Below are positions 1 through 64,000 of a stretch of 64,000 nt of DNA, one piece after another (the stretch's first letter is position 1; each line of letters begins with the position of its first letter). The position numbers and the translations under genes were made by a program. Below the pieces are notes generated by a model. That model was not told the origin of the DNA and made no database searches. It was given only the letters and a program-made list of their open reading frames with translations. Source of the stretch: Emcibacter sp. SYSU 3D8 (GTDB taxonomy: Bacteria; Pseudomonadota; Alphaproteobacteria; SMXS01); the NCBI RefSeq assembly GCF_039655875.1, contig NZ_JBBYXK010000004.1:310001-374000 (forward strand). Direction: 5' to 3'.

Positions 1-2115
1 CACCTGGGCGAAGAATTCGTAGGGCGGAATACGGTCGGCGCGCGCCAGGCAGCCGTCGAGGAACGACCGGGCCGCCGCGAAGGCCGGTTCGTCACGGCGG
101 TCGGACAGCGCCTGCCACAATCGTCCGTCGCGGCCATGCGCCAGCGCGAACAGATTGTCCTCGGACAGCCCGACCAACGGTGATTTGAGCACAACGGCCA
201 GGGTCAGGTCGTCTTCGGGCATCAGCACGAACCGGCCCAGCGCCAGCAGGTCCATGACCGCCAGCTGGTCGGTCAGCACCATGCGGTCCACGCCCGCCAC
301 CGGCACGCCCGCCCGCTTCAGGGCCCGCACCATTGCGGTGAAGAAGTCGTTGCGTCGGCGCACCAGGATCATGATGTCGTCGGGCAGGATCGGCCGGTCC
401 TTCGACTCCAGCTTTTCGCCCGAACTCAACCAGTGGGCAATCTGCCGGGCGATGCGGTCGGCCAGCCGCGTGTCGGCCGGCTTGATCTCCCGGCGGGCGA
501 CGGGCGGCTCCCAGTTGCCGGACGTCTCGACTTCCTGCGGCACTTCGGTGGGCCACAATTCGACAAGGCCGGGGACATCCTTGCGGTGGGCCTCGTGGGC
601 GATGCGCGCCTCCTGCTCGCGGAAGACCAGGCCGATTCTGGCCTCATCCTTCTCGAACACGGTATCGACCAGCTTCAGCACCGCCTCGGTCGAGCGGAAC
701 GACAGGGTCAGCGCGCCGTGGTGGAATACCTTTTCGGCCTGTGTCACCCGGTGCTGGAACACCTGCCGCATCTCCTCGAACTGGGCAGGCTCGGCGCGCT
801 GGAAGCTGTAGATCGACTGCTTGGCGTCGCCCACCGCGAACAGGGTGCGGTTGGTGTCCCTCGCGCCCTCGCCCGTGAAGAATTCGTGGGCCAGGGCGGC
901 GATCACCGCCCATTGATCCGGGTTGGTGTCCTGCGCCTCGTCGACCAGAATGTGGTCCAGGCCCTCATCCAGCTTGTACAGCACCCACGGTGCATTGCCG
1001 GTCACCAATGCGCGCGCCTTGGCGATCAGGTCGTCATAGTCCAGTACGGCGCGCTGCCGCTTGAGCCGCTGGTAGTTGCGCGTCAGCGCCCGGCCAAGGG
1101 TGGCCAGCGCGCGGCTGGCATGGGCAGCGCGGGCGGCCTTCAGCCGGTAGGCCACCTCGATCAGTCGCTCGGCCTCGTCGGCGAGCGCGGCCAGAGCTTC
1201 TGGCGACGCGGCCGCGACGGCCTTGGTGGCAAGCGTCTTGAGCGGCTGGCTGAACCCGGACGTGGCTGTCAGATACGCCCTGAAATAGATTTCGACACCG
1301 GCGACACGGCCTGCCACGTCCAGGTCGAGCCACAGGTTGATCTGGGCGCCGCGCTGCTGGTCGGTCTTGCTGCCGCGGGCAAGGGCTGCGGTGGCCCGGC
1401 GCAGCGCCGCGACGGCGATCATGGCATCCTGGCAGGCGGCTTCCGCGATGGCGCTGGCCGTCATGTCGGGGTCGGCGCCCAGCAGGCGGAAAATGGCCGA
1501 ATGATCGTTGCCGTCACCCAGTGCGTCGGGCCTGCCGGCCAGCATGTCGAGCAATTCGCCGAATTTCAGGTCGGTGATGTGGGCCGATACGAAATCCAGC
1601 GCCTCGCTCAGGGCGGCATTGCGGCCCGTCTGTGCCGCGACGAGCACGCCGGCGGTCGCCTCCTGCCTCAACTCTGCGGCCGAATGGTCATCGAGCACCT
1701 GGAAATGGGGCGCGACGCCGGTCTCCAGCGGAAACCGCGACATCAGCGACTGACAGAAGGCGTGGATGGTCTCGATTCTCAGGCCGCCGGGCACGTCCAG
1801 AACCTCGGCAAACAGCCGGCGCGCCTTGGCCATGCGGGCCGTATTGGGCGGCACGCCTTCCAGCTCGCACAGCGCATCGTAAAGCTTCTCCTCCGGTGCG
1901 GTCGCCCAGGCCGCCAGGTTGGCGTTGACGCGGTTGGCCATCTCGGCGGCGGCGGCCTTGGTGAAGGTCAGGCACAGGATGCCCTGCGGCCGCGCATCCG
2001 CCAGCAGCAGCCGCAGCACCCGGTTGGTCAGCATGTGGGTCTTGCCGGTGCCGGCCGACGCGCCGACCCAGGCCGAGACGCCCGGATTGGCGGCGCGGTC
2101 CTGTTCGGCGGTCAT
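1..2115 (-). CDS. addA: Double-strand break repair helicase-nuclease AddA (3' end missing)
   Basis: This is the UvrD-like helicase and nuclease subunit of the AddAB complex, which resects double-strand breaks for RecA loading. The frame is open from an ATG at 2115 to the window edge, giving 705 residues of a protein that is usually about 1150. Walker A (SAGTGKT) lies near residues 15-21 and the DExx box (LVDEAQDTNPDQW) near residues 390-402. The helicase half is therefore present, and the C-terminal PDDEXK nuclease lies beyond the edge. The ATG overlaps the addB stop in an ATGA motif, so the two subunits are translationally coupled. Identification is firm; the truncation is only the window boundary. 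Confidence 0.95.
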   Translation of the reverse strand, partial: MTAEQDRAANPGVSAWVGASAGTGKTHMLTNRVLRLLLADARPQGILCLTFTKAAAAEMANRVNANLAAWATAPEEKLYDALCELEGVPPNTARMAKARRLFAEVLDVPGGLRIETIHAFCQSLMSRFPLETGVAPHFQVLDDHSAAELRQEATAGVLVAAQTGRNAALSEALDFVSAHITDLKFGELLDMLAGRPDALGDGNDHSAIFRLLGADPDMTASAIAEAACQDAMIAVAALRRATAALARGSKTDQQRGAQINLWLDLDVAGRVAGVEIYFRAYLTATSGFSQPLKTLATKAVAAASPEALAALADEAERLIEVAYRLKAARAAHASRALATLGRALTRNYQRLKRQRAVLDYDDLIAKARALVTGNAPWVLYKLDEGLDHILVDEAQDTNPDQWAVIAALAHEFFTGEGARDTNRTLFAVGDAKQSIYSFQRAEPAQFEEMRQVFQHRVTQAEKVFHHGALTLSFRSTEAVLKLVDTVFEKDEARIGLVFREQEARIAHEAHRKDVPGLVELWPTEVPQEVETSGNWEPPVARREIKPADTRLADRIARQIAHWLSSGEKLESKDRPILPDDIMILVRRRNDFFTAMVRALKRAGVPVAGVDRMVLTDQLAVMDLLALGRFVLMPEDDLTLAVVLKSPLVGLSEDNLFALAHGRDGRLWQALSDRRDEPAFAAARSFLDGCLARADRIPPYEFFAQV

Positions 2116-5045
2116 TCGCCCCACTCCTTGACGCGCGCCAGATGGTCGTACTCGCCGAAGCCCACTTCCAGGGGGTTGGGACGGGACACATAGGGCACGG
2201 CGGGATCATCGAACGCGGCGACCAGCCGCCGCAGTCCGGCCTCGGCATCGGCAGCCAGTTCTTCCAGGCCTGGCTCGTCCTTCAGAATCGCGCTCGCCAG
2301 TTTGATCTCGTTGAATCGCGCGTCGCCCTTCAGCTTCCACCAGGCCAGCTCTGCCACCTCGGCGGCGGCCAGGTCGGCGAACGCGCCTGCCTTGGCCATC
2401 ACCGCCTCCAGCGGCATCTGCGCGCCATAACCGGCCAGCAGCTGGTCGCGGCTGGGTTCACGGCCCGTCTTGTAGTCGATGATTTCCAGTCGCCCATGGG
2501 ACAGCCGGTCGATGCGGTCGGCCTTGGCGGTCAGGGTGAAGTCGCCGCCGGGCAGGCCGCCCAGGACCAATGCGCCCGAACGCTCCAGCGCGACAGGCGC
2601 GGCAATGCCGAGGCGCTCGCGCTGCCGGTCGAGGAACCAGGCGGCAATCTGGGTAAAGCGGGGCCACCAGAAGGCGCGGACCAGTGGCTTCTCGATCACC
2701 GTGCCGAAGGCTTCGCGGCCAAAGTCCAGCAGCCGTTCCAGCCCGTCCGGTGGCGGCGCGCCGGGATGGGCCTCGAGGTAGTGATGTAGCGCCTGATGGA
2801 TGAAATTGCCCCGGTCGGCGGCGCCCGCGTCGGCATCGAGCGGGTCCATCACCTGCAGGCGCAGGATATTCCGGGCATAGAGCGCATAGGGATCGCGCAG
2901 CCAGTTCTCGATGCGGGTGACCGACAATCTGCGCGGCCGTGCCGACAGTGGCGGTGTCGGCGCAGGCGGCGCTAGCGGCGCGGGCCGCTCCACATGGTCG
3001 AGCCGCCGGTGCCACGCCAGATGGGGCGGCCGCGGCCAATTGTCCTGGCCGACCAACGCATCGAGGCGCAGCAGCCAGCGCGACGGCAGGGTAGGTGCGC
3101 CGCCGACCTTCTCCGCCCGGGTCAGATAAACCAGCGGCGCGGCGGCGCCCTGGACGAAATCGTGGGCCGAGAGACCGATGCGGCGCTCGGGCGGCGGCAA
3201 TCCGAAGCGCTGCTTCATGGGCCGGCTCATCCACGGATCTGCCGACGCCTGCGGCGGCCATGTGCCCTCGTTCAGGCCGCCCAGGATCATCACGTCGGCA
3301 TGATGCAGCCGCGCCTCCAGCGGCCCCAGGATGGCAAGGCGCGGATGGCGGCCATAGGCCGGGCGCACCACGCCGTCCTGCATGGCGGCATCGAGCAGCG
3401 CCGGATAGTGCCGGGCCTCGATCGGCGTGCCCTCGGCGGTGTGGATGAATTCCTCCAGGAACGCGGCGGCGGCTTCACCCGCCTCCTCGACCCACAGCCG
3501 CGCCGCGCCGGTTTCACTGGCGGTCGCGGCCAGTGATTCGACCAGCTGCACATGGGCCCGGATCAGCTCGGGCAGGGCGATCTCGCCCTGGCTGAACAGC
3601 GCCATGAACGGCCCGATCTTGGCGGCGACGTCATCCCACCAGGCAATCAGCCCGGGACGCACCGGCGGATCGGCGGTTGCCAGCGCCCGGCCCAGCCCCT
3701 TGATGCCGGGCGCGGGCCGGGGACCTCGCAGCACTGCGCGCTCCATGTCGCGCACATGCCGCCTGAAGCGGCCCGGATCCAATCCGCCTGCCGCCAGCGG
3801 ATGTTTCAGCGCGGCCAGCAGCGGCACCGGCGCAGCCGCGCTTGCCGCCATGTCGGCGGTCAGGCGCAGGAAGGCCGCGGCCTGGGTCTGGGGCAGCGGC
3901 GTGCCCGCCGAATCGTCGATGGCGATGTCCCAGCGCCGCAGCGCCGCAGCGACCCGGCGGCCCAGGTCGCGGTCTGGCGTGACCAGCGCGGCGGTCCGTC
4001 CCGGATGCTCCAGCGCCTCGCGCAGGATCACCGCGATGGCGCCCGCTTCCTCCTGGGGGGTCGGCGCATCGATGCGGAAGAGGCCGGCCAGCGCGGCAGC
4101 CCGGTCGACGGCCAGGTTCTGCCACGCGGCGGTGGTCTCGGCCGGGCGCATGGCCTCGTTCAGCAGCGCGGCGCGCGGCGGCGGCGCTTGCGCCTCGCCA
4201 GTCCATGGTTCCACTTCCGCCCGGTCCACCGCCATGCGGGCGAGAAGCTGCTTCATGCCGAATTGCGGGTGCGAGGGGGCCAGCGCCTCCCAGCTCTCCA
4301 CATCCATGTCGCGCTGAAAGCCGGGCAGGACCACCGCGCCTTGCGGCAGCCGCGCGATGACGCCGATCAGGTCGGCGCTGGCGGGAATCGAGCCGGTCGA
4401 GCCGGCGGCGATGACCGGTGTCGCTGGCGGCGCCGCCGTCCAGCGCGCCGCCAGCAGCCGCAGCAGACGGTCGCGGCGCGCGGCAGGGTCGAGGTAGCCG
4501 CGCGTCTCCAGTATCGTTGGCCACGAGGTCGCGAGGATTTCGAGGAACCTGATGGTTTTTTGCCAGTGATGGGCGAAGTCGTCCGGCACCAGGGCGTGCA
4601 TGTCGGCCAGATCGCAGCCCTCGGTCTGGACCTGGTCGAGAAAGCTGCCCAGTTCCGCCGCCAGCCGGAACGCCTGCGACGGTTCGTCGCCGCCGTCGCC
4701 ATCGGTCAGCCGCCAGGCCTGCACCAGCCGCGCCAGCAGCAGCGTGCGCTCCAGCGCCGGGATCGCTGGCGGCACATCCAGCGCATCGGCGCCGTCGGTG
4801 GCGAAGGACAACTCGCCCTCGTCCACGTCGCCCAGCGGCTGCATCACCGGCAGGATCAGCGCCTTGCCGTCCGACAGCCGCAGGAAGGCCTCGCGCAGGG
4901 TCCGCGCCGCGCGCCGGGTGGGCAGCAGCACCCGCACCCGGCCCAGCGCCAGCGGATCGGCGCCGTAACGGACCATCAGTCCGCGCGCCAGCGCATCGAC
5001 GAACGAGATGCCAGCCGGAATGGTGAAGACGGATGGGCTGGTCAT
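2112..5045 (-). CDS. addB: Double-strand break repair protein AddB
   Basis: AddB, 977 aa, is the second subunit of the AddAB helicase-nuclease. The N-terminal part keeps a helicase-like fold with a degenerate nucleotide-binding loop (LLPTRRAARTLREAF). The C-terminal PDDEXK nuclease is visible as GNFIHQALHHYLE near residue 747 followed by EIIDYKTGR near residue 855, where the D and K are catalytic in this family. I chose the ATG at 5045 (MTSPSVF) over one six codons upstream because it matches the usual AddB N terminus. The stop overlaps addA by 4 bp, and the gene follows murU by 52 bp, consistent with one operon running tsaE-amgK-murU-addB-addA. Confidence 0.94.
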   Translation of the reverse strand: MTSPSVFTIPAGISFVDALARGLMVRYGADPLALGRVRVLLPTRRAARTLREAFLRLSDGKALILPVMQPLGDVDEGELSFATDGADALDVPPAIPALERTLLLARLVQAWRLTDGDGGDEPSQAFRLAAELGSFLDQVQTEGCDLADMHALVPDDFAHHWQKTIRFLEILATSWPTILETRGYLDPAARRDRLLRLLAARWTAAPPATPVIAAGSTGSIPASADLIGVIARLPQGAVVLPGFQRDMDVESWEALAPSHPQFGMKQLLARMAVDRAEVEPWTGEAQAPPPRAALLNEAMRPAETTAAWQNLAVDRAAALAGLFRIDAPTPQEEAGAIAVILREALEHPGRTAALVTPDRDLGRRVAAALRRWDIAIDDSAGTPLPQTQAAAFLRLTADMAASAAAPVPLLAALKHPLAAGGLDPGRFRRHVRDMERAVLRGPRPAPGIKGLGRALATADPPVRPGLIAWWDDVAAKIGPFMALFSQGEIALPELIRAHVQLVESLAATASETGAARLWVEEAGEAAAAFLEEFIHTAEGTPIEARHYPALLDAAMQDGVVRPAYGRHPRLAILGPLEARLHHADVMILGGLNEGTWPPQASADPWMSRPMKQRFGLPPPERRIGLSAHDFVQGAAAPLVYLTRAEKVGGAPTLPSRWLLRLDALVGQDNWPRPPHLAWHRRLDHVERPAPLAPPAPTPPLSARPRRLSVTRIENWLRDPYALYARNILRLQVMDPLDADAGAADRGNFIHQALHHYLEAHPGAPPPDGLERLLDFGREAFGTVIEKPLVRAFWWPRFTQIAAWFLDRQRERLGIAAPVALERSGALVLGGLPGGDFTLTAKADRIDRLSHGRLEIIDYKTGREPSRDQLLAGYGAQMPLEAVMAKAGAFADLAAAEVAELAWWKLKGDARFNEIKLASAILKDEPGLEELAADAEAGLRRLVAAFDDPAVPYVSRPNPLEVGFGEYDHLARVKEWGE

Positions 5046-5097
5046 GGGACGTGAGTCCCGCAATTTACGGTGTCAGGTGGGGTGAAATGCCGGGCGC

Positions 5098-5829
5098 TCA
5101 TGCCTCACTATGGCAAAGCTCGCGCAGGAATTCTTCCGCCTTGTCGCGGCCGTCGGGGTTGCCGATATGCAGCCACCAGCCGTCGTGCTCGATGCCGAAC
5201 AGGCGGCCCTCTTCCCGGGCCCTGTCCCAGACGATATTGGTCGAGAACGGTCCCACCGGCGGCTCGCGGAACAGGCGCGGCGAAACGATCTGGACGCCGC
5301 CGTAGATCCAGGGCGATTCCGGCGCCGGTGCGCGCCGGCGAAGCTGTCCGTCCGCGGCCATGAAGAAGTCGCCGGCCCCGTCGAAGCCGATGGCGCGGGT
5401 CTTGGGTGCAAGCAGCAGCAGCGCATCCATGCGCGCCGGATCCCAGGCGGCGGCCATGCGCCGCAATGTGTCCTCGTGTCCGTCGGTCCAGACCACGTCG
5501 GCGTTGATCACATAGAACGGCGCATCGCCCAGCAACGGCAGCGCCTTCACCACGCCGCCGCCGGTCTCGAGCAGCCGATCAGTCTCGTCGGACAGGGTAA
5601 TGCGCGGCATGGCCGCGCGCTGGGCCAGATGGTCGATCACCTGCCCACCCAGATAATGATGGTTCACCACCGCCTCGGGCACTTCAGCCTGGGCGAGGGC
5701 ATCGAGCGCCCAGTCGAGCAGGGTCTTGCCGCCCACCTCGACCAGCGCCTTGGGTTTGTCATCGGTCAGCGGCCGCATGCGCAGGCCGAGGCCTGCAGCC
5801 ATCACCATGGCCCGTTGCGGCACCGGCAT
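5098..5829 (-). CDS. murU: N-acetylmuramate alpha-1-phosphate uridylyltransferase MurU
   Basis: This 243-aa nucleotidyltransferase makes UDP-MurNAc from MurNAc-1-phosphate and UTP in the cytosolic peptidoglycan recycling route that bypasses de novo synthesis and fosfomycin-sensitive MurA. The nucleotide-binding signature AAGLGLRMRPLTDDKPKAL spans residues 11-29, and the body matches the NTP_transferase fold. The ATG at 5829 overlaps the amgK stop by one base (TAATG), and the AmgK-MurU pairing strongly supports the specific call over a generic sugar-1-phosphate nucleotidyltransferase. A longer in-frame extension upstream runs inside amgK and is not used. Confidence 0.9.
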   Translation of the reverse strand: MPVPQRAMVMAAGLGLRMRPLTDDKPKALVEVGGKTLLDWALDALAQAEVPEAVVNHHYLGGQVIDHLAQRAAMPRITLSDETDRLLETGGGVVKALPLLGDAPFYVINADVVWTDGHEDTLRRMAAAWDPARMDALLLLAPKTRAIGFDGAGDFFMAADGQLRRRAPAPESPWIYGGVQIVSPRLFREPPVGPFSTNIVWDRAREEGRLFGIEHDGWWLHIGNPDGRDKAEEFLRELCHSEA

Positions 5830-6857
5830 TATGCCGCCTCTCCCGGCAGCGCCAGCCGGCGCTGGTCGGCGGCGCAATAGGCGTCGAACCACAGTTTCAT
5901 GTCGTCCAGTTCCGGATGCTCCAGGCCGCGCTCGAGCAGGGTCCAGAGATTCGGAATCATCGCCGGATAGCGCGGCTTGCCGTCGCGCTTCCACAGCCGG
6001 GTGAAGATGCCGATGATCTTGGTGTTGCGCTGGGCGCCCAGCACCCAGTAGGCGGTCATGAATGCCTCCCGGTCCACTTCGGGCCGGGCTGCCAGATAGC
6101 GATCCAGCATGGCCTCTTCCAGCGCATGCGGCACGTTGCGGCGGCAATCCTGCAACAGCGAGACCAGGTCGTAGGCGGCCGGGCCGATCCTGCCGTCCTG
6201 GAAGTCCAGCAGGCCAACGGCGCCGGCGCCATGGCGGCCGGGCAGCGCCATCAGGTTGTCGGCGTGATAATCCAGCAGCACCAGCGTCTCGGCGCCCGAG
6301 CGCACCAGCGGAAACACCGACCGCCACAGCGCCTCGAATTCCGCGCCGGCGTCGGGCGGCGTCGGTTGGCCGGTCCGGGTGGGCAGGTACCAGTCCGTGA
6401 ACAGCAGCACCTCGCGGGTCAGTGCGTCGTCGTCATATAGCGGCAACTCGAAGGGTGCCGCGCCCCGTACCGGCAGATATTGCGGCGGTGCGATGCGGTG
6501 CAGATCGACCAGCACGTCGACGGCGCTTTCGTACAGCGCCCGCTCCAGCCCGGAATCGCGGGCAATCATCCGGGTGAAGGTGTCGTCGCCAAGATCCTCC
6601 AGCAAAAGGAAGCCTTCGGCGATGTCGGCGGCGATCAGGCGCGGCGCGCTGAAGCCGCTCTCGACCAGGTATTCGCCGATGGCCATGAAGGGGCGCACGT
6701 CCTCCTTGTCGGGCGGCGCGTCCATCAGCACTGCCGGCGGCTCGCCGTCTACCCGGAAGTAGCGGCGGAACGAGGCATCGGCCGCCAGCGGCCGCCACGG
6801 CGCGCCCGGTTTCCAGACTCTTCCCAGGAACGCGTCGATCTCGGCTTCACGGCTCAA
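5829..6857 (-). CDS. amgK: Anomeric N-acetylmuramate/N-acetylglucosamine kinase AmgK
   Basis: AmgK phosphorylates the anomeric carbon of recycled MurNAc or GlcNAc, feeding MurU. The protein (342 aa) has the aminoglycoside-phosphotransferase fold, with the Brenner-type motif LLDYHADNLM and the metal-binding GLLDFQDGRIGPAAYD about 20 residues later. I propose a TTG start at 6857. It forms a TTGA overlap with the tsaE stop and has GGAGAG eight bases upstream. The in-frame ATG at 6896 would have no ribosome-binding site and would lie 43 bases inside tsaE. The neighbours tsaE and murU are the standard partners in alphaproteobacteria and pseudomonads. Confidence 0.9.
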   Translation of the reverse strand: MSREAEIDAFLGRVWKPGAPWRPLAADASFRRYFRVDGEPPAVLMDAPPDKEDVRPFMAIGEYLVESGFSAPRLIAADIAEGFLLLEDLGDDTFTRMIARDSGLERALYESAVDVLVDLHRIAPPQYLPVRGAAPFELPLYDDDALTREVLLFTDWYLPTRTGQPTPPDAGAEFEALWRSVFPLVRSGAETLVLLDYHADNLMALPGRHGAGAVGLLDFQDGRIGPAAYDLVSLLQDCRRNVPHALEEAMLDRYLAARPEVDREAFMTAYWVLGAQRNTKIIGIFTRLWKRDGKPRYPAMIPNLWTLLERGLEHPELDDMKLWFDAYCAADQRRLALPGEAA

Positions 6858-7321
6858 ACTGGCAACTCTCCGATCTGCAGCAGGCGTCCGGTCCATGACG
6901 GGCCGCCGGACAGGGTCATGCTGCGCCGATCCTCCACCAATCCCAGCCCGATGGAAAGCCTGTCGGCCGGTAATTCGTCGCCCATGCGCGCCGGCCACTC
7001 GATCAGGGTCACGCCGGTATCGAACGCTTCGTCCATGCCCAGCTCCTCGATCTCGTCCGGATGCTCGATCCGGTAGAGGTCGAAATGCCAGACCGCGTCG
7101 AAGTCCCGGCCTTCGACCGCATAGGTCTGCACCAGCGTGAAGGTGGGGCTCGGCACCTCGTCCTCGACGCCCAGCGCCTGGATCAGGAACCGCGCGAACG
7201 CGGTCTTGCCTGCGCCCAGGTCGCCCTCGAGCGCGATGACGTCGCCGGTCCGGAGCAATGGCGCGAGGCTGCGCGCGATCCGGGCGGTGGTGTCTATGTC
7301 GGGGAGGTCAAGGCGGATCAT
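6854..7321 (-). CDS. tsaE: tRNA threonylcarbamoyladenosine biosynthesis ATPase TsaE
   Basis: TsaE (155 aa) is the small P-loop ATPase that works with TsaB and TsaD to add the t6A modification at position 37 of ANN-decoding tRNAs. Walker A reads GDLGAGKT at residues 33-40, followed by the family motif SPTFTLVQTY and the DLYRI segment. The ATG at 7321 gives the usual length. A much longer in-frame extension upstream runs through an intergenic repeat and the opposite frame of ahcY and is rejected. It appears to be the first gene of the tsaE-amgK-murU-addB-addA operon. Confidence 0.95.
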   Translation of the reverse strand: MIRLDLPDIDTTARIARSLAPLLRTGDVIALEGDLGAGKTAFARFLIQALGVEDEVPSPTFTLVQTYAVEGRDFDAVWHFDLYRIEHPDEIEELGMDEAFDTGVTLIEWPARMGDELPADRLSIGLGLVEDRRSMTLSGGPSWTGRLLQIGELPV

Positions 7322-7352
7322 GGTGCCGCAGGTTTCCAATAAACCCAATGCC

Positions 7353-7378
7353 GTCATTCCCGCGCACGCGGGGATGAC
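7353..7378. repeat. REP-like palindromic element
   Basis: GTCATTCCCGCG, a two-base centre and CGCGGGGATGAC form an almost perfect inverted repeat. When translated, such elements give the VIPA-AGMT string that is often seen at the ends of mispredicted proteins in Proteobacteria. It lies in the gap between ahcY and tsaE, and no second copy was noticed in this window. Confidence 0.6.
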
Positions 7379-7410
7379 GAGGTTATTGAGGATGGAACCC
7401 AAAATGACAA

Positions 7411-7430
7411 CCCCCGCCGTGAGGCGGGGG
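7411..7430. terminator. Hairpin terminator after ahcY
   Basis: CCCCCGCC, the loop GTGA, and GGCGGGGG form a perfect 8-bp GC stem 26 bp beyond the ahcY stop. On the minus strand it is followed by TTGTCATTTTG, a weak T tract, so it probably ends ahcY transcription before tsaE. Confidence 0.65.
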
Positions 7431-7455
7431 CTTCTGTTCCGGGATGCCGGAAAAC

Positions 7456-8751
7456 TCAGTAGCGGTATTGGTCGGCCTTGTACGGCCCGTTGGGCGTGAC
7501 GCCGATATACGACGCCTGCTCGGGCTTCAGTTCGGTCAGTTTGACGTTGAGGCGCGCCAGATGCAGGCGGGCGACCTTTTCGTCCAGGTGCTTGGGCAGC
7601 ACATAGACCTTCTTCTCGTAGTTTTCGTGGTTCTGCCACAGCTCGATCTGGGCGATCACCTGATTGGTGAACGAGGTGCTCATGACGAAGCTGGGATGGC
7701 CGGTGCCGCAGCCCAGATTGACCAGCCGGCCCTTGGCCAGCAGGATGATGCGCTTGCCGTCGGGGAACTCGATCTCGTCCACCTGCGGCTTCACTTCCTG
7801 CCACGAATAATTGTGCAGCCGCGCGACCTGGATCTCGCTGTCGAAATGGCCGATGTTGCACACGATCGCCCGGTCCTTCATGGCATGCATGTGGTCGAGC
7901 GTGATGATGTCGATGTTGCCGGTGGCGGTGACGAAGATGTCGCCATACGCAGCGGCTTCGTCCATGGTCACGACCTGATAGCCTTCCATGGCCGCCTGCA
8001 GCGCGCAGATCGGGTCGATCTCGGTGATCAGTACACGGGCGCCCTGGCCGCGCAGGCTGGCGGCGCAGCCCTTGCCCACGTCGCCGTAACCGGCGACCAC
8101 GGCGACCTTGCCGGCCAGCATCACGTCGGTGGCGCGCTTGATGCCGTCGATCAGGCTCTCGCGGCAGCCATACAGGTTGTCGAACTTGGACTTGGTGACG
8201 GAATCGTTGACGTTGATGCACGGCACCGGCAGCCCGCCCTGCTTCTCAAGCTGGTACAGCCGCAGCACGCCCGTCGTGGTTTCTTCCGAGATGCCGCGCA
8301 CTTCCCCCATCAGCTCGGGATATTTGTTGATCATCATGGCGGTCAGGTCGCCGCCGTCATCGAGGATCATGTTCGGGCGCCAGCCATCCGGACCCAGGAT
8401 GGTCTGTTCGATGCACCAGTCGAATTCAGGCTCGGTCAGGCCCTTCCACGCGAACACCGGTACGCCGGCGGCGGCGATGGCCGCGGCAGCCTGGTCCTGG
8501 GTCGAGAAGATGTTGCACGAGCTCCAGCGAATCTCGGCGCCCAGCGCCGTCAGCGTCTCGATCAGCACGGCGGTCTGGATGGTCATGTGCAGGCAGCCGG
8601 CGATCCGCGCACCCGCCAGCGGCTGGCTGGCGCCATATTCGTCGCGCAGCGCCATCAGGCCCGGCATTTCGGTCTCGGCAATGGTGATTTCGCGGCGGCC
8701 CCAGGGCGCCAGCGACATATCGGCGACTTTGAAATCGGAAAACGCGTTCAT
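7456..8751 (-). CDS. ahcY: Adenosylhomocysteinase (SAH hydrolase)
   Basis: AhcY (431 aa) reversibly splits S-adenosylhomocysteine into adenosine and homocysteine, keeping the methyl cycle running. Signature segments are the substrate-binding [26 protein letters not shown], the NAD-binding [10 protein letters not shown], and the C-terminal KADQYRY that reaches into the neighbouring NAD site of the tetramer. Length and termini match bacterial SAHases. The gene stands alone, with a terminator-like hairpin downstream and a perfect palindrome about 60 bp upstream that looks like a repressor operator. Confidence 0.97.
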
Positions 8752-8810
8752 CGGTATCCTGCCATCATAACACGGGGAGTGGACCAGACGAGGCCCGGCG
8801 CGGCGGCAAG

Positions 8811-8828
8811 TATAAAGATATCTTTATA
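8811..8828. promoter_or_regulatory. Perfect 18-bp palindrome upstream of ahcY (putative SahR-type operator)
   Basis: TATAAAGATATCTTTATA is identical to its reverse complement and sits 60-77 bp upstream of the ahcY ATG in an AT-rich stretch between ahcY and the HPr gene. ArsR-family SahR repressors are known to control the SAM cycle, including ahcY, in Proteobacteria through AT-rich palindromes, so this is a good candidate operator. The assignment to SahR is inference; no regulator gene lies nearby. Confidence 0.6.
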
Positions 8829-8856
8829 TATTTCTATCTTAATTTCGAGGGCGCGA

Positions 8857-9141
8857 TCAATCCTCGTCAAACTTGTCTTCTACCAACGTTGCCAACGCGT
8901 TAACGACTTCCTGCGCCTGCGGGCCGCTGGCCTCGATACAGATGTGGGAGCCGGGGCCGGCGGCCAGCATCATCAATCCCATGATCGAGGTGCCGACAAC
9001 CTTCTCGCCGTCATTGGGGCCGGTCACGTGGACAATTGCGTCGAACTGGGAGGCCACATTGACGAACTTCGCCGACGCGCGGGCGTGCAGCCCGCGTCGG
9101 TTGGTGATCGTTACAGTCCTGTGAGGCGCTTCCCCCGGCAC
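8857..9141 (-). CDS. ptsH: HPr phosphocarrier of the nitrogen-type PTS
   Basis: HPr (94 aa) relays phosphate from enzyme I to EIIA. The active histidine is H19 in RRGLHARASAKF, and the regulatory serine is S52 in GTSIMGLMML, the target of HprK encoded three genes upstream. The start is GTG at 9141, directly abutting the stop of the EIIA gene. It is the last gene of the chvI-chvG-hprK-rapZ-EIIA-HPr series. No sugar-specific EIIBC lies here, so a regulatory role like that of other alphaproteobacterial PTS systems is expected. Confidence 0.95.
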   Translation of the reverse strand: MPGEAPHRTVTITNRRGLHARASAKFVNVASQFDAIVHVTGPNDGEKVVGTSIMGLMMLAAGPGSHICIEASGPQAQEVVNALATLVEDKFDED

Positions 9142-9546
9142 TCAGTCCTTACCCGTCAGCAGCTTGGACGCGACGTTGATGTATTTTCGCCCGGATTCCT
9201 GGGCGAACGCAACCGCGTCCTCAAGCGTGCTGGAATTGCGGACGCTGGCAAGCTTGATCAGCATGGGCAGGTTGATGCCGGCGATAACCTCGACCTTGGC
9301 CTTGTCCATGATCGAGATGGCAAGGTTGGACGGCGTACCGCCGAACATGTCGGTGAGCAGGACGACGCCCTGGCCCGAATCCGCCGCGGCGACCGCATCC
9401 AGTATGTCCTTGCGGCGGCGCTCCATGTCGTCGTCGGGTCCGATGGAGATCGCCTCGACCTGCTGCTGCGGTCCCACCACATGCTCCATGGCGGCGACGA
9501 ATTCCTCGGCCAGACGGCCATGGGTAACGAGAACCAACCCGATCAT
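9142..9546 (-). CDS. Mannose-type PTS EIIA component
   Basis: This 134-aa EIIA of the mannose/sorbose family carries the phospho-acceptor H9 in LVLVTHGRLA and the family motif LTDMFGGTPSN. It receives phosphate from HPr. In alphaproteobacteria this lone EIIA lies with hprK and rapZ and is thought to be regulatory rather than a sugar transporter part. The ATG overlaps nothing but is two bases before the rapZ stop codon, so the genes are tightly packed. Confidence 0.93.
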   Translation of the reverse strand: MIGLVLVTHGRLAEEFVAAMEHVVGPQQQVEAISIGPDDDMERRRKDILDAVAAADSGQGVVLLTDMFGGTPSNLAISIMDKAKVEVIAGINLPMLIKLASVRNSSTLEDAVAFAQESGRKYINVASKLLTGKD

Positions 9547-10473
9547 TTAATCGCTATCCTGACGACGAGACGGCGACGATCCCGAGAACTCCACGTCGGC
9601 ATCGCGGTGCACGGTGGTAACGCCGAAGCCCTTGTCACGCAATAGGCTGCTGAGGCATTCGGCAATGAAGACGGAACGGTGCCGGCCGCCGGTGCAGCCG
9701 AAGGCTATGGTCAGGTAGGCTTTTCCTTCGCGTGCATAGCTGGGCAGCAGGCCCAGGATCAGGTCGCTCATGCGGGTGAAGAAGCCCTCGAATTCGGCGT
9801 CCTGGCGGATATAGTCCGCGACTCCGGCGTCGCGGCCGGACAGGGGTCTCAGTTCGGGTACATAGTGCGGATTACGCAGGAAGCGGACGTCCAGCACCGT
9901 ATCGGCGTCGCGCGGCAGCCCGCGTGGAAACGAGAACGAGGTCACGGTGATGGCGATTCCGTGGGGCGTTTCCAGATCGAACTGCTTGCGGATTATCCGG
10001 CGCAGGTCGTGGCTGCTCAGGTCCGACGTGTCGACCAGCACGTCGGCGAATTGCCGGACCGGCGCCAGCATGGCGCGTTCCTGGTCGATGCCTTCCTGGA
10101 CGGGCTGGTCCATGGCCATGGGATGCCGCCGTCTCGTCTCGGTGAAGCGGCTGTTCAGCACCCGGTCGCTGGCGTCGAGAAAGATCAGCGTGGCCTCGAG
10201 ATCATCGCGGGCGCGCAATGTCGCCATCAGGCGCTCGAGCCGCTCGGCGGAAAACAAGCGTGTCCGGCAATCGATGCCGACGGCCACGGCGCCGATGTCG
10301 GCGTCGGCCGGATCGTTGCCGGCGGGCTGAACAAGGTTAGGCACCAGCGAGAAGGGCACGTTGTCGACCGCCTCATAGCCCAGGTCTTCCAGCGCCTTGA
10401 GCGCAGAACTGCGGCCGGCGCCCGACAGGCCGGTCACCAAGACAATACGGGTCCGTGCCGGCTCGGCGCTCAT
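9547..10473 (-). CDS. rapZ: RNase adapter protein RapZ
   Basis: RapZ (308 aa) is a nucleotide-binding protein; in enterobacteria it targets the GlmZ sRNA to RNase E and senses glucosamine-6-phosphate. Walker A here is GLSGAGRS at residues 15-22, with arginine in place of the usual lysine. The C-terminal CTGGRHRSVFIAECL segment is diagnostic. The ATG at 10473 overlaps the hprK stop (ATGA), which excludes a longer in-frame extension. The enterobacterial sRNA target is not expected here, so its role in this organism is open. Confidence 0.93.
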   Translation of the reverse strand: MSAEPARTRIVLVTGLSGAGRSSALKALEDLGYEAVDNVPFSLVPNLVQPAGNDPADADIGAVAVGIDCRTRLFSAERLERLMATLRARDDLEATLIFLDASDRVLNSRFTETRRRHPMAMDQPVQEGIDQERAMLAPVRQFADVLVDTSDLSSHDLRRIIRKQFDLETPHGIAITVTSFSFPRGLPRDADTVLDVRFLRNPHYVPELRPLSGRDAGVADYIRQDAEFEGFFTRMSDLILGLLPSYAREGKAYLTIAFGCTGGRHRSVFIAECLSSLLRDKGFGVTTVHRDADVEFSGSSPSRRQDSD

Positions 10474-10901
10474 GTCTCGGTATCTTGCGGCGCGTATTTT
10501 CTCGCCGCAAGCCTGACCTTGGCAGCCGCCGATACCTCGAACGGCGCCACCTGGATCCGCGGTACGGTCGCGCCGTCGATGATTGTGGCGTCGGGATCGG
10601 GCAGCCGCTCGATCTCGCCTTCGGTTATCAGGTCGACCACCATGGCGATCACTGCCCTTGGTTTCACCGGCATGGGCAGGATGCCGACGCCGCGGACCTC
10701 CAGCATGCCCTTGATGCTCTGCGGCGCGGTGGCGATCAGCCGGTCGCCGCGAAGCGTCACCACCGTGTAATCGTCGGCGACAAGCTGCGCGCCGGAATCG
10801 ATCAGCCGCAACGCCAGGTCGGACTTGCCCGAACCGGACGGGCCGCGCAACAGCACGCCGAGGCCGTCGATATCGACACAGGTCGCGTGAATCGTGCTCA
10901 T
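10470..10901 (-). CDS. hprK: HPr kinase/phosphorylase, short alphaproteobacterial form
   Basis: This 143-aa protein is the C-terminal catalytic domain of HprK, which phosphorylates HPr on serine. Walker A is GPSGSGKS at residues 20-27 and the HprK signature EVRGVGILP is near residue 68. The N-terminal domain present in the roughly 310-aa Firmicute enzymes is absent, as is normal in alphaproteobacteria. It overlaps both chvG and rapZ by ATGA motifs, linking envelope sensing and PTS phosphorylation in one transcript. Confidence 0.94.
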   Translation of the reverse strand: MSTIHATCVDIDGLGVLLRGPSGSGKSDLALRLIDSGAQLVADDYTVVTLRGDRLIATAPQSIKGMLEVRGVGILPMPVKPRAVIAMVVDLITEGEIERLPDPDATIIDGATVPRIQVAPFEVSAAAKVRLAARKYAPQDTET

Positions 10902-12646
10902 GATATCTCTGTCGAGGATCGGTCGGACGGCTTGGGCGCCTTCTGCGGCGGGCCGACGGCGGGCAGAGTGATGGTGAACCGCGCGCCCAGCGGCGGCCCG
11001 ACCTCGCCTTCGGGGCCATAGCGGTTCTCGGCACGGATTGCGCCGTCATGCACGGTGATGATCTGGCGCGAAATGTTGAGACCCAGGCCCGAATGGCTGC
11101 CGAAGCCTTCCTCCTCCGGACGTTCGGAATAGAACCGCTCGAAGATTTCGTCGAGCCGTTCGTCGGGAATGCCAGGCCCTTCGTCGTCGACCGAGATGAA
11201 CACGGTGTCACGGTTCCGGCGCACGCTGATGGTAATCACGCCGCCGGGCGGACTGAACGATATGGCATTGTCGATAAGGTTGCGCATTACCTGTCCAAGG
11301 TGGCTCTCAATTCCATATACCACCAGATTGTAGCCTTCCACATCCAGCACGATACGCGGACGCCTTTTGCTCGTGCCCGCGATGACCTTGTCGTCGTGGG
11401 CCGCAAAGACGCCGATGATCTCGCGCATCATCGACGGCACATCGATTTCCTGCATGTCGGCGCGCAGCAGTTCGGCGTCGAGCCGCGAGGCGTTGGAAAT
11501 ATCGCTGATCAGTCTGGTGAGCCGGTCGATGTCATGCTTGATGATCGTCATCAGCTTGGCTTTGTGGTCAGGATTCTGCGTCCGCTCCATGGTCTCGACG
11601 GCGCTGCGCAGTGACGTCAGCGGATTCTTGACCTCGTGGGCGACGTCCGCCGCGAAGCCCTCGATCGTGTCGATACGGTGATAGAGCGCCAGCGTCATGT
11701 CGCGCAGCGCACGTGACAGGTCGCCCACCTCGTCATGGCGCCGCGAGAAGTCGGGCACGATGGCCTGCCTGCCGCGGCCCTGGCGCACCGTATGGGCAAA
11801 TGCCGCCAGCCGCTGCACCGGCCGGGCGATCGTCCCGGCCAGCAGGATCGACAGCAGCATGGTGACGGACAGCGCAACCAGGAATATCTCGAGGATGGCA
11901 AGCCGCTCCTGGCGTACGACCTCCTCGATCTCGGTGGTTTCGACCGACACCAGCAGGGCGCCGAGCACATGGCGGAAATGCGCGACGGGCACCGCGACCG
12001 ACAGCACCAGCGACCGATCCGGTTTGGTGCGGACCATCTCGTCGAACTCGCCGGTCAGCGCCTTCAGCACCTCCGGATAGTCGGCGGCAGTTTGATCGTA
12101 GCGCTCTTCATAAAGCGGATATTGCGGGTCGGACGACAGGGTGCGGATCGAGAAGGCGCGAAACTTCGCCCACAGCGCCTGCAGCATGCTGACCTGTTCG
12201 CGCTGGCCCGGCGGTGGCAGCGGAATGGTGACCACCGAGGTCGACGGGTTGAGCTTGCGGGTGTCGAGGGCGAGCGTGCCGTCGGTCTCGAACAGCCGGA
12301 CCCGGTCCGAGCGGTCGGCCGAAAGGCGGCGCAGCAAGGCGGCCGCGCGTTCCTTTTTCAGTTCCCCGGTTTCGGTTTCGCTCTCGACGGTTTCTGCGAG
12401 CGCGCCGGCCAGCATCTCGGCCTGGCTGCGCATTGCCGTCAATCGGGTCTCGATCAGGCCGGTGCGGTACTGGTTGACATAGAGAATGCCGCCGACAAGG
12501 ACGGCAAGGCCGATGACGTTGAGGATCAGGATGCGGCCGGTGAGTCCGGAGAAGGGCAGGCGGTAATAGGCCGACGCGGGATCAGAGGGGCGGTTGTCCC
12601 GCCCCCCGAAAAATTTGCGGACATTCACCGCGCGGCTCCGCGACAC
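10898..12646 (-). CDS. chvG: Sensor histidine kinase ChvG
   Basis: ChvG/ExoS (582 aa) is a membrane sensor of acid and cell-envelope stress. It has a first membrane segment near residues 37-58, a periplasmic domain to about 248, a second segment near 249-271, HAMP, and a HisKA domain with H337 in FAADVAHEVKNPLTS. The N box (LGQVMRNLIDNAISF) and G boxes (VDDEGPGIP, GLGLNISRQ) are intact, so the kinase should be active. It lies 6 bp after chvI and is coupled to hprK by an ATGA overlap. Confidence 0.94.
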   Translation of the reverse strand: MSRSRAVNVRKFFGGRDNRPSDPASAYYRLPFSGLTGRILILNVIGLAVLVGGILYVNQYRTGLIETRLTAMRSQAEMLAGALAETVESETETGELKKERAAALLRRLSADRSDRVRLFETDGTLALDTRKLNPSTSVVTIPLPPPGQREQVSMLQALWAKFRAFSIRTLSSDPQYPLYEERYDQTAADYPEVLKALTGEFDEMVRTKPDRSLVLSVAVPVAHFRHVLGALLVSVETTEIEEVVRQERLAILEIFLVALSVTMLLSILLAGTIARPVQRLAAFAHTVRQGRGRQAIVPDFSRRHDEVGDLSRALRDMTLALYHRIDTIEGFAADVAHEVKNPLTSLRSAVETMERTQNPDHKAKLMTIIKHDIDRLTRLISDISNASRLDAELLRADMQEIDVPSMMREIIGVFAAHDDKVIAGTSKRRPRIVLDVEGYNLVVYGIESHLGQVMRNLIDNAISFSPPGGVITISVRRNRDTVFISVDDEGPGIPDERLDEIFERFYSERPEEEGFGSHSGLGLNISRQIITVHDGAIRAENRYGPEGEVGPPLGARFTITLPAVGPPQKAPKPSDRSSTEIS

Positions 12647-12652
12647 CCCGGC

Positions 12653-13348
12653 TCAGATCTTCTCCTCGGCGTAGCGATAGCCGATGCCGTACAGCGTCTC
12701 GATGCCGGAGAAGTTGTCATCGACCTCGCGGAACTTCTTGCGCAGACGCTTGATGTGGCTGTCGATGGTGCGATCGTCCACATAGACCTGATCGTCATAG
12801 GCGGCGTCCATCAATTGGTCGCGCGTCTTGACATGGCCTGGACGCGTCGCCAGAGCCTGCAGGATCAGGAACTCGGTAACCGTGAGGGTAACCGCTTGCT
12901 CGTCCCAGGTGCAGCTGTGGCGGCCCGGGTCCATCACGAGTTTCCCGCGCACCATCACCTTGTCACTGGCCGGGGACGCGGCACGCCCTTCGGCGCGGCG
13001 CAGGATGGCGCGGATGCGCTCGATCAGCAGCCGCTGCGAGAACGGCTTGCGGATATAATCGTCGGCGCCCAGCTTGAGGCCCAGCACCTCGTCGATCTCC
13101 TCGTCCTTCGACGTCAGGAAGATCACCGGCATGTCGGTTACCCGGCGCAGCTTCTGCAGCAGTTCCATGCCGTCCATGCGCGGCATCTTGACGTCCAGCA
13201 CCGCCAGGTCGGCGGGCTGGGCGGTCAGCGCGGCCAGGGCCGATGTCCCATCCGAATAGGTACGCACCGCCAAACCCTCGGCCTCCAGCGCCATGCCGAC
13301 GGATGTGAGGATGTTGCGGTCGTCGTCTACCAGTGCGATTGTCGCCAT
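12653..13348 (-). CDS. chvI: Response regulator ChvI
   Basis: ChvI (231 aa) is an OmpR-family regulator. The receiver has acidic residues D9-D10, phospho-acceptor D52 ([11 protein letters not shown]) and K101. A winged helix follows ([21 protein letters not shown]...[15 protein letters not shown]). I start it at the ATG at 13348, which gives [10 protein letters not shown], typical for the family; the upstream in-frame extension crosses the intergenic region. In rhizobia ChvI controls envelope and carbon genes, and pckA is commonly found beside chvI as it is here. Confidence 0.94.
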
Positions 13349-13473
13349 TGCTATTCCCCAGTTCGAACGGCGGCTCGAACAGCCCAGTTGCCGGATGTGT
13401 TGAATCTTGACGTTATGCGCGAATTTGCAACCTTCGCAATCAATCGTGACCACATAAGGGCAGTACCCCGCTG

Positions 13474-14199
13474 ATGCTGACGGAACCGGCTACCTCTAAC
13501 GCGGCTGAAGCGGCAAGGTTCCTGATCCGTCGCACAGGCCGCGGCGCGCTGGGAACGCTCATGGAAGACGGCACGCCCTATGTGTCCCTTGTCGAGTTCG
13601 TCTGCGATGGAGGCGGCGCCCCGGTGACGCTGATCTCCGACCTTGCCCAGCATACCATGAACCTGCGCCGGGCACCCTCGGCAAGTCTGCTGGTCGACGG
13701 CTCGGGCGGCACGCTCGACGGGCCGCGCGTGACGCTCGTCGGCACGATGCGGCCGATCGAAGCCGCAGCGCTGGCTGACCGCTTCGTTGCGCAGCACAGC
13801 AGCGCCGCGACCTATGCCGGTTTCGCCGATTTCGGCCTGTGGCGGCTCGCGGTCGAGAAGGCTCATCTGGTCTCGGGATTCGGCCGAATCGCATGGATCG
13901 ACGGGGCGGCGCTGTTGCTGCCAGACGCGGCGTGGACGGCACTCGCGGAAGCCGAATCGGGCATCGTTTCGCACATGAACGAGGATCATGCCGACGCCAT
14001 CTCGCTTTATGCGACGGTGCTGAAAGGTGCGTCGCCGGGAGACTGGCGGATGACCGGCATCGATCCGGAAGGCTTTGATATCGCCGACGGAACCCGGCGG
14101 CTGCGTCTCACTTTCGACACGTTCGTTGGGTCTAGTCAGGAGGCGAGGACGGCGCTGGTCGATCTGGTCAAGCGCGCGCGTGTTGCGTCCACCTCATGA
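13474..14199 (+). CDS. HugZ-like pyridoxamine-phosphate-oxidase-fold protein
   Basis: The 241-aa product has an N-terminal split-barrel FMN/heme-binding domain (residues about 12-150; [29 protein letters not shown]) and a C-terminal DUF2470-type domain with [14 protein letters not shown] near residue 167. This two-domain layout is that of HugZ-type heme utilisation proteins and plant GluBP relatives. It is divergent from chvI. No heme transporter is nearby, so a specific heme oxygenase function cannot be claimed. Confidence 0.8.
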
Positions 14200-14240
14200 G
14201 GGCTTTGTAGGCGCGTGTCACAATACGGTAAATTCTGTCG

Positions 14241-14270
14241 TTGCCAGTCAAACATGTCTGTGGCTATACC
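14241..14270 (+). promoter_or_regulatory. Candidate sigma-70 promoter for pckA
   Basis: TTGCCA at 14241-14246 and TATACC at 14265-14270 are separated by 18 bp and lie 81 bp upstream of the pckA start in a 150-bp gap. This is a reasonable vegetative promoter. ChvI is known to affect pckA in rhizobia, but no ChvI site was assigned. Confidence 0.45.
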
Positions 14271-14350
14271 CAAGCGCGAATTGGGGCGGACCTTTGAAAG
14301 CGGCGTTCGACGCATCCACCACTCGTCATGACAGTACTGGGAGATAGGCC

Positions 14351-15955
<1,605 letters not shown>

Positions 15956-15980
15956 CCTCCAATTCATGACCGGTCGATGG

Positions 15981-16010
15981 AACGGCGGGCCCAGGCCCGC
16001 CGTTTCCTTT
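15981..16010 (+). terminator. Intrinsic terminator of pckA
   Basis: AACGGCGGGC, loop CCAG, GCCCGCCGTT form a perfect 10-bp stem followed by TCCTTT, starting 26 bp after the pckA stop. Confidence 0.85.
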
Positions 16011-16045
16011 GGCGTCGACGAGACGCTGTCCCTATAAGAGGCCCC

Positions 16046-17464
16046 ATGAGGTCAGAGTTGAAACGCAGGACATTGCTGACGGCGGTGGCGGCCATTCCGA
16101 TGCTTGGGCTGCTTCCTCGCCTGGCGCGCGCCGATGGGTACGAGCCGCCCATGACCTTCCTGCCGTCGCAGATTCTGCCACCTGAACTGCAGAAGGGCGA
16201 GGCGTTCGAGGTCATCGGCGAGGTTACCGCGCAGGGCTTCTCGAACCGCTACATGTTGTCGACCATCTATGGCGGTTACGACGTCGTGACCCAGGACCTG
16301 CTGGAAAAGTACATTGCCGAGACCCGCGCCATCGCCCAGTTGCGCAAGATCAGAAGCACCAAGGCCTTCGCGTCGGGTTTCGCGTCGGCGGCCAAGAGCC
16401 CCTACAAGGGCGTCAAGGCGCTGATCGAGGCGCCGGTCGAGACGGTCAAGGGCGTGCCCGTGGCGCTGTGGAAGTTCGGCAAGCGGGTGGGCGAGATGGC
16501 GTCCGGCAGCCGGGGCGACAAGGAAGACAGTTATCCGGCCGAATTGCTGGGCTATTCGGCGCTGAAGCGCAAGGTGGCCTACAAGCTGGGCATCGACGTC
16601 TATTCGGCCAATGTCACGCTGCAGAAGGAGATCAACGACGTCTCCTATGCCAGCTTCGCCGGCGGGCTCGCGTTCAAGGGAGCAATGATTCCGGTCTCGC
16701 TGCCGGCCGCCGCCGGCAAGGCTCTCAGCGCCGTCCAGTACACCCGGCAGGCGAACCAGATCCTGCGCGACATGACGCCCGAGGATTTGCGCATGCGCAA
16801 CCGCCAGGCGCTCACGGATATGTGGGCGGAAGACCGGGAAATCGCCGCTTTCATGGACAACGACTATTTCACGCCGCGACACGAGACGATCATCACCATG
16901 GCGCTCGAGAGCATGTCGGGCGTGATGAACCGGCAGGCGGTGATCCGCCGCGCGGGACAGGTGGATTCAGACCTGGCCGCGCTGCTGATGCAGCGGTCGG
17001 TCGAGATGATGCGGACCTATCATGCGACGGTGCGCCCGATCGTTCGGTTCGAGGAGATCGACGCCAATTTGGCCATGGTCACCGCGGATGGCGGTCTCGC
17101 CATGGCAATGCCGGCGGACCGCATCCACTGGACCGAATGGTTCGCCACGACCACGGCCGCGCTGGCCGCATACCGGGCGCCGCAGATCCAATGGCGGGGC
17201 GTGGTGGTCGCCGGCCAGTTGTCCGACCGCGCCAGGACCGGAGCCGAGACGCAGGGCCTGCTGATCGAATCGAATGCCCGCGCCACCCTGTTGCCTGCCG
17301 AGGAGTGGGAAGCGCCCGAGCCCCTGGAGGTCGATGACGAGACGCCGTCCGCGCCGGTCGACGATCCGCCGGCTCAGGCCGCGCCGCCGCGAACATCGCC
17401 GGAGTCGCCGGCGGATTCCGGGCCGGCGTGGCAGGACGTGCCCGAACCCGGTGGGCCAATTTGA
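16046..17464 (+). CDS. Exported protein of unknown function
   Basis: The 472-aa product starts at the ATG at 16046 with an N-terminal signal: basic residues (SELKRRT), a hydrophobic core (LLTAVAAIPMLGLLP) and ARA before a likely cleavage site near residue 27. The middle is mostly helical with many charged residues (about 60-400), and the last 50 residues are rich in proline, serine and acidic residues. I do not recognise the family. It is preceded by the pckA terminator and followed at 66 bp by a J-domain gene. The lone RR pair is not a full Tat motif, so Sec export is more likely. Confidence 0.75.
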   Translation: MRSELKRRTLLTAVAAIPMLGLLPRLARADGYEPPMTFLPSQILPPELQKGEAFEVIGEVTAQGFSNRYMLSTIYGGYDVVTQDLLEKYIAETRAIAQLRKIRSTKAFASGFASAAKSPYKGVKALIEAPVETVKGVPVALWKFGKRVGEMASGSRGDKEDSYPAELLGYSALKRKVAYKLGIDVYSANVTLQKEINDVSYASFAGGLAFKGAMIPVSLPAAAGKALSAVQYTRQANQILRDMTPEDLRMRNRQALTDMWAEDREIAAFMDNDYFTPRHETIITMALESMSGVMNRQAVIRRAGQVDSDLAALLMQRSVEMMRTYHATVRPIVRFEEIDANLAMVTADGGLAMAMPADRIHWTEWFATTTAALAAYRAPQIQWRGVVVAGQLSDRARTGAETQGLLIESNARATLLPAEEWEAPEPLEVDDETPSAPVDDPPAQAAPPRTSPESPADSGPAWQDVPEPGGPI

Positions 17465-17530
17465 GCTTGCCGCGCACCGCTGCCATCACGACTTCATGGT
17501 AGAATCGACAGCCTGTGAGTCGGGATTAGA

Positions 17531-18031
17531 ATGACGCGATCGAAAAGTTGGGGTTTTCCGCGCTGGGGCGGATACGGCAATACGGGGCAGGACGCCGTGT
17601 CCGTCCGCATGTGCGACTGGGACGGCTGCAACGAAGCCGGCGATTGTCCCGCGCCCAAATTCCGCGATTCCAGTGACAGGTTCTGGTTCTGCCAGGAACA
17701 TGCCGGCGCCTACAACCGCAACTGGAACTACTTCAAGGGCCTGACCCAGGAAGAAGCCGAGCGCGCCGTGCGCGAGGAGATGAAAAAGTCCCGCGGCTTC
17801 CGTGACGCCGGCACCTGGCGCGACACCTCCAGCGGCGTGACCAAGGAAGAGCGCGAGCGCAACGCCGCGCTTGACGTGCTCGGCCTCGACGGCGCCGCCG
17901 ACGCCGCCGAGATCAAGGCCGCCTTCCGCGATCTGGCCAAGAAGCACCACCCCGACGCCAATCTCGGCGACGACGAGGCAGCAGAGCGCTTCAAGAGCGT
18001 GATCGCGGCCTATGAAATCCTGAAGGTCTGA
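17531..18031 (+). CDS. J-domain protein with N-terminal cysteine cluster
   Basis: The 166-aa product ends in a J domain (residues about 112-166) with the HPD tripeptide at 140-142 and ending AAYEILKV, so it should stimulate a DnaK-type ATPase. The N-terminal half has C28, C33, C39, C54 and H57 (CDWDGC...FWFCQEH), which looks like a zinc-binding knuckle. The G/F and CTD regions of true DnaJ are absent. Small J-proteins of this layout are common in alphaproteobacteria, but the client is unknown. Confidence 0.85.
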   Translation: MTRSKSWGFPRWGGYGNTGQDAVSVRMCDWDGCNEAGDCPAPKFRDSSDRFWFCQEHAGAYNRNWNYFKGLTQEEAERAVREEMKKSRGFRDAGTWRDTSSGVTKEERERNAALDVLGLDGAADAAEIKAAFRDLAKKHHPDANLGDDEAAERFKSVIAAYEILKV

Positions 18032-18035
18032 ACCC

Positions 18036-19049
18036 TCAGTTCGGCTCGTGGCCGACCTTCGAGATCAGCTTGCCGAAGTTCTCGCCGCGGAACAGTCCAA
18101 CCAGCGCCTTCGGCATGTTCTCGATGCCTTCGACGATGGTCTCGCGGTACTTGATCTTGCCTTCGGCCAGCCAGCCGGCCATGTCGGCGGTGAAGTCCGG
18201 CATCATGTCGAAATGGTCCGAGACGATGAAGCCCTGCATCCGCACCTTGTGATTGACGATGCGGAAGATGCGTTTGAGGCCCGGGCCCGGCTCGCTGTAT
18301 TCCGAAATGGTGCCGCACATGATGATGCGGCCGTGATGGTTGATGTGATCGAGCACTGCCTGCAGGGTCGCGCCGCCCACATTCTCGAAGTCGATGTCGA
18401 TGCCTTCCGGGCAATGCTCGGCGATGGCCGCATCCATCGACGCCACCGTCCGGTGGTTGAACGCCGCGTCCAGCCCCAGCTCGTCCTTCAGCCACGCCAC
18501 CTTGTCGTCGGTGCCGGCCGAGCCGACCACGCGGCAGCCCATGATCTTGCCCATTTGCGCGGCGATCGAGCCCACCGCGCCTGACGCCGCCGATACATAC
18601 AGCGTCTCGCCCGGCTTCGGCTCGCCGATCATCTTCATGCCCACATAGGCGGTCAGCGATGCGCCGCCGAGCACGCCAAGATAATCCTTCCACGGCGCCA
18701 CGCCCGGCTCGATCTTGCGCATGAAACCGCCGACATCGGTCGCCTGATACTCGGCCCATTGCAGCATGCCCATCACCACGTCGCCGGCCTTGTAGTCCGG
18801 GTGGCGCGACTCGACGACCACGCCCATGCCGCCGCCATCCATGATCTGGCCGATCTCGAATGCTGGCACATAGCTATCCATCTCGGTCATGCGCGGCCGC
18901 ATATACGGGTCGAGCGAGTGATAGAAGTTGCGCAGCAATATCTGGCCCTCGCCCGGCACCGGCATTGGCGCGGTCTCGAAGGCGAAGCTGCTCTCGTCGA
19001 CAAAGCCTTCCGGCCGCTTGATGAAGCGCACGACTTTATTTTCAGACAT
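18036..19049 (-). CDS. NADP-dependent oxidoreductase, MDR superfamily (CurA/leukotriene reductase-like)
   Basis: The 337-aa enzyme has the zinc-free MDR layout of enone/alkenal reductases such as CurA and prostaglandin reductase. The N-terminal GroES-like part contains FYHSLDPYMRPRM, and the Rossmann part contains ETLYVSAASGAVGSIAAQMGKIMGCRVVG. It should reduce alpha,beta-unsaturated ketones or aldehydes with NADPH. The start is ATG 19049 (MSENKVVRF), preferred over an upstream ATG that lacks homology-like sequence. It converges on the J-domain gene with a 4-bp gap. Confidence 0.88.
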   Translation of the reverse strand: MSENKVVRFIKRPEGFVDESSFAFETAPMPVPGEGQILLRNFYHSLDPYMRPRMTEMDSYVPAFEIGQIMDGGGMGVVVESRHPDYKAGDVVMGMLQWAEYQATDVGGFMRKIEPGVAPWKDYLGVLGGASLTAYVGMKMIGEPKPGETLYVSAASGAVGSIAAQMGKIMGCRVVGSAGTDDKVAWLKDELGLDAAFNHRTVASMDAAIAEHCPEGIDIDFENVGGATLQAVLDHINHHGRIIMCGTISEYSEPGPGLKRIFRIVNHKVRMQGFIVSDHFDMMPDFTADMAGWLAEGKIKYRETIVEGIENMPKALVGLFRGENFGKLISKVGHEPN

Positions 19050-19154
19050 GTGGCATCCCCGTTCAGTGTTCTGAATCATTGATGCCATTTTTTAGCCCAT
19101 GCGCGCCGTGCGCGATAGGGCCGCGCGGCTTGAGCCGGTTGCCGCTCTGTCAGG

Positions 19155-19586
19155 CTAGGACAGCATGAAATTGACGTTGGCGGCGGCGATGGGCCTGGCC
19201 GGATCGTCCTGCCAGGCTTCGGCGCGGACATTGGCGACCCGGCGGCCGATGCGGGTGGCCTGGGCGCGGGCATAGGTGTCCCGTGCCGCGCCCGAGCGCA
19301 TGTAGTCGATGGTGATGGTGATGGTCTTGGGCATCGCCTCGGTCTCGATCTCGTGGGCGATCTGGAACAGGGCTGCCAACTCCAGCAGCGCCGCGATGGT
19401 GCCGCCATGCAGCGCCGGCAGCGCCGTATTGCCGATCAACGCGTCGGCATAGGTCATGGTGGTGATGATGCGGCCGTCCTCTACCGCCGCGCCGATGCCG
19501 AGGAACCTGGCATAGGGCACGGCATCCTGCAGGCCGGAAAAGTCGTTGGCGTCGCGCATCAGCCGGAAGGTATCGAGAAAGGCCAT
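19155..19586 (-). CDS. PaaI-family hotdog thioesterase (copy 2)
   Basis: The 143-aa hotdog protein contains ALHGGTIAALLELAALFQI, the thioesterase helix motif, and TITIDYMRSGAARDTYARA, typical of PaaI/4HBT2 acyl-CoA thioesterases. Its ATG overlaps the stop of the neighbouring paralogue by one base (TGATG), so the two are co-translated and may form a heteromer. The substrate cannot be read from sequence. Confidence 0.85.
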   Translation of the reverse strand: MAFLDTFRLMRDANDFSGLQDAVPYARFLGIGAAVEDGRIITTMTYADALIGNTALPALHGGTIAALLELAALFQIAHEIETEAMPKTITITIDYMRSGAARDTYARAQATRIGRRVANVRAEAWQDDPARPIAAANVNFMLS

Positions 19587-20047
19587 CAGGCGTCCTTCGC
19601 CTGGGCCAGCTCGCCCCGGCCGGTGAACATGAAGGTGGCCGTGGCGTTGGCGATGGGTTTCGCGGGATCGTCCTGGTAGGCGAAGCCGCGTACGAAGGCG
19701 ATCTGGCGTGTCACCCTGTAGCACTCGGCGAAGGCCAGCACGTCGCGGTCCGGCTCGGCCGGCCGCATGTAGTCGATGCGCAGGTCCAGGGTGGCGAAGG
19801 CCGCCGGCTTGGCGGTCCGTGCCACCACCGCCGAGCCGCAGACATTGTCCAGGGTGGCCGAGATGGCGCCGCCCGCCAGCACGCCCGTATCCGGGTTGCC
19901 GATCAGCGCCCGGTTATAGGGCAGGCGGACCGTCACCTTGCCGGGTGCGAACTCGACCAGTTCCAGGCCCAGCGCATGCATATGCGGAATGCGGTCCAGA
20001 AATTTCTGGCTCTGGATCATGCGCTGGAATCGGTCGTCGTCGGTCAT
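19586..20047 (-). CDS. PaaI-family hotdog thioesterase (copy 1)
   Basis: The 153-aa product carries GVLAGGAISATLDNVCGSAVV and the strand LDLRIDYMRPAEPDRDVLAFA, placing it in the PaaI family. It is the upstream partner of the overlapping paralogue. In this pair the usual motif H-G-G appears as A-G-G here but H-G-G in the other copy, suggesting that one subunit may be structurally specialised; this is inference. Confidence 0.85.
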   Translation of the reverse strand: MTDDDRFQRMIQSQKFLDRIPHMHALGLELVEFAPGKVTVRLPYNRALIGNPDTGVLAGGAISATLDNVCGSAVVARTAKPAAFATLDLRIDYMRPAEPDRDVLAFAECYRVTRQIAFVRGFAYQDDPAKPIANATATFMFTGRGELAQAKDA

Positions 20048-20056
20048 GGGCGCGGA

Positions 20057-21532
20057 TTATGCATCGGTTGCCCGGGGCGGCAAGCGCAATCCCCGGGGGA
20101 CGAGCCTGCGTTCGAGCAACTCGAACAGGCCCTGCGTCGCCAGCGCCAGCAGTGCGGCGGGCACCGCGCCCTCCAGGATCATGCCGGTGTCGGCGAGTCG
20201 AATGCCGGTCAGGATCGGCTGGCCATAGCCGCCGGCGCCGATCAGCGCGCCCAGGGTTGCGGTGCCCACATTGATCACCGCCGCGATCTTGATTCCGGCC
20301 ATGATCGACCGGGTCGCCAGCGGCAGCTCGATGCGTCGCAGGATCACCCCCCTGGGCAGGCCCAGCGCCTCGGCCGACTCCCGCAGCGACGCAGGGATCC
20401 CGTGCAGGCCCGCATGGGTGTTCCGGACGATCGGCAGCAGGCTGTAGAGGAACAGGGCGATCAGCGCCGGCGGCCCGCCGATGCCGACCAACGGGATCAT
20501 GAACACGAACAGCGCCAGCGACGGGATGGTCTGGGCAACACCTGCCACGGCCAGAATGACCTGTCCGGCGCGCGGGCGCCGATAGGCCAGAATACCCAGC
20601 GGCACCGCCACCAGGATGGCGGCGCCCAGCGAGAGCCCCACCAGGGTCAGATGCGCGCCGGTGGTCCGTACGAGACGGCGCCAGAAGCCGGCAGCGTCGG
20701 GCGAGGGGGGCGCGCCCGGCTGGAGAAAGGCGGCGGCGACCGATCGCTCGGTCTTGCCGCGCAGCGTGACGTCGGCGTTCATGGACTGCATCCGAGCCAC
20801 GTCGATCCGTCCCTCAAGCTGCCTGAGTGCGGCGATGGCGCCAGCCGGCAGGTCCAGCCGGTAGAGGACGACGGCCTGGTACTCGGGAAACACCGCCAGG
20901 TCGTCGCGCAGTACTGTCAGCCCGTAGGCGGGGATATTGGCGTCGGTGGTGTAAACGTCGGTGGCGTGGATGGCATCCGAGCCCAGTGCCCGGTAGGCCA
21001 GTTCGTGCTCCATGCCGCGCACATCGGACTGCGGCAGGCGGTAACGGCCGCGCAGCAGCGGCCAGCCATCCTTCCTGTCGAGGAACTCGTTGCTGAACAC
21101 CAGCTTCAGGCCGGGATGCGCGCGCAGGTCGGAGAGCGCCGCGATGCCCAGCGACTGGGCGCGGTCGGCGCGCATGGCGATGGCATAGGTGTTCTCGAAA
21201 CCCAGCGAACCGGTCATGCCGATGCCGTCTTCGCGCAAAGCGGCGCGCATGGCCTCGGCGGTGGATGCATCGCGTCCCGCGACGATTTCGCCCGAGATCG
21301 TGCCGGTGTAATCCACATAGGCGTCGATATCGCCGCCCTTCAGCGCTTCGTAGACGATGCGCGTGCCGCCCAGCCCTGTGCGGTGCGCGGCGTCGATCCC
21401 TGCATCCCGCAGGGCTCCGGTCAGGATCTCGCCCAAAATGACGCCTTCGGTGAATGCCTTGGAGCCCACGGTCACGGCCCAGGACTGGGCCGGCCAGACG
21501 AGCAGCATCAGCATCAGCATCAGGCGGCTCAC
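20057..21532 (-). CDS. Osmoprotectant ABC transporter, fused substrate-binding protein and permease
   Basis: The 491-aa product begins with a signal-like hydrophobic segment (MSRLMLMLMLLVWPAQSWA) and an OpuAC-type binding domain (VTVGSKAFTEGVILGEIL...YVDYTGTISGEI, about 20-280). A BPD_transp_1 permease domain follows (about 300-475; GVAQTIPSLALFVFMIP, EAA-like loop ESAEALGLPRGVILRRIELP). It should import glycine betaine, choline or related quaternary amines. The partner ATPase overlaps by 4 bp. In most Opu systems these parts are separate proteins; fused versions exist in Proteobacteria. Confidence 0.9.
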   Translation of the reverse strand: MSRLMLMLMLLVWPAQSWAVTVGSKAFTEGVILGEILTGALRDAGIDAAHRTGLGGTRIVYEALKGGDIDAYVDYTGTISGEIVAGRDASTAEAMRAALREDGIGMTGSLGFENTYAIAMRADRAQSLGIAALSDLRAHPGLKLVFSNEFLDRKDGWPLLRGRYRLPQSDVRGMEHELAYRALGSDAIHATDVYTTDANIPAYGLTVLRDDLAVFPEYQAVVLYRLDLPAGAIAALRQLEGRIDVARMQSMNADVTLRGKTERSVAAAFLQPGAPPSPDAAGFWRRLVRTTGAHLTLVGLSLGAAILVAVPLGILAYRRPRAGQVILAVAGVAQTIPSLALFVFMIPLVGIGGPPALIALFLYSLLPIVRNTHAGLHGIPASLRESAEALGLPRGVILRRIELPLATRSIMAGIKIAAVINVGTATLGALIGAGGYGQPILTGIRLADTGMILEGAVPAALLALATQGLFELLERRLVPRGLRLPPRATDA

Positions 21533-22260
21533 AGCGGCAGCTCGCTGCGTTGGGCGCGAACGAACTCGGTGACGAACGGGTCGGCGGGGCGCTCCAGCAG
21601 GTCGTCGATGCCGCCCTGCTGCACGATCGCGCCGCCGCGCATCAGCACGATCCGGTCTCCGAAGAACGCGGCTTCATGCATGTCGTGGGTCACCAATACG
21701 ATGGTCTTGGACAGGGCGCGGAAGATGTCGCGCAGGTCGTCCTGCAGGCCGCGGCGGATCAGCGGGTCGAGCGCGCCGAGCGGCTCGTCGAGCAGCAGCA
21801 CATCGGGATCGAGCGCCAGAGCCCGCATGATGGCGACCCGTTGCCGCTGGCCGCCGGACAACTCGCCGGGAAAGGCATCGAGGCGCTCGGCGGGAAAGCG
21901 GGTAAGGGCGGTCAGCGTATCGACCCGGTCCGCCTGCGCCTGCACGGTCCAGCCGAGATGCGCCGGCATCAGGCAAATGTTCTCGCGTGCCGTAAGATGA
22001 GGGAACAAGCCGCCATCCTGGATGACATAGCCGGTGCACCGCCGGGCCGCGGCGATCTGGCCGGCAAGCGGCGCGCCCTCGAACAGGACCTCGCCCGTAT
22101 CAGGCGGCGCCAGTCCGATCAGCATGCGCAAAAGCGTCGACTTGCCGCAGCCGCTGGGGCCGATCAGCACTGTGGTGAGGCCTTCCGGAATCGCCAGCGA
22201 CAACGGCCTGACCGCCTGCGCCTCGCCAAACCGTTTCGCCGCATTCCGTAATTCCAGCAT
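21529..22260 (-). CDS. Osmoprotectant ABC transporter ATP-binding protein
   Basis: This 243-aa ABC ATPase has Walker A GPSGCGKST at residues 34-42, signature LSGGQRQRVAIMRAL and Walker B DVLLLDEPLGALD. It pairs with the fused permease/binding protein that overlaps it by ATGA. The ATG at 22260 gives the standard MLELRNAAKRF start. No CBS domain is appended, unlike many OpuA/ProV ATPases, so osmotic gating through CBS is not expected. Confidence 0.92.
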   Translation of the reverse strand: MLELRNAAKRFGEAQAVRPLSLAIPEGLTTVLIGPSGCGKSTLLRMLIGLAPPDTGEVLFEGAPLAGQIAAARRCTGYVIQDGGLFPHLTARENICLMPAHLGWTVQAQADRVDTLTALTRFPAERLDAFPGELSGGQRQRVAIMRALALDPDVLLLDEPLGALDPLIRRGLQDDLRDIFRALSKTIVLVTHDMHEAAFFGDRIVLMRGGAIVQQGGIDDLLERPADPFVTEFVRAQRSELPL

Positions 22261-22331
22261 GGGCGAAGTGTAGGACGCCGCAGGCGGTGCGGTCACGAAA
22301 TCATGCTGCGTGCGGCCCATATCCGGCAGGG

Positions 22332-24245
22332 CTAGGTTTCCTGGGGCGCGCTCTCTCGGGCCAGGCCAAGCACCTCGCGGACCTTGCGGGCCATTTCCTC
22401 ACGCCGATAGGGTTTGTTGAGCAGGTGCACGCCCGGGTCGAGCCGGCCGTGGTGGATAATGGCATTTTCGGTGTACCCAGAGCTGAACAGCACCGGCAGG
22501 CGCGGTTGCAGGCGCCGGGCCTCGGCGGCGAGCTGCTGGCCGTTCATACCGCCTGGCATGACCACGTCGGTGAACAGAAGGTCGAAATCCGCCACGTTCC
22601 GGAGCACCTCAAGCGCCTGCGGCCCGCTGGACACCGCGACGACGCTATACCCCAGTCCCAGCAATTGCTTCTCCACATGAACGCGGACCAGATCATCGTC
22701 CTCGACCAGGAGTATCTTGTCCGTCCCGCTTGGCGAAGCAGCGCGGGACGCGGACGCGTCTGTGCTGTGGTCGGCGTCGCGGGTGCGGGGCAGGTAGAGC
22801 CGTATGACCGTGCCCTGGCCAAGCTCGGAATATATCTTGATGTGCCCGCCAGACTGTTTGACGAAGCCGTAGACCATGGACAGGCCAAGGCCGCTGCCCT
22901 TGCCCACATCCTTGGTGGTAAAGAACGGCTCGAAAGCACGGCTGACCACATCCGGCGGCATACCGTCTCCGGTGTCAGAAACGGCGATCATCACATATTG
23001 GCCCGGCGTTACGTCCTCGTGGCTGGCGGCATAGGTGCCGTCCAGATAGGCGTTGGCGGTTTCGATGGTCAGGCGTCCTCCGCCGGGCATGGCGTCGCGG
23101 GCATTGAGGCACAGGTTGAGGACGGCGGATTCCAGCTGGCCCGCATCGACGAAGCCGCGCCACAACCCGCCGGCGCGAACCATTTCAATCTCGACCTGTT
23201 CGCCCAGAGTCCGGCGCAACAGATGATCCATGGAGCCCATGAGCGCGTTGATATCGGACACCCGCGGCTCCAGCGCCTGCCGCCTGGCGAAGGCGAGCAA
23301 CCGGCGATTGAGCGCCGAACCGCGCTCGGCGGCATCCTGCATGGCGATTGCCATCTGATGCAGGTCGCCGTCCGGGGGGAGTTGTTCCGCGAGAAACTCG
23401 GCATTGCCCAGGATGACCGTCAGCAGGTTGTTGAAATCGTGCGCCACGCCGCCGGTCAGTTGTCCCAGCGTCTCAAGGCGCTGCGCCTGCCGCAGACGGG
23501 TTTCCGCCTCGATCTGCGCCGTCACGTCGCGGGCGATGTTGAAGAACAGATGGTCATCGGCAGACCACACCGAAGACCACTGGATGTATACCAGCCCGCC
23601 ATTTTTCCGAAAATGCCGCTGCAGCATGGTGGTGACCTGCTGCCCCTCCCGGATTGCCATGTTATGTTGGCGCGAGTTCTCCCTGTCATCGGGATGGATC
23701 AGGTCGCCAAAATGGCGGCCGATCAGTTCGTCGGGCTCATAGCCCCAGATGTCCCTGCAGCGCGCACTCATCTCGACGCAGGTCCCGTCCGCCGTAAAGC
23801 TACAGATCGCATCGACGGAGTGATCAAGGATGCGCTGGAGTTTGACGAGCAGCGTTTCACTGTGCTGCTGGGCCAGGCGCAGGGCTTGCAGCGATTCATG
23901 CGATTCGTGAACGTCGGTCGAGGTGCCGAACCAATGGTCGACGGCGCCGTCCTTGCCAAGCACCGGAATAATCCTGATGCGGCACCAGCGATACATACTG
24001 TCGTGACGGCGCCCGCGCACCTCGATCTCGAAGGCCTCGCCATGCCGGAAAGCCGCCGCCCAGCCCTCGAGCATGGTTGCGCGGTCATCCGGATGAACAG
24101 CGTCGAGCATATCGCCGGGGCTGGCCGCCGAGCTGCCGCTATAGGCCTTGGCCTTGTCGTTGACGAAGTCGATCGAGCCATCGGCCATCGCGGTCCAGGC
24201 CATGTCCGCCATGGCGCGCGCCAATTGCCTTGATCCTGTAATCAT
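22332..24245 (-). CDS. Hybrid PAS-domain histidine kinase with C-terminal receiver
   Basis: The 637-aa cytosolic protein has two PAS domains (about 10-110 and 125-245; the second contains MSARCRDIWGYEPDELIGRHFGDLIHPDD). HisKA follows with H269 in GGVAHDFNNLLTVILGN, an HATPase domain (LNLCLNARDAMPGGG, GSGLGLSMVYGFVKQSGG), and a receiver with D560 in LLFTDVVMPGGM. No membrane segment is visible. An in-frame TTG at 24308 would add 21 residues; I prefer the ATG at 24245. No response regulator is adjacent, so the output partner is unknown. Confidence 0.9.
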   Translation of the reverse strand: MITGSRQLARAMADMAWTAMADGSIDFVNDKAKAYSGSSAASPGDMLDAVHPDDRATMLEGWAAAFRHGEAFEIEVRGRRHDSMYRWCRIRIIPVLGKDGAVDHWFGTSTDVHESHESLQALRLAQQHSETLLVKLQRILDHSVDAICSFTADGTCVEMSARCRDIWGYEPDELIGRHFGDLIHPDDRENSRQHNMAIREGQQVTTMLQRHFRKNGGLVYIQWSSVWSADDHLFFNIARDVTAQIEAETRLRQAQRLETLGQLTGGVAHDFNNLLTVILGNAEFLAEQLPPDGDLHQMAIAMQDAAERGSALNRRLLAFARRQALEPRVSDINALMGSMDHLLRRTLGEQVEIEMVRAGGLWRGFVDAGQLESAVLNLCLNARDAMPGGGRLTIETANAYLDGTYAASHEDVTPGQYVMIAVSDTGDGMPPDVVSRAFEPFFTTKDVGKGSGLGLSMVYGFVKQSGGHIKIYSELGQGTVIRLYLPRTRDADHSTDASASRAASPSGTDKILLVEDDDLVRVHVEKQLLGLGYSVVAVSSGPQALEVLRNVADFDLLFTDVVMPGGMNGQQLAAEARRLQPRLPVLFSSGYTENAIIHHGRLDPGVHLLNKPYRREEMARKVREVLGLARESAPQET

Positions 24246-24367
24246 GTCGGTCAAAAAAGAACCCCTCGCCAGTGTCCCAATATGAATGCGCGCTGGCGTA
24301 CAGGGCAATGCCTAATTGATGCCGCCGACTAATTGCAAATGCAAAAGGTGGTCCGAAATTCCGGGTA

Positions 24368-24414
24368 TTTTTTAGAGGCAAAAAACGTATTTATTATCAC
24401 TGCCTTAGTAATAA
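24368..24414. other. AT-rich intergenic segment with nested inverted repeats
   Basis: TTTTTT and AAAAAA flank AGAGGC (24368-24385), and TTATTA and TAATAA flank a 12-base centre (24391-24414). This is an AT-rich island in an otherwise GC-rich region, about 125 bp upstream of the hybrid kinase start, and may hold its promoter. Nothing more can be supported. Confidence 0.3.
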
Positions 24415-24490
24415 AGGTGCGTCAACTTGGCGGCGGGACGATCCGTGCTGTATGTGGTGTCATGGTGTTCACGGTCCACTGTGCTCCGGC

Positions 24491-25372
24491 TCAGCCGCGG
24501 GCGACCTTGTCGATGAAGCGATTCACGTCCTCGGCAACCCCGGCGCGCCAGCGGAACATGTGCGCCAGCGCCAGCACCGTGCCGGCATGGCTGATGTTGG
24601 GATAGCTCTTGTACTCGGCGTGCACACCGAGTTCGGTGAGCCGGGCCTGCAGGTTCTCCGAGTTCACCGGCCAGACGATGGGGTCATTCTCGCCGCTCAG
24701 CAAGAGGGTCGGCGGCGCCTCGGCATGGGCGAATGTGATCGGCTGACTCAACTCGGAATCGATGTGGCTCCGGAAGATCTGGCCCAACTCGTGGTCCTTT
24801 TTCAGCATGGGCAGGAAATCGTAGGGCCCCGACAGCCCGACCAGGCCACGCAGCTTGCGGGCGTCGTAGCCGCGCTGACCCAGATATTCCAGGTTGAAGG
24901 CCAGCTTGGCGGCCATGAAGGCGCCCGCCGAATGCCCGAGCAGGACTATCCGGTCCGGATCGCCGCGATAGTCCTGGGCATATCGCGACGCCCAGACGAC
25001 GGCGGCGGCGGCATCGTGCATGAAGGCCGGAAAGCGTACTTCGGGATAGAGGCGGTAATCCGGCACGACCACCACGTAGCCCATGGAGGCAAGGCCCTGG
25101 CCGGCGAACAGGTAATCCTCGCGGTGGCCCATGGTCCATTTGCCCCCGTAGAAGAACACCACCACGGGCAGCGGGCCAGGAATGTCCGATGGCCGATAAA
25201 TGTCCAGCCGTTTGCGCTTGTGCTGGCCGTAGACGATGTTGCGGGTGATGGCGATGCGATTGGTGGGAACCGAGGCGTTCAGGACGTTGAGCGGCGTGCA
25301 CACCAGCAACTGCCGACGCAGATAGCGCAGGCTGTCCTTGATCGAGATCGACGATTGCGTGCCCTTTTGCAA
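24491..25372 (-). CDS. Alpha/beta hydrolase, carboxylesterase-like
   Basis: The product, up to 293 aa, has the alpha/beta hydrolase fold of the BD-FAE/esterase-lipase group. The nucleophile is S148 in LLGHSAGAF, with an acid in SGENDPIVWP and a histidine in NISHAGTVLA. The oxyanion loop reads FYGGKWTMG in place of the usual HGGG. It should cleave ester bonds of an unknown small substrate. The start is uncertain: the longest form begins with TTG at 25372, and no clear ribosome-binding site is seen. Confidence 0.82.
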   Translation of the reverse strand: MQKGTQSSISIKDSLRYLRRQLLVCTPLNVLNASVPTNRIAITRNIVYGQHKRKRLDIYRPSDIPGPLPVVVFFYGGKWTMGHREDYLFAGQGLASMGYVVVVPDYRLYPEVRFPAFMHDAAAAVVWASRYAQDYRGDPDRIVLLGHSAGAFMAAKLAFNLEYLGQRGYDARKLRGLVGLSGPYDFLPMLKKDHELGQIFRSHIDSELSQPITFAHAEAPPTLLLSGENDPIVWPVNSENLQARLTELGVHAEYKSYPNISHAGTVLALAHMFRWRAGVAEDVNRFIDKVARG

Positions 25373-25639
25373 TCCGTGCCAGCCCCATCGGCGGACGTCA
25401 CGAATATGGAGGACGCCGGCCAGCCCGCCGGTCCGGCGGGCAAGAATACTCGAACTCTCACAACGGCTTCGGGTCCAATGGTCGACTCTCTGCCCTCGCT
25501 CTCTTCAACATATGGTGCATAACCGAATGCAATGAAAGAGATTTGGTTTTTTCATCCGGCCTCAGCGGGGCAAGTCAGGTTTGACGGAGGCACCCCGGGG
25601 CACCATGATCAGCGCGGGGAGACTTCAAGGGGAAAGCAA

Positions 25640-27601
25640 ATGGCACTGGCACACGTGTTCAGTCCACTCGTGATCAACGGCGTGGAAATCAAGAACCGCG
25701 TGCTCCGGACGGCGCACGGCACCAATCTGGGCGCCGACCTGTCCGACGACCTGATCGCCTACCACGAGGCGCGGGCGCGGGGCGGTGTCGGACTGTCGCT
25801 GATCGAAGCCTCCAGCGTGCACAGGACCGGTCCCATGACCATGCACGCCTGGAGCGACGACATCATTCCGCGCTATCGGAAGCTGATGAAGTCGGTGAAG
25901 CCGCACGGCATGCGGATGTTCTCGCAAATCAACCACATGGGCTTTCTGCAGGGTCCGCCCTGGGCGCAGCCCTGGTCGGCTTCAGAGGTTCTGGCCAATC
26001 CGCTGACCGGCATGACGTCGCATTCGATGACGAAGGACGAAATCGCCGAAGTGGTCGATGCATTTGCCCAGGCGGCACGACGAGCCCTCGAGGGCGGGCT
26101 GGACGGCGTCGAGATCCATGCGGCCCACAATTTCCTGTTCCAGCAGTTCATTTCCGAGAAATTCAACCACCGCACCGATGAATATGGCGGCAGCTTCGAG
26201 AACCGCATGCGGCTGCTGATGGAGACGCTGCGTGCCGTGCGCGCCATGGTCGGGCCGAAATATCCCCTGGGTCTGCGGGTAGGGCCGAACAACGCGCCGG
26301 GCTGGCTCAATGTGGAGGAGCACCAGGACATCGTCGCACGGGTCCTGCAGGAGGATCTGATCGACTTTCTCGATGTCTCGCATGGCGCCTCCGGCAGCGC
26401 CAGCCACAAGATCATCGGCGCCATGCACGAGGATACCGGCTACGAACTGCATATGAGCGTGCCGGTGACGCAAGTGGCCAAGGGGCGCATCCCGCGCTTC
26501 GTCACGGGCCGGTTCAGGACATTGCAGGACGTGGATGACGCCATCGCGCGCGGCGATGCCGACATGGTGGGGATGACCCGCGCCCACATCGCCGATCCGG
26601 ACATTGTCCGCAAGACGCTAGAAGGACGCAGCCACGAGATCAGACCGTGCATCGGCTGCAACCAGGGCTGCCTCGGCGGCCTGATGCAGGGGCGTATCGG
26701 CTGTACCGTCAACGTGACCGCAGGGCGGGAACTGACCCTGGACGAGGCGCCGCCGCCCGCGCCGGCCACAAAGGATGTGATGGTGGTCGGCGGCGGTCCG
26801 GCGGGCATGGAAGCGGCCCGAGTCGCAGCGCAGCGCGGCCACCGGGTCACGTTGGTCGAGGCGGGGCCCAGGCTCGGCGGTACGGTCCAGGTGGCGCGGC
26901 TGGCGCCCAGGCATGCCGGCATCGGCGACGTGGTCGACTGGCTGGAGGGCGAGATGGAACGGCGCGGCGTGACCGTCCTGCTCGATACCTGGGTCGAGAA
27001 GGCATTCATCGAGACCCGGCGGCCGGATGTGGTGATCCTGGCGACGGGCGCTGTGCCCCGCATGGATGGGAAACAGTCGCCGGTTCCCGATGTGGAGGTC
27101 GGCGGCGTCAGGCAGGACCATGTGGTTTCGACCGCGCAATTGTTGACCGGCCGCCACAACCAGATCGGCGGCACGGCGCTGGTGCTCGACGACGTGGGCG
27201 GCTACGAGGGCATCGGCGCCGCCGAATTCCTGGTGGAGAAAGGCGCGACGGTGACCTTCGTCACCACCAAGGAGACCTTCGCACCCAAAATGACGGTGCC
27301 CGGTGTCGCCGTGCCTGCGCTGGAGCGTCTCAACAAGGACGGGCGCTTCAGGCTGGTATCCCGGGCCTATCTGAAGGATATCGGCGCGGAAAATGCCGTG
27401 GTCGGCTCGCTGGAAGGCTGGCCCGACATGACGGTCCCGGCTGAAACGGTCGTGCTGGTGACACCCAACCGGCCCAACAATGCATTGGCCGAGGCGATCG
27501 AGGCGCTGGGAATTCCCGTCCATGTGGTGGGGGACGCCATCGAGCAGGCATTCCTGCCAGCGGCGTTCCGTACGGCCAACCTTGCCGCCCGGGCGATATA
27601 G
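25640..27601 (+). CDS. NADH:flavin oxidoreductase / 2,4-dienoyl-CoA reductase-like enzyme
   Basis: This 653-aa multidomain flavoenzyme has an N-terminal old-yellow-enzyme FMN barrel (about 1-330; EIHAAHNFLFQQFISEKFNHR) and a 4Fe-4S cluster formed by C337, C340, C344 and C355. A C-terminal FAD/NAD domain carries VVGGGPAGMEAARVAAQRGH. The layout matches 2,4-dienoyl-CoA reductase, trimethylamine dehydrogenase and the bile-acid/steroid-active BaiCD/BaiH group. ATG 25640 follows AAGGGG. Neighbouring MFS, CoA ligase and Rieske genes suggest a catabolic role on an enone or dienoyl substrate. Confidence 0.9.
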   Translation: MALAHVFSPLVINGVEIKNRVLRTAHGTNLGADLSDDLIAYHEARARGGVGLSLIEASSVHRTGPMTMHAWSDDIIPRYRKLMKSVKPHGMRMFSQINHMGFLQGPPWAQPWSASEVLANPLTGMTSHSMTKDEIAEVVDAFAQAARRALEGGLDGVEIHAAHNFLFQQFISEKFNHRTDEYGGSFENRMRLLMETLRAVRAMVGPKYPLGLRVGPNNAPGWLNVEEHQDIVARVLQEDLIDFLDVSHGASGSASHKIIGAMHEDTGYELHMSVPVTQVAKGRIPRFVTGRFRTLQDVDDAIARGDADMVGMTRAHIADPDIVRKTLEGRSHEIRPCIGCNQGCLGGLMQGRIGCTVNVTAGRELTLDEAPPPAPATKDVMVVGGGPAGMEAARVAAQRGHRVTLVEAGPRLGGTVQVARLAPRHAGIGDVVDWLEGEMERRGVTVLLDTWVEKAFIETRRPDVVILATGAVPRMDGKQSPVPDVEVGGVRQDHVVSTAQLLTGRHNQIGGTALVLDDVGGYEGIGAAEFLVEKGATVTFVTTKETFAPKMTVPGVAVPALERLNKDGRFRLVSRAYLKDIGAENAVVGSLEGWPDMTVPAETVVLVTPNRPNNALAEAIEALGIPVHVVGDAIEQAFLPAAFRTANLAARAI

Positions 27602-27641
27602 CCCGCAGCGCTGCACGCGGCCAGGGTAGCCGTGCGGGGCG

Positions 27642-28976
27642 TTATTCCGGCAATTCGAGACGCGCCCGCTCGTAGCCCGACCGACCGACCAAGATGAGGA
27701 GCCAGGCGATGGCCATCATGGCGGGCAGCAGCACCAGCAGCGATTGCCGCAAACCGCCTTCGGTGAACAGGTAGTCGGTTCCCAGTGCGATTAGCAGCGG
27801 CCCGAACGCGACCCCGAAAGCGCCGTTGATCAGATAGAGCACGGCGGTCATCTGTCCCCGGAACTGGTTGGGCACGATGGCCTGCAGCGTGCTGGGAATG
27901 CTGGCGACGATGAGCGGCAGGATGAACATCAGCGCGGCCAGGCAGACCAGGCTGGCGATCGCCGAATCGACCTGGGGCCAAAGGACCAGCACGGGGATTC
28001 CCAGCGCGATGCCGATCACCATGACATTGTACCTGCCGCCGCGGCCGGAACGGGTGGCGAAGTAGTCGCTAAGATAGCCGCCCACCATGCCGCCGGGAAG
28101 ACCGGCGATGATGTTGATCAGGCCCAGGGTGGTGCCGATGGTGGCGACCGAATAGCCAAAATACCGGACGTAGAGCGCCGTCATCCAGGCGACGACCGCG
28201 TAGGACACCAGCGCCACGAAGCCGGCGCCCAGCATCAGGCAGACCAGGATCGTCCGGTGCCGGCGCGAATAGCTCCAGATGGTCATGGCGACCGACGAAC
28301 CGGCCGCGACATGCGGCACGGTCTCGCGCCGGGCCGGTTCGTCGACGAACAGCAGCAGCAGGGCGATCACGAAGCCCGGCAGGGCGGCGGCGAAAAAAGT
28401 GAGCTGCCAGCCATAGGTGGCGCCCAGCAGCGGCAGATCGACCTGCTCGGCGCCGGGAATCAGATTGGCCATGCCGGCGCCGATCAGGTACGAGCAGCCC
28501 GAGCCCAGGGTGATCGACATGACGATGCAGGCCATGGCCCGGCCGCGCAGCCGCGGCGGGAAATAATCGGCGATCATCGAGAACGCGGCGGGCGCGAGGC
28601 AGGCCTCGCCGATGCCGACGCCCGCGCGGGCGGCGAAGAGGGTCCAGAAATCCGTCGCCATGCCGCAGGCCAGGGTCATCACGCTCCAGGCCAGAACGCC
28701 CGCGATGACGATATTCCGGCGGTTCCGCCGGTCGACCAGCCGGCCGATGGGCAGGCCGAACAGGGCATAGAACACGACGAAAGCCATGCCCTGAAGCAGG
28801 CTGATCTGGGTGTCGGTAACGCCCAGCGTCTCGCGGACCGGCTCGCTGAGAATGTAAAGCAGGTGCCGGTCGATGAATGCGAATACCGTCGCGATCGCGA
28901 GGACGCCGACAGCCTGCCATGCCTTGGAGATCGGCGGGTAGGCGGCTTCAGCGGCGGCGCCTGATTGCGCCGTCAC
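27642..28976 (-). CDS. MFS transporter, spinster/aromatic-acid-type
   Basis: The 444-aa membrane protein has about 12 hydrophobic segments and MFS motif A (GRLVDRRNRRN) between segments 2 and 3. The N-terminal FAFIDRHLLYILSEPVRETLGVTDTQISLLQG is typical of Spns-like bacterial carriers often found in catabolic clusters. Its ATG overlaps the CoA ligase stop by 4 bp, so it probably carries the acid that the ligase activates. Confidence 0.88.
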   Translation of the reverse strand: MTAQSGAAAEAAYPPISKAWQAVGVLAIATVFAFIDRHLLYILSEPVRETLGVTDTQISLLQGMAFVVFYALFGLPIGRLVDRRNRRNIVIAGVLAWSVMTLACGMATDFWTLFAARAGVGIGEACLAPAAFSMIADYFPPRLRGRAMACIVMSITLGSGCSYLIGAGMANLIPGAEQVDLPLLGATYGWQLTFFAAALPGFVIALLLLFVDEPARRETVPHVAAGSSVAMTIWSYSRRHRTILVCLMLGAGFVALVSYAVVAWMTALYVRYFGYSVATIGTTLGLINIIAGLPGGMVGGYLSDYFATRSGRGGRYNVMVIGIALGIPVLVLWPQVDSAIASLVCLAALMFILPLIVASIPSTLQAIVPNQFRGQMTAVLYLINGAFGVAFGPLLIALGTDYLFTEGGLRQSLLVLLPAMMAIAWLLILVGRSGYERARLELPE

Positions 28977-30610
28977 TCGGCGGCTGCCTGATTGGCCACG
29001 AATTCATCCCTCAGCCGGTATTTCTGGATCTTGGTGGAGGACATGGGCCATTCGGTGACGAAACGCACATGTCGCGGCACCTTGAAGCTGGCGATCCTGC
29101 CCTTGCAGAAATCGATGATTTCCTGCTCGGTGACAGTGGCGCCCGGCCGAAGTTCGATGAAGGCCGCAGGCACTTCGGCCAGGCGATCGTCGGGAACCCC
29201 GACAACCTGCACCAGCTTTACCGCCGGATGGTTGGAGATAAAGGATTCGATCTCGACGGCGGCAACGTTCTCGCCGCCGACCTTGAGCATGTCCTTCAGC
29301 CGGCCGAGGAAGAAGATCTGGCCGGAATCGTCGACCATGCCCAGGTCGCCGGTCCGGAACCATCCATCGCGAAAGGCTTCGGCGGTCTTTACCGGATCCT
29401 TGTAATAGCCGTCGAACACCGCGTAGCCCTTGATCACCAGTTCGCCGCGCGCGCCGCGGGGGACGTCTTTGCCGGTTTCGGGATCGGTGACGCGCACCTC
29501 GATGCCGGAGAACGTGGTGCCGCAAGCGCGGGTGCGGTGATCCTCGCTGTCATCCGGGTGGCCGAAGGCGACGACGCCGCACACTTCGGTAAGGCCATAG
29601 GCGGCGGTCTGGCTGGCCTGCGGGAACGCGGCCGCGAACTGCCGCATCAGGTCGGGCGGCGCTACATTGTTGATGCGTTTCACGCTGCCGAGATTTCGCG
29701 CCTTGAAGTCGGGATGATTGACCAGCGCGGCAGTGATGGTCGGGAACGCCGCGAACAGGACCGTCGCCTTCTCTGCTTCGATCAGCCGCAGCGCTTCGCC
29801 CGCCTCGAAATGGGTGGTGGTGATGAATGTGCCGCCGGCATCGAACAGGGCGGCCATGGGCAGGATGGTCGACATGTGAAACAGGGGCAGCGGGTCCCAC
29901 AGGCGGTCATCCGGGCCCATCAGATATTTCTCACGGTTCATATTGATGCCGTTGCGCACCAAATGCTCGTGGGTGATGGGGCAGCCCTTCGGATTGGCCG
30001 TGGTGCCGGAGGTGTACATCATGATGCACGGGTCCTTCAGCGCAATGGCGACACGCCTGTGCTCGACGTCATCCTCGGAAGCGCCAACCTTCAGCGCCTC
30101 GAAGTCGCGCCAGCCCATGAAGCCCGCAGGCGCCGCGCCGCCATACATGATGATGCTCCACAGCAGCGGCGCGCCGCTCAGGTTCAGTCGGCGCGTATCG
30201 TTCTGGTCGTTCAGGTCTGGAAACGCCTCGCCGAGCACCGCGGCGAAGTCGGCATATTCCGAGATCAGGTCGCTGGTGAACAGGGCGACCAGATCGGCGT
30301 TCTCGATCACATAACCCATTTCATGGGCCTTGAAGCGGGCATTGATCGGTACCGCCACGATTCCCGCCAGCGCGCAGCCCAGGATCAGGTCCACATAGGG
30401 CATGCAATTGGGCATCAGGATGCCCACATGCTCGCCGGGCCGGACGCCCAGAGCGATCAGCGAGCGGGCGATTTCGTAGGCCTTGCCGACGGCCTGGCGA
30501 TAGGTGCGGCGGCCTTCCGGGAACACGATGGCGTCGTTGTCCGGCCAGCGGTCGGCCGCCTTGAGCAGCAGGTCGCCGAAAGTGGTCGCCTCGATGCGAT
30601 GTCGGTTCAT
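28973..30610 (-). CDS. Acyl-CoA synthetase (AMP-forming)
   Basis: The 545-aa ANL-family ligase activates a carboxylic acid to its CoA thioester through an acyl-adenylate. The P-loop MMYTSGTTANPKG, YGLTEVCG, GWFRTGDLG and the C-terminal catalytic lysine segment STKIQKYRLRDE are all present. It resembles ligases annotated for medium-chain, cyclohexanecarboxylic or steroid side-chain acids rather than acetate. ATG 30610 is preceded by GGGGAC. It forms an operon with the overlapping MFS gene. Confidence 0.9.
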   Translation of the reverse strand: MNRHRIEATTFGDLLLKAADRWPDNDAIVFPEGRRTYRQAVGKAYEIARSLIALGVRPGEHVGILMPNCMPYVDLILGCALAGIVAVPINARFKAHEMGYVIENADLVALFTSDLISEYADFAAVLGEAFPDLNDQNDTRRLNLSGAPLLWSIIMYGGAAPAGFMGWRDFEALKVGASEDDVEHRRVAIALKDPCIMMYTSGTTANPKGCPITHEHLVRNGINMNREKYLMGPDDRLWDPLPLFHMSTILPMAALFDAGGTFITTTHFEAGEALRLIEAEKATVLFAAFPTITAALVNHPDFKARNLGSVKRINNVAPPDLMRQFAAAFPQASQTAAYGLTEVCGVVAFGHPDDSEDHRTRACGTTFSGIEVRVTDPETGKDVPRGARGELVIKGYAVFDGYYKDPVKTAEAFRDGWFRTGDLGMVDDSGQIFFLGRLKDMLKVGGENVAAVEIESFISNHPAVKLVQVVGVPDDRLAEVPAAFIELRPGATVTEQEIIDFCKGRIASFKVPRHVRFVTEWPMSSTKIQKYRLRDEFVANQAAAE

Positions 30611-30784
30611 GTCCGTCCCCGTATTCCCCGCCAAAAACAGTAGGGATGGCCGCCTGCGAAAACAACCGGCGTGCGAATGACATTGGGAATACCCATTTCT
30701 TCAGGTGGATGGTATTGGCCATGCCGTTGCTGAATGATGCTGGCTGAGCCGACATCGTCCATTATGTGTGAAGAGAGGTTGCCC

Positions 30785-31825
30785 GTGGTTCGCCGCGCTA
30801 TCGCGTTTTCAGTCATGGCCCTGGTCGCCGCCGGTGCGGCGCACGCCCAGATCACGAGCGAATCACTCGATCCGCCGCCTGGCGGCAATTACGGCGCACC
30901 AGACGAGCCGTCCCGCCCGTCCTATGGCAGCCAGCCGCAAGCCGGACAGGGGTATGGCAGGACGGCGGACCCGGCGAACGATCCCTATGCGGATCCGTCC
31001 GCGGGCGGGGTCTATGATCCTGCCGCTGGAACAGTGCGCGGTCCGACGCGCTTGCCCGGACCGGGCGGCCCGCCGGCATACGCACCCGAGCCGCGCAGCG
31101 CGCCGCCTGCCTATGGACGCAGCGCGCCGCCTGCCTATGGACGCAGCGCGCCGGAGCCGTCATATGTGCAGGGGGCCGCTCCGGCTCAGGACGGGCAGGC
31201 AGGCGTCGGCAGCTCGTGCGACCATCTTGCCGCCGAGCTCGAGCGATTCCGCGGCCCGCCGGACAATCCCCTGCTGCCACGCGATGAAGCCTGCGCCTCG
31301 GCGCGGGCAGGCGGCGAGCCGGGAAGGCCCAATGCCGCATTCCGCCAGTGTTCGGACGATTTCTACCGGGATTACGAGCAGCAGCGCGACGAGTACCGCC
31401 GCTGCATGGAGCAGGATGCCAGCAAGGCCGAACAGCGCCTTGAGCAGCGCGCCCTGACCGTGGACGCGGCCCGCAGCGGCTATGGCGGCACCGCGCCGCA
31501 GATGGCCGGCCCCTATGCCCGCCCGGGCGCGCCCGGCTGGCTCGGCGTGCAGATCGGGGCGGTGTCGCCGCAGGCGGCCTACCGGCTCGGCGCCGAGGGC
31601 ACCCAGGGCGCCTATGTGCTCAATGCGGTGCTGGGCAGCCCGGCGCAGAAGGCGGGCCTGCAGCGCGGCGACATCATCACCGGCTTCGACGGCGAGGCCA
31701 TCCTGCAGCCCAAGGACCTGCAATATCAGGCGGAACGCCTGACGGCGGGCCAGACGGTGCGGCTGGAAATCCTGCGCGGCGGCCAGCGCGAGATGCTGGA
31801 CGTCCAGATCACCCCGCGGCCCTGA
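30785..31825 (+). CDS. Secreted PDZ-domain protein with proline-rich linker
   Basis: The 346-aa product has a signal peptide (VRRAIAFSVMALVAAGAAHAQ). A low-complexity region rich in P, G, Y and S follows (about 22-135), with an octapeptide-scale repeat. A Cys/charged segment (about 140-240) and a C-terminal PDZ domain (about 255-345; GWLGVQIGAVSPQAAYRLG...GSPAQKAGLQRGDIITGFDG) complete it. I chose GTG 30785 because AGAGAGG sits six bases upstream and the signal peptide starts there. No protease domain is present, so it may be a periplasmic scaffold or regulator. Confidence 0.82.
   Translation: MVRRAIAFSVMALVAAGAAHAQITSESLDPPPGGNYGAPDEPSRPSYGSQPQAGQGYGRTADPANDPYADPSAGGVYDPAAGTVRGPTRLPGPGGPPAYAPEPRSAPPAYGRSAPPAYGRSAPEPSYVQGAAPAQDGQAGVGSSCDHLAAELERFRGPPDNPLLPRDEACASARAGGEPGRPNAAFRQCSDDFYRDYEQQRDEYRRCMEQDASKAEQRLEQRALTVDAARSGYGGTAPQMAGPYARPGAPGWLGVQIGAVSPQAAYRLGAEGTQGAYVLNAVLGSPAQKAGLQRGDIITGFDGEAILQPKDLQYQAERLTAGQTVRLEILRGGQREMLDVQITPRP
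31094..31153 (+). repeat. 24-bp tandem repeat inside the PDZ-protein gene
   Basis: Two identical 24-bp units (31094-31117 and 31118-31141) are followed by a 12-bp partial copy. They encode repeats of RSAPPAYG. Copy number could vary by slippage. Confidence 0.85.
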
Positions 31826-31840
31826 AGGCGGGCGGGCGGT

Positions 31841-33217
31841 CTACTTCTCGCCCTTCACATAAAGCTCCAGCTCGTTGTGCCAGTGGCGCAGCTGCTGTTC
31901 CTGGTCCGAATAGCGGGCACCCTTGTAGCCGCGCGACTGCACCCCCTGGTGGACATAGCCCATCATGCTGGCGTCCTGGTTGATGACGTAACCCAGGCCG
32001 TCGTCGCCGTACTTGATGTGCATGCGCTCGGGCCGCACCTTGCCCGACAGGTCGGTGCCGTCTTCGACGCCCATATAGGCGGGAACCTTGTAGTTCGGGT
32101 CGTCCACCGGGCGGATCAGCACCAACAGGTCGTAGGTCATCTGCTCGGGATCCGACCGGTGCGGCCGGAAGCGCTGGATCAGCAGGCCTTCCGGATGCGC
32201 GTTGAAGGTCACGTTCGGGAAGATCGAATAGTTCCAGTCGTCGGTGAGCTGGTTATCGGTGAACTCGCTGTAATCGATGCCGCGCTTGGCCGCCCAGGCG
32301 CGCTTGGCTTCCTGGAGCACCCGACGGGCGTCGTTGGGCTGGCCCCGGAACTGCTCGGGGGTCACATCCACCTCGGACAACAGGTATTTCAGACCCTCGT
32401 TCAGCGTTTCATGGTCGTCGAGCTTGGGGCTGATCTCGCCGAATTTCAGCAGCTGGCGGCTCATGCCGTTGGGATAGGTGTCCCACTGCACCTCGCGGTC
32501 GTTGAAGAACGACAGGATCTCGGGGTGCACCGCATGGACGTGATAGACCTCGATGAATGCATCGTGGCCGATCTTCCAGTTGCAGGGCCAGGGCGTCTCC
32601 AGGTCCTTCACCACATGCATGTCGGCGAAACGGTAGGCCTTCATGTGCTCGACCAGCGGACCGATGAAGTCCAGCAGGGGCCCGGCGTTCAGGTCCATGT
32701 TGATGAAGATGAAGCCGTCCCACAATTCGCAGCGGACCTGGCTCAGCGGCGGATCGTCGGCGACAACGGCGGTGCGGAAGGTTTCGCGGTCCTGGATGTT
32801 CTTCAGGGTGCCGTCCAGGTTCCACTCCCACGAGTGGAAGGCGCATTTGAACGAGGCGGCATGGCCGAACTCGCTCATCACCAGCCGGTTGCCCCGGTGA
32901 TGGCACACATTGTAATAGGCCGAAATATCGTTCGGGCCCGTGCCGTGCCGGGTCACGATGAAGCTTTCCGGGCCCAAATCGTATTTGAAGTAGTCGCCAA
33001 CTTCGGGGATGTCCTTGGCGACGCCGGCCAGGGTCCAGATACGGGTCCACATATTGTCCCATTCCCGTTTGGCCCATTCCCGCGAGACATAGCGGTCGGT
33101 GGAATAGGAGCGGTCGCCGTAGTCCTGATAGGGCGCGAGCGCCTCGGGCGAACCGGGCTCTGCACCAGGATTGAGCGCAAAGCTGCGGGCGGCCGGAAAG
33201 TCCATCTTGTTCATCAT
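31841..33217 (-). CDS. Rieske aromatic ring-hydroxylating oxygenase, alpha subunit (first copy)
   Basis: The 458-aa protein has an N-terminal Rieske domain with C105, H107, C125 and H128 (CHH...CAFH) and a C-terminal catalytic domain. The iron-binding region is DAFIEVYHVHAVHP, with H226 and H231 as the likely facial histidines. It should hydroxylate or demethylate an aromatic or alicyclic substrate using electrons from a separate reductase. No beta subunit, ferredoxin or reductase is adjacent, so it is probably of the alpha3 type served by distant partners. It converges on the PDZ gene. Confidence 0.9.
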   Translation of the reverse strand: MMNKMDFPAARSFALNPGAEPGSPEALAPYQDYGDRSYSTDRYVSREWAKREWDNMWTRIWTLAGVAKDIPEVGDYFKYDLGPESFIVTRHGTGPNDISAYYNVCHHRGNRLVMSEFGHAASFKCAFHSWEWNLDGTLKNIQDRETFRTAVVADDPPLSQVRCELWDGFIFINMDLNAGPLLDFIGPLVEHMKAYRFADMHVVKDLETPWPCNWKIGHDAFIEVYHVHAVHPEILSFFNDREVQWDTYPNGMSRQLLKFGEISPKLDDHETLNEGLKYLLSEVDVTPEQFRGQPNDARRVLQEAKRAWAAKRGIDYSEFTDNQLTDDWNYSIFPNVTFNAHPEGLLIQRFRPHRSDPEQMTYDLLVLIRPVDDPNYKVPAYMGVEDGTDLSGKVRPERMHIKYGDDGLGYVINQDASMMGYVHQGVQSRGYKGARYSDQEQQLRHWHNELELYVKGEK

Positions 33218-33311
33218 ACGTCCCCGTGAAGTCGTCCCCTGAAACGAGAATGGCAAATTCCGTTCCCTGATTCCAGTCGCGCGTGCTGAATACCGGCGTC
33301 GAAGTCGAGAG

Positions 33312-34283
33312 TCAGGTCAGGTAGCGCCGGCGCAGATACCAGATCTCGGCGATGCCCAATCCCAGCAGGATCAGGCAGACGCTCCAGAACGCCTTCGGAC
33401 TTTCGGCGGACGGAATGCCGGCCACATTGATGCCGAGCAGACCGGTTAGCAGGGTGAGCGGCAGGAACACCACCGAGACCATGGACAGCAGATACATGTT
33501 GGCCTGCATGCGGTCGTTGACGCGGGCTTCCATTTCCTCGTGGATCAGCTTGCCGCGTTCGCGGATCGCGTCCAGATCGGCGACCGAGCGGCTGGCATCG
33601 TCGGCCACGTCGCTCAGCCGGCCGCGGGTCTGGACGTCGATGTCGAGTACCCGCTGGCCGGCGAGACGCGCGAGCGCCATCTGCTGCGGCGCCACGTAGC
33701 GGTGCAGCGCCACGGCGCGACGGCGCAGGCCGTTCAGGCGGGCGCGGGTGGCGGCGCTGCGGTCCTCGACCATGTCATGCTCGAGCATGTCCATGTCGTC
33801 ATCGATGGCGGTGATGGCGGGTTCGACCCGCTCGATCAGCCGGTGGGTCAGCCGCGCCAGCAGCCCGCCGATCGAGGTGGGGACATGGCCGGCGGCAAGC
33901 TGTTCGCGAATGTCGCGGGTTGCCTTTATCCGGTAAAGGCGCACGGTGATCAGGCGCCGTGCCTCGATCCAGACATGGAGCGGCGTCATCTCCTCCTCGC
34001 AGGTCGGGTCCAGGTTGATGCCGCGCAGGTCGAGCATCAGCCCATTCACGAATTCGGTGCAGCGGGGCCGTGATTGCCGCGCCAGCAGGCCCTCGACGAC
34101 AACGGGGTCGAGACCGCTTTCACGTGTAAGCCATTGCCGGGTATAGGCGGCGTTCTGCTGCAGATGGATCCAGACGAAGCCGCTACCTTGGCCAGCCGCG
34201 GTCAGATCGTCCCAGTCGACCAGGCGGGCGCGGCCTTGGCCGTCGAAGCGGTAAGCGGATATCAGGCCGACGCGATCCAGCAT
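33312..34283 (-). CDS. zntB: Zinc transporter ZntB, CorA family
   Basis: The 323-aa product has a long cytosolic helical domain and two C-terminal membrane segments. The pore-entry motif is GIN (TGLLGINVAG) instead of CorA GMN, as in ZntB-type members, and the protein ends in YLRRRYLT. ZntB moves Zn2+, though direction has been debated. It stands alone between convergent or divergent neighbours. Confidence 0.85.
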   Translation of the reverse strand: MLDRVGLISAYRFDGQGRARLVDWDDLTAAGQGSGFVWIHLQQNAAYTRQWLTRESGLDPVVVEGLLARQSRPRCTEFVNGLMLDLRGINLDPTCEEEMTPLHVWIEARRLITVRLYRIKATRDIREQLAAGHVPTSIGGLLARLTHRLIERVEPAITAIDDDMDMLEHDMVEDRSAATRARLNGLRRRAVALHRYVAPQQMALARLAGQRVLDIDVQTRGRLSDVADDASRSVADLDAIRERGKLIHEEMEARVNDRMQANMYLLSMVSVVFLPLTLLTGLLGINVAGIPSAESPKAFWSVCLILLGLGIAEIWYLRRRYLT

Positions 34284-34507
34284 GATGCCGGTCTAGCAGT
34301 CCCTTGTTTCAGTTCCGTGACGCCCGACCACGGCCTTTCGGAGCCTGCGGTGTGAGACGGTGGGGCCGCCGCGCCGCCGCAGACCAGTGCATCAGAAAAA
34401 GTCACAAGTGATGGAACGCACAGCTGCGTTGCAGGGAAGCGGGATGGAATGCCCTTTGCACTCCGATATAACGTGCGCCTGCAACCTACCCACGGAAGGT
34501 CAATCCA

Positions 34508-34771
34508 ATGAAAAAGATCCTGTCGCTCGCCGTTGTCGGCGCCCTCGCTGTGGCAAGTATTGGCGCCGCCCAGGCCGCCGACATCCGAGGCCGCATCGAG
34601 AAGGTCGACGTCGAGAACAACGTCATTCACCTGACCAACGGCATTGAACTGCACTATGACGACGAGGTCAACGAGGCCGACCTGACGCCGGGCAGCTCGA
34701 TCCGCGCCCGGTACGAGTCGAGAAGGGGCCTGTTCGAGGTTTCCTCGCTGAAGATCACGTCGAAGAAGTAA
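34508..34771 (+). CDS. Small periplasmic DUF1344-like protein
   Basis: The 87-aa precursor has a clear signal peptide (MKKILSLAVVGALAVASIGAAQA) and a roughly 64-residue beta-rich mature domain (IRGRIEKVDVENNVIHLTNGIELHYDDEV). This resembles the DUF1344 proteins common in Rhizobiales. Function is unknown. GGAAGG precedes the ATG, and a textbook terminator follows. Confidence 0.82.
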   Translation: MKKILSLAVVGALAVASIGAAQAADIRGRIEKVDVENNVIHLTNGIELHYDDEVNEADLTPGSSIRARYESRRGLFEVSSLKITSKK

Positions 34772-34796
34772 CAGGGCCGGTTTCACGGCCAGGAAA

Positions 34797-34821
34797 GGGC
34801 GCGCTTCGGCGCGCCCTTTTT
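34797..34821. terminator. Bidirectional intrinsic terminator with UUCG loop
   Basis: GGGCGCGC, the tetraloop TTCG, GCGCGCCC and TTTTT form an ideal terminator, with AAA upstream serving the opposite strand. It separates the convergent DUF1344 and cupin genes. Confidence 0.92.
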
Positions 34822-34824
34822 GAT

Positions 34825-35175
34825 TCAGCGCGGCTCTTCCGCCGGGTTGGCCTTGATCTTCGACATGGGCGTGGGCTCGTCGAAGCAGACCATCAGCACC
34901 ATCGGGCCATCCGACGCGGCCGCGTGCAGTGTTTTCGCCGGGACGATACAGAGATCGCCGCCCTTGAGGTCGTAGCGGATGCCGGCATCCTCGTCGAAGA
35001 CACTGATGGTGCCTTCCAGCAGGAACAGGTGATTGTTGTAGGGGTGCCAGTGCGGCGCTTCGCGCTGCAGTGCCTTTTCATGCACCGACGTCAACGGCCA
35101 GAGCCTGCGGGCCTTGAGCTGGTCGTAAACGCCTTCGAGCCCGGAAAAGCAGTTCCGTTCCACAGTCATCGCCAT
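34825..35175 (-). CDS. Small single-domain cupin protein
   Basis: The 116-aa product has the cupin fold with motif 1 HWHPYNNHLFLLEGTISVF and motif 2 GGDLCIVPAKTLHAA, so a metal site of two to three histidines is likely. It begins at ATG 35175 with GGAGG upstream. Such proteins can be dioxygenases, isomerases or sensors; nothing here decides. Confidence 0.8.
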   Translation of the reverse strand: MAMTVERNCFSGLEGVYDQLKARRLWPLTSVHEKALQREAPHWHPYNNHLFLLEGTISVFDEDAGIRYDLKGGDLCIVPAKTLHAAASDGPMVLMVCFDEPTPMSKIKANPAEEPR

Positions 35176-35309
35176 TGCGAACCTCCCCGTTGCAAGCGGT
35201 CCAGCCTAGCGCGCCTCACGCCGCAATGAAATCGGCAACGCCGCATTTCTTCGCGTTGACCGGGCACGAAGTGTGCGCCTAACGTCAGGTACGCCAAAAC
35301 GGGGACATC

Positions 35310-35768
35310 ATGACAGCATCAAGACCCATACCGCCCGAAGCCGAGATCGCCGGCATCGTTGGCCACACCTTTCCAGGCGGCACCTATACCGTCGAGCACT
35401 GGGAAAACTTTCTGCTGACCGAATGCACCGGCGCCGATCTGCTGCCAGGCGGGATGGTGCATCCCGTGGTGCTGTTCCACATGCCGATCCTGGGCAGCAA
35501 GACCACCATCGGCGAGATGTTCGCCCTGGGGCAGGCCGAGTCCGATTTCTCCATCGGCATCGAGAGCTATGACTGGGAAATGTTCGTGCCGCTGAAGGAG
35601 GATGTGCCCTACAACATCTCGGGCAAGATCATCTCGGCCTCGCGCCACACCTCGCGCAACGACCGGCTCTACGACCGCATCCAGTTCCAGTTCGAGGTGG
35701 CGCAGGCCGACGGCACCCTGGCGGCGCGGACCACGATTACCTGGCATTACCGGAGGGGCCTGCTGTGA
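35310..35768 (+). CDS. Hotdog dehydratase subunit, FAS1-like / MaoC N-terminal type
   Basis: The 152-aa product resembles the N-terminal hotdog domain of two-part MaoC dehydratases (PPEAEIAGIVGHTFPGGTYTVEHWE; ISGKIISASRHTSRNDRLYDRIQFQFEV). It lacks the hydratase motif and is probably the structural or substrate-binding partner of the next gene, whose GTG overlaps its stop. Comparable split heteromeric dehydratases act in steroid side-chain degradation in actinobacteria; the substrate here is unknown. Confidence 0.8.
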   Translation: MTASRPIPPEAEIAGIVGHTFPGGTYTVEHWENFLLTECTGADLLPGGMVHPVVLFHMPILGSKTTIGEMFALGQAESDFSIGIESYDWEMFVPLKEDVPYNISGKIISASRHTSRNDRLYDRIQFQFEVAQADGTLAARTTITWHYRRGLL

Positions 35769-36172
35769 ACGTCAAGACAGGCGACAGGATTCCCGACTGG
35801 GTGATGGAAAGCGTGCGGCCCGAGCGGATGCGCACCATGGCCGCCATCCTTCGCGATCCCAACCCGGTGCACTGGGACCGCAATTCGGTGGACGCGCTGG
35901 GCTTCGGGCAACACACCATCAACCAGGGTCCGCTGGGCCTCAGCTACATGATCAACATGCTGCATGAATGGGCCGGTCCCGGCGCCATAAAGCGCCTGGT
36001 GATGACCTTTCCCATGGCCGTGCTGGACGGCGACCATATCACCGCCAAGGGCGTGGTGACCGGGGTGCGCGAGGAGGGCGGCGTGACGCTGGCCGAGTGC
36101 GACATCTGGCTGGAGCGGCCGGGCACCGAGCCGCCGCTCAAGGGCACCGCGACCGTAGCCCTGCCGGGCTAA
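35765..36172 (+). CDS. MaoC-like dehydratase, catalytic subunit
   Basis: The 135-aa hotdog protein carries AAILRDPNPVHWDRNSVDALGFGQHTINQGPLG, where D and H of DPNPVHWD are the hydratase-2 catalytic pair. It starts with GTG overlapping the upstream stop (GTGA), so the two hotdog halves are co-translated and likely form one enoyl-CoA hydratase/dehydratase. Two VOC genes follow downstream. Confidence 0.84.
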   Translation: MNVKTGDRIPDWVMESVRPERMRTMAAILRDPNPVHWDRNSVDALGFGQHTINQGPLGLSYMINMLHEWAGPGAIKRLVMTFPMAVLDGDHITAKGVVTGVREEGGVTLAECDIWLERPGTEPPLKGTATVALPG

Positions 36173-36258
36173 AAAATATTCATGGATGCTGGTTCGGTGC
36201 TTCCCTTTGGCGCCGTTTTGCCGCATGAGTCGGGCAGACACCAATCCAGGGAGACGTC

Positions 36259-36786
36259 ATGGTCGATTTCCGCAAATCCTATCCGCTGTTCCAGGAGGCC
36301 TATCTGGTCAACGACCTGGAAGAGTCGATCGTGAAATGGAGCCGGCTGTTCGGCGCCGGCCCGTTCCGCATGGTCCCGCACCACAAGACCGTGAAGTTCG
36401 AATACCGCGGCACGGACACCGAGGCCGACGTGTCCTATGCGTTCGGCTATCTCGGCGACATGATGATCCAGTTCATCCAGCAGCATGACGACAAGCCGTC
36501 GATCTACCGCGACATGTACAAGAAGGGCGAGGAGGGGTTCCACCACGTCGCCACGCTGGTCCACGACTTCGAGGGCGAGTTCAAGCGGTGGCAGGACATG
36601 GGCTTCGAAAGCGCCTGCCGGCTCTACGCCGACGAGGTCGACGCCTGCTATTTCGACACCCGCTCGGTCAATGGCGGCTTCACCGAACTGCACGGCGATC
36701 CGCCGCACCTGATGGGCCGCTGGATGGCGATGCACCGTGCCCACGAACTCTGGCGTCCGGGCGACAGCCCGTTCCTGACCCTGTAG
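36259..36786 (+). CDS. VOC-family protein, tandem copy 1
   Basis: This 175-aa protein of the vicinal-oxygen-chelate superfamily has two beta-alpha-beta-beta-beta modules: about 9-90, AYLVNDLEESIVKWSRLFGAGPFR, and about 91-165, GFHHVATLVHDFEGEFKRWQDMG. Several histidines and a late E (FTELHG) could bind a metal. It is about 60-70 percent identical by eye to the next gene. The family includes epimerases, glyoxalases and extradiol dioxygenases, so the reaction cannot be named. Confidence 0.85.
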   Translation: MVDFRKSYPLFQEAYLVNDLEESIVKWSRLFGAGPFRMVPHHKTVKFEYRGTDTEADVSYAFGYLGDMMIQFIQQHDDKPSIYRDMYKKGEEGFHHVATLVHDFEGEFKRWQDMGFESACRLYADEVDACYFDTRSVNGGFTELHGDPPHLMGRWMAMHRAHELWRPGDSPFLTL

Positions 36787-36795
36787 GAGGCGATC

Positions 36796-37329
36796 ATGGC
36801 TGACCCACGCAACGGTTACCCGATGTTCCAGCAGGCCTATTTCGTCAACGACGTCGAGGCGCACGCGAAGAAGTGGAGCGAGCTTTATGGCGCCGGCCCG
36901 TTCCGCATCGCGGCGCACCACAAGACCGACAGTTTCGAGTACCGCGGCCAGGATATCGAGGCCGACGTGTCCTATGCGTTCGGTTACCTCGGCGACATCA
37001 TGATCCAGTTTATCCAGCAGCATGACGAGAAGCCGTCCATCTACCGCGACATGTACAAGAAGGGCGAGGAGGGTTTCCATCATGTGGCTTTCCTGGCCCG
37101 CGACTTCGAGGGCGAGTTCAAGCGCCTCGAGGACATGGGCTTCGACTGCGCCACCCGTCTGCATGCCGACAATGTGGACGCGGCCTATTTCGACACGCGC
37201 TCGGTCAATGGCTGCTTCACCGAGGTCCATGGCGATCCCCCGCAGGCGATGCGCGAGCGCTGGACGGCGTTGAAGCGGGCGCACCAGCTTTGGAAGCCGG
37301 GCGACAGCCCGTTCGTCGACATCCGCTGA
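36796..37329 (+). CDS. VOC-family protein, tandem copy 2
   Basis: The 177-aa paralogue follows copy 1 at 9 bp with AGGAGG before its ATG. The metal-site region and core strands are kept (EYRGQDIEADVSYAFGYLGDIMIQFIQQHDEKPSIYRDMYKKGEEGFHHVAF), and changes concentrate at the N terminus and in helix 2. The duplication is local and moderately old. A third, more distant relative lies at 50960-51556. Confidence 0.85.
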   Translation: MADPRNGYPMFQQAYFVNDVEAHAKKWSELYGAGPFRIAAHHKTDSFEYRGQDIEADVSYAFGYLGDIMIQFIQQHDEKPSIYRDMYKKGEEGFHHVAFLARDFEGEFKRLEDMGFDCATRLHADNVDAAYFDTRSVNGCFTEVHGDPPQAMRERWTALKRAHQLWKPGDSPFVDIR

Positions 37330-37357
37330 CCCGGTTTCGCTTGGCGGCTTGCCGGTG

Positions 37358-37402
37358 ATATGGTTTTCGCGCCGCGGGCGATGGTCCGCGGCGCAGCCAT
37401 AT
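37358..37402 (+). other. Long two-part hairpin before the SRPBCC gene
   Basis: An outer stem ATATGG/CCATAT (37358-37363 and 37397-37402) encloses a perfect 9-bp GC stem GCGCCGCGG/CCGCGGCGC (37369-37377 and 37386-37394). It ends two bases before the GGGGAGA ribosome-binding site of the next gene. No T tract follows, so it could be a transcript-stability or translation-control element rather than a terminator. Confidence 0.55.
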
Positions 37403-37415
37403 TGGGGAGAGGCGC

Positions 37416-37847
37416 ATGGGAACCGTGAACGTCGAACAGGATCTGCCGGTGCCGGCGGACAAGGTCTGGAAGGTGCTGGCCGATTTCGCCGGCTTTCTGG
37501 AATGGACCGGCACGGACCCCGCGCGCACCATCGAGATCACCGGCGGCCCAGGCGTCGGCATGACCCGCCACCTGACCCTGCCCGGCATCGGCACCATGGC
37601 CGAGCGGCTCGACACACTGGATCATGGCACCCGCACCCAGGTCTACACGCTGGTCGCCGGCAAGCCGATCGGCATGGGCCAGTACAGGGCCACGGTGGTG
37701 GTCAGCGACCGGCCCGGCGGCTGCCGGCTGAACTGGACAGGCGTATTCGAGGCGGCGCCCGGCGCCGATGAGGCTGAGGTCGCGAAGCTGCTGGAAGGCT
37801 CCTATACGGGCATGTCGCAGGCGCTGGCCGCTGCGGCCGTACTCTAG
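37416..37847 (+). CDS. SRPBCC (START-like) superfamily protein
   Basis: The 143-aa product fits the polyketide-cyclase/PYR-like SRPBCC pattern: VEQDLPVPADKVWKVLADFAGFLEWTG at the N terminus, a central beta sheet, and a long C-terminal helix (DEAEVAKLLEGSYTGMSQAL). Such proteins bind hydrophobic ligands. It follows the hotdog and VOC genes and may share their substrate. arfB begins 5 bp downstream. Confidence 0.82.
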   Translation: MGTVNVEQDLPVPADKVWKVLADFAGFLEWTGTDPARTIEITGGPGVGMTRHLTLPGIGTMAERLDTLDHGTRTQVYTLVAGKPIGMGQYRATVVVSDRPGGCRLNWTGVFEAAPGADEAEVAKLLEGSYTGMSQALAAAAVL

Positions 37848-37852
37848 GCCCC

Positions 37853-38278
37853 ATGGCTGCCATTCCGGTCACCAACTCGATTTCGATCGACGACAGCGAG
37901 CTTGACGAGAGCTTCATCCGCGCCGGCGGGCCGGGTGGCCAGAACGTCAACAAGGTGGCGACGGCGGTGCAGCTGCGCTTCGACGTGCGCCGCTCGCCCT
38001 CGCTGCCCAACGACGTGGCCGTGCGGCTGATCGCGCTGGCCGGCAGCCGGGTGACCCAGGACGGCGTGCTGGTGATCACCGCCCAGAGCTACCGCACCCA
38101 GGAACGCAACCGCGCCGACGCGCGCGAGCGGCTGCTGGACCTGATCCGCAAGGCGTCAGTCCCGCCGGTCAAGCGGCGGGCCACCAAGCCGAGCAAGGCC
38201 GCGAAGGAAAGGCGGCGCGAAGGAAAGGCCCAGCGTTCCGGCGTGAAGAGCCTGCGCGGCAAGGTGCGGGACGAATAG
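37853..38278 (+). CDS. arfB: Alternative ribosome-rescue factor ArfB
   Basis: ArfB/YaeJ (141 aa) hydrolyses peptidyl-tRNA on ribosomes stalled at mRNA ends. The GGQ catalytic loop is intact (RAGGPGGQNVNKVATAVQLRF, with GGQ near residues 27-29). The basic C-terminal tail (KRRATKPSKAAKERRREGKAQRSG) that enters the mRNA channel is also present. Confidence 0.93.
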   Translation: MAAIPVTNSISIDDSELDESFIRAGGPGGQNVNKVATAVQLRFDVRRSPSLPNDVAVRLIALAGSRVTQDGVLVITAQSYRTQERNRADARERLLDLIRKASVPPVKRRATKPSKAAKERRREGKAQRSGVKSLRGKVRDE

Positions 38279-38386
38279 CATTCCCCGGCTGAGATGACGC
38301 CAAATGGATGCATCGAGCCCGATCCGCCGGTGTCCTACGTGCCGGATTGTGCGTGGCCGTCTGGGATGCCTTCGCCGGAATGAGGG

Positions 38387-39103
38387 TTATGGTGCGCCAA
38401 ATCCGGCGAATGGCTCGACTTGCGCATAGCCGATTTCCTTGCCGAAATGCTGGCTGAGGACACCGAACCAGGCGGTCTTCAGCCTGTCCTCGAAACCCGC
38501 CGGCAGCGGCTCCACGCCGTCGCGGGTGATCATGCGCCAGTAGGGTGGCCGCTGGTCGGGGTCGATTTCGTCGACCCGGCAGGTCGCCAGCAGGATGTGG
38601 TCGATGGCGGGCCATTCGTCCGACGCGTGAAAGGCGCGGGAGATGAAATAGAGGACAATGGCCGGGTCGATCGGTACGCCGAGTGGCAGCACATAAGCGA
38701 GCAGGCCGCCCGCCGTGCGCATGCCGAAGTCGATCCGCGACTGCTTGATCTGCTTGTTGGCGGCGATCAGCCCAGCCGGCAGGTTGAGGGTGACCACGCG
38801 CCGAAGCTGTTCGATGCCATCGGCCGGCAGGTCGGCGGTGTTGATCTGGCCGCGGCCCGTCACCAGCGGGGTTTCGTAGGTGAACAGCCAGCGATTGTAC
38901 ATGTCGTAGAGGCTGGAGACGAACTGCTCGGCGCCGAGCTGGTCGTCGTAGAGCATCCGTACCTCGGCGATGATGCCTTCGGGGCGGAAGTTCACGTCGG
39001 CCTGCTTGCCGGTGGGCTTGTTACCGGTGATGGCATACGGCGTCTTGCCGCCCGCCTTTTCAAGGGCGAGCACCATGGCGTCGTGGAGTTGGTCCATCCT
39101 CAT
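38387..39103 (-). CDS. Conserved-looking protein of unknown function
   Basis: The 238-aa product is not recognised. It has no signal peptide. A hydrophobic stretch near residues 130-155 (GGLLAYVLPLGVPIDPAIVLYFISRAF) could be buried or membrane-associated. The rest is mixed alpha/beta, with EGIIAEVRMLYDDQLGAEQFVSSLYDMYNRW near the N terminus. Its ATG overlaps the stop of the aldo/keto reductase gene (ATGA), so the two are coupled. Confidence 0.65.
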   Translation of the reverse strand: MRMDQLHDAMVLALEKAGGKTPYAITGNKPTGKQADVNFRPEGIIAEVRMLYDDQLGAEQFVSSLYDMYNRWLFTYETPLVTGRGQINTADLPADGIEQLRRVVTLNLPAGLIAANKQIKQSRIDFGMRTAGGLLAYVLPLGVPIDPAIVLYFISRAFHASDEWPAIDHILLATCRVDEIDPDQRPPYWRMITRDGVEPLPAGFEDRLKTAWFGVLSQHFGKEIGYAQVEPFAGFGAP

Positions 39104-40092
39104 CCGCGGTCCGTCTGGGCCAGCCGGCTCATCTGGCTGGGATAGCGCTCGCCGACCGCCGCGCCGACGGGGAACAGGGTCTCGAGCTCGTCCATGGTGG
39201 CCTTGTCCATGGGAATGTCGAGGGCGCCGACATTCTCTTCCAGGATTTCGACCCGCTTGGTGCCCGGGATCGGCGTGATGTCGTCGCCCTTGGCCATCAC
39301 CCAGGCCAGCGCAAGCTGCGCGGACGTGCAGTGCTTCGACAGCGCGATCTGGCGCAGGCGGGTGACCAGCGCCAGGTTCTTCTCGAAATTGCCCTGGGTA
39401 AAGCGCGGCAGGAACGAGCGCATGTCGCCCTTGGCGAACTGGGTGGCCGGGGTCAGCGTGCCGGTCAGCATGCCCCGGCCCAGCGGGCTGAAAGGAATGA
39501 AGGCGACGCCCAACTCGCGGCAGGTTTCGATGATCCCGCCCTCGGGCTCGCGGTTCCAGAGCGAATATTCGGACTGTACCGCCGAGATCGGGTGAATGCG
39601 GTGGGCGCGGCGCAACGTGTCCGAGTTTACTTCACACAGGCCGATGGCGCGCACCAGCCCGCTGGTCACCAGCGCGCCCATGACGTCGACCGTGTGCTCG
39701 ATGGGCACGTTGGGATCGACCCGGTGAGCGTAATAGAGGTCGATATAGTCGGTGCCGAGCCGCTGGAGGCTTTCCTCGCAGCGGGCGCGGACCACTTCAG
39801 GCCGGCCATCGACCGACAGCGCGCCCTTCTCGCCGGGGACGAAGCCGAACTTGGTGCAAATCTGGACCTGGTCGCGCACAGGCCCGAGCACCCGGCCGAT
39901 CAGTTCCTCATTGTGGCCGTTGCCGTAGACATTGGCCGTGTCGAGGAATGTGACCCCCATCTCGACGGCGCGGCGCAGGGTCATTTCCGCCTGGCCCTCT
40001 TCGGGCGTACCATAGGCGGCCGACATGCTCATGCACCCCAGGCCCAGGCGCGAAATCTCAACATCGGAAAATGGTAATTTGCGACGGTTCAT
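39100..40092 (-). CDS. Aldo/keto reductase
   Basis: The 330-aa AKR has the full catalytic tetrad: D and Y in FLDTANVYGNG, K in CTKFGF and H in YAHRVDP. The NADPH-binding end contains PIPGTKRVEILEENVGAL. It belongs to the AKR13-like group of broad carbonyl reductases. ATG 40092 is chosen over upstream in-frame codons for its MNRRKLPFSDVEISRLGLGCM start. It is the first gene of a two-gene unit with the unknown gene that overlaps it. Confidence 0.9.
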   Translation of the reverse strand: MNRRKLPFSDVEISRLGLGCMSMSAAYGTPEEGQAEMTLRRAVEMGVTFLDTANVYGNGHNEELIGRVLGPVRDQVQICTKFGFVPGEKGALSVDGRPEVVRARCEESLQRLGTDYIDLYYAHRVDPNVPIEHTVDVMGALVTSGLVRAIGLCEVNSDTLRRAHRIHPISAVQSEYSLWNREPEGGIIETCRELGVAFIPFSPLGRGMLTGTLTPATQFAKGDMRSFLPRFTQGNFEKNLALVTRLRQIALSKHCTSAQLALAWVMAKGDDITPIPGTKRVEILEENVGALDIPMDKATMDELETLFPVGAAVGERYPSQMSRLAQTDRG

Positions 40093-40207
40093 CGGTACTT
40101 CCTTGTGTCGTGCTTGGACGGAATTTGCACCCTCCGTGTGGCGGACGCAACCGGTGCCCGTGGCTTTTGCGTGACGGCAGCCGATGTCAGCGCCTATGAA
40201 GTAAGAC

Positions 40208-41566
40208 ATGGTGTCTTCTCCGGAATCAGAGCGCCGAACAAGATTGCGGCGCCGAGTGGCGGTCGCCCGCAGGCGTTGGGTCCGGCGTATCCTGTTTCTG
40301 GCGGGCGGGCTGGTGGTTGGCGCAGCCGCCGTGCTGCTGGCGATCTGGGGCGACTGGGCACAGGAGCGATTCCATGGGGTGCTGGCCTATTCGCGCTACT
40401 GGGCGCTGGTCGTCACGCCCTTGGGTTTCGCGGTGGTGGTGTGGCTGACGCGGCGGTTTTTCCCCGATGCACAGGGGAGCGGCATCCCGCAGGCCATTGC
40501 CGCGCGCGCCATCACCGATCCGGAGACACGGGGCAGGCTGGTCTCGCTGCGCATGGCCGCCGGAAAGATTTTCCTCACGCTCCTCGGGATGCTGTCCGGT
40601 GCCTCGACGGGGCGCGAGGGCCCGACGGTGCAGGTCGGCGCCTCGATCATGTTCGCTGCGGGACGGCTGTCGCCGCGGCGTCAGGCCGGTCTGATCCTGG
40701 CGGGATCGGCGGCGGGCGTGGCTGCGGCCTTCAACACGCCGCTGGCCGGCATCGTCTTCGCCATCGAGGAAATGAGCAAGTCGTTCGAAGCGCGCACCAG
40801 CGGGCTGATCATCGGCTGCATCATCATCGCCGGCATGACGTCGGTGTTCTTCCTGGGCAATTACACCTATTTCGGCGTCAGCCATGCGGCGCTGCATGAC
40901 CGCGGCGTGTGGATGGCGGTGCCGCTGTGCGGGGTCGTTGGCGGACTATTGGGCGGCGGCTTCAGCAAGGTGGTGGTGACCATGTCGCGGGGCCTGCCGA
41001 ATCGGGCCGGCGCGCTGATAAAGGCCCGTCCGGTGGCCTTTGCGGCAGCTTGCGGGCTGGCTGTCGCCTGTTGCGGTCTGCTCTCGGGCGATGCGATCTA
41101 CGGCACCGGCTATCATCAGGTCGATCAGGTCCTCAGCGGTTCGGGCACGCTGTCCTGGGACTTTGGGATCCTGAAGCTGCTGGCGACGGCCATCTCATCG
41201 ATCAGCGGCATTCCGGGTGGCATCTTCTCGCCGTCGCTGGCCGTGGGCGCCGGGTTCGGCTTCAACATCGCGCAGCTGTTTCCGGCCGATGCCATGGGCG
41301 CGGTCGTGCTGCTGGGCATGGTCGCCTATTTCGCCGGGGTCACCCAGGCGCCGATCACGGCCTTCGTCATCGTGACCGAGATGACCGATAATCACGACAT
41401 GCTGCTGCCGCTGATGGCGGCGGCGGCAATTGCCCACGGCGCGTCCCGGCTGGTCTGCCGCGAAGGCATCTATCATGCGCTGAGCAAGGGATTCCTGCCG
41501 GCCAAACCGGCTAAAGCCGCGCCTGCTAAAGACGCGTCTTCGACTCCAGATTCAGCGTCCGGATGA
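40208..41566 (+). CDS. ClC-family chloride channel/antiporter
   Basis: The 452-aa ClC protein has the selectivity motifs GSGIPQ (90-95), GREGP with gating glutamate E137, and SGIPGGIFSPSLAVGA. AIEEM keeps the internal glutamate pair E187-E188, one of which transfers protons in E. coli ClC, so Cl-/H+ exchange is the likelier mode. There is no CBS domain. The 3' end overlaps the convergent DUF3137 gene by 41 bp. Confidence 0.93.
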   Translation: MVSSPESERRTRLRRRVAVARRRWVRRILFLAGGLVVGAAAVLLAIWGDWAQERFHGVLAYSRYWALVVTPLGFAVVVWLTRRFFPDAQGSGIPQAIAARAITDPETRGRLVSLRMAAGKIFLTLLGMLSGASTGREGPTVQVGASIMFAAGRLSPRRQAGLILAGSAAGVAAAFNTPLAGIVFAIEEMSKSFEARTSGLIIGCIIIAGMTSVFFLGNYTYFGVSHAALHDRGVWMAVPLCGVVGGLLGGGFSKVVVTMSRGLPNRAGALIKARPVAFAAACGLAVACCGLLSGDAIYGTGYHQVDQVLSGSGTLSWDFGILKLLATAISSISGIPGGIFSPSLAVGAGFGFNIAQLFPADAMGAVVLLGMVAYFAGVTQAPITAFVIVTEMTDNHDMLLPLMAAAAIAHGASRLVCREGIYHALSKGFLPAKPAKAAPAKDASSTPDSASG

Positions 41567-42467
41567 TCCTGAACAGGATGCCGATGTCGCCGACGAACCT
41601 GTCGAGCTGCACATTGACCGCCTTGCCGGAATAGCCCTGCACCTCGAAATGGTCCTGTCCGTTGTTGGCGGCGATGTAGAGGCTGTCGCCGTCGAACGCC
41701 GCCTGCATCTTGCTGCCCAGGCTGTTGCGCAGCTCGATGAGCTGCTGCATGAAGCCGGGCGTGAGCAGATAGCGGGCTTCCACCTGATTGGTGCCGTAGA
41801 CCTCGAAGCATTTCTCGAATTCCGGGTCCTCCAGCCTGACCCGCTCCATGTCGCCCATGCCGATGCTGCCGAACCAGTTGCCGATCACGGTGGCATCCGC
41901 CTTGATAATGGTGGTGCCGTGGAACCGCTTGGCGAAGGAGAAGCTGAACACCGGCCCGCGGAAGACGGTCACGTCCCGCTTGTTCTTGCCCGAGCCGCTG
42001 ACCTGGCGCAGGTGCAGATCGGTCATCTCCAGCCGCACGCCCTCATAGACCCCCGAAACCTGGTCCTCCCGGCCATCACGGTTGTGGCTGGGCAGCAGGC
42101 CGACGCGGCGCAACTCGGGGATCGGGTCGTGCCGCGGCACCAGGCAGAAGTCCAGGCCGAAGAAACCGCACAGGCGCGTGACCAGCTTTTCCTTCACCAC
42201 CTTCTGGTGCCGGATGATCGGATGCTGGATGAATGCCCAGCTGCCGCCAACCGCGACAAAGGCGGCAAAGATCAGGAAGTCTCCGGGCAGATAGAGCCAG
42301 ACAAGCCCGACGCCGAGCAGGGCCAGCGGAATAAACCACGACGCACGCTTCAGCGCGGCATTGCGGGCTTCGTGGCGCGCCGCTTCCAGCTCGCCGATGA
42401 TGGGGTCGATTTCCCGGGCGCGGAATTCATCGAATCCGGTGAGCCAGGGCGCGGCGTCGTTGGCCAT
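41526..42467 (-). CDS. DUF3137 membrane protein
   Basis: The 313-aa product has two hydrophobic segments (about 42-80; ASWFIPLALLGVGLVWLYLPGDFLIFAAFVAVGG) and a cytosolic C-terminal beta-rich domain (GVYEGVRLEMTDLHLRQVSG...TVFRGPVFSFSFAKRFHGTTII) characteristic of DUF3137. It lies 10 bp after a LemA gene, a pairing seen widely in bacteria. Function is unknown. Confidence 0.88.
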   Translation of the reverse strand: MANDAAPWLTGFDEFRAREIDPIIGELEAARHEARNAALKRASWFIPLALLGVGLVWLYLPGDFLIFAAFVAVGGSWAFIQHPIIRHQKVVKEKLVTRLCGFFGLDFCLVPRHDPIPELRRVGLLPSHNRDGREDQVSGVYEGVRLEMTDLHLRQVSGSGKNKRDVTVFRGPVFSFSFAKRFHGTTIIKADATVIGNWFGSIGMGDMERVRLEDPEFEKCFEVYGTNQVEARYLLTPGFMQQLIELRNSLGSKMQAAFDGDSLYIAANNGQDHFEVQGYSGKAVNVQLDRFVGDIGILFRIIRTLNLESKTRL

Positions 42468-42477
42468 GGGGCGCAGC

Positions 42478-43050
42478 CTACTTCATATGGTCGGCCACAT
42501 TGACCGGCGCGCGGGCCGCCGCGTCCTCGACCTCGTAGAACGGCATTTTCTGAACGCCGACCATGCCGGCGACGAGGCTGGACGGAAAGATCTCCACCGC
42601 ATTGTTCAGGTCGGTGACCGACGAATTGTAGAAGCGCCGGGCGGCGGCGATATGCCCCTCGACCTCGTTCAGGGTCCGCTGGGCGGTGACGATGGTCTCG
42701 GACGACCGCAGTTCCGGGTAGTTCTCGGCAATGGCGAGCAGGCGGCCCAGGCCCATGGAAAGCTGCTGTTCGGCCTTGAGATGCTCGCGCACCGCGTTGG
42801 GGTCGTCCGACCTGTAAGGCTGCTGCGCCTGGGTCCTGGCGGCAACGACGCTTTCCAGCAACTCGCGTTCGTGGGTCATGAACTTCTGCGCCAGCGTCAC
42901 CACGTTGGGGATCAGGTCATGGCGCTGGCGGAGCTGGACGTCGATGGTCGAGAGCGCCTCGCGCGCATTGTTGCGCCGCGTGATCAGCTTCACGTAGAGC
43001 ATGTAGAACACAAGCACGAGCACGCCGACGGCGATCAAAGCATAGAGCAT
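42478..43050 (-). CDS. LemA family protein
   Basis: The 190-aa LemA protein has one N-terminal membrane segment ([20 protein letters not shown]) and a four-helix domain. Hallmark segments are [40 protein letters not shown] and [27 protein letters not shown] 43050 follows AGGAGGGGG. The role of LemA is poorly understood; here it forms an operon with DUF3137. Confidence 0.93.
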
Positions 43051-43142
43051 GGTTCCCCCTCCTGTTGACCCGGGCGATGGTGGATGGTTGCCCGCCGCGA
43101 TCATCGGCTATACTGGCCGCGAACTCAATGCGGGGTAGAACA

Positions 43143-43562
43143 ATGCGTTACCTACACACCATGCTGCGCGTCGGCGATCTGGACAGCGCGCTGGATTTTT
43201 TCGTGAACAAGCTGGGGCTGGAGGAGCTGCGCCGGCACGAGGTGCCGCAGGGCCGCTTCACGCTGATCTTTCTGGCGCCGCCTGGACAGCCCGACGCGCA
43301 GGTGGAGCTGACCTATAACTGGGATCCCGAGGAGTATGGCGGCGGCCGTAACTTCGGCCATCTGGCCTACGAGGTCGACGATATCTACGCGCTGTGCCAG
43401 AGCCTGATGGACAAGGGGGTTGTCATCAACCGCCCGCCGCGCGACGGCCGCATGGCGTTCGTCCGCTCGCCGGACAATATCTCCATCGAGCTGCTGCAGA
43501 AGGGTCAGGCGCTGCCGCCCGCCGAGCCTTGGGCCAGCATGGACAATACAGGCGAGTGGTAG
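43143..43562 (+). CDS. gloA: Lactoylglutathione lyase (glyoxalase I)
   Basis: GloA (139 aa) isomerises the methylglyoxal-glutathione adduct to S-lactoylglutathione. The four metal ligands match E. coli GloA: H5, E55, H73 and E116. The sequence [25 protein letters not shown] is close to the canonical form. ATG 43143 gives [14 protein letters not shown], the standard start. It is divergent from lemA. Confidence 0.92.
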
Positions 43563-43563
43563 G

Positions 43564-44529
43564 TCACTCGCCGCGCAGCGGGGCAAGCAGCTCCGGGCGC
43601 GCGGCCAGGGCTTTGGCGAGACGGGCCGTCCGGATGCGGATGCCCTCGTCGTTCAGGTGATACTGGGTGTCGCTCATATATTCGACAGGGAGCATGGCCA
43701 GTTGGGGTGCGCCGATGACCGGGATGCCGAGGTGTTCGTAGAATCGTCTAATTTCGGCAAAACCAGGCATCGTGAGGTATTCCTTGAAAGCTAGAGTGTT
43801 CGGCCAAGTCGAAATCAGTTCGATCTGGTTTTGACGTGCCCACTTGGCGAAATCGGCGATCTCTTGCGCGGCGGCTCCATCAGCTAGGATAACGACCTGC
43901 ATGGGCCGGTACAGGGCGACGCGACGCGCATGTGCCTCGCCGGTTTCGGGGAAATGTCCCTTCGGCTGATCACCCCAGGCGGAATATTCCGGAAGGCTGG
44001 TCGGCTTTGCTGGCGCGAGCGCAAAAGTAATGCGATCCAGCAGCGCGGAAAGTGGAAAGCCGACCATAATTCGGATTTGTTCGACCATGCTGTACTGCTT
44101 CAGATAGTCGTGGCCGCAGCCATACATGACATCAAGCGAGACGTCGGTTGGCTTGTCGAGCAGATATGCGGAATATTCGAAGGTAAGCAGCACCGAGTCG
44201 CCGGGGCGGAGGGCTTTCTTTGCCAGGAAGAGGTCGAACCCCGGCCCGAACGAGCCATGTAAACCAAAGTTCTGCGCTCGGATGCCCAGCATTTCACTGA
44301 TCGTTTTGGCCTTGATGCCCTGCGTGGTTCCCGAGCCGCCGACAATGAGCATTTTGGGCGAAGGTGCCGCCTGCGCCAGGGCGATGCGCTGGTCAATCAT
44401 GGAGCACATGCCGATAGACCGCTTGGTAGGCATCTTTAAGGCGAGTTTGGCAGCGCCCAGATTTATCGCCATGGCGGCAGCCAGCACAGCGACAGCGATG
44501 ATGGAGAATTTTCCTGCGTTCCGATGCAT
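43564..44529 (-). CDS. SGNH/DltD-like membrane-anchored partner of an MBOAT acyltransferase
   Basis: The 321-aa product has one N-terminal membrane anchor (FSIIAVAVLAAAMAINLGAAKLAL) and an extracytoplasmic domain with MLIVGGSGTTQGIKAK, a G-G-S block like the SGNH/DltD nucleophile region. DTQYHLNDEGIRIRTARLA near the C terminus places a His as the likely catalytic partner. It follows an MBOAT gene, as in alginate or D-alanyl transfer systems. A TTG at 44547 overlapping the MBOAT stop is an alternative start. Confidence 0.75.
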   Translation of the reverse strand: MHRNAGKFSIIAVAVLAAAMAINLGAAKLALKMPTKRSIGMCSMIDQRIALAQAAPSPKMLIVGGSGTTQGIKAKTISEMLGIRAQNFGLHGSFGPGFDLFLAKKALRPGDSVLLTFEYSAYLLDKPTDVSLDVMYGCGHDYLKQYSMVEQIRIMVGFPLSALLDRITFALAPAKPTSLPEYSAWGDQPKGHFPETGEAHARRVALYRPMQVVILADGAAAQEIADFAKWARQNQIELISTWPNTLAFKEYLTMPGFAEIRRFYEHLGIPVIGAPQLAMLPVEYMSDTQYHLNDEGIRIRTARLAKALAARPELLAPLRGE

Positions 44530-44543
44530 GGGGCTGGTCCGCG

Positions 44544-46097
44544 TCAAAACTGGAAGTACAGGAATTCAGAGGCGGGTGCCCCATTGATCAGCCTCACGCC
44601 TACGAACAGCAACAGGCCGGTGATGCAGGCCAGCGTCGTGGTGAAGGTCAGGCCACGCCGCCGTGGGAATGGCTTCGGCCTGGACCTGGCGCGCTCTGCC
44701 CAGCCGGCCTCCAGCGTTTCCTGATCAGTGGCGATGGGCTGGAACGCCAGCAACCTCAAGGCGCTGGGCGCGAACAGGGCGATAGTTCCGGCGCCCAATA
44801 TCCAGACTATGCCGGTATAGAACTCCATGCGGCTGTTCTCGGCGAAAAAATGCACATTATCGACAGTGACGCCGAACCTAGCGAGGACCTGCGCCATCTC
44901 GAGCGGCAGGCCGGTGTCGCCCAGGAACAGCATGGAGTGATAGAGCGAGGCCGCCGTCGCCAGCGAGTCGGCGCGGAACGGCACCCAGGCAACGATAACG
45001 GCGAGGTTGGTGAGCACCAGCGCCAGCCAGCTCCAGGGCAGTTTCAGGCCGCTTCGGGTCCATGCATGATTGACGATCAGGTACAGGCCATGCAGCCCGC
45101 CCCAGAGCACGAAGGTCCAGGCCGCGCCGTGCCACAGGCCGCCCAGCAGCATGACGATCATCAGATTCGCCAGCCGCTGGCCTTCGCCGTGCCTGTTGCC
45201 GCCCAGCGGCACATACAGGTAATCGCGCAGGAAGCGCGAGAGGGTCATGTGCCAGCGCCGCCAGAAGTCGACGATACTTCGCGCCTGATAGGGCGAATCG
45301 AAATTGGCCGGAAAGCGGATGCCGAACAGCAGCGCCAGTCCCATGGCCATCTCGCAATAGGCCGAGAAGTCGAAATAGATCTGCAGGTGATAGGCCAGCG
45401 CGGTGAGCCACGCGACCATGGCCTCGAGCTGCTCGCCGGCTGCCACCCGGGCGAAGCGGGCGGCGGCGAAGGCGCCGACGCTGTCGGCGATCACCACCTT
45501 TTTCACCAGGCCGACAGCGAGCAGGAACAGGCCGGCATTGAATGCCCCGCCATTCCACTTGCGGCCTTCGGGAGACTCGAACTGGCTCATCATCTCGCGG
45601 TGGTGAAGGATCGGCCCCGCGATCAGGTGCGGAAAGAAGGTGACGAACAAGGTGTAATTGACGATGCCGGGCTGCGCCGCCTTGCCCTGCCTGCGGTCGA
45701 CCAGGAAGGCGATCTGGGTGAAGGTGAAGAACGAGATGCCGATGGGCAGGACGATCTGCCGCATGGCAATCTCGAAGCCGGTCAGGGCTTCAACGTTGTC
45801 GACAAAGAAGTTGGCGTATTTGAAGAACGCCAGCAGCCCCAGATTGAATACCAGGCTGGCGATGAAGACCGACTTTCGCCGGTCGGGCCCGATGGCGCGG
45901 GCGAGCAGATAATTGACGGTGATCGATCCGGCCAGCAACGGCAGGAAGCGGATATCCCAATAACCGTAGAAGAACAGCGAGGCCGCCGCCAGCCAGCCCA
46001 TGGCCCAGCGCCCGTCGGTCCTTGGCCGCAGCAGATGGAAGATGACGAGGACGACAGGCAGGTAGACGAACAGGAAGACGTTGGAATTGAAAAGCAC
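44544..46097 (-). CDS. MBOAT-family membrane-bound O-acyltransferase
   Basis: The 517-aa multi-pass protein belongs to the AlgI/DltB group of MBOATs. The conserved active histidine is in LGGLWHGAAWTFVLWGGLHGLYL, with the upstream RWHMTLSRFLRDYLYVPLGGNR motif. GTG 46097 gives VLFNSNVFLFVYLP, the usual N terminus. It moves acyl groups across the membrane for O-acetylation of a surface polymer. No alginate or teichoic acid genes are nearby, so the acceptor is unknown. Confidence 0.9.
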   Translation of the reverse strand: MLFNSNVFLFVYLPVVLVIFHLLRPRTDGRWAMGWLAAASLFFYGYWDIRFLPLLAGSITVNYLLARAIGPDRRKSVFIASLVFNLGLLAFFKYANFFVDNVEALTGFEIAMRQIVLPIGISFFTFTQIAFLVDRRQGKAAQPGIVNYTLFVTFFPHLIAGPILHHREMMSQFESPEGRKWNGGAFNAGLFLLAVGLVKKVVIADSVGAFAAARFARVAAGEQLEAMVAWLTALAYHLQIYFDFSAYCEMAMGLALLFGIRFPANFDSPYQARSIVDFWRRWHMTLSRFLRDYLYVPLGGNRHGEGQRLANLMIVMLLGGLWHGAAWTFVLWGGLHGLYLIVNHAWTRSGLKLPWSWLALVLTNLAVIVAWVPFRADSLATAASLYHSMLFLGDTGLPLEMAQVLARFGVTVDNVHFFAENSRMEFYTGIVWILGAGTIALFAPSALRLLAFQPIATDQETLEAGWAERARSRPKPFPRRRGLTFTTTLACITGLLLFVGVRLINGAPASEFLYFQF

Positions 46098-46198
46098 CTG
46101 ATCGGCCCCCCGATGCGAATGCGGGCTCATCGGCACATCCGGGCCGATCGCATGCGCGAGCGGCGCACGCTAGCATTTCGGACCGGCGGCGCAAAGGG

Positions 46199-47206
46199 TC
46201 AGGCGGACCGGGTGCCTTGGCGGGGCGACGGCGCATAGCGGCCGGCGGCGATGCCGGATAACCGGGCGATGGTGGCTTCGGCTTCGGCGACCACCTCGCG
46301 GACGATATCGCCCGCCGCCGGGATGTCGTGGATGGCGCCGGCGCCCTGGCCGGCGGCGGTGGCGTCGCGGCTGGGGTCATAGGCGCTGGTGTCGCCCATC
46401 AGCGGGCGCATGACGCCCGCGTCGCGCGAGGCGCGGCCCTGTTCGCCGAATGGCCTGATGTCTTGCGGGCGGGACTCCCAGTCGGTGGTCCACTCGTTCC
46501 GGATCACCCGCATGGGTTTGCCCGAATAGGAGCGCGAGATGACCGTGTCGATGTCGGCGGCGTCGATGATCGCCTGCTTGTAGCCCATGGCGGCATGCGC
46601 CTCGCGCGAGGCGATGAAGCGGGTGCCGATCCACACGCCCTGCGCGCCCATCGCCAGCGCCGCCGCCAGGCCGCGCCCGTCGGTGATGGCGCCGGCGGCG
46701 ACCACCGGGATGTTCACCGCCTCGACCATCTGCGGGATCAGCGCCATGCCGGCGACCTGGCCGGTGTGGCCGCCGCCTTCCGTGCCCTGGCCGATGACAA
46801 TGTCGATGCCGGCCTGCTCGCCCTTGACCGCATGCTTGACCGCGCCGCACATCTGGATGACGACGATGCCGGCCTCGTGCAGCACCTGGAGGATCGAGGA
46901 GGGCACCCCCAGGCCCGAGATGAACGCCTTGGCGCCTTCCTCGATGATGATGTCGACCGAGCGGGTCAGCGAGTCCGGAATGGCGGCCAGCAGGTCGACG
47001 CCGAAGGGCTTGTCGGTCAGGTCCTTTACCCGGCGCATCTGATCGCGAATGCCGTCAGGCGGCACCGACGCCATGCCCAGCGAGCCGAAACCGCCCGCCT
47101 CGGAAACCGCGGCGCATAATTCGGCGTAGGAAACGCCGCCCATGCCCGCCAGCATCACCGGATGTTCGATACCCAGCATTTCGCACAACGGCGTCTTCAG
47201 CCCCAT
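46199..47206 (-). CDS. Nitronate monooxygenase-family flavoprotein (NMO/FabK-like)
   Basis: The 335-aa TIM-barrel FMN protein carries PVMLAGMGGVSYAELCAAVSEAGGFGSLG and GQGTEGGGHTGQVAGMALIPQ, typical of the NMO/2-nitropropane dioxygenase family. ATG 47206 has GGAGGG close upstream. Many such genes in catabolic clusters do not act on nitronates, so an enoyl reductase or unrelated role is possible. It is divergent from the MaoC-FAH pair. Confidence 0.85.
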   Translation of the reverse strand: MGLKTPLCEMLGIEHPVMLAGMGGVSYAELCAAVSEAGGFGSLGMASVPPDGIRDQMRRVKDLTDKPFGVDLLAAIPDSLTRSVDIIIEEGAKAFISGLGVPSSILQVLHEAGIVVIQMCGAVKHAVKGEQAGIDIVIGQGTEGGGHTGQVAGMALIPQMVEAVNIPVVAAGAITDGRGLAAALAMGAQGVWIGTRFIASREAHAAMGYKQAIIDAADIDTVISRSYSGKPMRVIRNEWTTDWESRPQDIRPFGEQGRASRDAGVMRPLMGDTSAYDPSRDATAAGQGAGAIHDIPAAGDIVREVVAEAEATIARLSGIAAGRYAPSPRQGTRSA

Positions 47207-47349
47207 GATCCCTCCATTCGATTCAGAGGCGACATTACCATCTGGAAACATCCGGCGCCATGGCCCGACATTCACCGTCATCCGCGCTTGGTGAAAGCGC
47301 GCAAACCACTCTAGGATGCCTGCCGGATCAGTGAAGCGGGGAGAGACCG

Positions 47350-48198
47350 ATGGCTTTCACATACGACGAGATCAAGGCGCGCACGGCGAAGGGCGAATAT
47401 TCCTACGGCGACCGGGAAACCATGCTGTATGCGCTGGGCCTGGGGATGGGGCGCGCGCCGCTCGACCCGCAGGAGTTGCAATATACCTACGAGAAGAACC
47501 TGAAGACCGTGCCGACGATGGCGGCGCTGTTCGGAGCCCGCGGCAACCTGCTGGAAGGTGTCAACTACACCATGGTGGTGCATGGCGAGCAGCGGATCAC
47601 CCTGCACCAGCCGCTGCCCTGGAAGGCCGACCTGCTGGTCGAGGCACGCGTCGCCGAGGCGCTCGACAAGGGCGCCGGCAAGGGCGCCGTGATCTACATG
47701 GAAACCAAGACCCGGCTGAAGGACACGGGCGCGCCGGTGTCCACGTCGATGTCGAGCATCTTCGCGCGCGGCGACGGCGGCTTCGGCGGCCCGAACGGCC
47801 CGGCGCCGGCCGAGACCCACCAGATCCCGGACCGCAAGCCGGACGCCACCTGCGAGCTGGCGACCCGCGAGGACCAGGCGCTGCTGTACCGCCTGTCGGG
47901 CGACCGCAATCCGCTGCACTGCGACCCGGACGTGGCGACGGCGGCGGGCTTCCCGAAACCGATCCTGCACGGCCTGTGCACCTATGGCGTGTCGTGCCGG
48001 GCGGTGCTGCAGACCATCTGCAATTACGATCACACCCGGATCACGGCGTTCGATGCCCGGTTTTCGTCGCCGGTCTATCCGGGCGAGACGGTGATCGTCG
48101 ACATGTGGGTCGATGGCAACGTGGTCTCGTATCGCAGCCGGCTGAAGGAGCGGGACGTGATGGTGATCAATAACGGCCGCTGCGTGCTGAAGGACTGA
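47350..48198 (+). CDS. MaoC-family enoyl-CoA hydratase (hydratase 2 type)
   Basis: The 282-aa protein is a full double-hotdog hydratase like the C-terminal part of eukaryotic MFE-2. The hydratase-2 motif YRLSGDRNPLHCDP lies near residues 180-193, with the D and H of the catalytic dyad. It should hydrate 2-enoyl-CoA to the 3R-hydroxyacyl-CoA, including bulky branched substrates. The FAH-family gene follows 3 bp later. Confidence 0.9.
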   Translation: MAFTYDEIKARTAKGEYSYGDRETMLYALGLGMGRAPLDPQELQYTYEKNLKTVPTMAALFGARGNLLEGVNYTMVVHGEQRITLHQPLPWKADLLVEARVAEALDKGAGKGAVIYMETKTRLKDTGAPVSTSMSSIFARGDGGFGGPNGPAPAETHQIPDRKPDATCELATREDQALLYRLSGDRNPLHCDPDVATAAGFPKPILHGLCTYGVSCRAVLQTICNYDHTRITAFDARFSSPVYPGETVIVDMWVDGNVVSYRSRLKERDVMVINNGRCVLKD

Positions 48199-48201
48199 TC
48201 C

Positions 48202-49047
48202 ATGCGATTGCTGCGCTATGGCCCCAAGGGTCTGGAGAAGCCCGGGATCATCGACCGGCACGGCGCCATACGCGACCTGTCGGGCGTGATCCGCGATCTG
48301 ACCCCCTCGGCCCTGTCCGATGGTGCCCTGGCGCAGCTTCGTTCGCTGGATGTTGAATCGCTGCCGCTGGTGCCGGGCAAGCAGCGCGTCGGCCCCTGCG
48401 TCGCCGGCACCGGCATGTTCCACGCCATCGGTCTCAACTACCGCGACCACGCGGCCGAGACCGGCGCGCGGGTGCCGACCGAGCCGATGCTGTTCACCAA
48501 GTCGGTCCACGCGATCTGCGGGCCCAACGACGACGTCATCCGGCCGCGCGGCTCGACCAAGCTGGACTGGGAGGCCGAGTTGGGCATCGTCATCGGCACG
48601 ACGGGAAAATACATCGCCGAGGCCAACGCCTTCGAGCATGTGGCCGGCTATTGCGTGGTCAACGATGTTTCCGAACGGGAATTCCAGAAGGACCGCGAGG
48701 GCCAGTTCGTCAAGGGCAAGTCGGGTGACCATTTCGGCCCGATCGGCCCGTGGCTGGTGACCCGCGACGAGGTTCCCGATCCGCAAAAGTTGCGGATCTG
48801 GCTGGAAGTGGATGGCGAGCGCCGGCAGAACGGCACCACCGCCGACATGATCTTCGGGGTGCGGTTCCTGGTCAGCTATCTCAGCCGCTTCATGACGCTG
48901 CATGCCGGCGACATCATCACCACCGGCACGCCGGCGGGTGTAGGCCAGGGCATGACGCCGGAAACCTACCTTCAGCCTGGGCAGCGGATCCGCCTGGGCG
49001 TCGAGGGTCTGGGCGAACAGAGCCAGTTGGTGGTGCAGGACGCATAG
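48202..49047 (+). CDS. Fumarylacetoacetate hydrolase family protein
   Basis: The 281-aa product has the FAH C-terminal fold: GLNYRDHAAETG, metal ligands in DWEAELGIVIG, and TLHAGDIITTGTPAGVGQG. Members hydrolyse or decarboxylate 3-oxo or 2-oxo acids such as fumarylpyruvate and acylpyruvates from aromatic ring cleavage. It is co-transcribed with the MaoC gene. Confidence 0.9.
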   Translation: MRLLRYGPKGLEKPGIIDRHGAIRDLSGVIRDLTPSALSDGALAQLRSLDVESLPLVPGKQRVGPCVAGTGMFHAIGLNYRDHAAETGARVPTEPMLFTKSVHAICGPNDDVIRPRGSTKLDWEAELGIVIGTTGKYIAEANAFEHVAGYCVVNDVSEREFQKDREGQFVKGKSGDHFGPIGPWLVTRDEVPDPQKLRIWLEVDGERRQNGTTADMIFGVRFLVSYLSRFMTLHAGDIITTGTPAGVGQGMTPETYLQPGQRIRLGVEGLGEQSQLVVQDA

Positions 49048-49069
49048 GCAACGGGGCGTCCGCCGCCGG

Positions 49070-49993
49070 CTATTCCTGGCAGCTCTGAACTTCAACGGTG
49101 AGGTGGCTGATCTCGTGCACGGGCGCGAGCAGCGCCCGGTAGTGCTCCAGATCACGCGGATGGTGGGTGACCAGCGAGACGATGGCTGACCAATGTCCGG
49201 GTCCGACTCGCCAGAGATGCAGATCGGCGACCTTGTTGTCGGCGTCGCCCTCGATGGCGTCGACGACCTCCTGGCGCAGGCCGGCATCGGTCATGTCGAT
49301 CAGCGTACCGCCGGCCTGGCGCATCAGACCGTACGCCCAGACCAGGATCACGGTGCCGCCGGCGATGCCCATCAGCGGGTCAACCCACCACCAGCCAAAA
49401 TATTTGCCCAGCAGCAGGGCGGCGATGGCGGTCACCGAGGTGAGCGCGTCGGCGACCACATGGAGATAGGCCCCGCGCAGGTTGTGGTCATGGTGGTGGT
49501 GGCCGTGACCATGTTCGTCATGGTCGGCGGTGTGGCCGTGGCCACCGAGAATCGCCACGCTGGCCAGGTTCGTCAGCAGGCCAAGTACTGCGATGGGCAG
49601 GGCTTCGTCGAAGCCGATCACCTGGACCGATGTGAGCCGAGTCGCGGACTCCCAGATCAGCAGGGCCGCTACCATGGCGAGCGCCACGGCGCTGGCGAAG
49701 CCGGCCAGGGAGCCGACCTTGCCGGTGCCGAAGGCGAATCGCGGATCGTTGGCATGACGCCTGGCGTAGGAATAGGCGAAGGCGGCGATGCCGAGCGCGC
49801 CCGCGTGGGTGGCCATGTGCCAGCCATCGGCCAGCAGCGCCATGGAATTGAACGCCAGGCCGGCGGCGATCTCCACGATCATCACCACGAAAGTCAGGAT
49901 CACGACGATCCGCGTCCGGCGTTCGGCCGCGCCCTCGCCGCCCGTTTCGAAACGGTGCGAATGGCTCCAGCGGTCGAGGTTTTCCGCATGCAT
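49070..49993 (-). CDS. dmeF: Cobalt/nickel cation diffusion facilitator DmeF
   Basis: The 307-aa CDF exporter has six membrane segments. The first metal site is in LADGWHMATHAGALG and the second in HVVADALTSVTAIAAL. A cytosolic loop has the His-rich run GGHGHTADHDEHGHGHHHHD. These features match the DmeF branch, which exports Co2+ and Ni2+. No DmeR repressor is adjacent; instead a TetR gene is divergent across a shared palindrome. Confidence 0.88.
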   Translation of the reverse strand: MHAENLDRWSHSHRFETGGEGAAERRTRIVVILTFVVMIVEIAAGLAFNSMALLADGWHMATHAGALGIAAFAYSYARRHANDPRFAFGTGKVGSLAGFASAVALAMVAALLIWESATRLTSVQVIGFDEALPIAVLGLLTNLASVAILGGHGHTADHDEHGHGHHHHDHNLRGAYLHVVADALTSVTAIAALLLGKYFGWWWVDPLMGIAGGTVILVWAYGLMRQAGGTLIDMTDAGLRQEVVDAIEGDADNKVADLHLWRVGPGHWSAIVSLVTHHPRDLEHYRALLAPVHEISHLTVEVQSCQE

Positions 49994-50041
49994 GGCACAA
50001 TCTCCGGTTGATCAAAACATCGTGGTCGCGCGCGATCCGAA

Positions 50042-50071
50042 GTGACATGTGTCACATTGAGCCGCTATAGA
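50042..50071 (+). promoter_or_regulatory. Promoter with overlapping operator for the TetR gene
   Basis: GTGACA (50042-50047), 18 bp and TATAGA (50066-50071) form a plausible promoter. The -35 box is half of the palindrome GTGACATGTGTCAC (50042-50055, 6-bp arms). A repressor bound there would block the promoter, suggesting autoregulation, and the site is also 49 bp upstream of dmeF. Confidence 0.5.
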
Positions 50072-50101
50072 AAAGCCTACCGGCAAATCGAGGGGGTTTG
50101 C

Positions 50102-50749
50102 ATGGCGGATGGCGACGGCAGACAGGTCGAACGGCGGCAGGGTATTCAGGCGGAGGCCTGGCGACTTATGGCCGAGCGTGGCTATGACGGCGTCACCATG
50201 CGCGAATTGTCCAAGCGGACCGGCATCTCCACCCGAACGCTCTATGAAATATATGGCGGCAAGGACGCGCTGCTTGGCGAAGCGTTCCGCGGCCGACTGG
50301 AGATCGTTTTCGAGCGAATCGAGGCGGCGATCGACGGCAAGGGAGTCGATCGACTGATCCAGATGAACGGGGCGATCGTCGACAGCATCGCCAGAAGCGA
50401 GAATTTTTCCCGCGCCTATGCGTCGGTTCTCGCCTCCAACAGAATCTCGATCTACACCATCGAAACGCCTGTGAAGCACTTCCTCGGGTGTCTTGAGCAG
50501 ATGCGCGAGGCGGGGGATTTCCTGCCCTGGGTCGATCTGGAACTGACGGCGCGCCGGCTGCTGATGGGGCAACACGCCCTGATGATCCAGTGGGGAAACG
50601 GCACCATATCCATCGCCAACCTTGAGGGGCTGTACATGCTGGCCATGTGCGAAATGCTCATTCCCCTGACCAGCGGCGACACCCGCGACGCGCTGCAGGC
50701 CCGGCTGCAGACACTGCACCGGCAATTCACCGGGAAAGCAACGTTTTGA
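50102..50749 (+). CDS. TetR-family transcriptional regulator
   Basis: The 215-aa protein has a TetR DNA-binding domain at residues 12-60 (IQAEAWRLMAERGYDGVTMRELSKRTGISTRTLYEIYGGKDAL) and a helical ligand domain with no recognisable subtype. ATG 50102 follows GAGGGGG. It is divergent from dmeF and 210 bp upstream of a VOC gene. Its ligand is probably a catabolite, by neighbourhood. Confidence 0.88.
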   Translation: MADGDGRQVERRQGIQAEAWRLMAERGYDGVTMRELSKRTGISTRTLYEIYGGKDALLGEAFRGRLEIVFERIEAAIDGKGVDRLIQMNGAIVDSIARSENFSRAYASVLASNRISIYTIETPVKHFLGCLEQMREAGDFLPWVDLELTARRLLMGQHALMIQWGNGTISIANLEGLYMLAMCEMLIPLTSGDTRDALQARLQTLHRQFTGKATF

Positions 50750-50770
50750 GCCTTGCCGGCGCCGGGTAAG

Positions 50771-50797
50771 TGCAATTGCAACTAAAAACCTGTTTTT
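50771..50797. other. Two adjacent inverted repeats between tetR and the VOC gene
   Basis: TGCAATTGCA (50771-50780) is a perfect 10-bp palindrome, and AAAAAC/GTTTTT (50784-50797) a second with a 2-base centre. They lie 20-50 bp after the tetR stop in an AT-rich patch and may act as terminator or promoter signals. The evidence is weak. Confidence 0.3.
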
Positions 50798-50959
50798 ATT
50801 TAAGCTTGCATGAATAAATCGCCATCGGTAACCTTCGTTCAAACGCACGGATTACCTGGGGGAGACGGGACGGCGCCAGTGGCTCGGAGGGGGGCCCCTT
50901 GCGCCGTCGACCGTTATGGGAGTTGCGATCCGGCGTGACGTCAAAGCGGGAGAAGTGTC

Positions 50960-51556
50960 ATGAGCCGGATTTTCGGGCCTGTGATCCAGCAGGGCTATGT
51001 TGTTCCCAACATGCGCGAAGCCACCAGGCACTGGATCGACATCGGCGTCGGACCATTCTATGTGGACGAGCATCTGAAGCTGCCCGGCCTGTATTACGGC
51101 AAGCAATACGAGTTCGAACTGTCCCCCGCCTTCACCTATTCGGGCGACCAGCAGATCGAGCTGATCCAGCCTCATGGCGACGCGCCGAGCATCTACAAGG
51201 ACTACCTGAAACGGGTGCCGGACGGCGGCCTTCAGCACATCGCCGTATGGGCCGACGAACCGGACGACGTGGTGAGCAAGCTGCAGGCCGGGGGTCGCCG
51301 CTTCGAGGTGACCCAGTCCTACATCGATATCACGCGGACCGACCGCAACCGGCATGTCTACCTGGATTCGATCGACCATCCGGGCACCATGGTCCAGCTG
51401 ATGATGCACGATCCGCTCTACATCGAGCTGTTCGGCATGATCAAGTACGCGGCCGATACCTGGGATGGCACTGATCCAATCCGGCCCATCGGTATCCTGC
51501 TCGAAAAGCTGCTGGCGGGGACCGGCGCCGACTGGAAGCACGGCGACAGTGACTGA
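50960..51556 (+). CDS. VOC-family protein, third relative of the 36-37 kb pair
   Basis: The 198-aa VOC protein shares the pattern QGYVVPNMREATRHWIDIGVGPFYVDEHLK and PSIYKDYLKRVPDGGLQHIAVWADE with the tandem VOC proteins, so it belongs to the same subfamily. Its C terminus is longer by about 25 residues. ATG 50960 follows GGGAGAAG. It lies downstream of a TetR gene that may control it. Confidence 0.85.
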   Translation: MSRIFGPVIQQGYVVPNMREATRHWIDIGVGPFYVDEHLKLPGLYYGKQYEFELSPAFTYSGDQQIELIQPHGDAPSIYKDYLKRVPDGGLQHIAVWADEPDDVVSKLQAGGRRFEVTQSYIDITRTDRNRHVYLDSIDHPGTMVQLMMHDPLYIELFGMIKYAADTWDGTDPIRPIGILLEKLLAGTGADWKHGDSD

Positions 51557-51691
51557 GACAGCGGATTCGGATTCCAGACGGGCGTTCGCGCTCGATCCCA
51601 TGGGCCGCGAAGCCCGGAACCTCGCGGCGAAGGAACGGATCACCAGCCCAGCAGTGCGCCGCACGGCCGCGTCACCGGGCGGTCAAGAGGC

Positions 51692-51722
51692 TTGACCATG
51701 ACGTTTCGAAACCGCATATAGT
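51692..51722 (+). promoter_or_regulatory. Candidate promoter of the threonine attenuator
   Basis: TTGACC (51692-51697) lies upstream of TATAGT (51717-51722, 19-bp spacer) or CATATA (51715-51720, 17-bp spacer). Transcription would begin near 51729, just before the leader peptide, leaving a short RNA ahead of the attenuator. Confidence 0.5.
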
Positions 51723-51754
51723 TTGGCATGAACGCGATGTACCGCATGCCGAAC

Positions 51755-51805
51755 ATGACGACGACCACCGCCTCCGGCGGTTGGTCTTGTGGTCGCGTGC
51801 GGTAA
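51755..51805 (+). CDS. Threonine-rich leader peptide of the thrS-like gene
   Basis: The 16-codon frame reads MTTTTASGGWSCGRVR and stop, with four threonine codons in a row (ACG ACG ACC ACC). In-frame ATGs at 51728, 51737 and 51746 could extend it to 25 residues. No clear ribosome-binding site is seen for any of them, so the exact start is open. It precedes mutually exclusive hairpins and a terminator, the classic arrangement of amino-acid attenuators such as thrL, but here in front of a threonyl-tRNA synthetase paralogue. Stalling at threonine codons when charged tRNA-Thr is low should allow read-through. Confidence 0.75.
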   Translation: MTTTTASGGWSCGRVR

Positions 51806-51862
51806 AATTACACCGCATTCATCAGCAAAGGCCCCGCCGGCGACGACGGGGCCTTTTCTTTT
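51764..51862 (+). promoter_or_regulatory. Transcription attenuator controlling the thrS-like gene
   Basis: Segment 1 ACCACCGCC (51764-51772), which contains the last threonine codons, can pair with segment 2 GGCGGTTGGT (51776-51785). Segment 2 can instead pair as CCGGCGG (51774-51780) with CCGCCGG (51834-51840, segment 3). That pairing disrupts the terminator stem formed by 51830-51836 and 51847-51853. Ribosome stalling on segment 1 therefore favours 2:3 and read-through. An extra small hairpin, TGCGGT/ACCGCA (51798-51803 and 51812-51817), lies between. Confidence 0.72.
51827..51862 (+). terminator. Intrinsic terminator inside the attenuator
   Basis: AAAGGCCCCG, a 10-base loop and CGGGGCCTTTT followed by CTTTT make a strong intrinsic terminator. 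It begins 22 bp after the leader stop and ends 47 bp before the ATG of the thrS-like gene. It is not needed to end the upstream VOC gene, whose stop is 270 bp away. Confidence 0.88.
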
Positions 51863-51909
51863 GTGCGACAGACGCCCCGCCGTGCCCTTCATCTCAAGGA
51901 GTACAGCAA

Positions 51910-53097
51910 ATGGACGATCTCGATCACCGCAGCCTGGGTAGCAGGCTGGAGCTTTTTCACCAGCAGGACGACGCGCCCGGCATGGTGTTCTGGCACCCGC
52001 ACGGCTATGCCGTTTACCGGGTGCTGGAGGACTACATCAGGCGCCGAATGCGACGCCTCGGCTATGCCGAGGTGCGCACACCGCTGGTGCTGCCGCGCGT
52101 TCTATGGGAGCGCAGTGGCCATTGGGAAAAGTTCCGCGACAACATGTTCCTCGTCGCCGACGAGGGCGGCCGCGAAATGGCGCTGAAGCCCATGTCATGC
52201 CCATGCCACGTCCAGATATTCAACAAGGGCCTGCGGTCATGGCGCGAGTTGCCGATCCGCTACGCCGAGTTCGGCCAGTGCCACCGCAACGAGCCGTCTG
52301 GCTCGATGCACGGCCTGATGCGCACCCGGGGCTTCGAGCAGGACGATGCCCATGTGTTCTGCCGCGAGGAGCAGGCCGTCGAGGAGATGGGCCGGTTCAT
52401 CGACCTGCTGGACGATGTTTATACCGAGTTGGGTTTTGCAGGGTACGAGGTGGCGCTGGCCACTCGTCCGGCCGAGCGCGCCGGGTCCGACGCGCAGTGG
52501 GACTGGGCCGAGGCGCGGCTCGACGAGGCGGCGCGGTCGCGCGGTCTGTCGTTCTCGGTCAAAGCCGGCGAGGGCGCGTTCTACGGCCCCAAGCTTGAGT
52601 TCATCCTGCGTGACCGGCTGGGGCGGACATGGCAGTGCGGCACCGTACAACTAGATTGTGTGTTGCCCGAGCGGCTCGACGCGTCCTATGTCGCACCCGA
52701 CGGCTCCCGCGCCGTGCCGGTGATGATCCATCACGCGGTGTTCGGCTCCATGGGCCGGTTCGTTGGCGTGCTGCTGGAGCATTATGGCGCGGCCCTGCCG
52801 TTCTGGCTCGCACCGGAACAGGTCGCAGTAGCGCCGGTGTCGGACCGGCACGGCGACTATGCACGGCAAGTATGGGAAGCGCTGGACCGTGCGAATGTGC
52901 GCGCGGTCATGCGGGACGGCAATGAAACCTTGCCGCGCCGTATCGTAGCCGCCCATGAAGCCGGTATTCCGGCGATGGCCATCGTCGGCGACCTGGAGGC
53001 TGCGGCGGGCACCGTCGCCCTGCGCCGGCGGGACGGCTCGCAGTCAGTAATGCAGCTGTCCGACGCCGTTGCGCTGCTTGCAGCGCCCGCTACCTGA
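51910..53097 (+). CDS. Shortened threonyl-tRNA synthetase lacking TGS and editing domains
   Basis: The 395-aa protein aligns by eye with only the last 400 residues of bacterial ThrRS (usually about 640). The class II core is intact: motif 1 VRTPLVLPRVLWERSGHW; motif 2 YAEFGQCHRNEPSGSMHG with R126; zinc ligands C97, H148 and H274; motif 3 R283 in GSMGRFVGVLLEHYG. The anticodon domain (about 298-395) is present but diverged: RDGNETLPRRIVAAHE replaces the usual RNE-IG-KIRE block. ATG 51910 has AAGGAG eight bases upstream, so the N-terminal domains are truly absent, not misannotated. It should charge tRNA-Thr but cannot clear Ser-tRNA-Thr. Expression appears to be set by the attenuator. Confidence 0.9.
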   Translation: MDDLDHRSLGSRLELFHQQDDAPGMVFWHPHGYAVYRVLEDYIRRRMRRLGYAEVRTPLVLPRVLWERSGHWEKFRDNMFLVADEGGREMALKPMSCPCHVQIFNKGLRSWRELPIRYAEFGQCHRNEPSGSMHGLMRTRGFEQDDAHVFCREEQAVEEMGRFIDLLDDVYTELGFAGYEVALATRPAERAGSDAQWDWAEARLDEAARSRGLSFSVKAGEGAFYGPKLEFILRDRLGRTWQCGTVQLDCVLPERLDASYVAPDGSRAVPVMIHHAVFGSMGRFVGVLLEHYGAALPFWLAPEQVAVAPVSDRHGDYARQVWEALDRANVRAVMRDGNETLPRRIVAAHEAGIPAMAIVGDLEAAAGTVALRRRDGSQSVMQLSDAVALLAAPAT

Positions 53098-53485
53098 GCC
53101 GCTGGCCGTTGGCGTCGCAGCGGGTTTCGGGGTGGGCACGGAGTTGCTGCAGACCGTAGTCGATCTTGGCGCAGGCATCCTTGTAGCGGGTCAGGTCGTG
53201 CTGCATGCCCCGCAGCCACTGAAGCTGGCGCGACGTGGCATCCGTCTCCTTGCGCGCCTTCCGGCGTTCGAAGTCTCGGATTGCTGTCTCGTAGGAGCGG
53301 ATCTTGGACTGGCACTCCCGCAAGGCGGCCTGAACATCGTTCTCGTTGCACATCTGGATCAAGGTGCCGTCTGCACCGTAGCCTGCGGGCGCGGGCGGCT
53401 GATCCTCGAACTTGTCGGCCTGCGCAAGCGCCCCGCCGCTCCACAGCAGCAGGGCAGCCATTGCGATCGGCAGGCGACGGGGCAT
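53090..53485 (-). CDS. Small secreted protein of unknown function
   Basis: The 131-aa precursor has a signal peptide (MPRRLPIAMAALLLWSGGALAQ). The mature part of about 109 residues is mostly helical, with four cysteines (MCNENDVQAALRECQSK, KDACAKIDYG and ETRCDANGQRLR) that could form two disulfides. I do not recognise the family. Its stop overlaps the 3' end of the convergent thrS-like gene by 8 bp. It lies 17 bp downstream of the flavin monooxygenase gene and is probably co-transcribed. Confidence 0.75.
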   Translation of the reverse strand: MPRRLPIAMAALLLWSGGALAQADKFEDQPPAPAGYGADGTLIQMCNENDVQAALRECQSKIRSYETAIRDFERRKARKETDATSRQLQWLRGMQHDLTRYKDACAKIDYGLQQLRAHPETRCDANGQRLR

Positions 53486-53502
53486 GCGCGCGGTCAACCT
53501 GG

Positions 53503-54768
53503 CTATTTCTTGGCGCCCAGGCCGGGGCCGCCGGTGCCGGCGAATTCGGGGCCGGCTTCGTGACCGAGCAGGATCTTGCCCAGGTCGCCGAACAGCGGGT
53601 GAGCGACCCAGCGATGGGTGGCGCAGCCATGACTGTCGCGCAGCTTGCGCTCCAGCGGACTCTTCATCTGCATGCCGCTGGTGCCGGCGGTATTGTGCAG
53701 CAGGTCGACCACTTCCATGCAGGCCTGTGCGCCATGGGTGCAGGCAAGGCGGGCGTTCTGGGTGGTCCAAGCGCCGGGCGCCTCGGCGCCCTTGCGCAGT
53801 TCTTCCTCGACCTCGTTCATGGCGTCGAGCACATAGGCGCGGGCGGCACGGAACTTGCCTTCCGCCTCGCCCATGCGGTGCTGGGCGATAGGACGTTCGG
53901 TCAGCTTGGAGCCGGACAGAAAGGGAATCTTGTTGTTCGCCAGGTCGACGAACGCATCGAGCGCGCCGCGCGCCACGCCCAGCGCCACGGCGACCTTGTT
54001 GTAGGACAGGCGCAGCGGGATCGGGATGCGGAATACCGGGTTGTCATAGTGCGGCGGCACGGTGACCAGCTGGACGTCGGCGTATTTCGCCGGCACCACG
54101 GCGGCTTCCGCGCGGACCGTATTGGAGCCCGATCCGCGCAGGCCGGCCATGTCCCACACATCGATAATCTCATACTGGGACTTGTGCAGGAACCACATGC
54201 GGGCATCCAGCGGGCTGCCGGTAAAGCCCTGGCCTTCCGGTACGATCGGGGCGGCCATGAAGCACCACTCGGCGTTGTAGCAGCCGCTGATGAAGGTTGC
54301 TTCGCCCCAGACCTTGAAGCTGCCGTCGGACTGCGCCTCGGCACGGGACGGCATGGAGCCGGGGCCGCCGCCGCCGCACATGATCACGCGCGGATTATCG
54401 AGATAGACTTCCCTCGCCAGCGCCGGATCCATGCCGCCTGCGGCCATGGCGTTGATTTCGGACCCGAGCATGACGTTCCAGCCCACCGATGCGTCGATGG
54501 CCGAGATGGCTTCGAGAATTTCCACGGTCTCGCAGGCACTGGCGTTCTCGCCGCCCAGTTCGGTGGGCTGCGCGAAACGGAAGAGCCCCTCATCCAGCAG
54601 TGCGTCGACCGTTTCGTTGGGCAGACGGCGGATCTTCTGCGCCTCGTCACCGCCCTTGGCGATCACGTCCTTCAGGCGGGCGATACGCTCCAGCGGTGTG
54701 CCGGACAGTGGTTTGGCGCCGTTTCCCTTCGGCGCGGCGCCGTGAACGGCTTTGGCGGTTCCTTCCAT
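53503..54768 (-). CDS. Acyl-CoA dehydrogenase-fold flavin monooxygenase (HsaA/HpaH-like)
   Basis: The 421-aa protein has the acyl-CoA dehydrogenase fold. It lacks the catalytic-base pattern of true dehydrogenases and resembles two-component hydroxylases and NcnH/HsaA-type enzymes (FRFAQPTELGGENAS, GWNVMLGSEINAM, GEATFISGCYNAEW, DSHGCATHRWVAHPLFGDLGKILLG). It would need reduced flavin from a separate reductase, which is not adjacent. ATG 54768 is chosen; an upstream extension has no supporting signal. Confidence 0.85.
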   Translation of the reverse strand: MEGTAKAVHGAAPKGNGAKPLSGTPLERIARLKDVIAKGGDEAQKIRRLPNETVDALLDEGLFRFAQPTELGGENASACETVEILEAISAIDASVGWNVMLGSEINAMAAGGMDPALAREVYLDNPRVIMCGGGGPGSMPSRAEAQSDGSFKVWGEATFISGCYNAEWCFMAAPIVPEGQGFTGSPLDARMWFLHKSQYEIIDVWDMAGLRGSGSNTVRAEAAVVPAKYADVQLVTVPPHYDNPVFRIPIPLRLSYNKVAVALGVARGALDAFVDLANNKIPFLSGSKLTERPIAQHRMGEAEGKFRAARAYVLDAMNEVEEELRKGAEAPGAWTTQNARLACTHGAQACMEVVDLLHNTAGTSGMQMKSPLERKLRDSHGCATHRWVAHPLFGDLGKILLGHEAGPEFAGTGGPGLGAKK

Positions 54769-54953
54769 CAAGTCTCTCCATGAATGCGGACGCGCCTCGC
54801 AGCGATCCGGCCCTAGTCTCCTGCCGGGAAGCCTAGAGCGGTTTCCAGCCCAGCGAAATAACAATCAGGGCGGATCACAGGCGCTTTCCGGGCGCGCGAC
54901 AGTGCACGGGACGCCGGCCTGCCGTGGAGACCGCGCTGTCCGATGCGACACAG

Positions 54954-54971
54954 GAGGTGTCATGACACCTC
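54954..54971. promoter_or_regulatory. Perfect 18-bp palindrome overlapping a ribosome-binding site
   Basis: GAGGTGTCATGACACCTC equals its reverse complement. It covers the Shine-Dalgarno and ATG of a 23-codon frame and lies 186 bp upstream of the flavin monooxygenase gene. It could be an operator or an RNA hairpin hiding the start. It is the main signal in the 397-bp gap 54769-55165. Confidence 0.5.
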
Positions 54972-55033
54972 AATGCGCACCGCCGCTACCAACCCGGGTA
55001 ATTGCGCCAAAAATGGCTGGAGGCCGCCGATAA
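54962..55033 (+). CDS. Possible 23-aa small protein or leader
   Basis: The frame MTPQCAPPLPTRVIAPKMAG... ends at a TAA at 55031-55033. AGGAGGT lies three to four bases before the ATG, one of the best ribosome-binding matches in the window, but both sit inside an 18-bp palindrome. There is no homology I can name. It ends 132 bp before the DUF4168 gene. It could be a real microprotein, a regulatory leader or chance. Confidence 0.35.
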   Translation: MTPQCAPPLPTRVIAPKMAGGRR

Positions 55034-55165
55034 ATGCGGAATCGAAATAATTTCAGGAGGCCCTTCCCAGCGGAATCACCGGAACAAATAGCCGCCTGGC
55101 GCGTCCATTGCCCATCATGCGGCTGTCGCAGGCCGCAAGGTTTGATAGCGAGAAAGGAAGATAAC

Positions 55166-55564
55166 ATGTTGTATGGCAAGTTTATTGGCGCTTCGATGAT
55201 CGCGATCGGCATGGGCCTCGCCGCGCCGGCCATGGCCGCCACGAGCGCTCCGGCGCCCGCCAAGGAGGAGGCCGCGCAGGCGTCCTTCACCGATGAGCAG
55301 CTGGCGTCGTTCGCGGCGGCACACGAAAAGGTCGAGGCGCTGAACAAGCAATATTCGGCGCGCGCGAACGGCGCGACTGACGAAGCCGCCAGGAAGCAGG
55401 TCACGCAGTTGAAGAATATCGATCTGGCGGACGCCGTGAAGTCCGAAGGGCTGACGACGGCCGAATACAACCAGATCTATATGGCGACCAAGGCCGATCC
55501 CGCCCTGGCGGCGAAGGTTGCGTCCATGAAGGGACAGGCTGAGCCGGATACCAAGATCCAGTAA
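55166..55564 (+). CDS. DUF4168-type exported protein
   Basis: The 132-aa precursor has a signal peptide (MLYGKFIGASMIAIGMGLAAPAMA) and a DUF4168 domain (FTDEQLASFAAAHEKVEALNKQYSARANG...LTTAEYNQIYMATKADPALAAKV). Function is unknown; members are periplasmic helical proteins. ATG 55166 follows AAAGGAAG, and a terminator lies downstream. Confidence 0.87.
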   Translation: MLYGKFIGASMIAIGMGLAAPAMAATSAPAPAKEEAAQASFTDEQLASFAAAHEKVEALNKQYSARANGATDEAARKQVTQLKNIDLADAVKSEGLTTAEYNQIYMATKADPALAAKVASMKGQAEPDTKIQ

Positions 55565-55582
55565 TCAGCCGGATGTGGACGG

Positions 55583-55609
55583 AAAGGCCCGGGCATGCCC
55601 GGGCCTTTT
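55583..55609. terminator. Shared bidirectional terminator
   Basis: AAAGGCCCGGGC, AT, GCCCGGGCCTTTT is a near-perfect palindrome with T tracts on both strands. It lies between the convergent DUF4168 and glutathione S-transferase genes. Confidence 0.88.
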
Positions 55610-55614
55610 GCGAT

Positions 55615-56247
55615 TCAGCGCCGGTTGGCGGTCAGGTCGAACGGGCCGCCTTTCTCGATGGCACGCAAATAGGCCGGGCGGCCGGTCACCCGGTCGAGGA
55701 ATGCCAGCATTCGCGGCCTGTCGCCGATCAGGTTCGACGCCTGGGCCATCTGCAGGTTGAACGTGATGTGGAGGTCGGCGGCGGTGAACCGGTCGCCGGC
55801 AAAATAATCCCGGTTCTCAAGCATGCCCTCAATGTAATCGAGGTGCAGCTTGACGGCATTGGTGAGAAACCCGGTCGCCACCGGATTGTCGATCCCGAAC
55901 ATGGGAAACATCATGCTGATCAGCAGGATCGGGTTGGCCGAGCCTTCGGCGTAGTGCAGCACCTCGAGATAACGGGCATAGTCGGCCGTGTCTGGGGCCG
56001 GCATGAGCTGGCCATTGCCGTAACGCTGCACGATATATTCGATGATCGCGCCCGATTCCGCCATCACCTGGCCGTCGATCTCGACGATCGGCGCCTTGCC
56101 GAGGGGATGGACGTCACGCATTTCGGGCGGTGCGGCGAGCGTTGGTTCCCGCCTGTAGAATTCGAGCCTGTAGTCCAGTCCAAGTTCCTCCAGCAGCCAG
56201 ACGATGCGCTGGGATTTGGAATTGTTCAGGTGATGAACGGTAATCAT
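55615..56247 (-). CDS. Glutathione S-transferase family protein
   Basis: The 210-aa GST has the thioredoxin-like N-terminal domain (ITVHHLNNSKSQRIVWLLEELGLDYRLEFY; cis-proline in GKAPIVEIDG; glutathione-binding ESGAIIEYI). A helical C-terminal domain follows, with AGDRFTAADLHITF as N-capping box. S10 or S12 could be the catalytic serine. It may detoxify or cleave ether bonds; the substrate is unknown. Confidence 0.9.
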   Translation of the reverse strand: MITVHHLNNSKSQRIVWLLEELGLDYRLEFYRREPTLAAPPEMRDVHPLGKAPIVEIDGQVMAESGAIIEYIVQRYGNGQLMPAPDTADYARYLEVLHYAEGSANPILLISMMFPMFGIDNPVATGFLTNAVKLHLDYIEGMLENRDYFAGDRFTAADLHITFNLQMAQASNLIGDRPRMLAFLDRVTGRPAYLRAIEKGGPFDLTANRR

Positions 56248-56350
56248 CGATGGCCTCCCCGCCGCGTGAACCGGACGCGATCATGGTGCGCGGCAGGGAG
56301 CGTGTCAAAGGGCCGCCGGCGCCCGGCGGCGCCAGCAGCCCCGTTAAGGG

Positions 56351-56710
56351 TCAGACGCGCCAGAGCAGCCGCCCGATGGTGTGGACGATGACGACCGCGC
56401 CGACGGAGGTAACTGTGATCTGGACGATCGCGCTCCAGGTGATGTCGAGGATGCCGCCGCCGGGGGCGATCATCATCAGGCCGATGGCGATGCAGGCGAC
56501 GACGATGCAGGTGCATTGCTTGAGTTCGTGGACACGCGCCCGCAGGAAATTCCCGACGCTCGCTTCTGCCTTGTATGTGGGAAAGTGCAGCGTTGCCGCG
56601 GCGAACGATCCCAGCAGGAACAGGTCGTCGAACCCGCTGGCGTAGTTGTAGACCATCAACCAAACCCAACCGAGAATTGCGGTGCCGATCACGGCGATCA
56701 ACGCGTTCAT
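56351..56710 (-). CDS. Small membrane protein of unknown function
   Basis: The 119-aa protein has three predicted membrane segments: residues about 2-22 (NALIAVIGTAILGWVWLMVYN), about 65-85 (TCIVVACIAIGLMMIAPGGG) and about 90-112 (ITWSAIVQITVTSVGAVVIVHTIG). ATG 56710 has GGAGGGGAGA upstream. No family is recognised. Confidence 0.7.
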   Translation of the reverse strand: MNALIAVIGTAILGWVWLMVYNYASGFDDLFLLGSFAAATLHFPTYKAEASVGNFLRARVHELKQCTCIVVACIAIGLMMIAPGGGILDITWSAIVQITVTSVGAVVIVHTIGRLLWRV

Positions 56711-57064
56711 TCTCCCCTCCTGTTGCCTAGAGTCTCCCCAACCGGGGCAACTGCCCCGGCACAATGCTCCACCGGCCCGGAATGAAGGGAGGATTTGCCG
56801 TCATGTCGAGGGAGGCAAACACCTCACACACTCTTTAGTCGGCGCAATCAAAATGTAACACAAAATATGGACAAAGCTGATGGTTTTTGAGGCTGGCTGT
56901 ATTTTTTCGGCAGATGGATGTGGCTGGATGGGGCAGCCGCTTCGTCCGTGCCTGATGCGCCGGAGTCGGGATGCCGGCGCCGTATCGCCGCGCAGCGGGA
57001 CGGGGCGCTGACGAACCGTGGCAGATGCTAGAATCCGACGTGATGAATCCGCGCCGCCGGGTCG
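56711..57064. other. Intergenic region with no recognised gene
   Basis: This 354-bp gap has an AT-richer centre (about 56840-56920) and a short basic-looking 18-codon frame starting with ATG near 56782. Nothing here has codon pattern, signal or structure strong enough to call. Confidence 0.4.
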
Positions 57065-57730
57065 CTAGGCCGGGATCACGTCGGCGAAGACAAAGCCGTC
57101 GCGCTCGACCACCTCGCCAATGCTGACCGGAATGGGCGCCGAGAACATGGGGCCGCCGGTCACGACGGTGTGAAACTCGCCGTTCTCGCCGCAGGGATCG
57201 ACGCTGTCCGGCAGATCGGCGAGCAGGGCGGCATCGAACCGCCTTCCGGCGAATGAACGGTCGAGGCGGCGTGGATCGACACAGGTCAGATAGGCGACCA
57301 GGCCGCTGTCGATCATCTCGTTCGCCAGTGCGAGGGTGTCGCGGCCCCACAGGGGATAGATGCCGGTCATGCCGGCCTCGCGCAACCGGTCCTCGCGGTA
57401 GGCTCGGATATCCTCGAGGAACAGGTCGCCGAACACCATTTGGGTAATGCCGTCCCGGATGAGCCGCGCAGTCGCCTCGCGCATGCGCGCTTCATAGATA
57501 TGGTTCGGACAGGGGCTGGGAATACTCACTTTCAGGCAGGGCAAGCCAAGCGCGGCCACCTGCCGGTCGAGCAGGGCGTCGCGCACACCGTGCATGGCGA
57601 CGCGGCCGTGCGCAACGTTGACGGTGGTCAGCACCGATGCCACGTCGAGCACACCGTCACGGCGCGCCTCCCACAGCGCGAAGGCGCTGTCCTTGCCCGA
57701 ACTCCAGGAGACACAGACCTTGGGCCGCAC
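57065..57730 (-). CDS. Dph6-like ATP-pyrophosphatase (diphthine-ammonia ligase family)
   Basis: The product, about 221 aa, has the PP-loop SWSSGKDSAFAL near the N terminus, then TTVNVAHGRVAMHGVRDALLDRQVAALGLP, MVFGDLFLEDIRAYRED and DPCGENGEFHTVV, the signature of Dph6/MJ0570-related enzymes. Bacteria do not make diphthamide, so it must amidate or adenylate something else. I place the start at GTG 57730; TTG 57739 is as good. The longer upstream frame lacks family sequence. Confidence 0.85.
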   Translation of the reverse strand: MRPKVCVSWSSGKDSAFALWEARRDGVLDVASVLTTVNVAHGRVAMHGVRDALLDRQVAALGLPCLKVSIPSPCPNHIYEARMREATARLIRDGITQMVFGDLFLEDIRAYREDRLREAGMTGIYPLWGRDTLALANEMIDSGLVAYLTCVDPRRLDRSFAGRRFDAALLADLPDSVDPCGENGEFHTVVTGGPMFSAPIPVSIGEVVERDGFVFADVIPA

Positions 57731-57922
57731 GGTGCTCAAGTCCGCTCGTTGCGCCGTTTGGATATCTGCTTGCCGGCGATCTCCGGGCGGCGGGCGCGCG
57801 TTCCGGTCATGGCCTGGCTCCTGCTGACAGTATTGAGGCGCGACCCTAGCAGCAGCACCGGCATGTTGCCAAACGGCAGGCTCCAGGGGCGGGTAAGGGA
57901 ATACCAAGCGCCGGATATGAGT

Positions 57923-57991
57923 GGGGCGCACCTGCGCAAGAGGGGGTCTCTGAAGCAAGTGCGCCCCTGGAAACGATTAAGCCTCGTTTCC
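57923..57991. other. Compact two-hairpin structure, possible regulatory RNA
   Basis: GGGGCGCAC (57923-57931) pairs perfectly with GTGCGCCCC (57959-57967) around a loop that contains AGAG-GGGGT-CTCT. One base later GGAAACGA (57969-57976) pairs with TCGTTTCC (57984-57991). Both stems are perfect. No T tract follows. It lies 176 bp before the SDR start and is also upstream of the Dph6-like gene on the other strand. Confidence 0.45.
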
Positions 57992-58083
57992 AAGCATATC
58001 ATGACAGTTCCGCAATGAACCGCAACGGCGGAATCCCCCCGCAAATCTTCTGCACACCATGTCGGCACCGGGCCAAAGAAGAG

Positions 58084-58099
58084 CTGACAATATAGTCAG
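58084..58099. promoter_or_regulatory. Operator-like inverted repeat upstream of the SDR-Rieske genes
   Basis: CTGACAATATAGTCAG has 5-bp arms (CTGAC/GTCAG) and an AT-rich centre, and contains a -10-like TATAGT. It lies 68 bp upstream of the SDR start. It is the type of site bound by TetR or GntR-like dimers; the regulator is not known. Confidence 0.45.
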
Positions 58100-58166
58100 T
58101 AATTGGTTGTGGCGGACGACCGCTTCCGTCAGGATTGCTCCGAAGCGGCAAACAAGGGGATATGCG

Positions 58167-58994
58167 GTGGATCTGGAACTGACGGGACGGAAGGTCATCA
58201 TCAGCGCAGCAACGCGCGGCGTCGGCCGGGCGATCGCCGAGCGCTTTCTGGCGGAAGGCGCCATTGTTTCCATCTGTGGCCGCACGGCCCGTTCCGGCGA
58301 CGCGAGCACCACCGAACCGGAAGTTATCCGCAACGATCTTCCCGGCGACGGCGTCGAAGAAGCGGTTGCGGCCATGAGCGGGCTGGGTACGGTCTATGGC
58401 GATGTGGTCGATTGCGGCTATTTCGATCAGGTGACGGCGTGGGTGGAAAAGGCGGCGCGCCAGATGGGCGGTCTCGATATCGTGGTGTCGAATGCCAGCG
58501 CGCTGGGCGGCATTCCCCGGTCGAGGAAGGGCTGGGATATCAGCTACAACGTCGACATGATGTCGGCCGTGGCCATGTGGGACGCAGCCTATCCCTATCT
58601 GAAACAGTCGGACCAGGCAGCGTGGGTGCAGGTGTCGACGATCAGCGCGGTGGAGCATCACGCCTTCGCCGGCAGCTCGCAGAGTTACGGCGCCATGAAG
58701 GCGGCGCTGATCAATTATACCGCGCAGCTGGCGCACGAGTTCCTCGGGGAGGGCATTCGCTGTAACTGCGTGTCGCCAGGCCCGATCTACATCAAGGGCG
58801 GCTCGTGGGACTGGCTGGACCAGAACATGCCGGATTATGTGGAAGCCAATATTGCCAAGCAGGCGTCGCGCCGCTTCGGCCGCGCCGAGGAAGTGGGCGA
58901 TGTGGTGGCGTTCCTGGCCAGCCCACGCGCCTCATGGGTGGTTGGCGAGAACGTGGTGATCGACGGCGGATACACCAAGCACGTCAAGTTCTGA
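58167..58994 (+). CDS. Short-chain dehydrogenase/reductase
   Basis: The 275-aa classical SDR has the cofactor loop ATRGVGRAIAERF (in place of TGxxxGIG), the NASA strand (VVSNASALGG), the catalytic Ser in VSTISAVEHH and Tyr/Lys in SYGAMKAAL, and the terminal VIDGGYTKHVKF. GTG 58167 has AAGGGGA six bases upstream. It is 133 bp upstream of a Rieske oxygenase gene in the same direction, so it may oxidise the product of that enzyme. Confidence 0.9.
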   Translation: MDLELTGRKVIISAATRGVGRAIAERFLAEGAIVSICGRTARSGDASTTEPEVIRNDLPGDGVEEAVAAMSGLGTVYGDVVDCGYFDQVTAWVEKAARQMGGLDIVVSNASALGGIPRSRKGWDISYNVDMMSAVAMWDAAYPYLKQSDQAAWVQVSTISAVEHHAFAGSSQSYGAMKAALINYTAQLAHEFLGEGIRCNCVSPGPIYIKGGSWDWLDQNMPDYVEANIAKQASRRFGRAEEVGDVVAFLASPRASWVVGENVVIDGGYTKHVKF

Positions 58995-59127
58995 CGTCTA
59001 GTCCAGCGCCAGGAATACGTCGGTGATGGCGGCCGGAAAGCGGACATCCGGCGTGCCGGCTTGCGAGTCCGGGCATGATCCTGTATTGGTGCATGACATC
59101 CGTTATGTACGAGTCGGGGAGGCTCTC

Positions 59128-60513
59128 TTGAACAAGCCGTCTTTAATCCTTGCGCCGGGCGAGGCGCGTTGTCCGGGCGACAGCGTTCAGGATGTACTCG
59201 ACGCCGACGGCGACAATCCACCGCCCGCATACCGCAAGCAGGCCTATCAATATCTGGGCAGCGCGGACTTGCCCTTCGAGCGCTACACGTCGAGGCCATT
59301 CTTCGACCTGGAGATGGAACGCATGTGGCCGCGCACGTGGCAGTGGGCCTGCCGCGAGGAACATATTCCGGAGGTTGGCGACTATTACGTTTACGATGTG
59401 GGCCCCTACTCGCTGATCGTGACGCGCACGGCGCCGGACACGATCAAGGCCTACTACAACGCCTGCCTTCATCGCGGCACCAAGCTGAAGCCGTCAGGCA
59501 CAACGGGAAGCTCGCAGGCCATCTCATGTCCGTATCACGGTTGGACGTGGAGCCTGAACGGCGAGCTGACCCGGCTGCTGTGCGAGTGGGATTTTCCGCA
59601 TGTGAACAAGGAAGAGTTCGATCTGCCGGAAGCCAGGGTCGGTGTCTGGGGCGGTTTCGTCTTCGTCAATATGGACGAGAACGCCGTGCCGCTGGACGCG
59701 TATCTGGCGCCGCTGACCGAGGATGCGAAGCGGGCGGGATTCGAGGACCGCTATGTCTCGCTCCATGTGGAAAAGGAGCTGCCCTGCAACTGGAAAGTGG
59801 CGCAGGAAGCTTTCCTCGAGGCGTACCATCTGCTGGCGACCCATCCGCAGCTGTTGCCGGCGTCGGGCGACATCAATACCCAGTACGACATCCTCAGCGA
59901 CCACGTCGACCGCCTCTTCAACCTTGTGGGGTCGCCAAGCCCGCTGCTGGAGCGCGAGGTGTCGCAGCAGGAAATCCTGGACACCATGGTGCTGGGTGAC
60001 CGCGAACAGCTGGGCGGTGCGCTGCGCGTGCCGGATGGCGGCCGGGCACGGGCGATCATGGCACAATATTTCCGCGACCTGATCGGCGAGCATTGCGGCC
60101 GCGACCTGTCGGCATTCAGCGTCACCGAGGTGATCGATACGGTCGGCTATTTCGCGTTTCCGAACGCGCACTTCTTCCTCGCGCTCTCGTTCCCCATCGT
60201 CTACCGGTTTCGGCCGCTGGGCACCGACCACACCAGGACGCTGTTCGACCTGCTGCTGCTGTCACCGGTGCCGAAGGACGGGCCGCGGCCCGAGCCTTAC
60301 GAACCCTTCCGGGTGAAGGTCGAGGAATCCTATGGGATCGTGCCGGGAATGGATCCGAGCATGGCGGTGATCTACGACCAGGATACCGGCAACATGGGAT
60401 GGCAGCAGGAAGGCTTCGGCGCGGCGAAGAAGAAGCGCGCAACATTGGGGAATTACCAGGAAGTCCGGATCAGGCACATGCACCAGACCCTGGACAAGTA
60501 TCTGGCAGGCTGA
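59128..60513 (+). CDS. Rieske aromatic ring-hydroxylating oxygenase, alpha subunit (second copy)
   Basis: The 461-aa protein has Rieske ligands C113, H115, C134 and H137 (CLH...CPYH) and the mononuclear iron motif QEAFLEAYHLLATHP with H234 and H239. TTG 59128 has GGGGAGG five bases upstream, and upstream in-frame ATGs lack such a site. It is only distantly like the copy at 31841. No beta subunit, ferredoxin or reductase is adjacent. The convergent regulator gene starts 11 bp beyond its stop. Confidence 0.9.
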   Translation: MNKPSLILAPGEARCPGDSVQDVLDADGDNPPPAYRKQAYQYLGSADLPFERYTSRPFFDLEMERMWPRTWQWACREEHIPEVGDYYVYDVGPYSLIVTRTAPDTIKAYYNACLHRGTKLKPSGTTGSSQAISCPYHGWTWSLNGELTRLLCEWDFPHVNKEEFDLPEARVGVWGGFVFVNMDENAVPLDAYLAPLTEDAKRAGFEDRYVSLHVEKELPCNWKVAQEAFLEAYHLLATHPQLLPASGDINTQYDILSDHVDRLFNLVGSPSPLLEREVSQQEILDTMVLGDREQLGGALRVPDGGRARAIMAQYFRDLIGEHCGRDLSAFSVTEVIDTVGYFAFPNAHFFLALSFPIVYRFRPLGTDHTRTLFDLLLLSPVPKDGPRPEPYEPFRVKVEESYGIVPGMDPSMAVIYDQDTGNMGWQQEGFGAAKKKRATLGNYQEVRIRHMHQTLDKYLAG

Positions 60514-60524
60514 CGCGCGAGGAT

Positions 60525-61103
60525 CTAGGCGTCCTCGATGCTGATGATGCCGGATTCGAGGCAGCGGTTGAGCAGCATCGTCAGGCTCTGGAGCTGCTGA
60601 TAATAAATCTCCAGCATGGCGTCGCTCTGCAGGGTGCCGGGGTTCATCCGGTAGCCGCCTCGTTCGTCCTCGACGAGAAAGCCGTCGACGATCATTTCCT
60701 TGATCTTGCGGCGCACGGTCTCCCGCGGGATTCCGGTGGATTCCGCGACCGAGAGGGCATTGACCGGTACCTGCAATTCGCTGGGCACCATTGCGGACAA
60801 TGCCTCGTAGGTGCCGGCTTCCGGCCTCGACATCAGCCGGCTGACGCTGGCGACGCCGATGGCATGGATGATCAGCACCTTGGAGAAGTCGGATTGAAAA
60901 GCCGTCTGATAACGCGGGAGCAGTTCGCAGAGCAGGACCCCGAACTCGTAGGCGAAGATGCGTGACTTTTCGTCGAGCTTGGCGCGGTTCGCAGGAACCA
61001 GGCGCTTCTTTTTCACTCGTCCATCCCTGGCTTGGGCGGGCAGGTAACGCCAACCCTGGCTTTCGGCCACCGACTTTCGCGCTGATGCGGCGTCTGTAGA
61101 CAC
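60525..61103 (-). CDS. Winged-helix transcriptional regulator (unclassified)
   Basis: The 192-aa product has a basic N terminus, a helical segment (about 45-85; KSRIFAYEFGVLLCELLPRYQTAFQSDFSKVLIIHAIG) and a DNA-binding winged helix (about 113-160; VPVNALSVAESTGIPRETVRRKIKEMIVDGFLVEDERGGYRMN). A C-terminal helix follows. It is Crp/GntR-like in the reading head but has no known sensor domain. GTG 61103 has GGAGGGG six bases upstream. It may control the adjacent SDR-Rieske genes. Confidence 0.78.
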   Translation of the reverse strand: MSTDAASARKSVAESQGWRYLPAQARDGRVKKKRLVPANRAKLDEKSRIFAYEFGVLLCELLPRYQTAFQSDFSKVLIIHAIGVASVSRLMSRPEAGTYEALSAMVPSELQVPVNALSVAESTGIPRETVRRKIKEMIVDGFLVEDERGGYRMNPGTLQSDAMLEIYYQQLQSLTMLLNRCLESGIISIEDA

Positions 61104-61209
61104 TTGGAGCCCCTCCACCGCACACTGCGGTACCTCGGTCTCTTATGAGGCACGAGGGATTCTGACGCAATAGATATTTTGAATTTTATTAAAATGCTTA
61201 TTGGAGCGG

Positions 61210-61650
61210 CTACGGCGACACCGGCGCCATTTGGCGCACCTTGCGGCAGTCAGCCTGGACCAGGACCGGCTTTCCATCGGCGAACGGATGAATCTCCAGG
61301 CTAAATTCACCAAGCTGACTGTAAATGGGATCGCCAGGCTCGGGGCAGATGGCGCCTGCGGCCTGGAGCCGGTAGACGGCCGGCCGCAGCTGCAGCGCGT
61401 CGGCGGTTTTTGCCGGCATTTCCAGTGCGACGACAATGCCTGGGGGGGCGACGTCGATCGCGGTAATGCGCCACCCCGGAACCGGCGGGTGGGTCTCGTA
61501 GAACGCTGCTAGCTGGTCGCGCAACCCGGCGAGCCTGGCCCTTTCCGCATCATCGGCCCAAGGTCTGAGCTGCCAATACAGGATGCCGCCCAGAATGATC
61601 ACCCCGGCTGCAATCCAACCCATGCGCGTGAGTGAACTGTTCCCTGCCAT
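61210..61650 (-). CDS. Membrane-anchored protein of unknown function
   Basis: The 146-aa product has one N-terminal membrane segment (MGWIAAGVIILGGILYWQL, about 9-29) and a periplasmic domain of about 115 residues with two cysteines (GAICPEPGD and QADCRKVRQM). ATG 61650 follows GGAGG at a good distance. No family is recognised. Confidence 0.72.
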   Translation of the reverse strand: MAGNSSLTRMGWIAAGVIILGGILYWQLRPWADDAERARLAGLRDQLAAFYETHPPVPGWRITAIDVAPPGIVVALEMPAKTADALQLRPAVYRLQAAGAICPEPGDPIYSQLGEFSLEIHPFADGKPVLVQADCRKVRQMAPVSP

Positions 61651-61742
61651 GGAAACCTCCATCTGACTGCATGTTGCCAATGCCATTTAGATAGGAACGA
61701 TGCGGCGGGATACACGTGCTTATTCGTGCTGCGGGGCTGCCG

Positions 61743-62843
61743 TCAGGTAATGACGGCTTCACGCACGCGCACCCGTCCGCTGAGATATTCGTTGAGCGGC
61801 CTGAGCGCGGGAATGTGGCTGAAGATCACGTTCATCACCACTGTGATCGGTACGGCCATCAGCGCGCCGGGAATGCCCCACAGCCAGGTCCAGATCACCA
61901 CTGACAGGAATACGATGACGGGGTTGAGGGTAAAGCGGCGGCCCAGCAGGCTGGGGGTGATGAAGCTCGCCTCGAGCATATTGGCGACGGTGTAGATGGC
62001 GGGCGCAAGCAGCGCGTCGCCAATGCCGGAGAACTGCAGCAACGCGGCGACCGTGACCAGGCTGAGCCCGATCAGAAATCCGATATAGGGAATGAAGTTG
62101 AGAATGGCGACGGTGATGCCCCAGAACAGCGCATTGTTCAGGCCGATGGCATAGAGGCCGCCGCCGACCACCGCGCCCAGCGCCACGTTGATCAGCAGGA
62201 TGGTGATAAGGTATGAAGATACCTCGCTCTCGATCTTGTTGATGATGGACACGACGGCGCGCTTGTCGTGGAATGTGGGCATCAGCCGGACGGTTTTTTC
62301 CTTGAACATGTCGCCGGCCGCCAGCAGGAAATACAACAGCACCAGCATCATGGCGAGATTGACGCCGATATGCTGGATGCCGCCGGCAATGCGCTCCATC
62401 ATCGATGGCGAAGCGGCAACGATCGTGGTCGTCCGCTTCTTCCGGTCGGTGTTGGTCAGGTTCATCACATCGGCGGACGCCTTCTCCACCGTGGCGACGG
62501 ACTCGCGCATCGGCCTGAACTTGCGCTCAAGCTGCTTGGCGATCTTGGGCGCCCGGTCGATCCAGTCGATGGCCGGTTTGCTGACGGCCGTCACGGCAAG
62601 CGCGGCCACGCCAATCAGTGTCGCGAGGACGATCGCGGCGAGCAGGGGCGATGGCACGCCCCGCCGCGCCAGCGGCCGGATCAGCGGCGCGAAGGTAAAG
62701 CCCATGAGGACCGCGCCGACCAGCGGGATGAATACATCGGCTGCAAAATACAGGCTTGAGACGACCGCGCAGACGAACAGTCCGATGAGCGATATGTAGG
62801 CCCAGCGTTGCAGCTTTTCTGTCGGAAGCGGTGTTGGCATCAT
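61743..62843 (-). CDS. AI-2E (YdgG/PerM) family transporter
   Basis: The 366-aa membrane protein has about eight hydrophobic segments: a pair at the N terminus, a soluble stretch (about 95-160) and a C-terminal bundle with ILNFIPYIGFLIG, PSLLGRRFTLNPVIVFLSVVIWTWLWGIPGALMAVP, which is the family hallmark. Members have been linked to autoinducer-2 export or Na+/H+ exchange; the substrate here is unknown. Confidence 0.92.
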   Translation of the reverse strand: MMPTPLPTEKLQRWAYISLIGLFVCAVVSSLYFAADVFIPLVGAVLMGFTFAPLIRPLARRGVPSPLLAAIVLATLIGVAALAVTAVSKPAIDWIDRAPKIAKQLERKFRPMRESVATVEKASADVMNLTNTDRKKRTTTIVAASPSMMERIAGGIQHIGVNLAMMLVLLYFLLAAGDMFKEKTVRLMPTFHDKRAVVSIINKIESEVSSYLITILLINVALGAVVGGGLYAIGLNNALFWGITVAILNFIPYIGFLIGLSLVTVAALLQFSGIGDALLAPAIYTVANMLEASFITPSLLGRRFTLNPVIVFLSVVIWTWLWGIPGALMAVPITVVMNVIFSHIPALRPLNEYLSGRVRVREAVIT

Positions 62844-62957
62844 CGGGCAGGAACCGGTTTGAGGAGCGGCACAATAGCACCACGCGTCGTGACCGCCCGC
62901 AATAACCGACCGATCTGCTCGCGAACGCGTCAGAACGCCGCCAGTTCCGCTCGAGGG

Positions 62958-63842
62958 CTAGAGTTCCCGGGCGTTGAAGGTGTCGCAGGCATCCATGGTG
63001 CCCGTCTGCATGCCCTGTCGAAACCAGCGCACCCGCTGGGCCGAGCTGCCGTGGGTGAACGCGTCGGGAACCACATGGCCCTGAGCCTGCTTTTGCAGCC
63101 GGTCGTCGCCGATCGCGGTGGCCGCGGTCAATGCTTCGTCGATGTCCCCTGCCTCGAGCAGGTCGCGGCTGCGGCGTGCATGGTAGGCCCATATTCCGGC
63201 GAAGCAGTCGGCCTGTAGTTCCTGCCTGACGGACAGGGCGTTGCCTTCTCTTTGGCTGGCCTGGGCACGCAGGCTCGCGACCTGCCTTGAGATGCCCAGC
63301 AGGGTCTGGACGTGGTGGCCGATCTCGTGGGCGATCACATAGGCCTGGGCAAAGTCGCCCGGTGCGCCGAAGCGGCTGCCGAGTTCGTCGAAGAAGCTGG
63401 TATCCAGATACACCTTCTGGTCGCCGGGACAGTAGAACGGTCCGGTCGCCGACTGGGCGAAGCCGCAGGCCGACTGGACCGAGCCGCTGAACAGGACCAG
63501 CTTGGGTTCCTCGTAGCTGCGGCCCATCAGGCCAAAGATCCGATGCCAGGTGTCTTCCGTGTCGGCGAGGACCGTGGCGACGAAGGCGCGGCTGTCCCGT
63601 GCTTCGGGCGAGGACGTGTCGACGGTGTGCGCCGGCGCTTGCGGCGCGCCGCCACCGCCCAGGAACACGGATGGGTCAACGCCGAAGTAAAGCCCTGCCA
63701 GCACGACGACGATCGTCCCGATGATCCCCAGCTTGCCGCCACCACCGCCGCTGCCGGGCATGCGCAAGCCGCGCCTGCCCGTGCTGCCCTGGCCACGCAT
63801 GTCTTCGATATTGCTGCTTTCGCGGCGGCCGCGCCAACGCAT
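62958..63842 (-). CDS. Neutral zinc metallopeptidase, YpfJ/KPN_02809 family
   Basis: The 294-aa product has one N-terminal membrane segment (LGIIGTIVVVLAGLYFGV, about 38-56) and an extracytoplasmic domain with the zinc motif HEIGHH (H172, E173, H176). The third-ligand region is RQELQADCFAGIWAYHA. GFAQSATGPFYCPGDQKVYLD and the C-terminal HGSSAQRVRWFRQG are family signatures. Confidence 0.93.
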   Translation of the reverse strand: MRWRGRRESSNIEDMRGQGSTGRRGLRMPGSGGGGGKLGIIGTIVVVLAGLYFGVDPSVFLGGGGAPQAPAHTVDTSSPEARDSRAFVATVLADTEDTWHRIFGLMGRSYEEPKLVLFSGSVQSACGFAQSATGPFYCPGDQKVYLDTSFFDELGSRFGAPGDFAQAYVIAHEIGHHVQTLLGISRQVASLRAQASQREGNALSVRQELQADCFAGIWAYHARRSRDLLEAGDIDEALTAATAIGDDRLQKQAQGHVVPDAFTHGSSAQRVRWFRQGMQTGTMDACDTFNAREL

Positions 63843-63913
63843 CGAGGTCTCCCGTACCTTTGTATCAACGGTAGTGAGTTGCGCGCGGCGTCACAAGCTG
63901 CCGGCGTATCACC

Positions 63914-64000
63914 CTACCTTTTGGGGCCGAATAGCGCCCACAGGATGAGCCCCAATACCGGCAGCAGCAGAATGACGACAATCCAGATCGCCTTGGACAG
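63914..64000 (-). CDS. PLD_N-type small membrane protein (5' end missing)
   Basis: The last 28 codons read through the window edge and end KAIWIVVILLLPVLGLILWALFGPKR. This is the typical end of the phospholipase-D nuclease N-terminal (PLD_N) family, small two-helix membrane proteins found alone in many bacteria. Function is unknown. Confidence 0.75.
   Translation of the reverse strand: MSKAIWIVVILLLPVLGLILWALFGPKR

Follow-up and report, generated by a model that had tools for sequence, protein, structure and literature searches.

A conserved threonine leader with the anatomy of a transcription attenuator in front of a second, editing-less threonyl-tRNA synthetase gene of alphaproteobacteria

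How would a bacterium control a second threonyl-tRNA synthetase (ThrRS) that has no proofreading domain? The question is raised by a thrS-like gene at 51910–53097 (+ strand) of the window, i.e., the whole stretch of 64,000 nucleotides of Emcibacter sp. SYSU 3D8 analysed here. The product of 395 amino acids comprises the ThrRS class II catalytic core and the anticodon-binding domain. It matches the TIGR00418 equivalog with 458.8 bits (cut-off 383.65), and the match begins at profile position 172 of 565, the TGS and editing domains being absent. A separate full-length thrS, 51% identical to the short ThrRS, is present in the same genome, and no Thr leader was found before it. An earlier note on this DNA had described a complete threonine attenuator in front of the synthetase paralogue. 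The anatomy of the region, folding with a masked ribosome and conservation in orthologues support this description, and we consider it highly probable that this is a ribosome-mediated transcription attenuator, through which expression of the second ThrRS, devoid of editing, responds to the availability of Thr-tRNA(Thr).

The short ThrRS is probably an active enzyme, as judged from its residues. Its catalytic motifs and the zinc ligands Cys334, His385 and His511 are intact. Among the short enzymes, these ligands, the substrate-binding residues Tyr462, Gln381, Asp383 and Gln484 as well as Arg363 are kept in all rows covering them, one sequence-damaged row aside. The nearest solved structures are those of the E. 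coli ThrRS core in truncated form, a construct employed in inhibitor studies (PMC9880928). In a phylogenetic tree, the short enzymes form a single clade separate from 29 full-length ThrRS (100/100).

The leader ORF, 25 codons and a TAA at 51803–51805, occupies 51728–51805 (+ strand) and encodes MNAMYRMPNMTTTTASGGWSCGRVR. The four consecutive Thr codons noticed earlier in an ORF 5′ of the thrS-like ATG 51910 are indeed present (ACG ACG ACC ACC, 51758–51769, + strand) and are the putative regulatory codons. The start of the ORF had been placed at ATG 51755 and has to be moved 27 nucleotides upstream to 51728, on account of the orthologue alignment and of the fixed distance between a TTGA box and the first ATG. 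The two strands of the window hold 466 distinct ATG-started ORFs of 12–40 amino acids, and no other of them has four threonines in a row. A putative promoter at 51692–51722 (+ strand) consists of the −35 box TTGACC (51692–51697) and the −10-like box TATAGT (51717–51722); it was not flagged by a generic promoter scan of the window. Its position would put the transcript start at, or a few nucleotides from, the leader ATG 51728. The TTGA −35 box is found 35–39 nucleotides 5′ of the leader ATG in 20 of 22 orthologue leaders, and a Shine-Dalgarno match before this ATG was found in none of the 22. With this fixed distance and the absent Shine-Dalgarno match, the leader ORF is probably leaderless, for which trpL of Sinorhizobium meliloti provides an experimentally supported precedent (PMC10117765, PMC7298713).

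The ORF is followed and partly overlapped by three pairings on the + strand. The 1:2 hairpin (51754–51799; z = −2.7 in the window) is formed by the Thr-codon region and GGCGGUUGGUC and hides the antiterminator strand. The 2:3 antiterminator (51774–51840), obtained from the nascent fold and from masked folding, has an outer helix of 51774–51780 with 51834–51840 and an inner helix of 51783–51793 with about 51820–51833, which encloses a hairpin spanning the leader stop codon. The 3:4 intrinsic terminator (51828–51861) combines a GC-rich hairpin and a U tract, AAGGCCCCGCCGGCGACGACGGGGCCUUUUCUUU, of −20.4 kcal/mol (z = −3.6). Its sequence occurs once in the genome. A simple terminator scan of the window missed it; nevertheless, this predicted terminator is supported by folding and by being conserved in 28 of 28 leaders. 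The synthetase gene has its Shine-Dalgarno site, AAGGAG (51896–51901, + strand), 3′ of the terminator and outside it.

Folding energies are far from those of random sequence. The leader RNA reaches −64.5 kcal/mol as compared with −45.7 kcal/mol in dinucleotide shuffles (z = −5.1), and none of 200 shuffles was as low. In the full-length leader RNA without a ribosome, both the 1:2 pairing of the Thr-codon region with strand 2 and the 3:4 terminator form. When a ribosome is masked onto the Thr codons, leaving the RNA free from 51770–51776, and the nascent RNA is folded as far as the terminator's 5′ arm, 51774–51793 pairs with 51820–51840 at −30 to −35.5 kcal/mol. The nascent antiterminator fold of the window has −34.1 against a shuffle mean of −20.7. 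With the ribosome masked near the stop codon, the antiterminator cannot form in silico and the terminator does. Folding and in silico ribosome masking thus bear out the mutually exclusive 1:2, 2:3 and 3:4 pairings and the terminator before the thrS-like ATG that had been read from the letters.

Protein searches revealed the gene in three congeneric genomes (87–89% identity), and short ThrRS at 56–70% identity in Bradyrhizobium, Mesorhizobium, Azospirillaceae, Rhodospirillales, Kiloniellales and other alphaproteobacterial families. A Thr-rich leader precedes 29 of the 29 short ThrRS whose upstream region was read, from alphaproteobacteria and Burkholderia relatives. These leaders have 21–30 codons, 3–9 of them for threonine, and are followed by a terminator; for instance, the leaders begin with MFAHRPTTTTTTTSTTGDGG in Azospirillaceae, with MRNICSMSSTTATTSLGG in Bradyrhizobium and with MNARFVTTTTTTTTTANGG, containing nine consecutive Thr codons, in Burkholderia arboris. 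Within the class, the short thrS was found in 13 of 385 sampled genomes and the leader adjoins the gene in all 13, which are also training members of R1, a covariance model built from 22 leaders. R1 matched six unseen leaders (L142–L146, L148), each before a short ThrRS and three of them outside the class. A search of plasmids gave mostly matches of 48–53% identity to thrS of the housekeeping type, together with a short thrS copy on a Burkholderia megareplicon, which is preceded by a Thr-rich leader, and further matches in two Caballeronia records.

Two records call for comment. The short thrS of Bradyrhizobium sp. RD5-C2 (L014, 4001–5166) is open for 134 codons only and its similarity runs to residue 390; the interruption may be either a frameshift or a sequencing error. 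In a contig labelled Candidatus Kuenenia stuttgartiensis (L004/L084), the leader sequence is identical to that of a contig from the window's own genus, and the label is probably wrong.

The leader might in principle be no more than the normal terminator of whatever gene or region lies upstream, standing beside a fortuitous Thr run, since a glyoxalase-like gene ends upstream at 51556 with no other obvious terminator after it and hairpins arise easily in GC-rich sequence. We find this hardly credible: the Thr run, its spacing, the antiterminator strand and the terminator are conserved before the same gene despite unrelated upstream genes, and R1, trained on 22 leaders, predicts further short-thrS genes. 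Orthologues with different neighbours refute both chance and the assignment to an upstream gene. The genes next to short thrS are unrelated between lineages, so that the leader and short thrS look like a self-contained unit; no conserved operon partner was found in four loci compared.

The earlier note had named the orthologue comparison as one result on which an attenuator would stand or fall, and a Thr-rich leader ORF with competing stems was found in every short-ThrRS orthologue examined. The Thr-rich short ORF is kept in 28 compared leaders, and the competing pairings occur in 28 of 28 folded leaders, which are not independent and represent about a dozen lineages. The inner arm of the antiterminator varies in sequence and register by lineage, the pairing being rebuilt each time. 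RNAalifold on a MAFFT alignment gave 13 pairs with little covariation because this inner arm shifts register between lineages, and the conservation of structure was judged instead by folding each sequence against its shuffles. By this measure, the 1:2 region folds below shuffles in all 28 leaders (mean z −1.85), as does the terminator (28/28, mean z −3.7), and the nascent antiterminator does so in 21 of 22 (mean z −2.6), the exception being L012, in which it is no better than shuffles. The outer 2:3 helix has a 5-bp core, GGYGG against CCRCC, that pairs in every one of the 28 leaders. In L008, the core is GGUGG/CCACC as compared to GGCGG/CCGCC elsewhere, an exchange of U-A for C-G at the middle pair. 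The terminator gains no better pairing from the changed strand 3 base, so that the exchange is evidence for the antiterminator as such. The terminator arm is so strongly conserved in sequence that few positions show true covariation. The window element unites what identifies an attenuator: a leader ORF with a codon run, pairings that exclude each other in silico, an intrinsic terminator and conservation in orthologues. In one leader (L099, 1281–1355), only three Thr codons stand among those for Val, Ala and Ile (LTVATIKVTAVGG), and the structure is retained.

In the attenuator proposed here, RNA polymerase would start at or beside ATG 51728 and a ribosome translating the leader ORF would trail it. 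With ample Thr-tRNA, this ribosome would pass the four Thr codons toward the stop codon and mask strand 2, so that strand 3, the 5′ arm of the terminator, could pair with strand 4 and transcription would end at ~51861. When Thr-tRNA is short, the ribosome would stall on the Thr codons, covering strand 1 and freeing strand 2 (51774–51793); the latter would capture strand 3, no terminator would form, and read-through would allow the spare ThrRS to be made. The short ThrRS is thus very probably switched on by a shortage of charged Thr-tRNA. Since the signal would be the charging of Thr-tRNA, threonine starvation, inhibition of the housekeeping ThrRS and loss of its activity would all count; low zinc in Anabaena is an example of the housekeeping enzyme losing activity (PMC4787780). 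This suggests a hypothesis for why some alphaproteobacteria and Burkholderia carry a second ThrRS without proofreading: it would be an emergency enzyme, made only if charging fails. The question then arises whether a starvation-induced editing-less ThrRS leads to Ser-for-Thr mistranslation or obtains editing from a housekeeping subunit as in Anabaena.

The same stalling could serve another physiology, in which the natural signal comes from an antibiotic that inhibits ThrRS, or from translation stress in general, and the short ThrRS is an inducible tolerance enzyme. The ThrRS paralogue ObaO confers immunity to obafluorin (PMC11252418), a block of the housekeeping ThrRS would leave ribosomes stalled at exactly the leader Thr codons, and related scaffolds without Thr runs precede antibiotic-type acetyltransferase genes. 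ObaO carries Ser at Gly463 and Met at Leu489, and the Gly463Ser change was demonstrated to give resistance (PMC11252418). Gly463 and Leu489 (E. coli numbering) are, however, retained in 25 of the 25 short enzymes covering these positions, and neither conservation nor a biosynthetic cluster was seen in the gene neighbourhoods examined. With the resistance positions unchanged, an ObaO-type immunity paralogue is rejected, and the absence of the ObaO-type resistance residue makes a drug-tolerance role of the short ThrRS less likely; we rate the antibiotic or stress signal as distinctly improbable.

Control by ThrRS binding to its own leader, of the E. coli thrS type, or by a T-box reading the tRNA directly would be natural candidates as both are known controls of ThrRS genes, the autoregulation of E. 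coli thrS being noted in PMC2965389. What is conserved here is a short ORF holding a run of Thr codons, together with a terminator, rather than a tRNA-like operator across the start codon, and the Shine-Dalgarno site of the synthetase lies outside the fold, which leaves these controls very little probability. In an Rfam search of the window, T-box and every other family remained below their own cut-offs. RF00506 (Thr_leader) gave 19 bits (E = 0.57) as compared with a gathering cut-off of 55 bits, and a subthreshold match to ctRNA_p42d spans the terminator only, so that a known Rfam element or a T-box is rejected. As a ribosome-mediated attenuator, the element would provide a natural sensor of how far Thr-tRNA is charged, tightly conserved and absent from Rfam.

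Second ThrRS genes occur elsewhere under other controls. In Bacillus subtilis, thrZ is a second ThrRS gene that is induced on falling tRNA(Thr) charging and is T-box-controlled, and Bacillus thrS is likewise under T-box control. The thrS of the window resembles thrZ in being a second ThrRS gene, whereas thrZ is governed by a T-box and not by a translated leader. The T2 ThrRS of Anabaena is likewise a duplicate; it has impaired editing, is induced by stress and can pair with the housekeeping subunit, but the induction is by low zinc and not by attenuation (PMC4787780).

Translated leaders of the same general design are also on record. The enterobacterial thrL-thrABC leader (RF00506) likewise has a Thr run in its leader ORF, hairpins that exclude each other and a terminator before the gene; the present element differs in its target gene and its sequence, is probably leaderless, and in most of its leaders has no Ile codons. 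Leader-peptide control of a thrS gene has a precedent in thrL-thrS of Streptomyces lividans TK24, where a leaderless short ORF with Thr codons stands before the ThrRS gene (PMC8079986). That thrL, however, has two Thr codons and no clear terminator, and its target is an actinobacterial thrS, not a truncated paralogue (PMC8079986). The rnTrpL/peTrpL system of trpE(G) in S. meliloti, also an alphaproteobacterium, shares the leaderless leader ORF and classical attenuation (PMC7298713, PMC10117765). It differs in having Trp codons, and it works in trans as well, through a small RNA and a peptide of its own (PMC7298713, PMC10117765). Attenuators are known to differ between paralogues and to move among them, as in the case of hisS (PMC2965389). 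The mechanism is classical. The earlier note knew of none described for a shortened alphaproteobacterial ThrRS, and we too found no description in the literature, mainly in titles and abstracts; the target appears undescribed and an earlier prediction is possible. A comparative survey of attenuation of aminoacyl-tRNA operons was reportedly made by Lopatovskaya et al. in 2010 (cited in PMC4833913).

R1 also matched the scaffold before asd, the gene of aspartate-semialdehyde dehydrogenase, at 11 loci in many alphaproteobacteria (L125, L126, L127, L130, L131, L134, L136, L139, L140, L158 and L164), two of them assigned by Pfam and the rest from the start sequence of the product. Lys is present in the Thr core of 11 of 11 asd leaders (e.g., KTTTPKTT) as compared to 4 of 28 thrS leaders (Fisher p = 8e-7, a value overstated because the sequences are related). 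As asd feeds both threonine and lysine synthesis, the leader codons follow the gene. The asd leaders are apparently leaderless too, with TTTACA-like −35 boxes in the five that were read. The asd leader of the window's own genome, MSMTKLSTTTKTTASAGRSRVRAV, is located at C2:223182–223294 (L170). The pair of thrS and asd leaders, both in one genome, offers a natural experiment on how an attenuator changes its specificity and moves between genes. The hairpin of this asd leader, GGCCCCGGAGGCGGGGCC, has no U tract. The design of the asd leaders is that of SEP5 of S. meliloti, a translated short ORF in a 5′ UTR with six Thr and three Lys codons (PMC10117765). SEP5 is distinguished from the leader of the window by combining Thr with Lys and by preceding a biosynthetic gene, described as aspartate dehydrogenase, and no synthetase (PMC10117765).

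One might go further and suppose a single mobile scaffold, with shared strand 2 and terminator, that has been passed on across alpha- and betaproteobacteria among asd, the separate clade of editing-less ThrRS and further genes, the codon run being retuned for each gene (Thr, or Thr plus Lys). Before the second thrS, it would sense failing ThrRS activity and switch in a stop-gap synthetase that borrows housekeeping editing. The terminated leader RNA or peptide may have effects in trans in addition, like rnTrpL. We put forward this extended scenario tentatively and consider it rather unlikely as a whole.

The scaffold was met in other settings as well. R1 recovers canonical thrA leaders elsewhere in the phylum. 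In other families of the phylum, leaders with a Thr run (L147, L149, L156 and L159; e.g., beginning with MNLIQQHLTRTTTTTAPGG) precede a hydrolase of the isochorismatase family, and a 2-hydroxyacid-dehydrogenase-like gene is next in L147 and L149. The same type of terminator without a Thr run is located before GNAT acetyltransferases and near an aminoglycoside 3-N-acetyltransferase gene in L132, L133, L138 and L157; these leaders could be attenuators with another signal or mere terminator look-alikes. Leaders rich in Thr and Ser (MNRMFAVSTSTTTASAVGADA) precede a gene with a nucleotidyltransferase domain in L160 and L161. Finally, a conserved short ORF, starting with M and containing a NMTRFGWAVGGVVR-like stretch, is combined with the same terminator and no amino-acid run in several related genomes (L128, L135, L150–L155), and in L135, L152, L154 and L155 it precedes a DUF1127-like gene.
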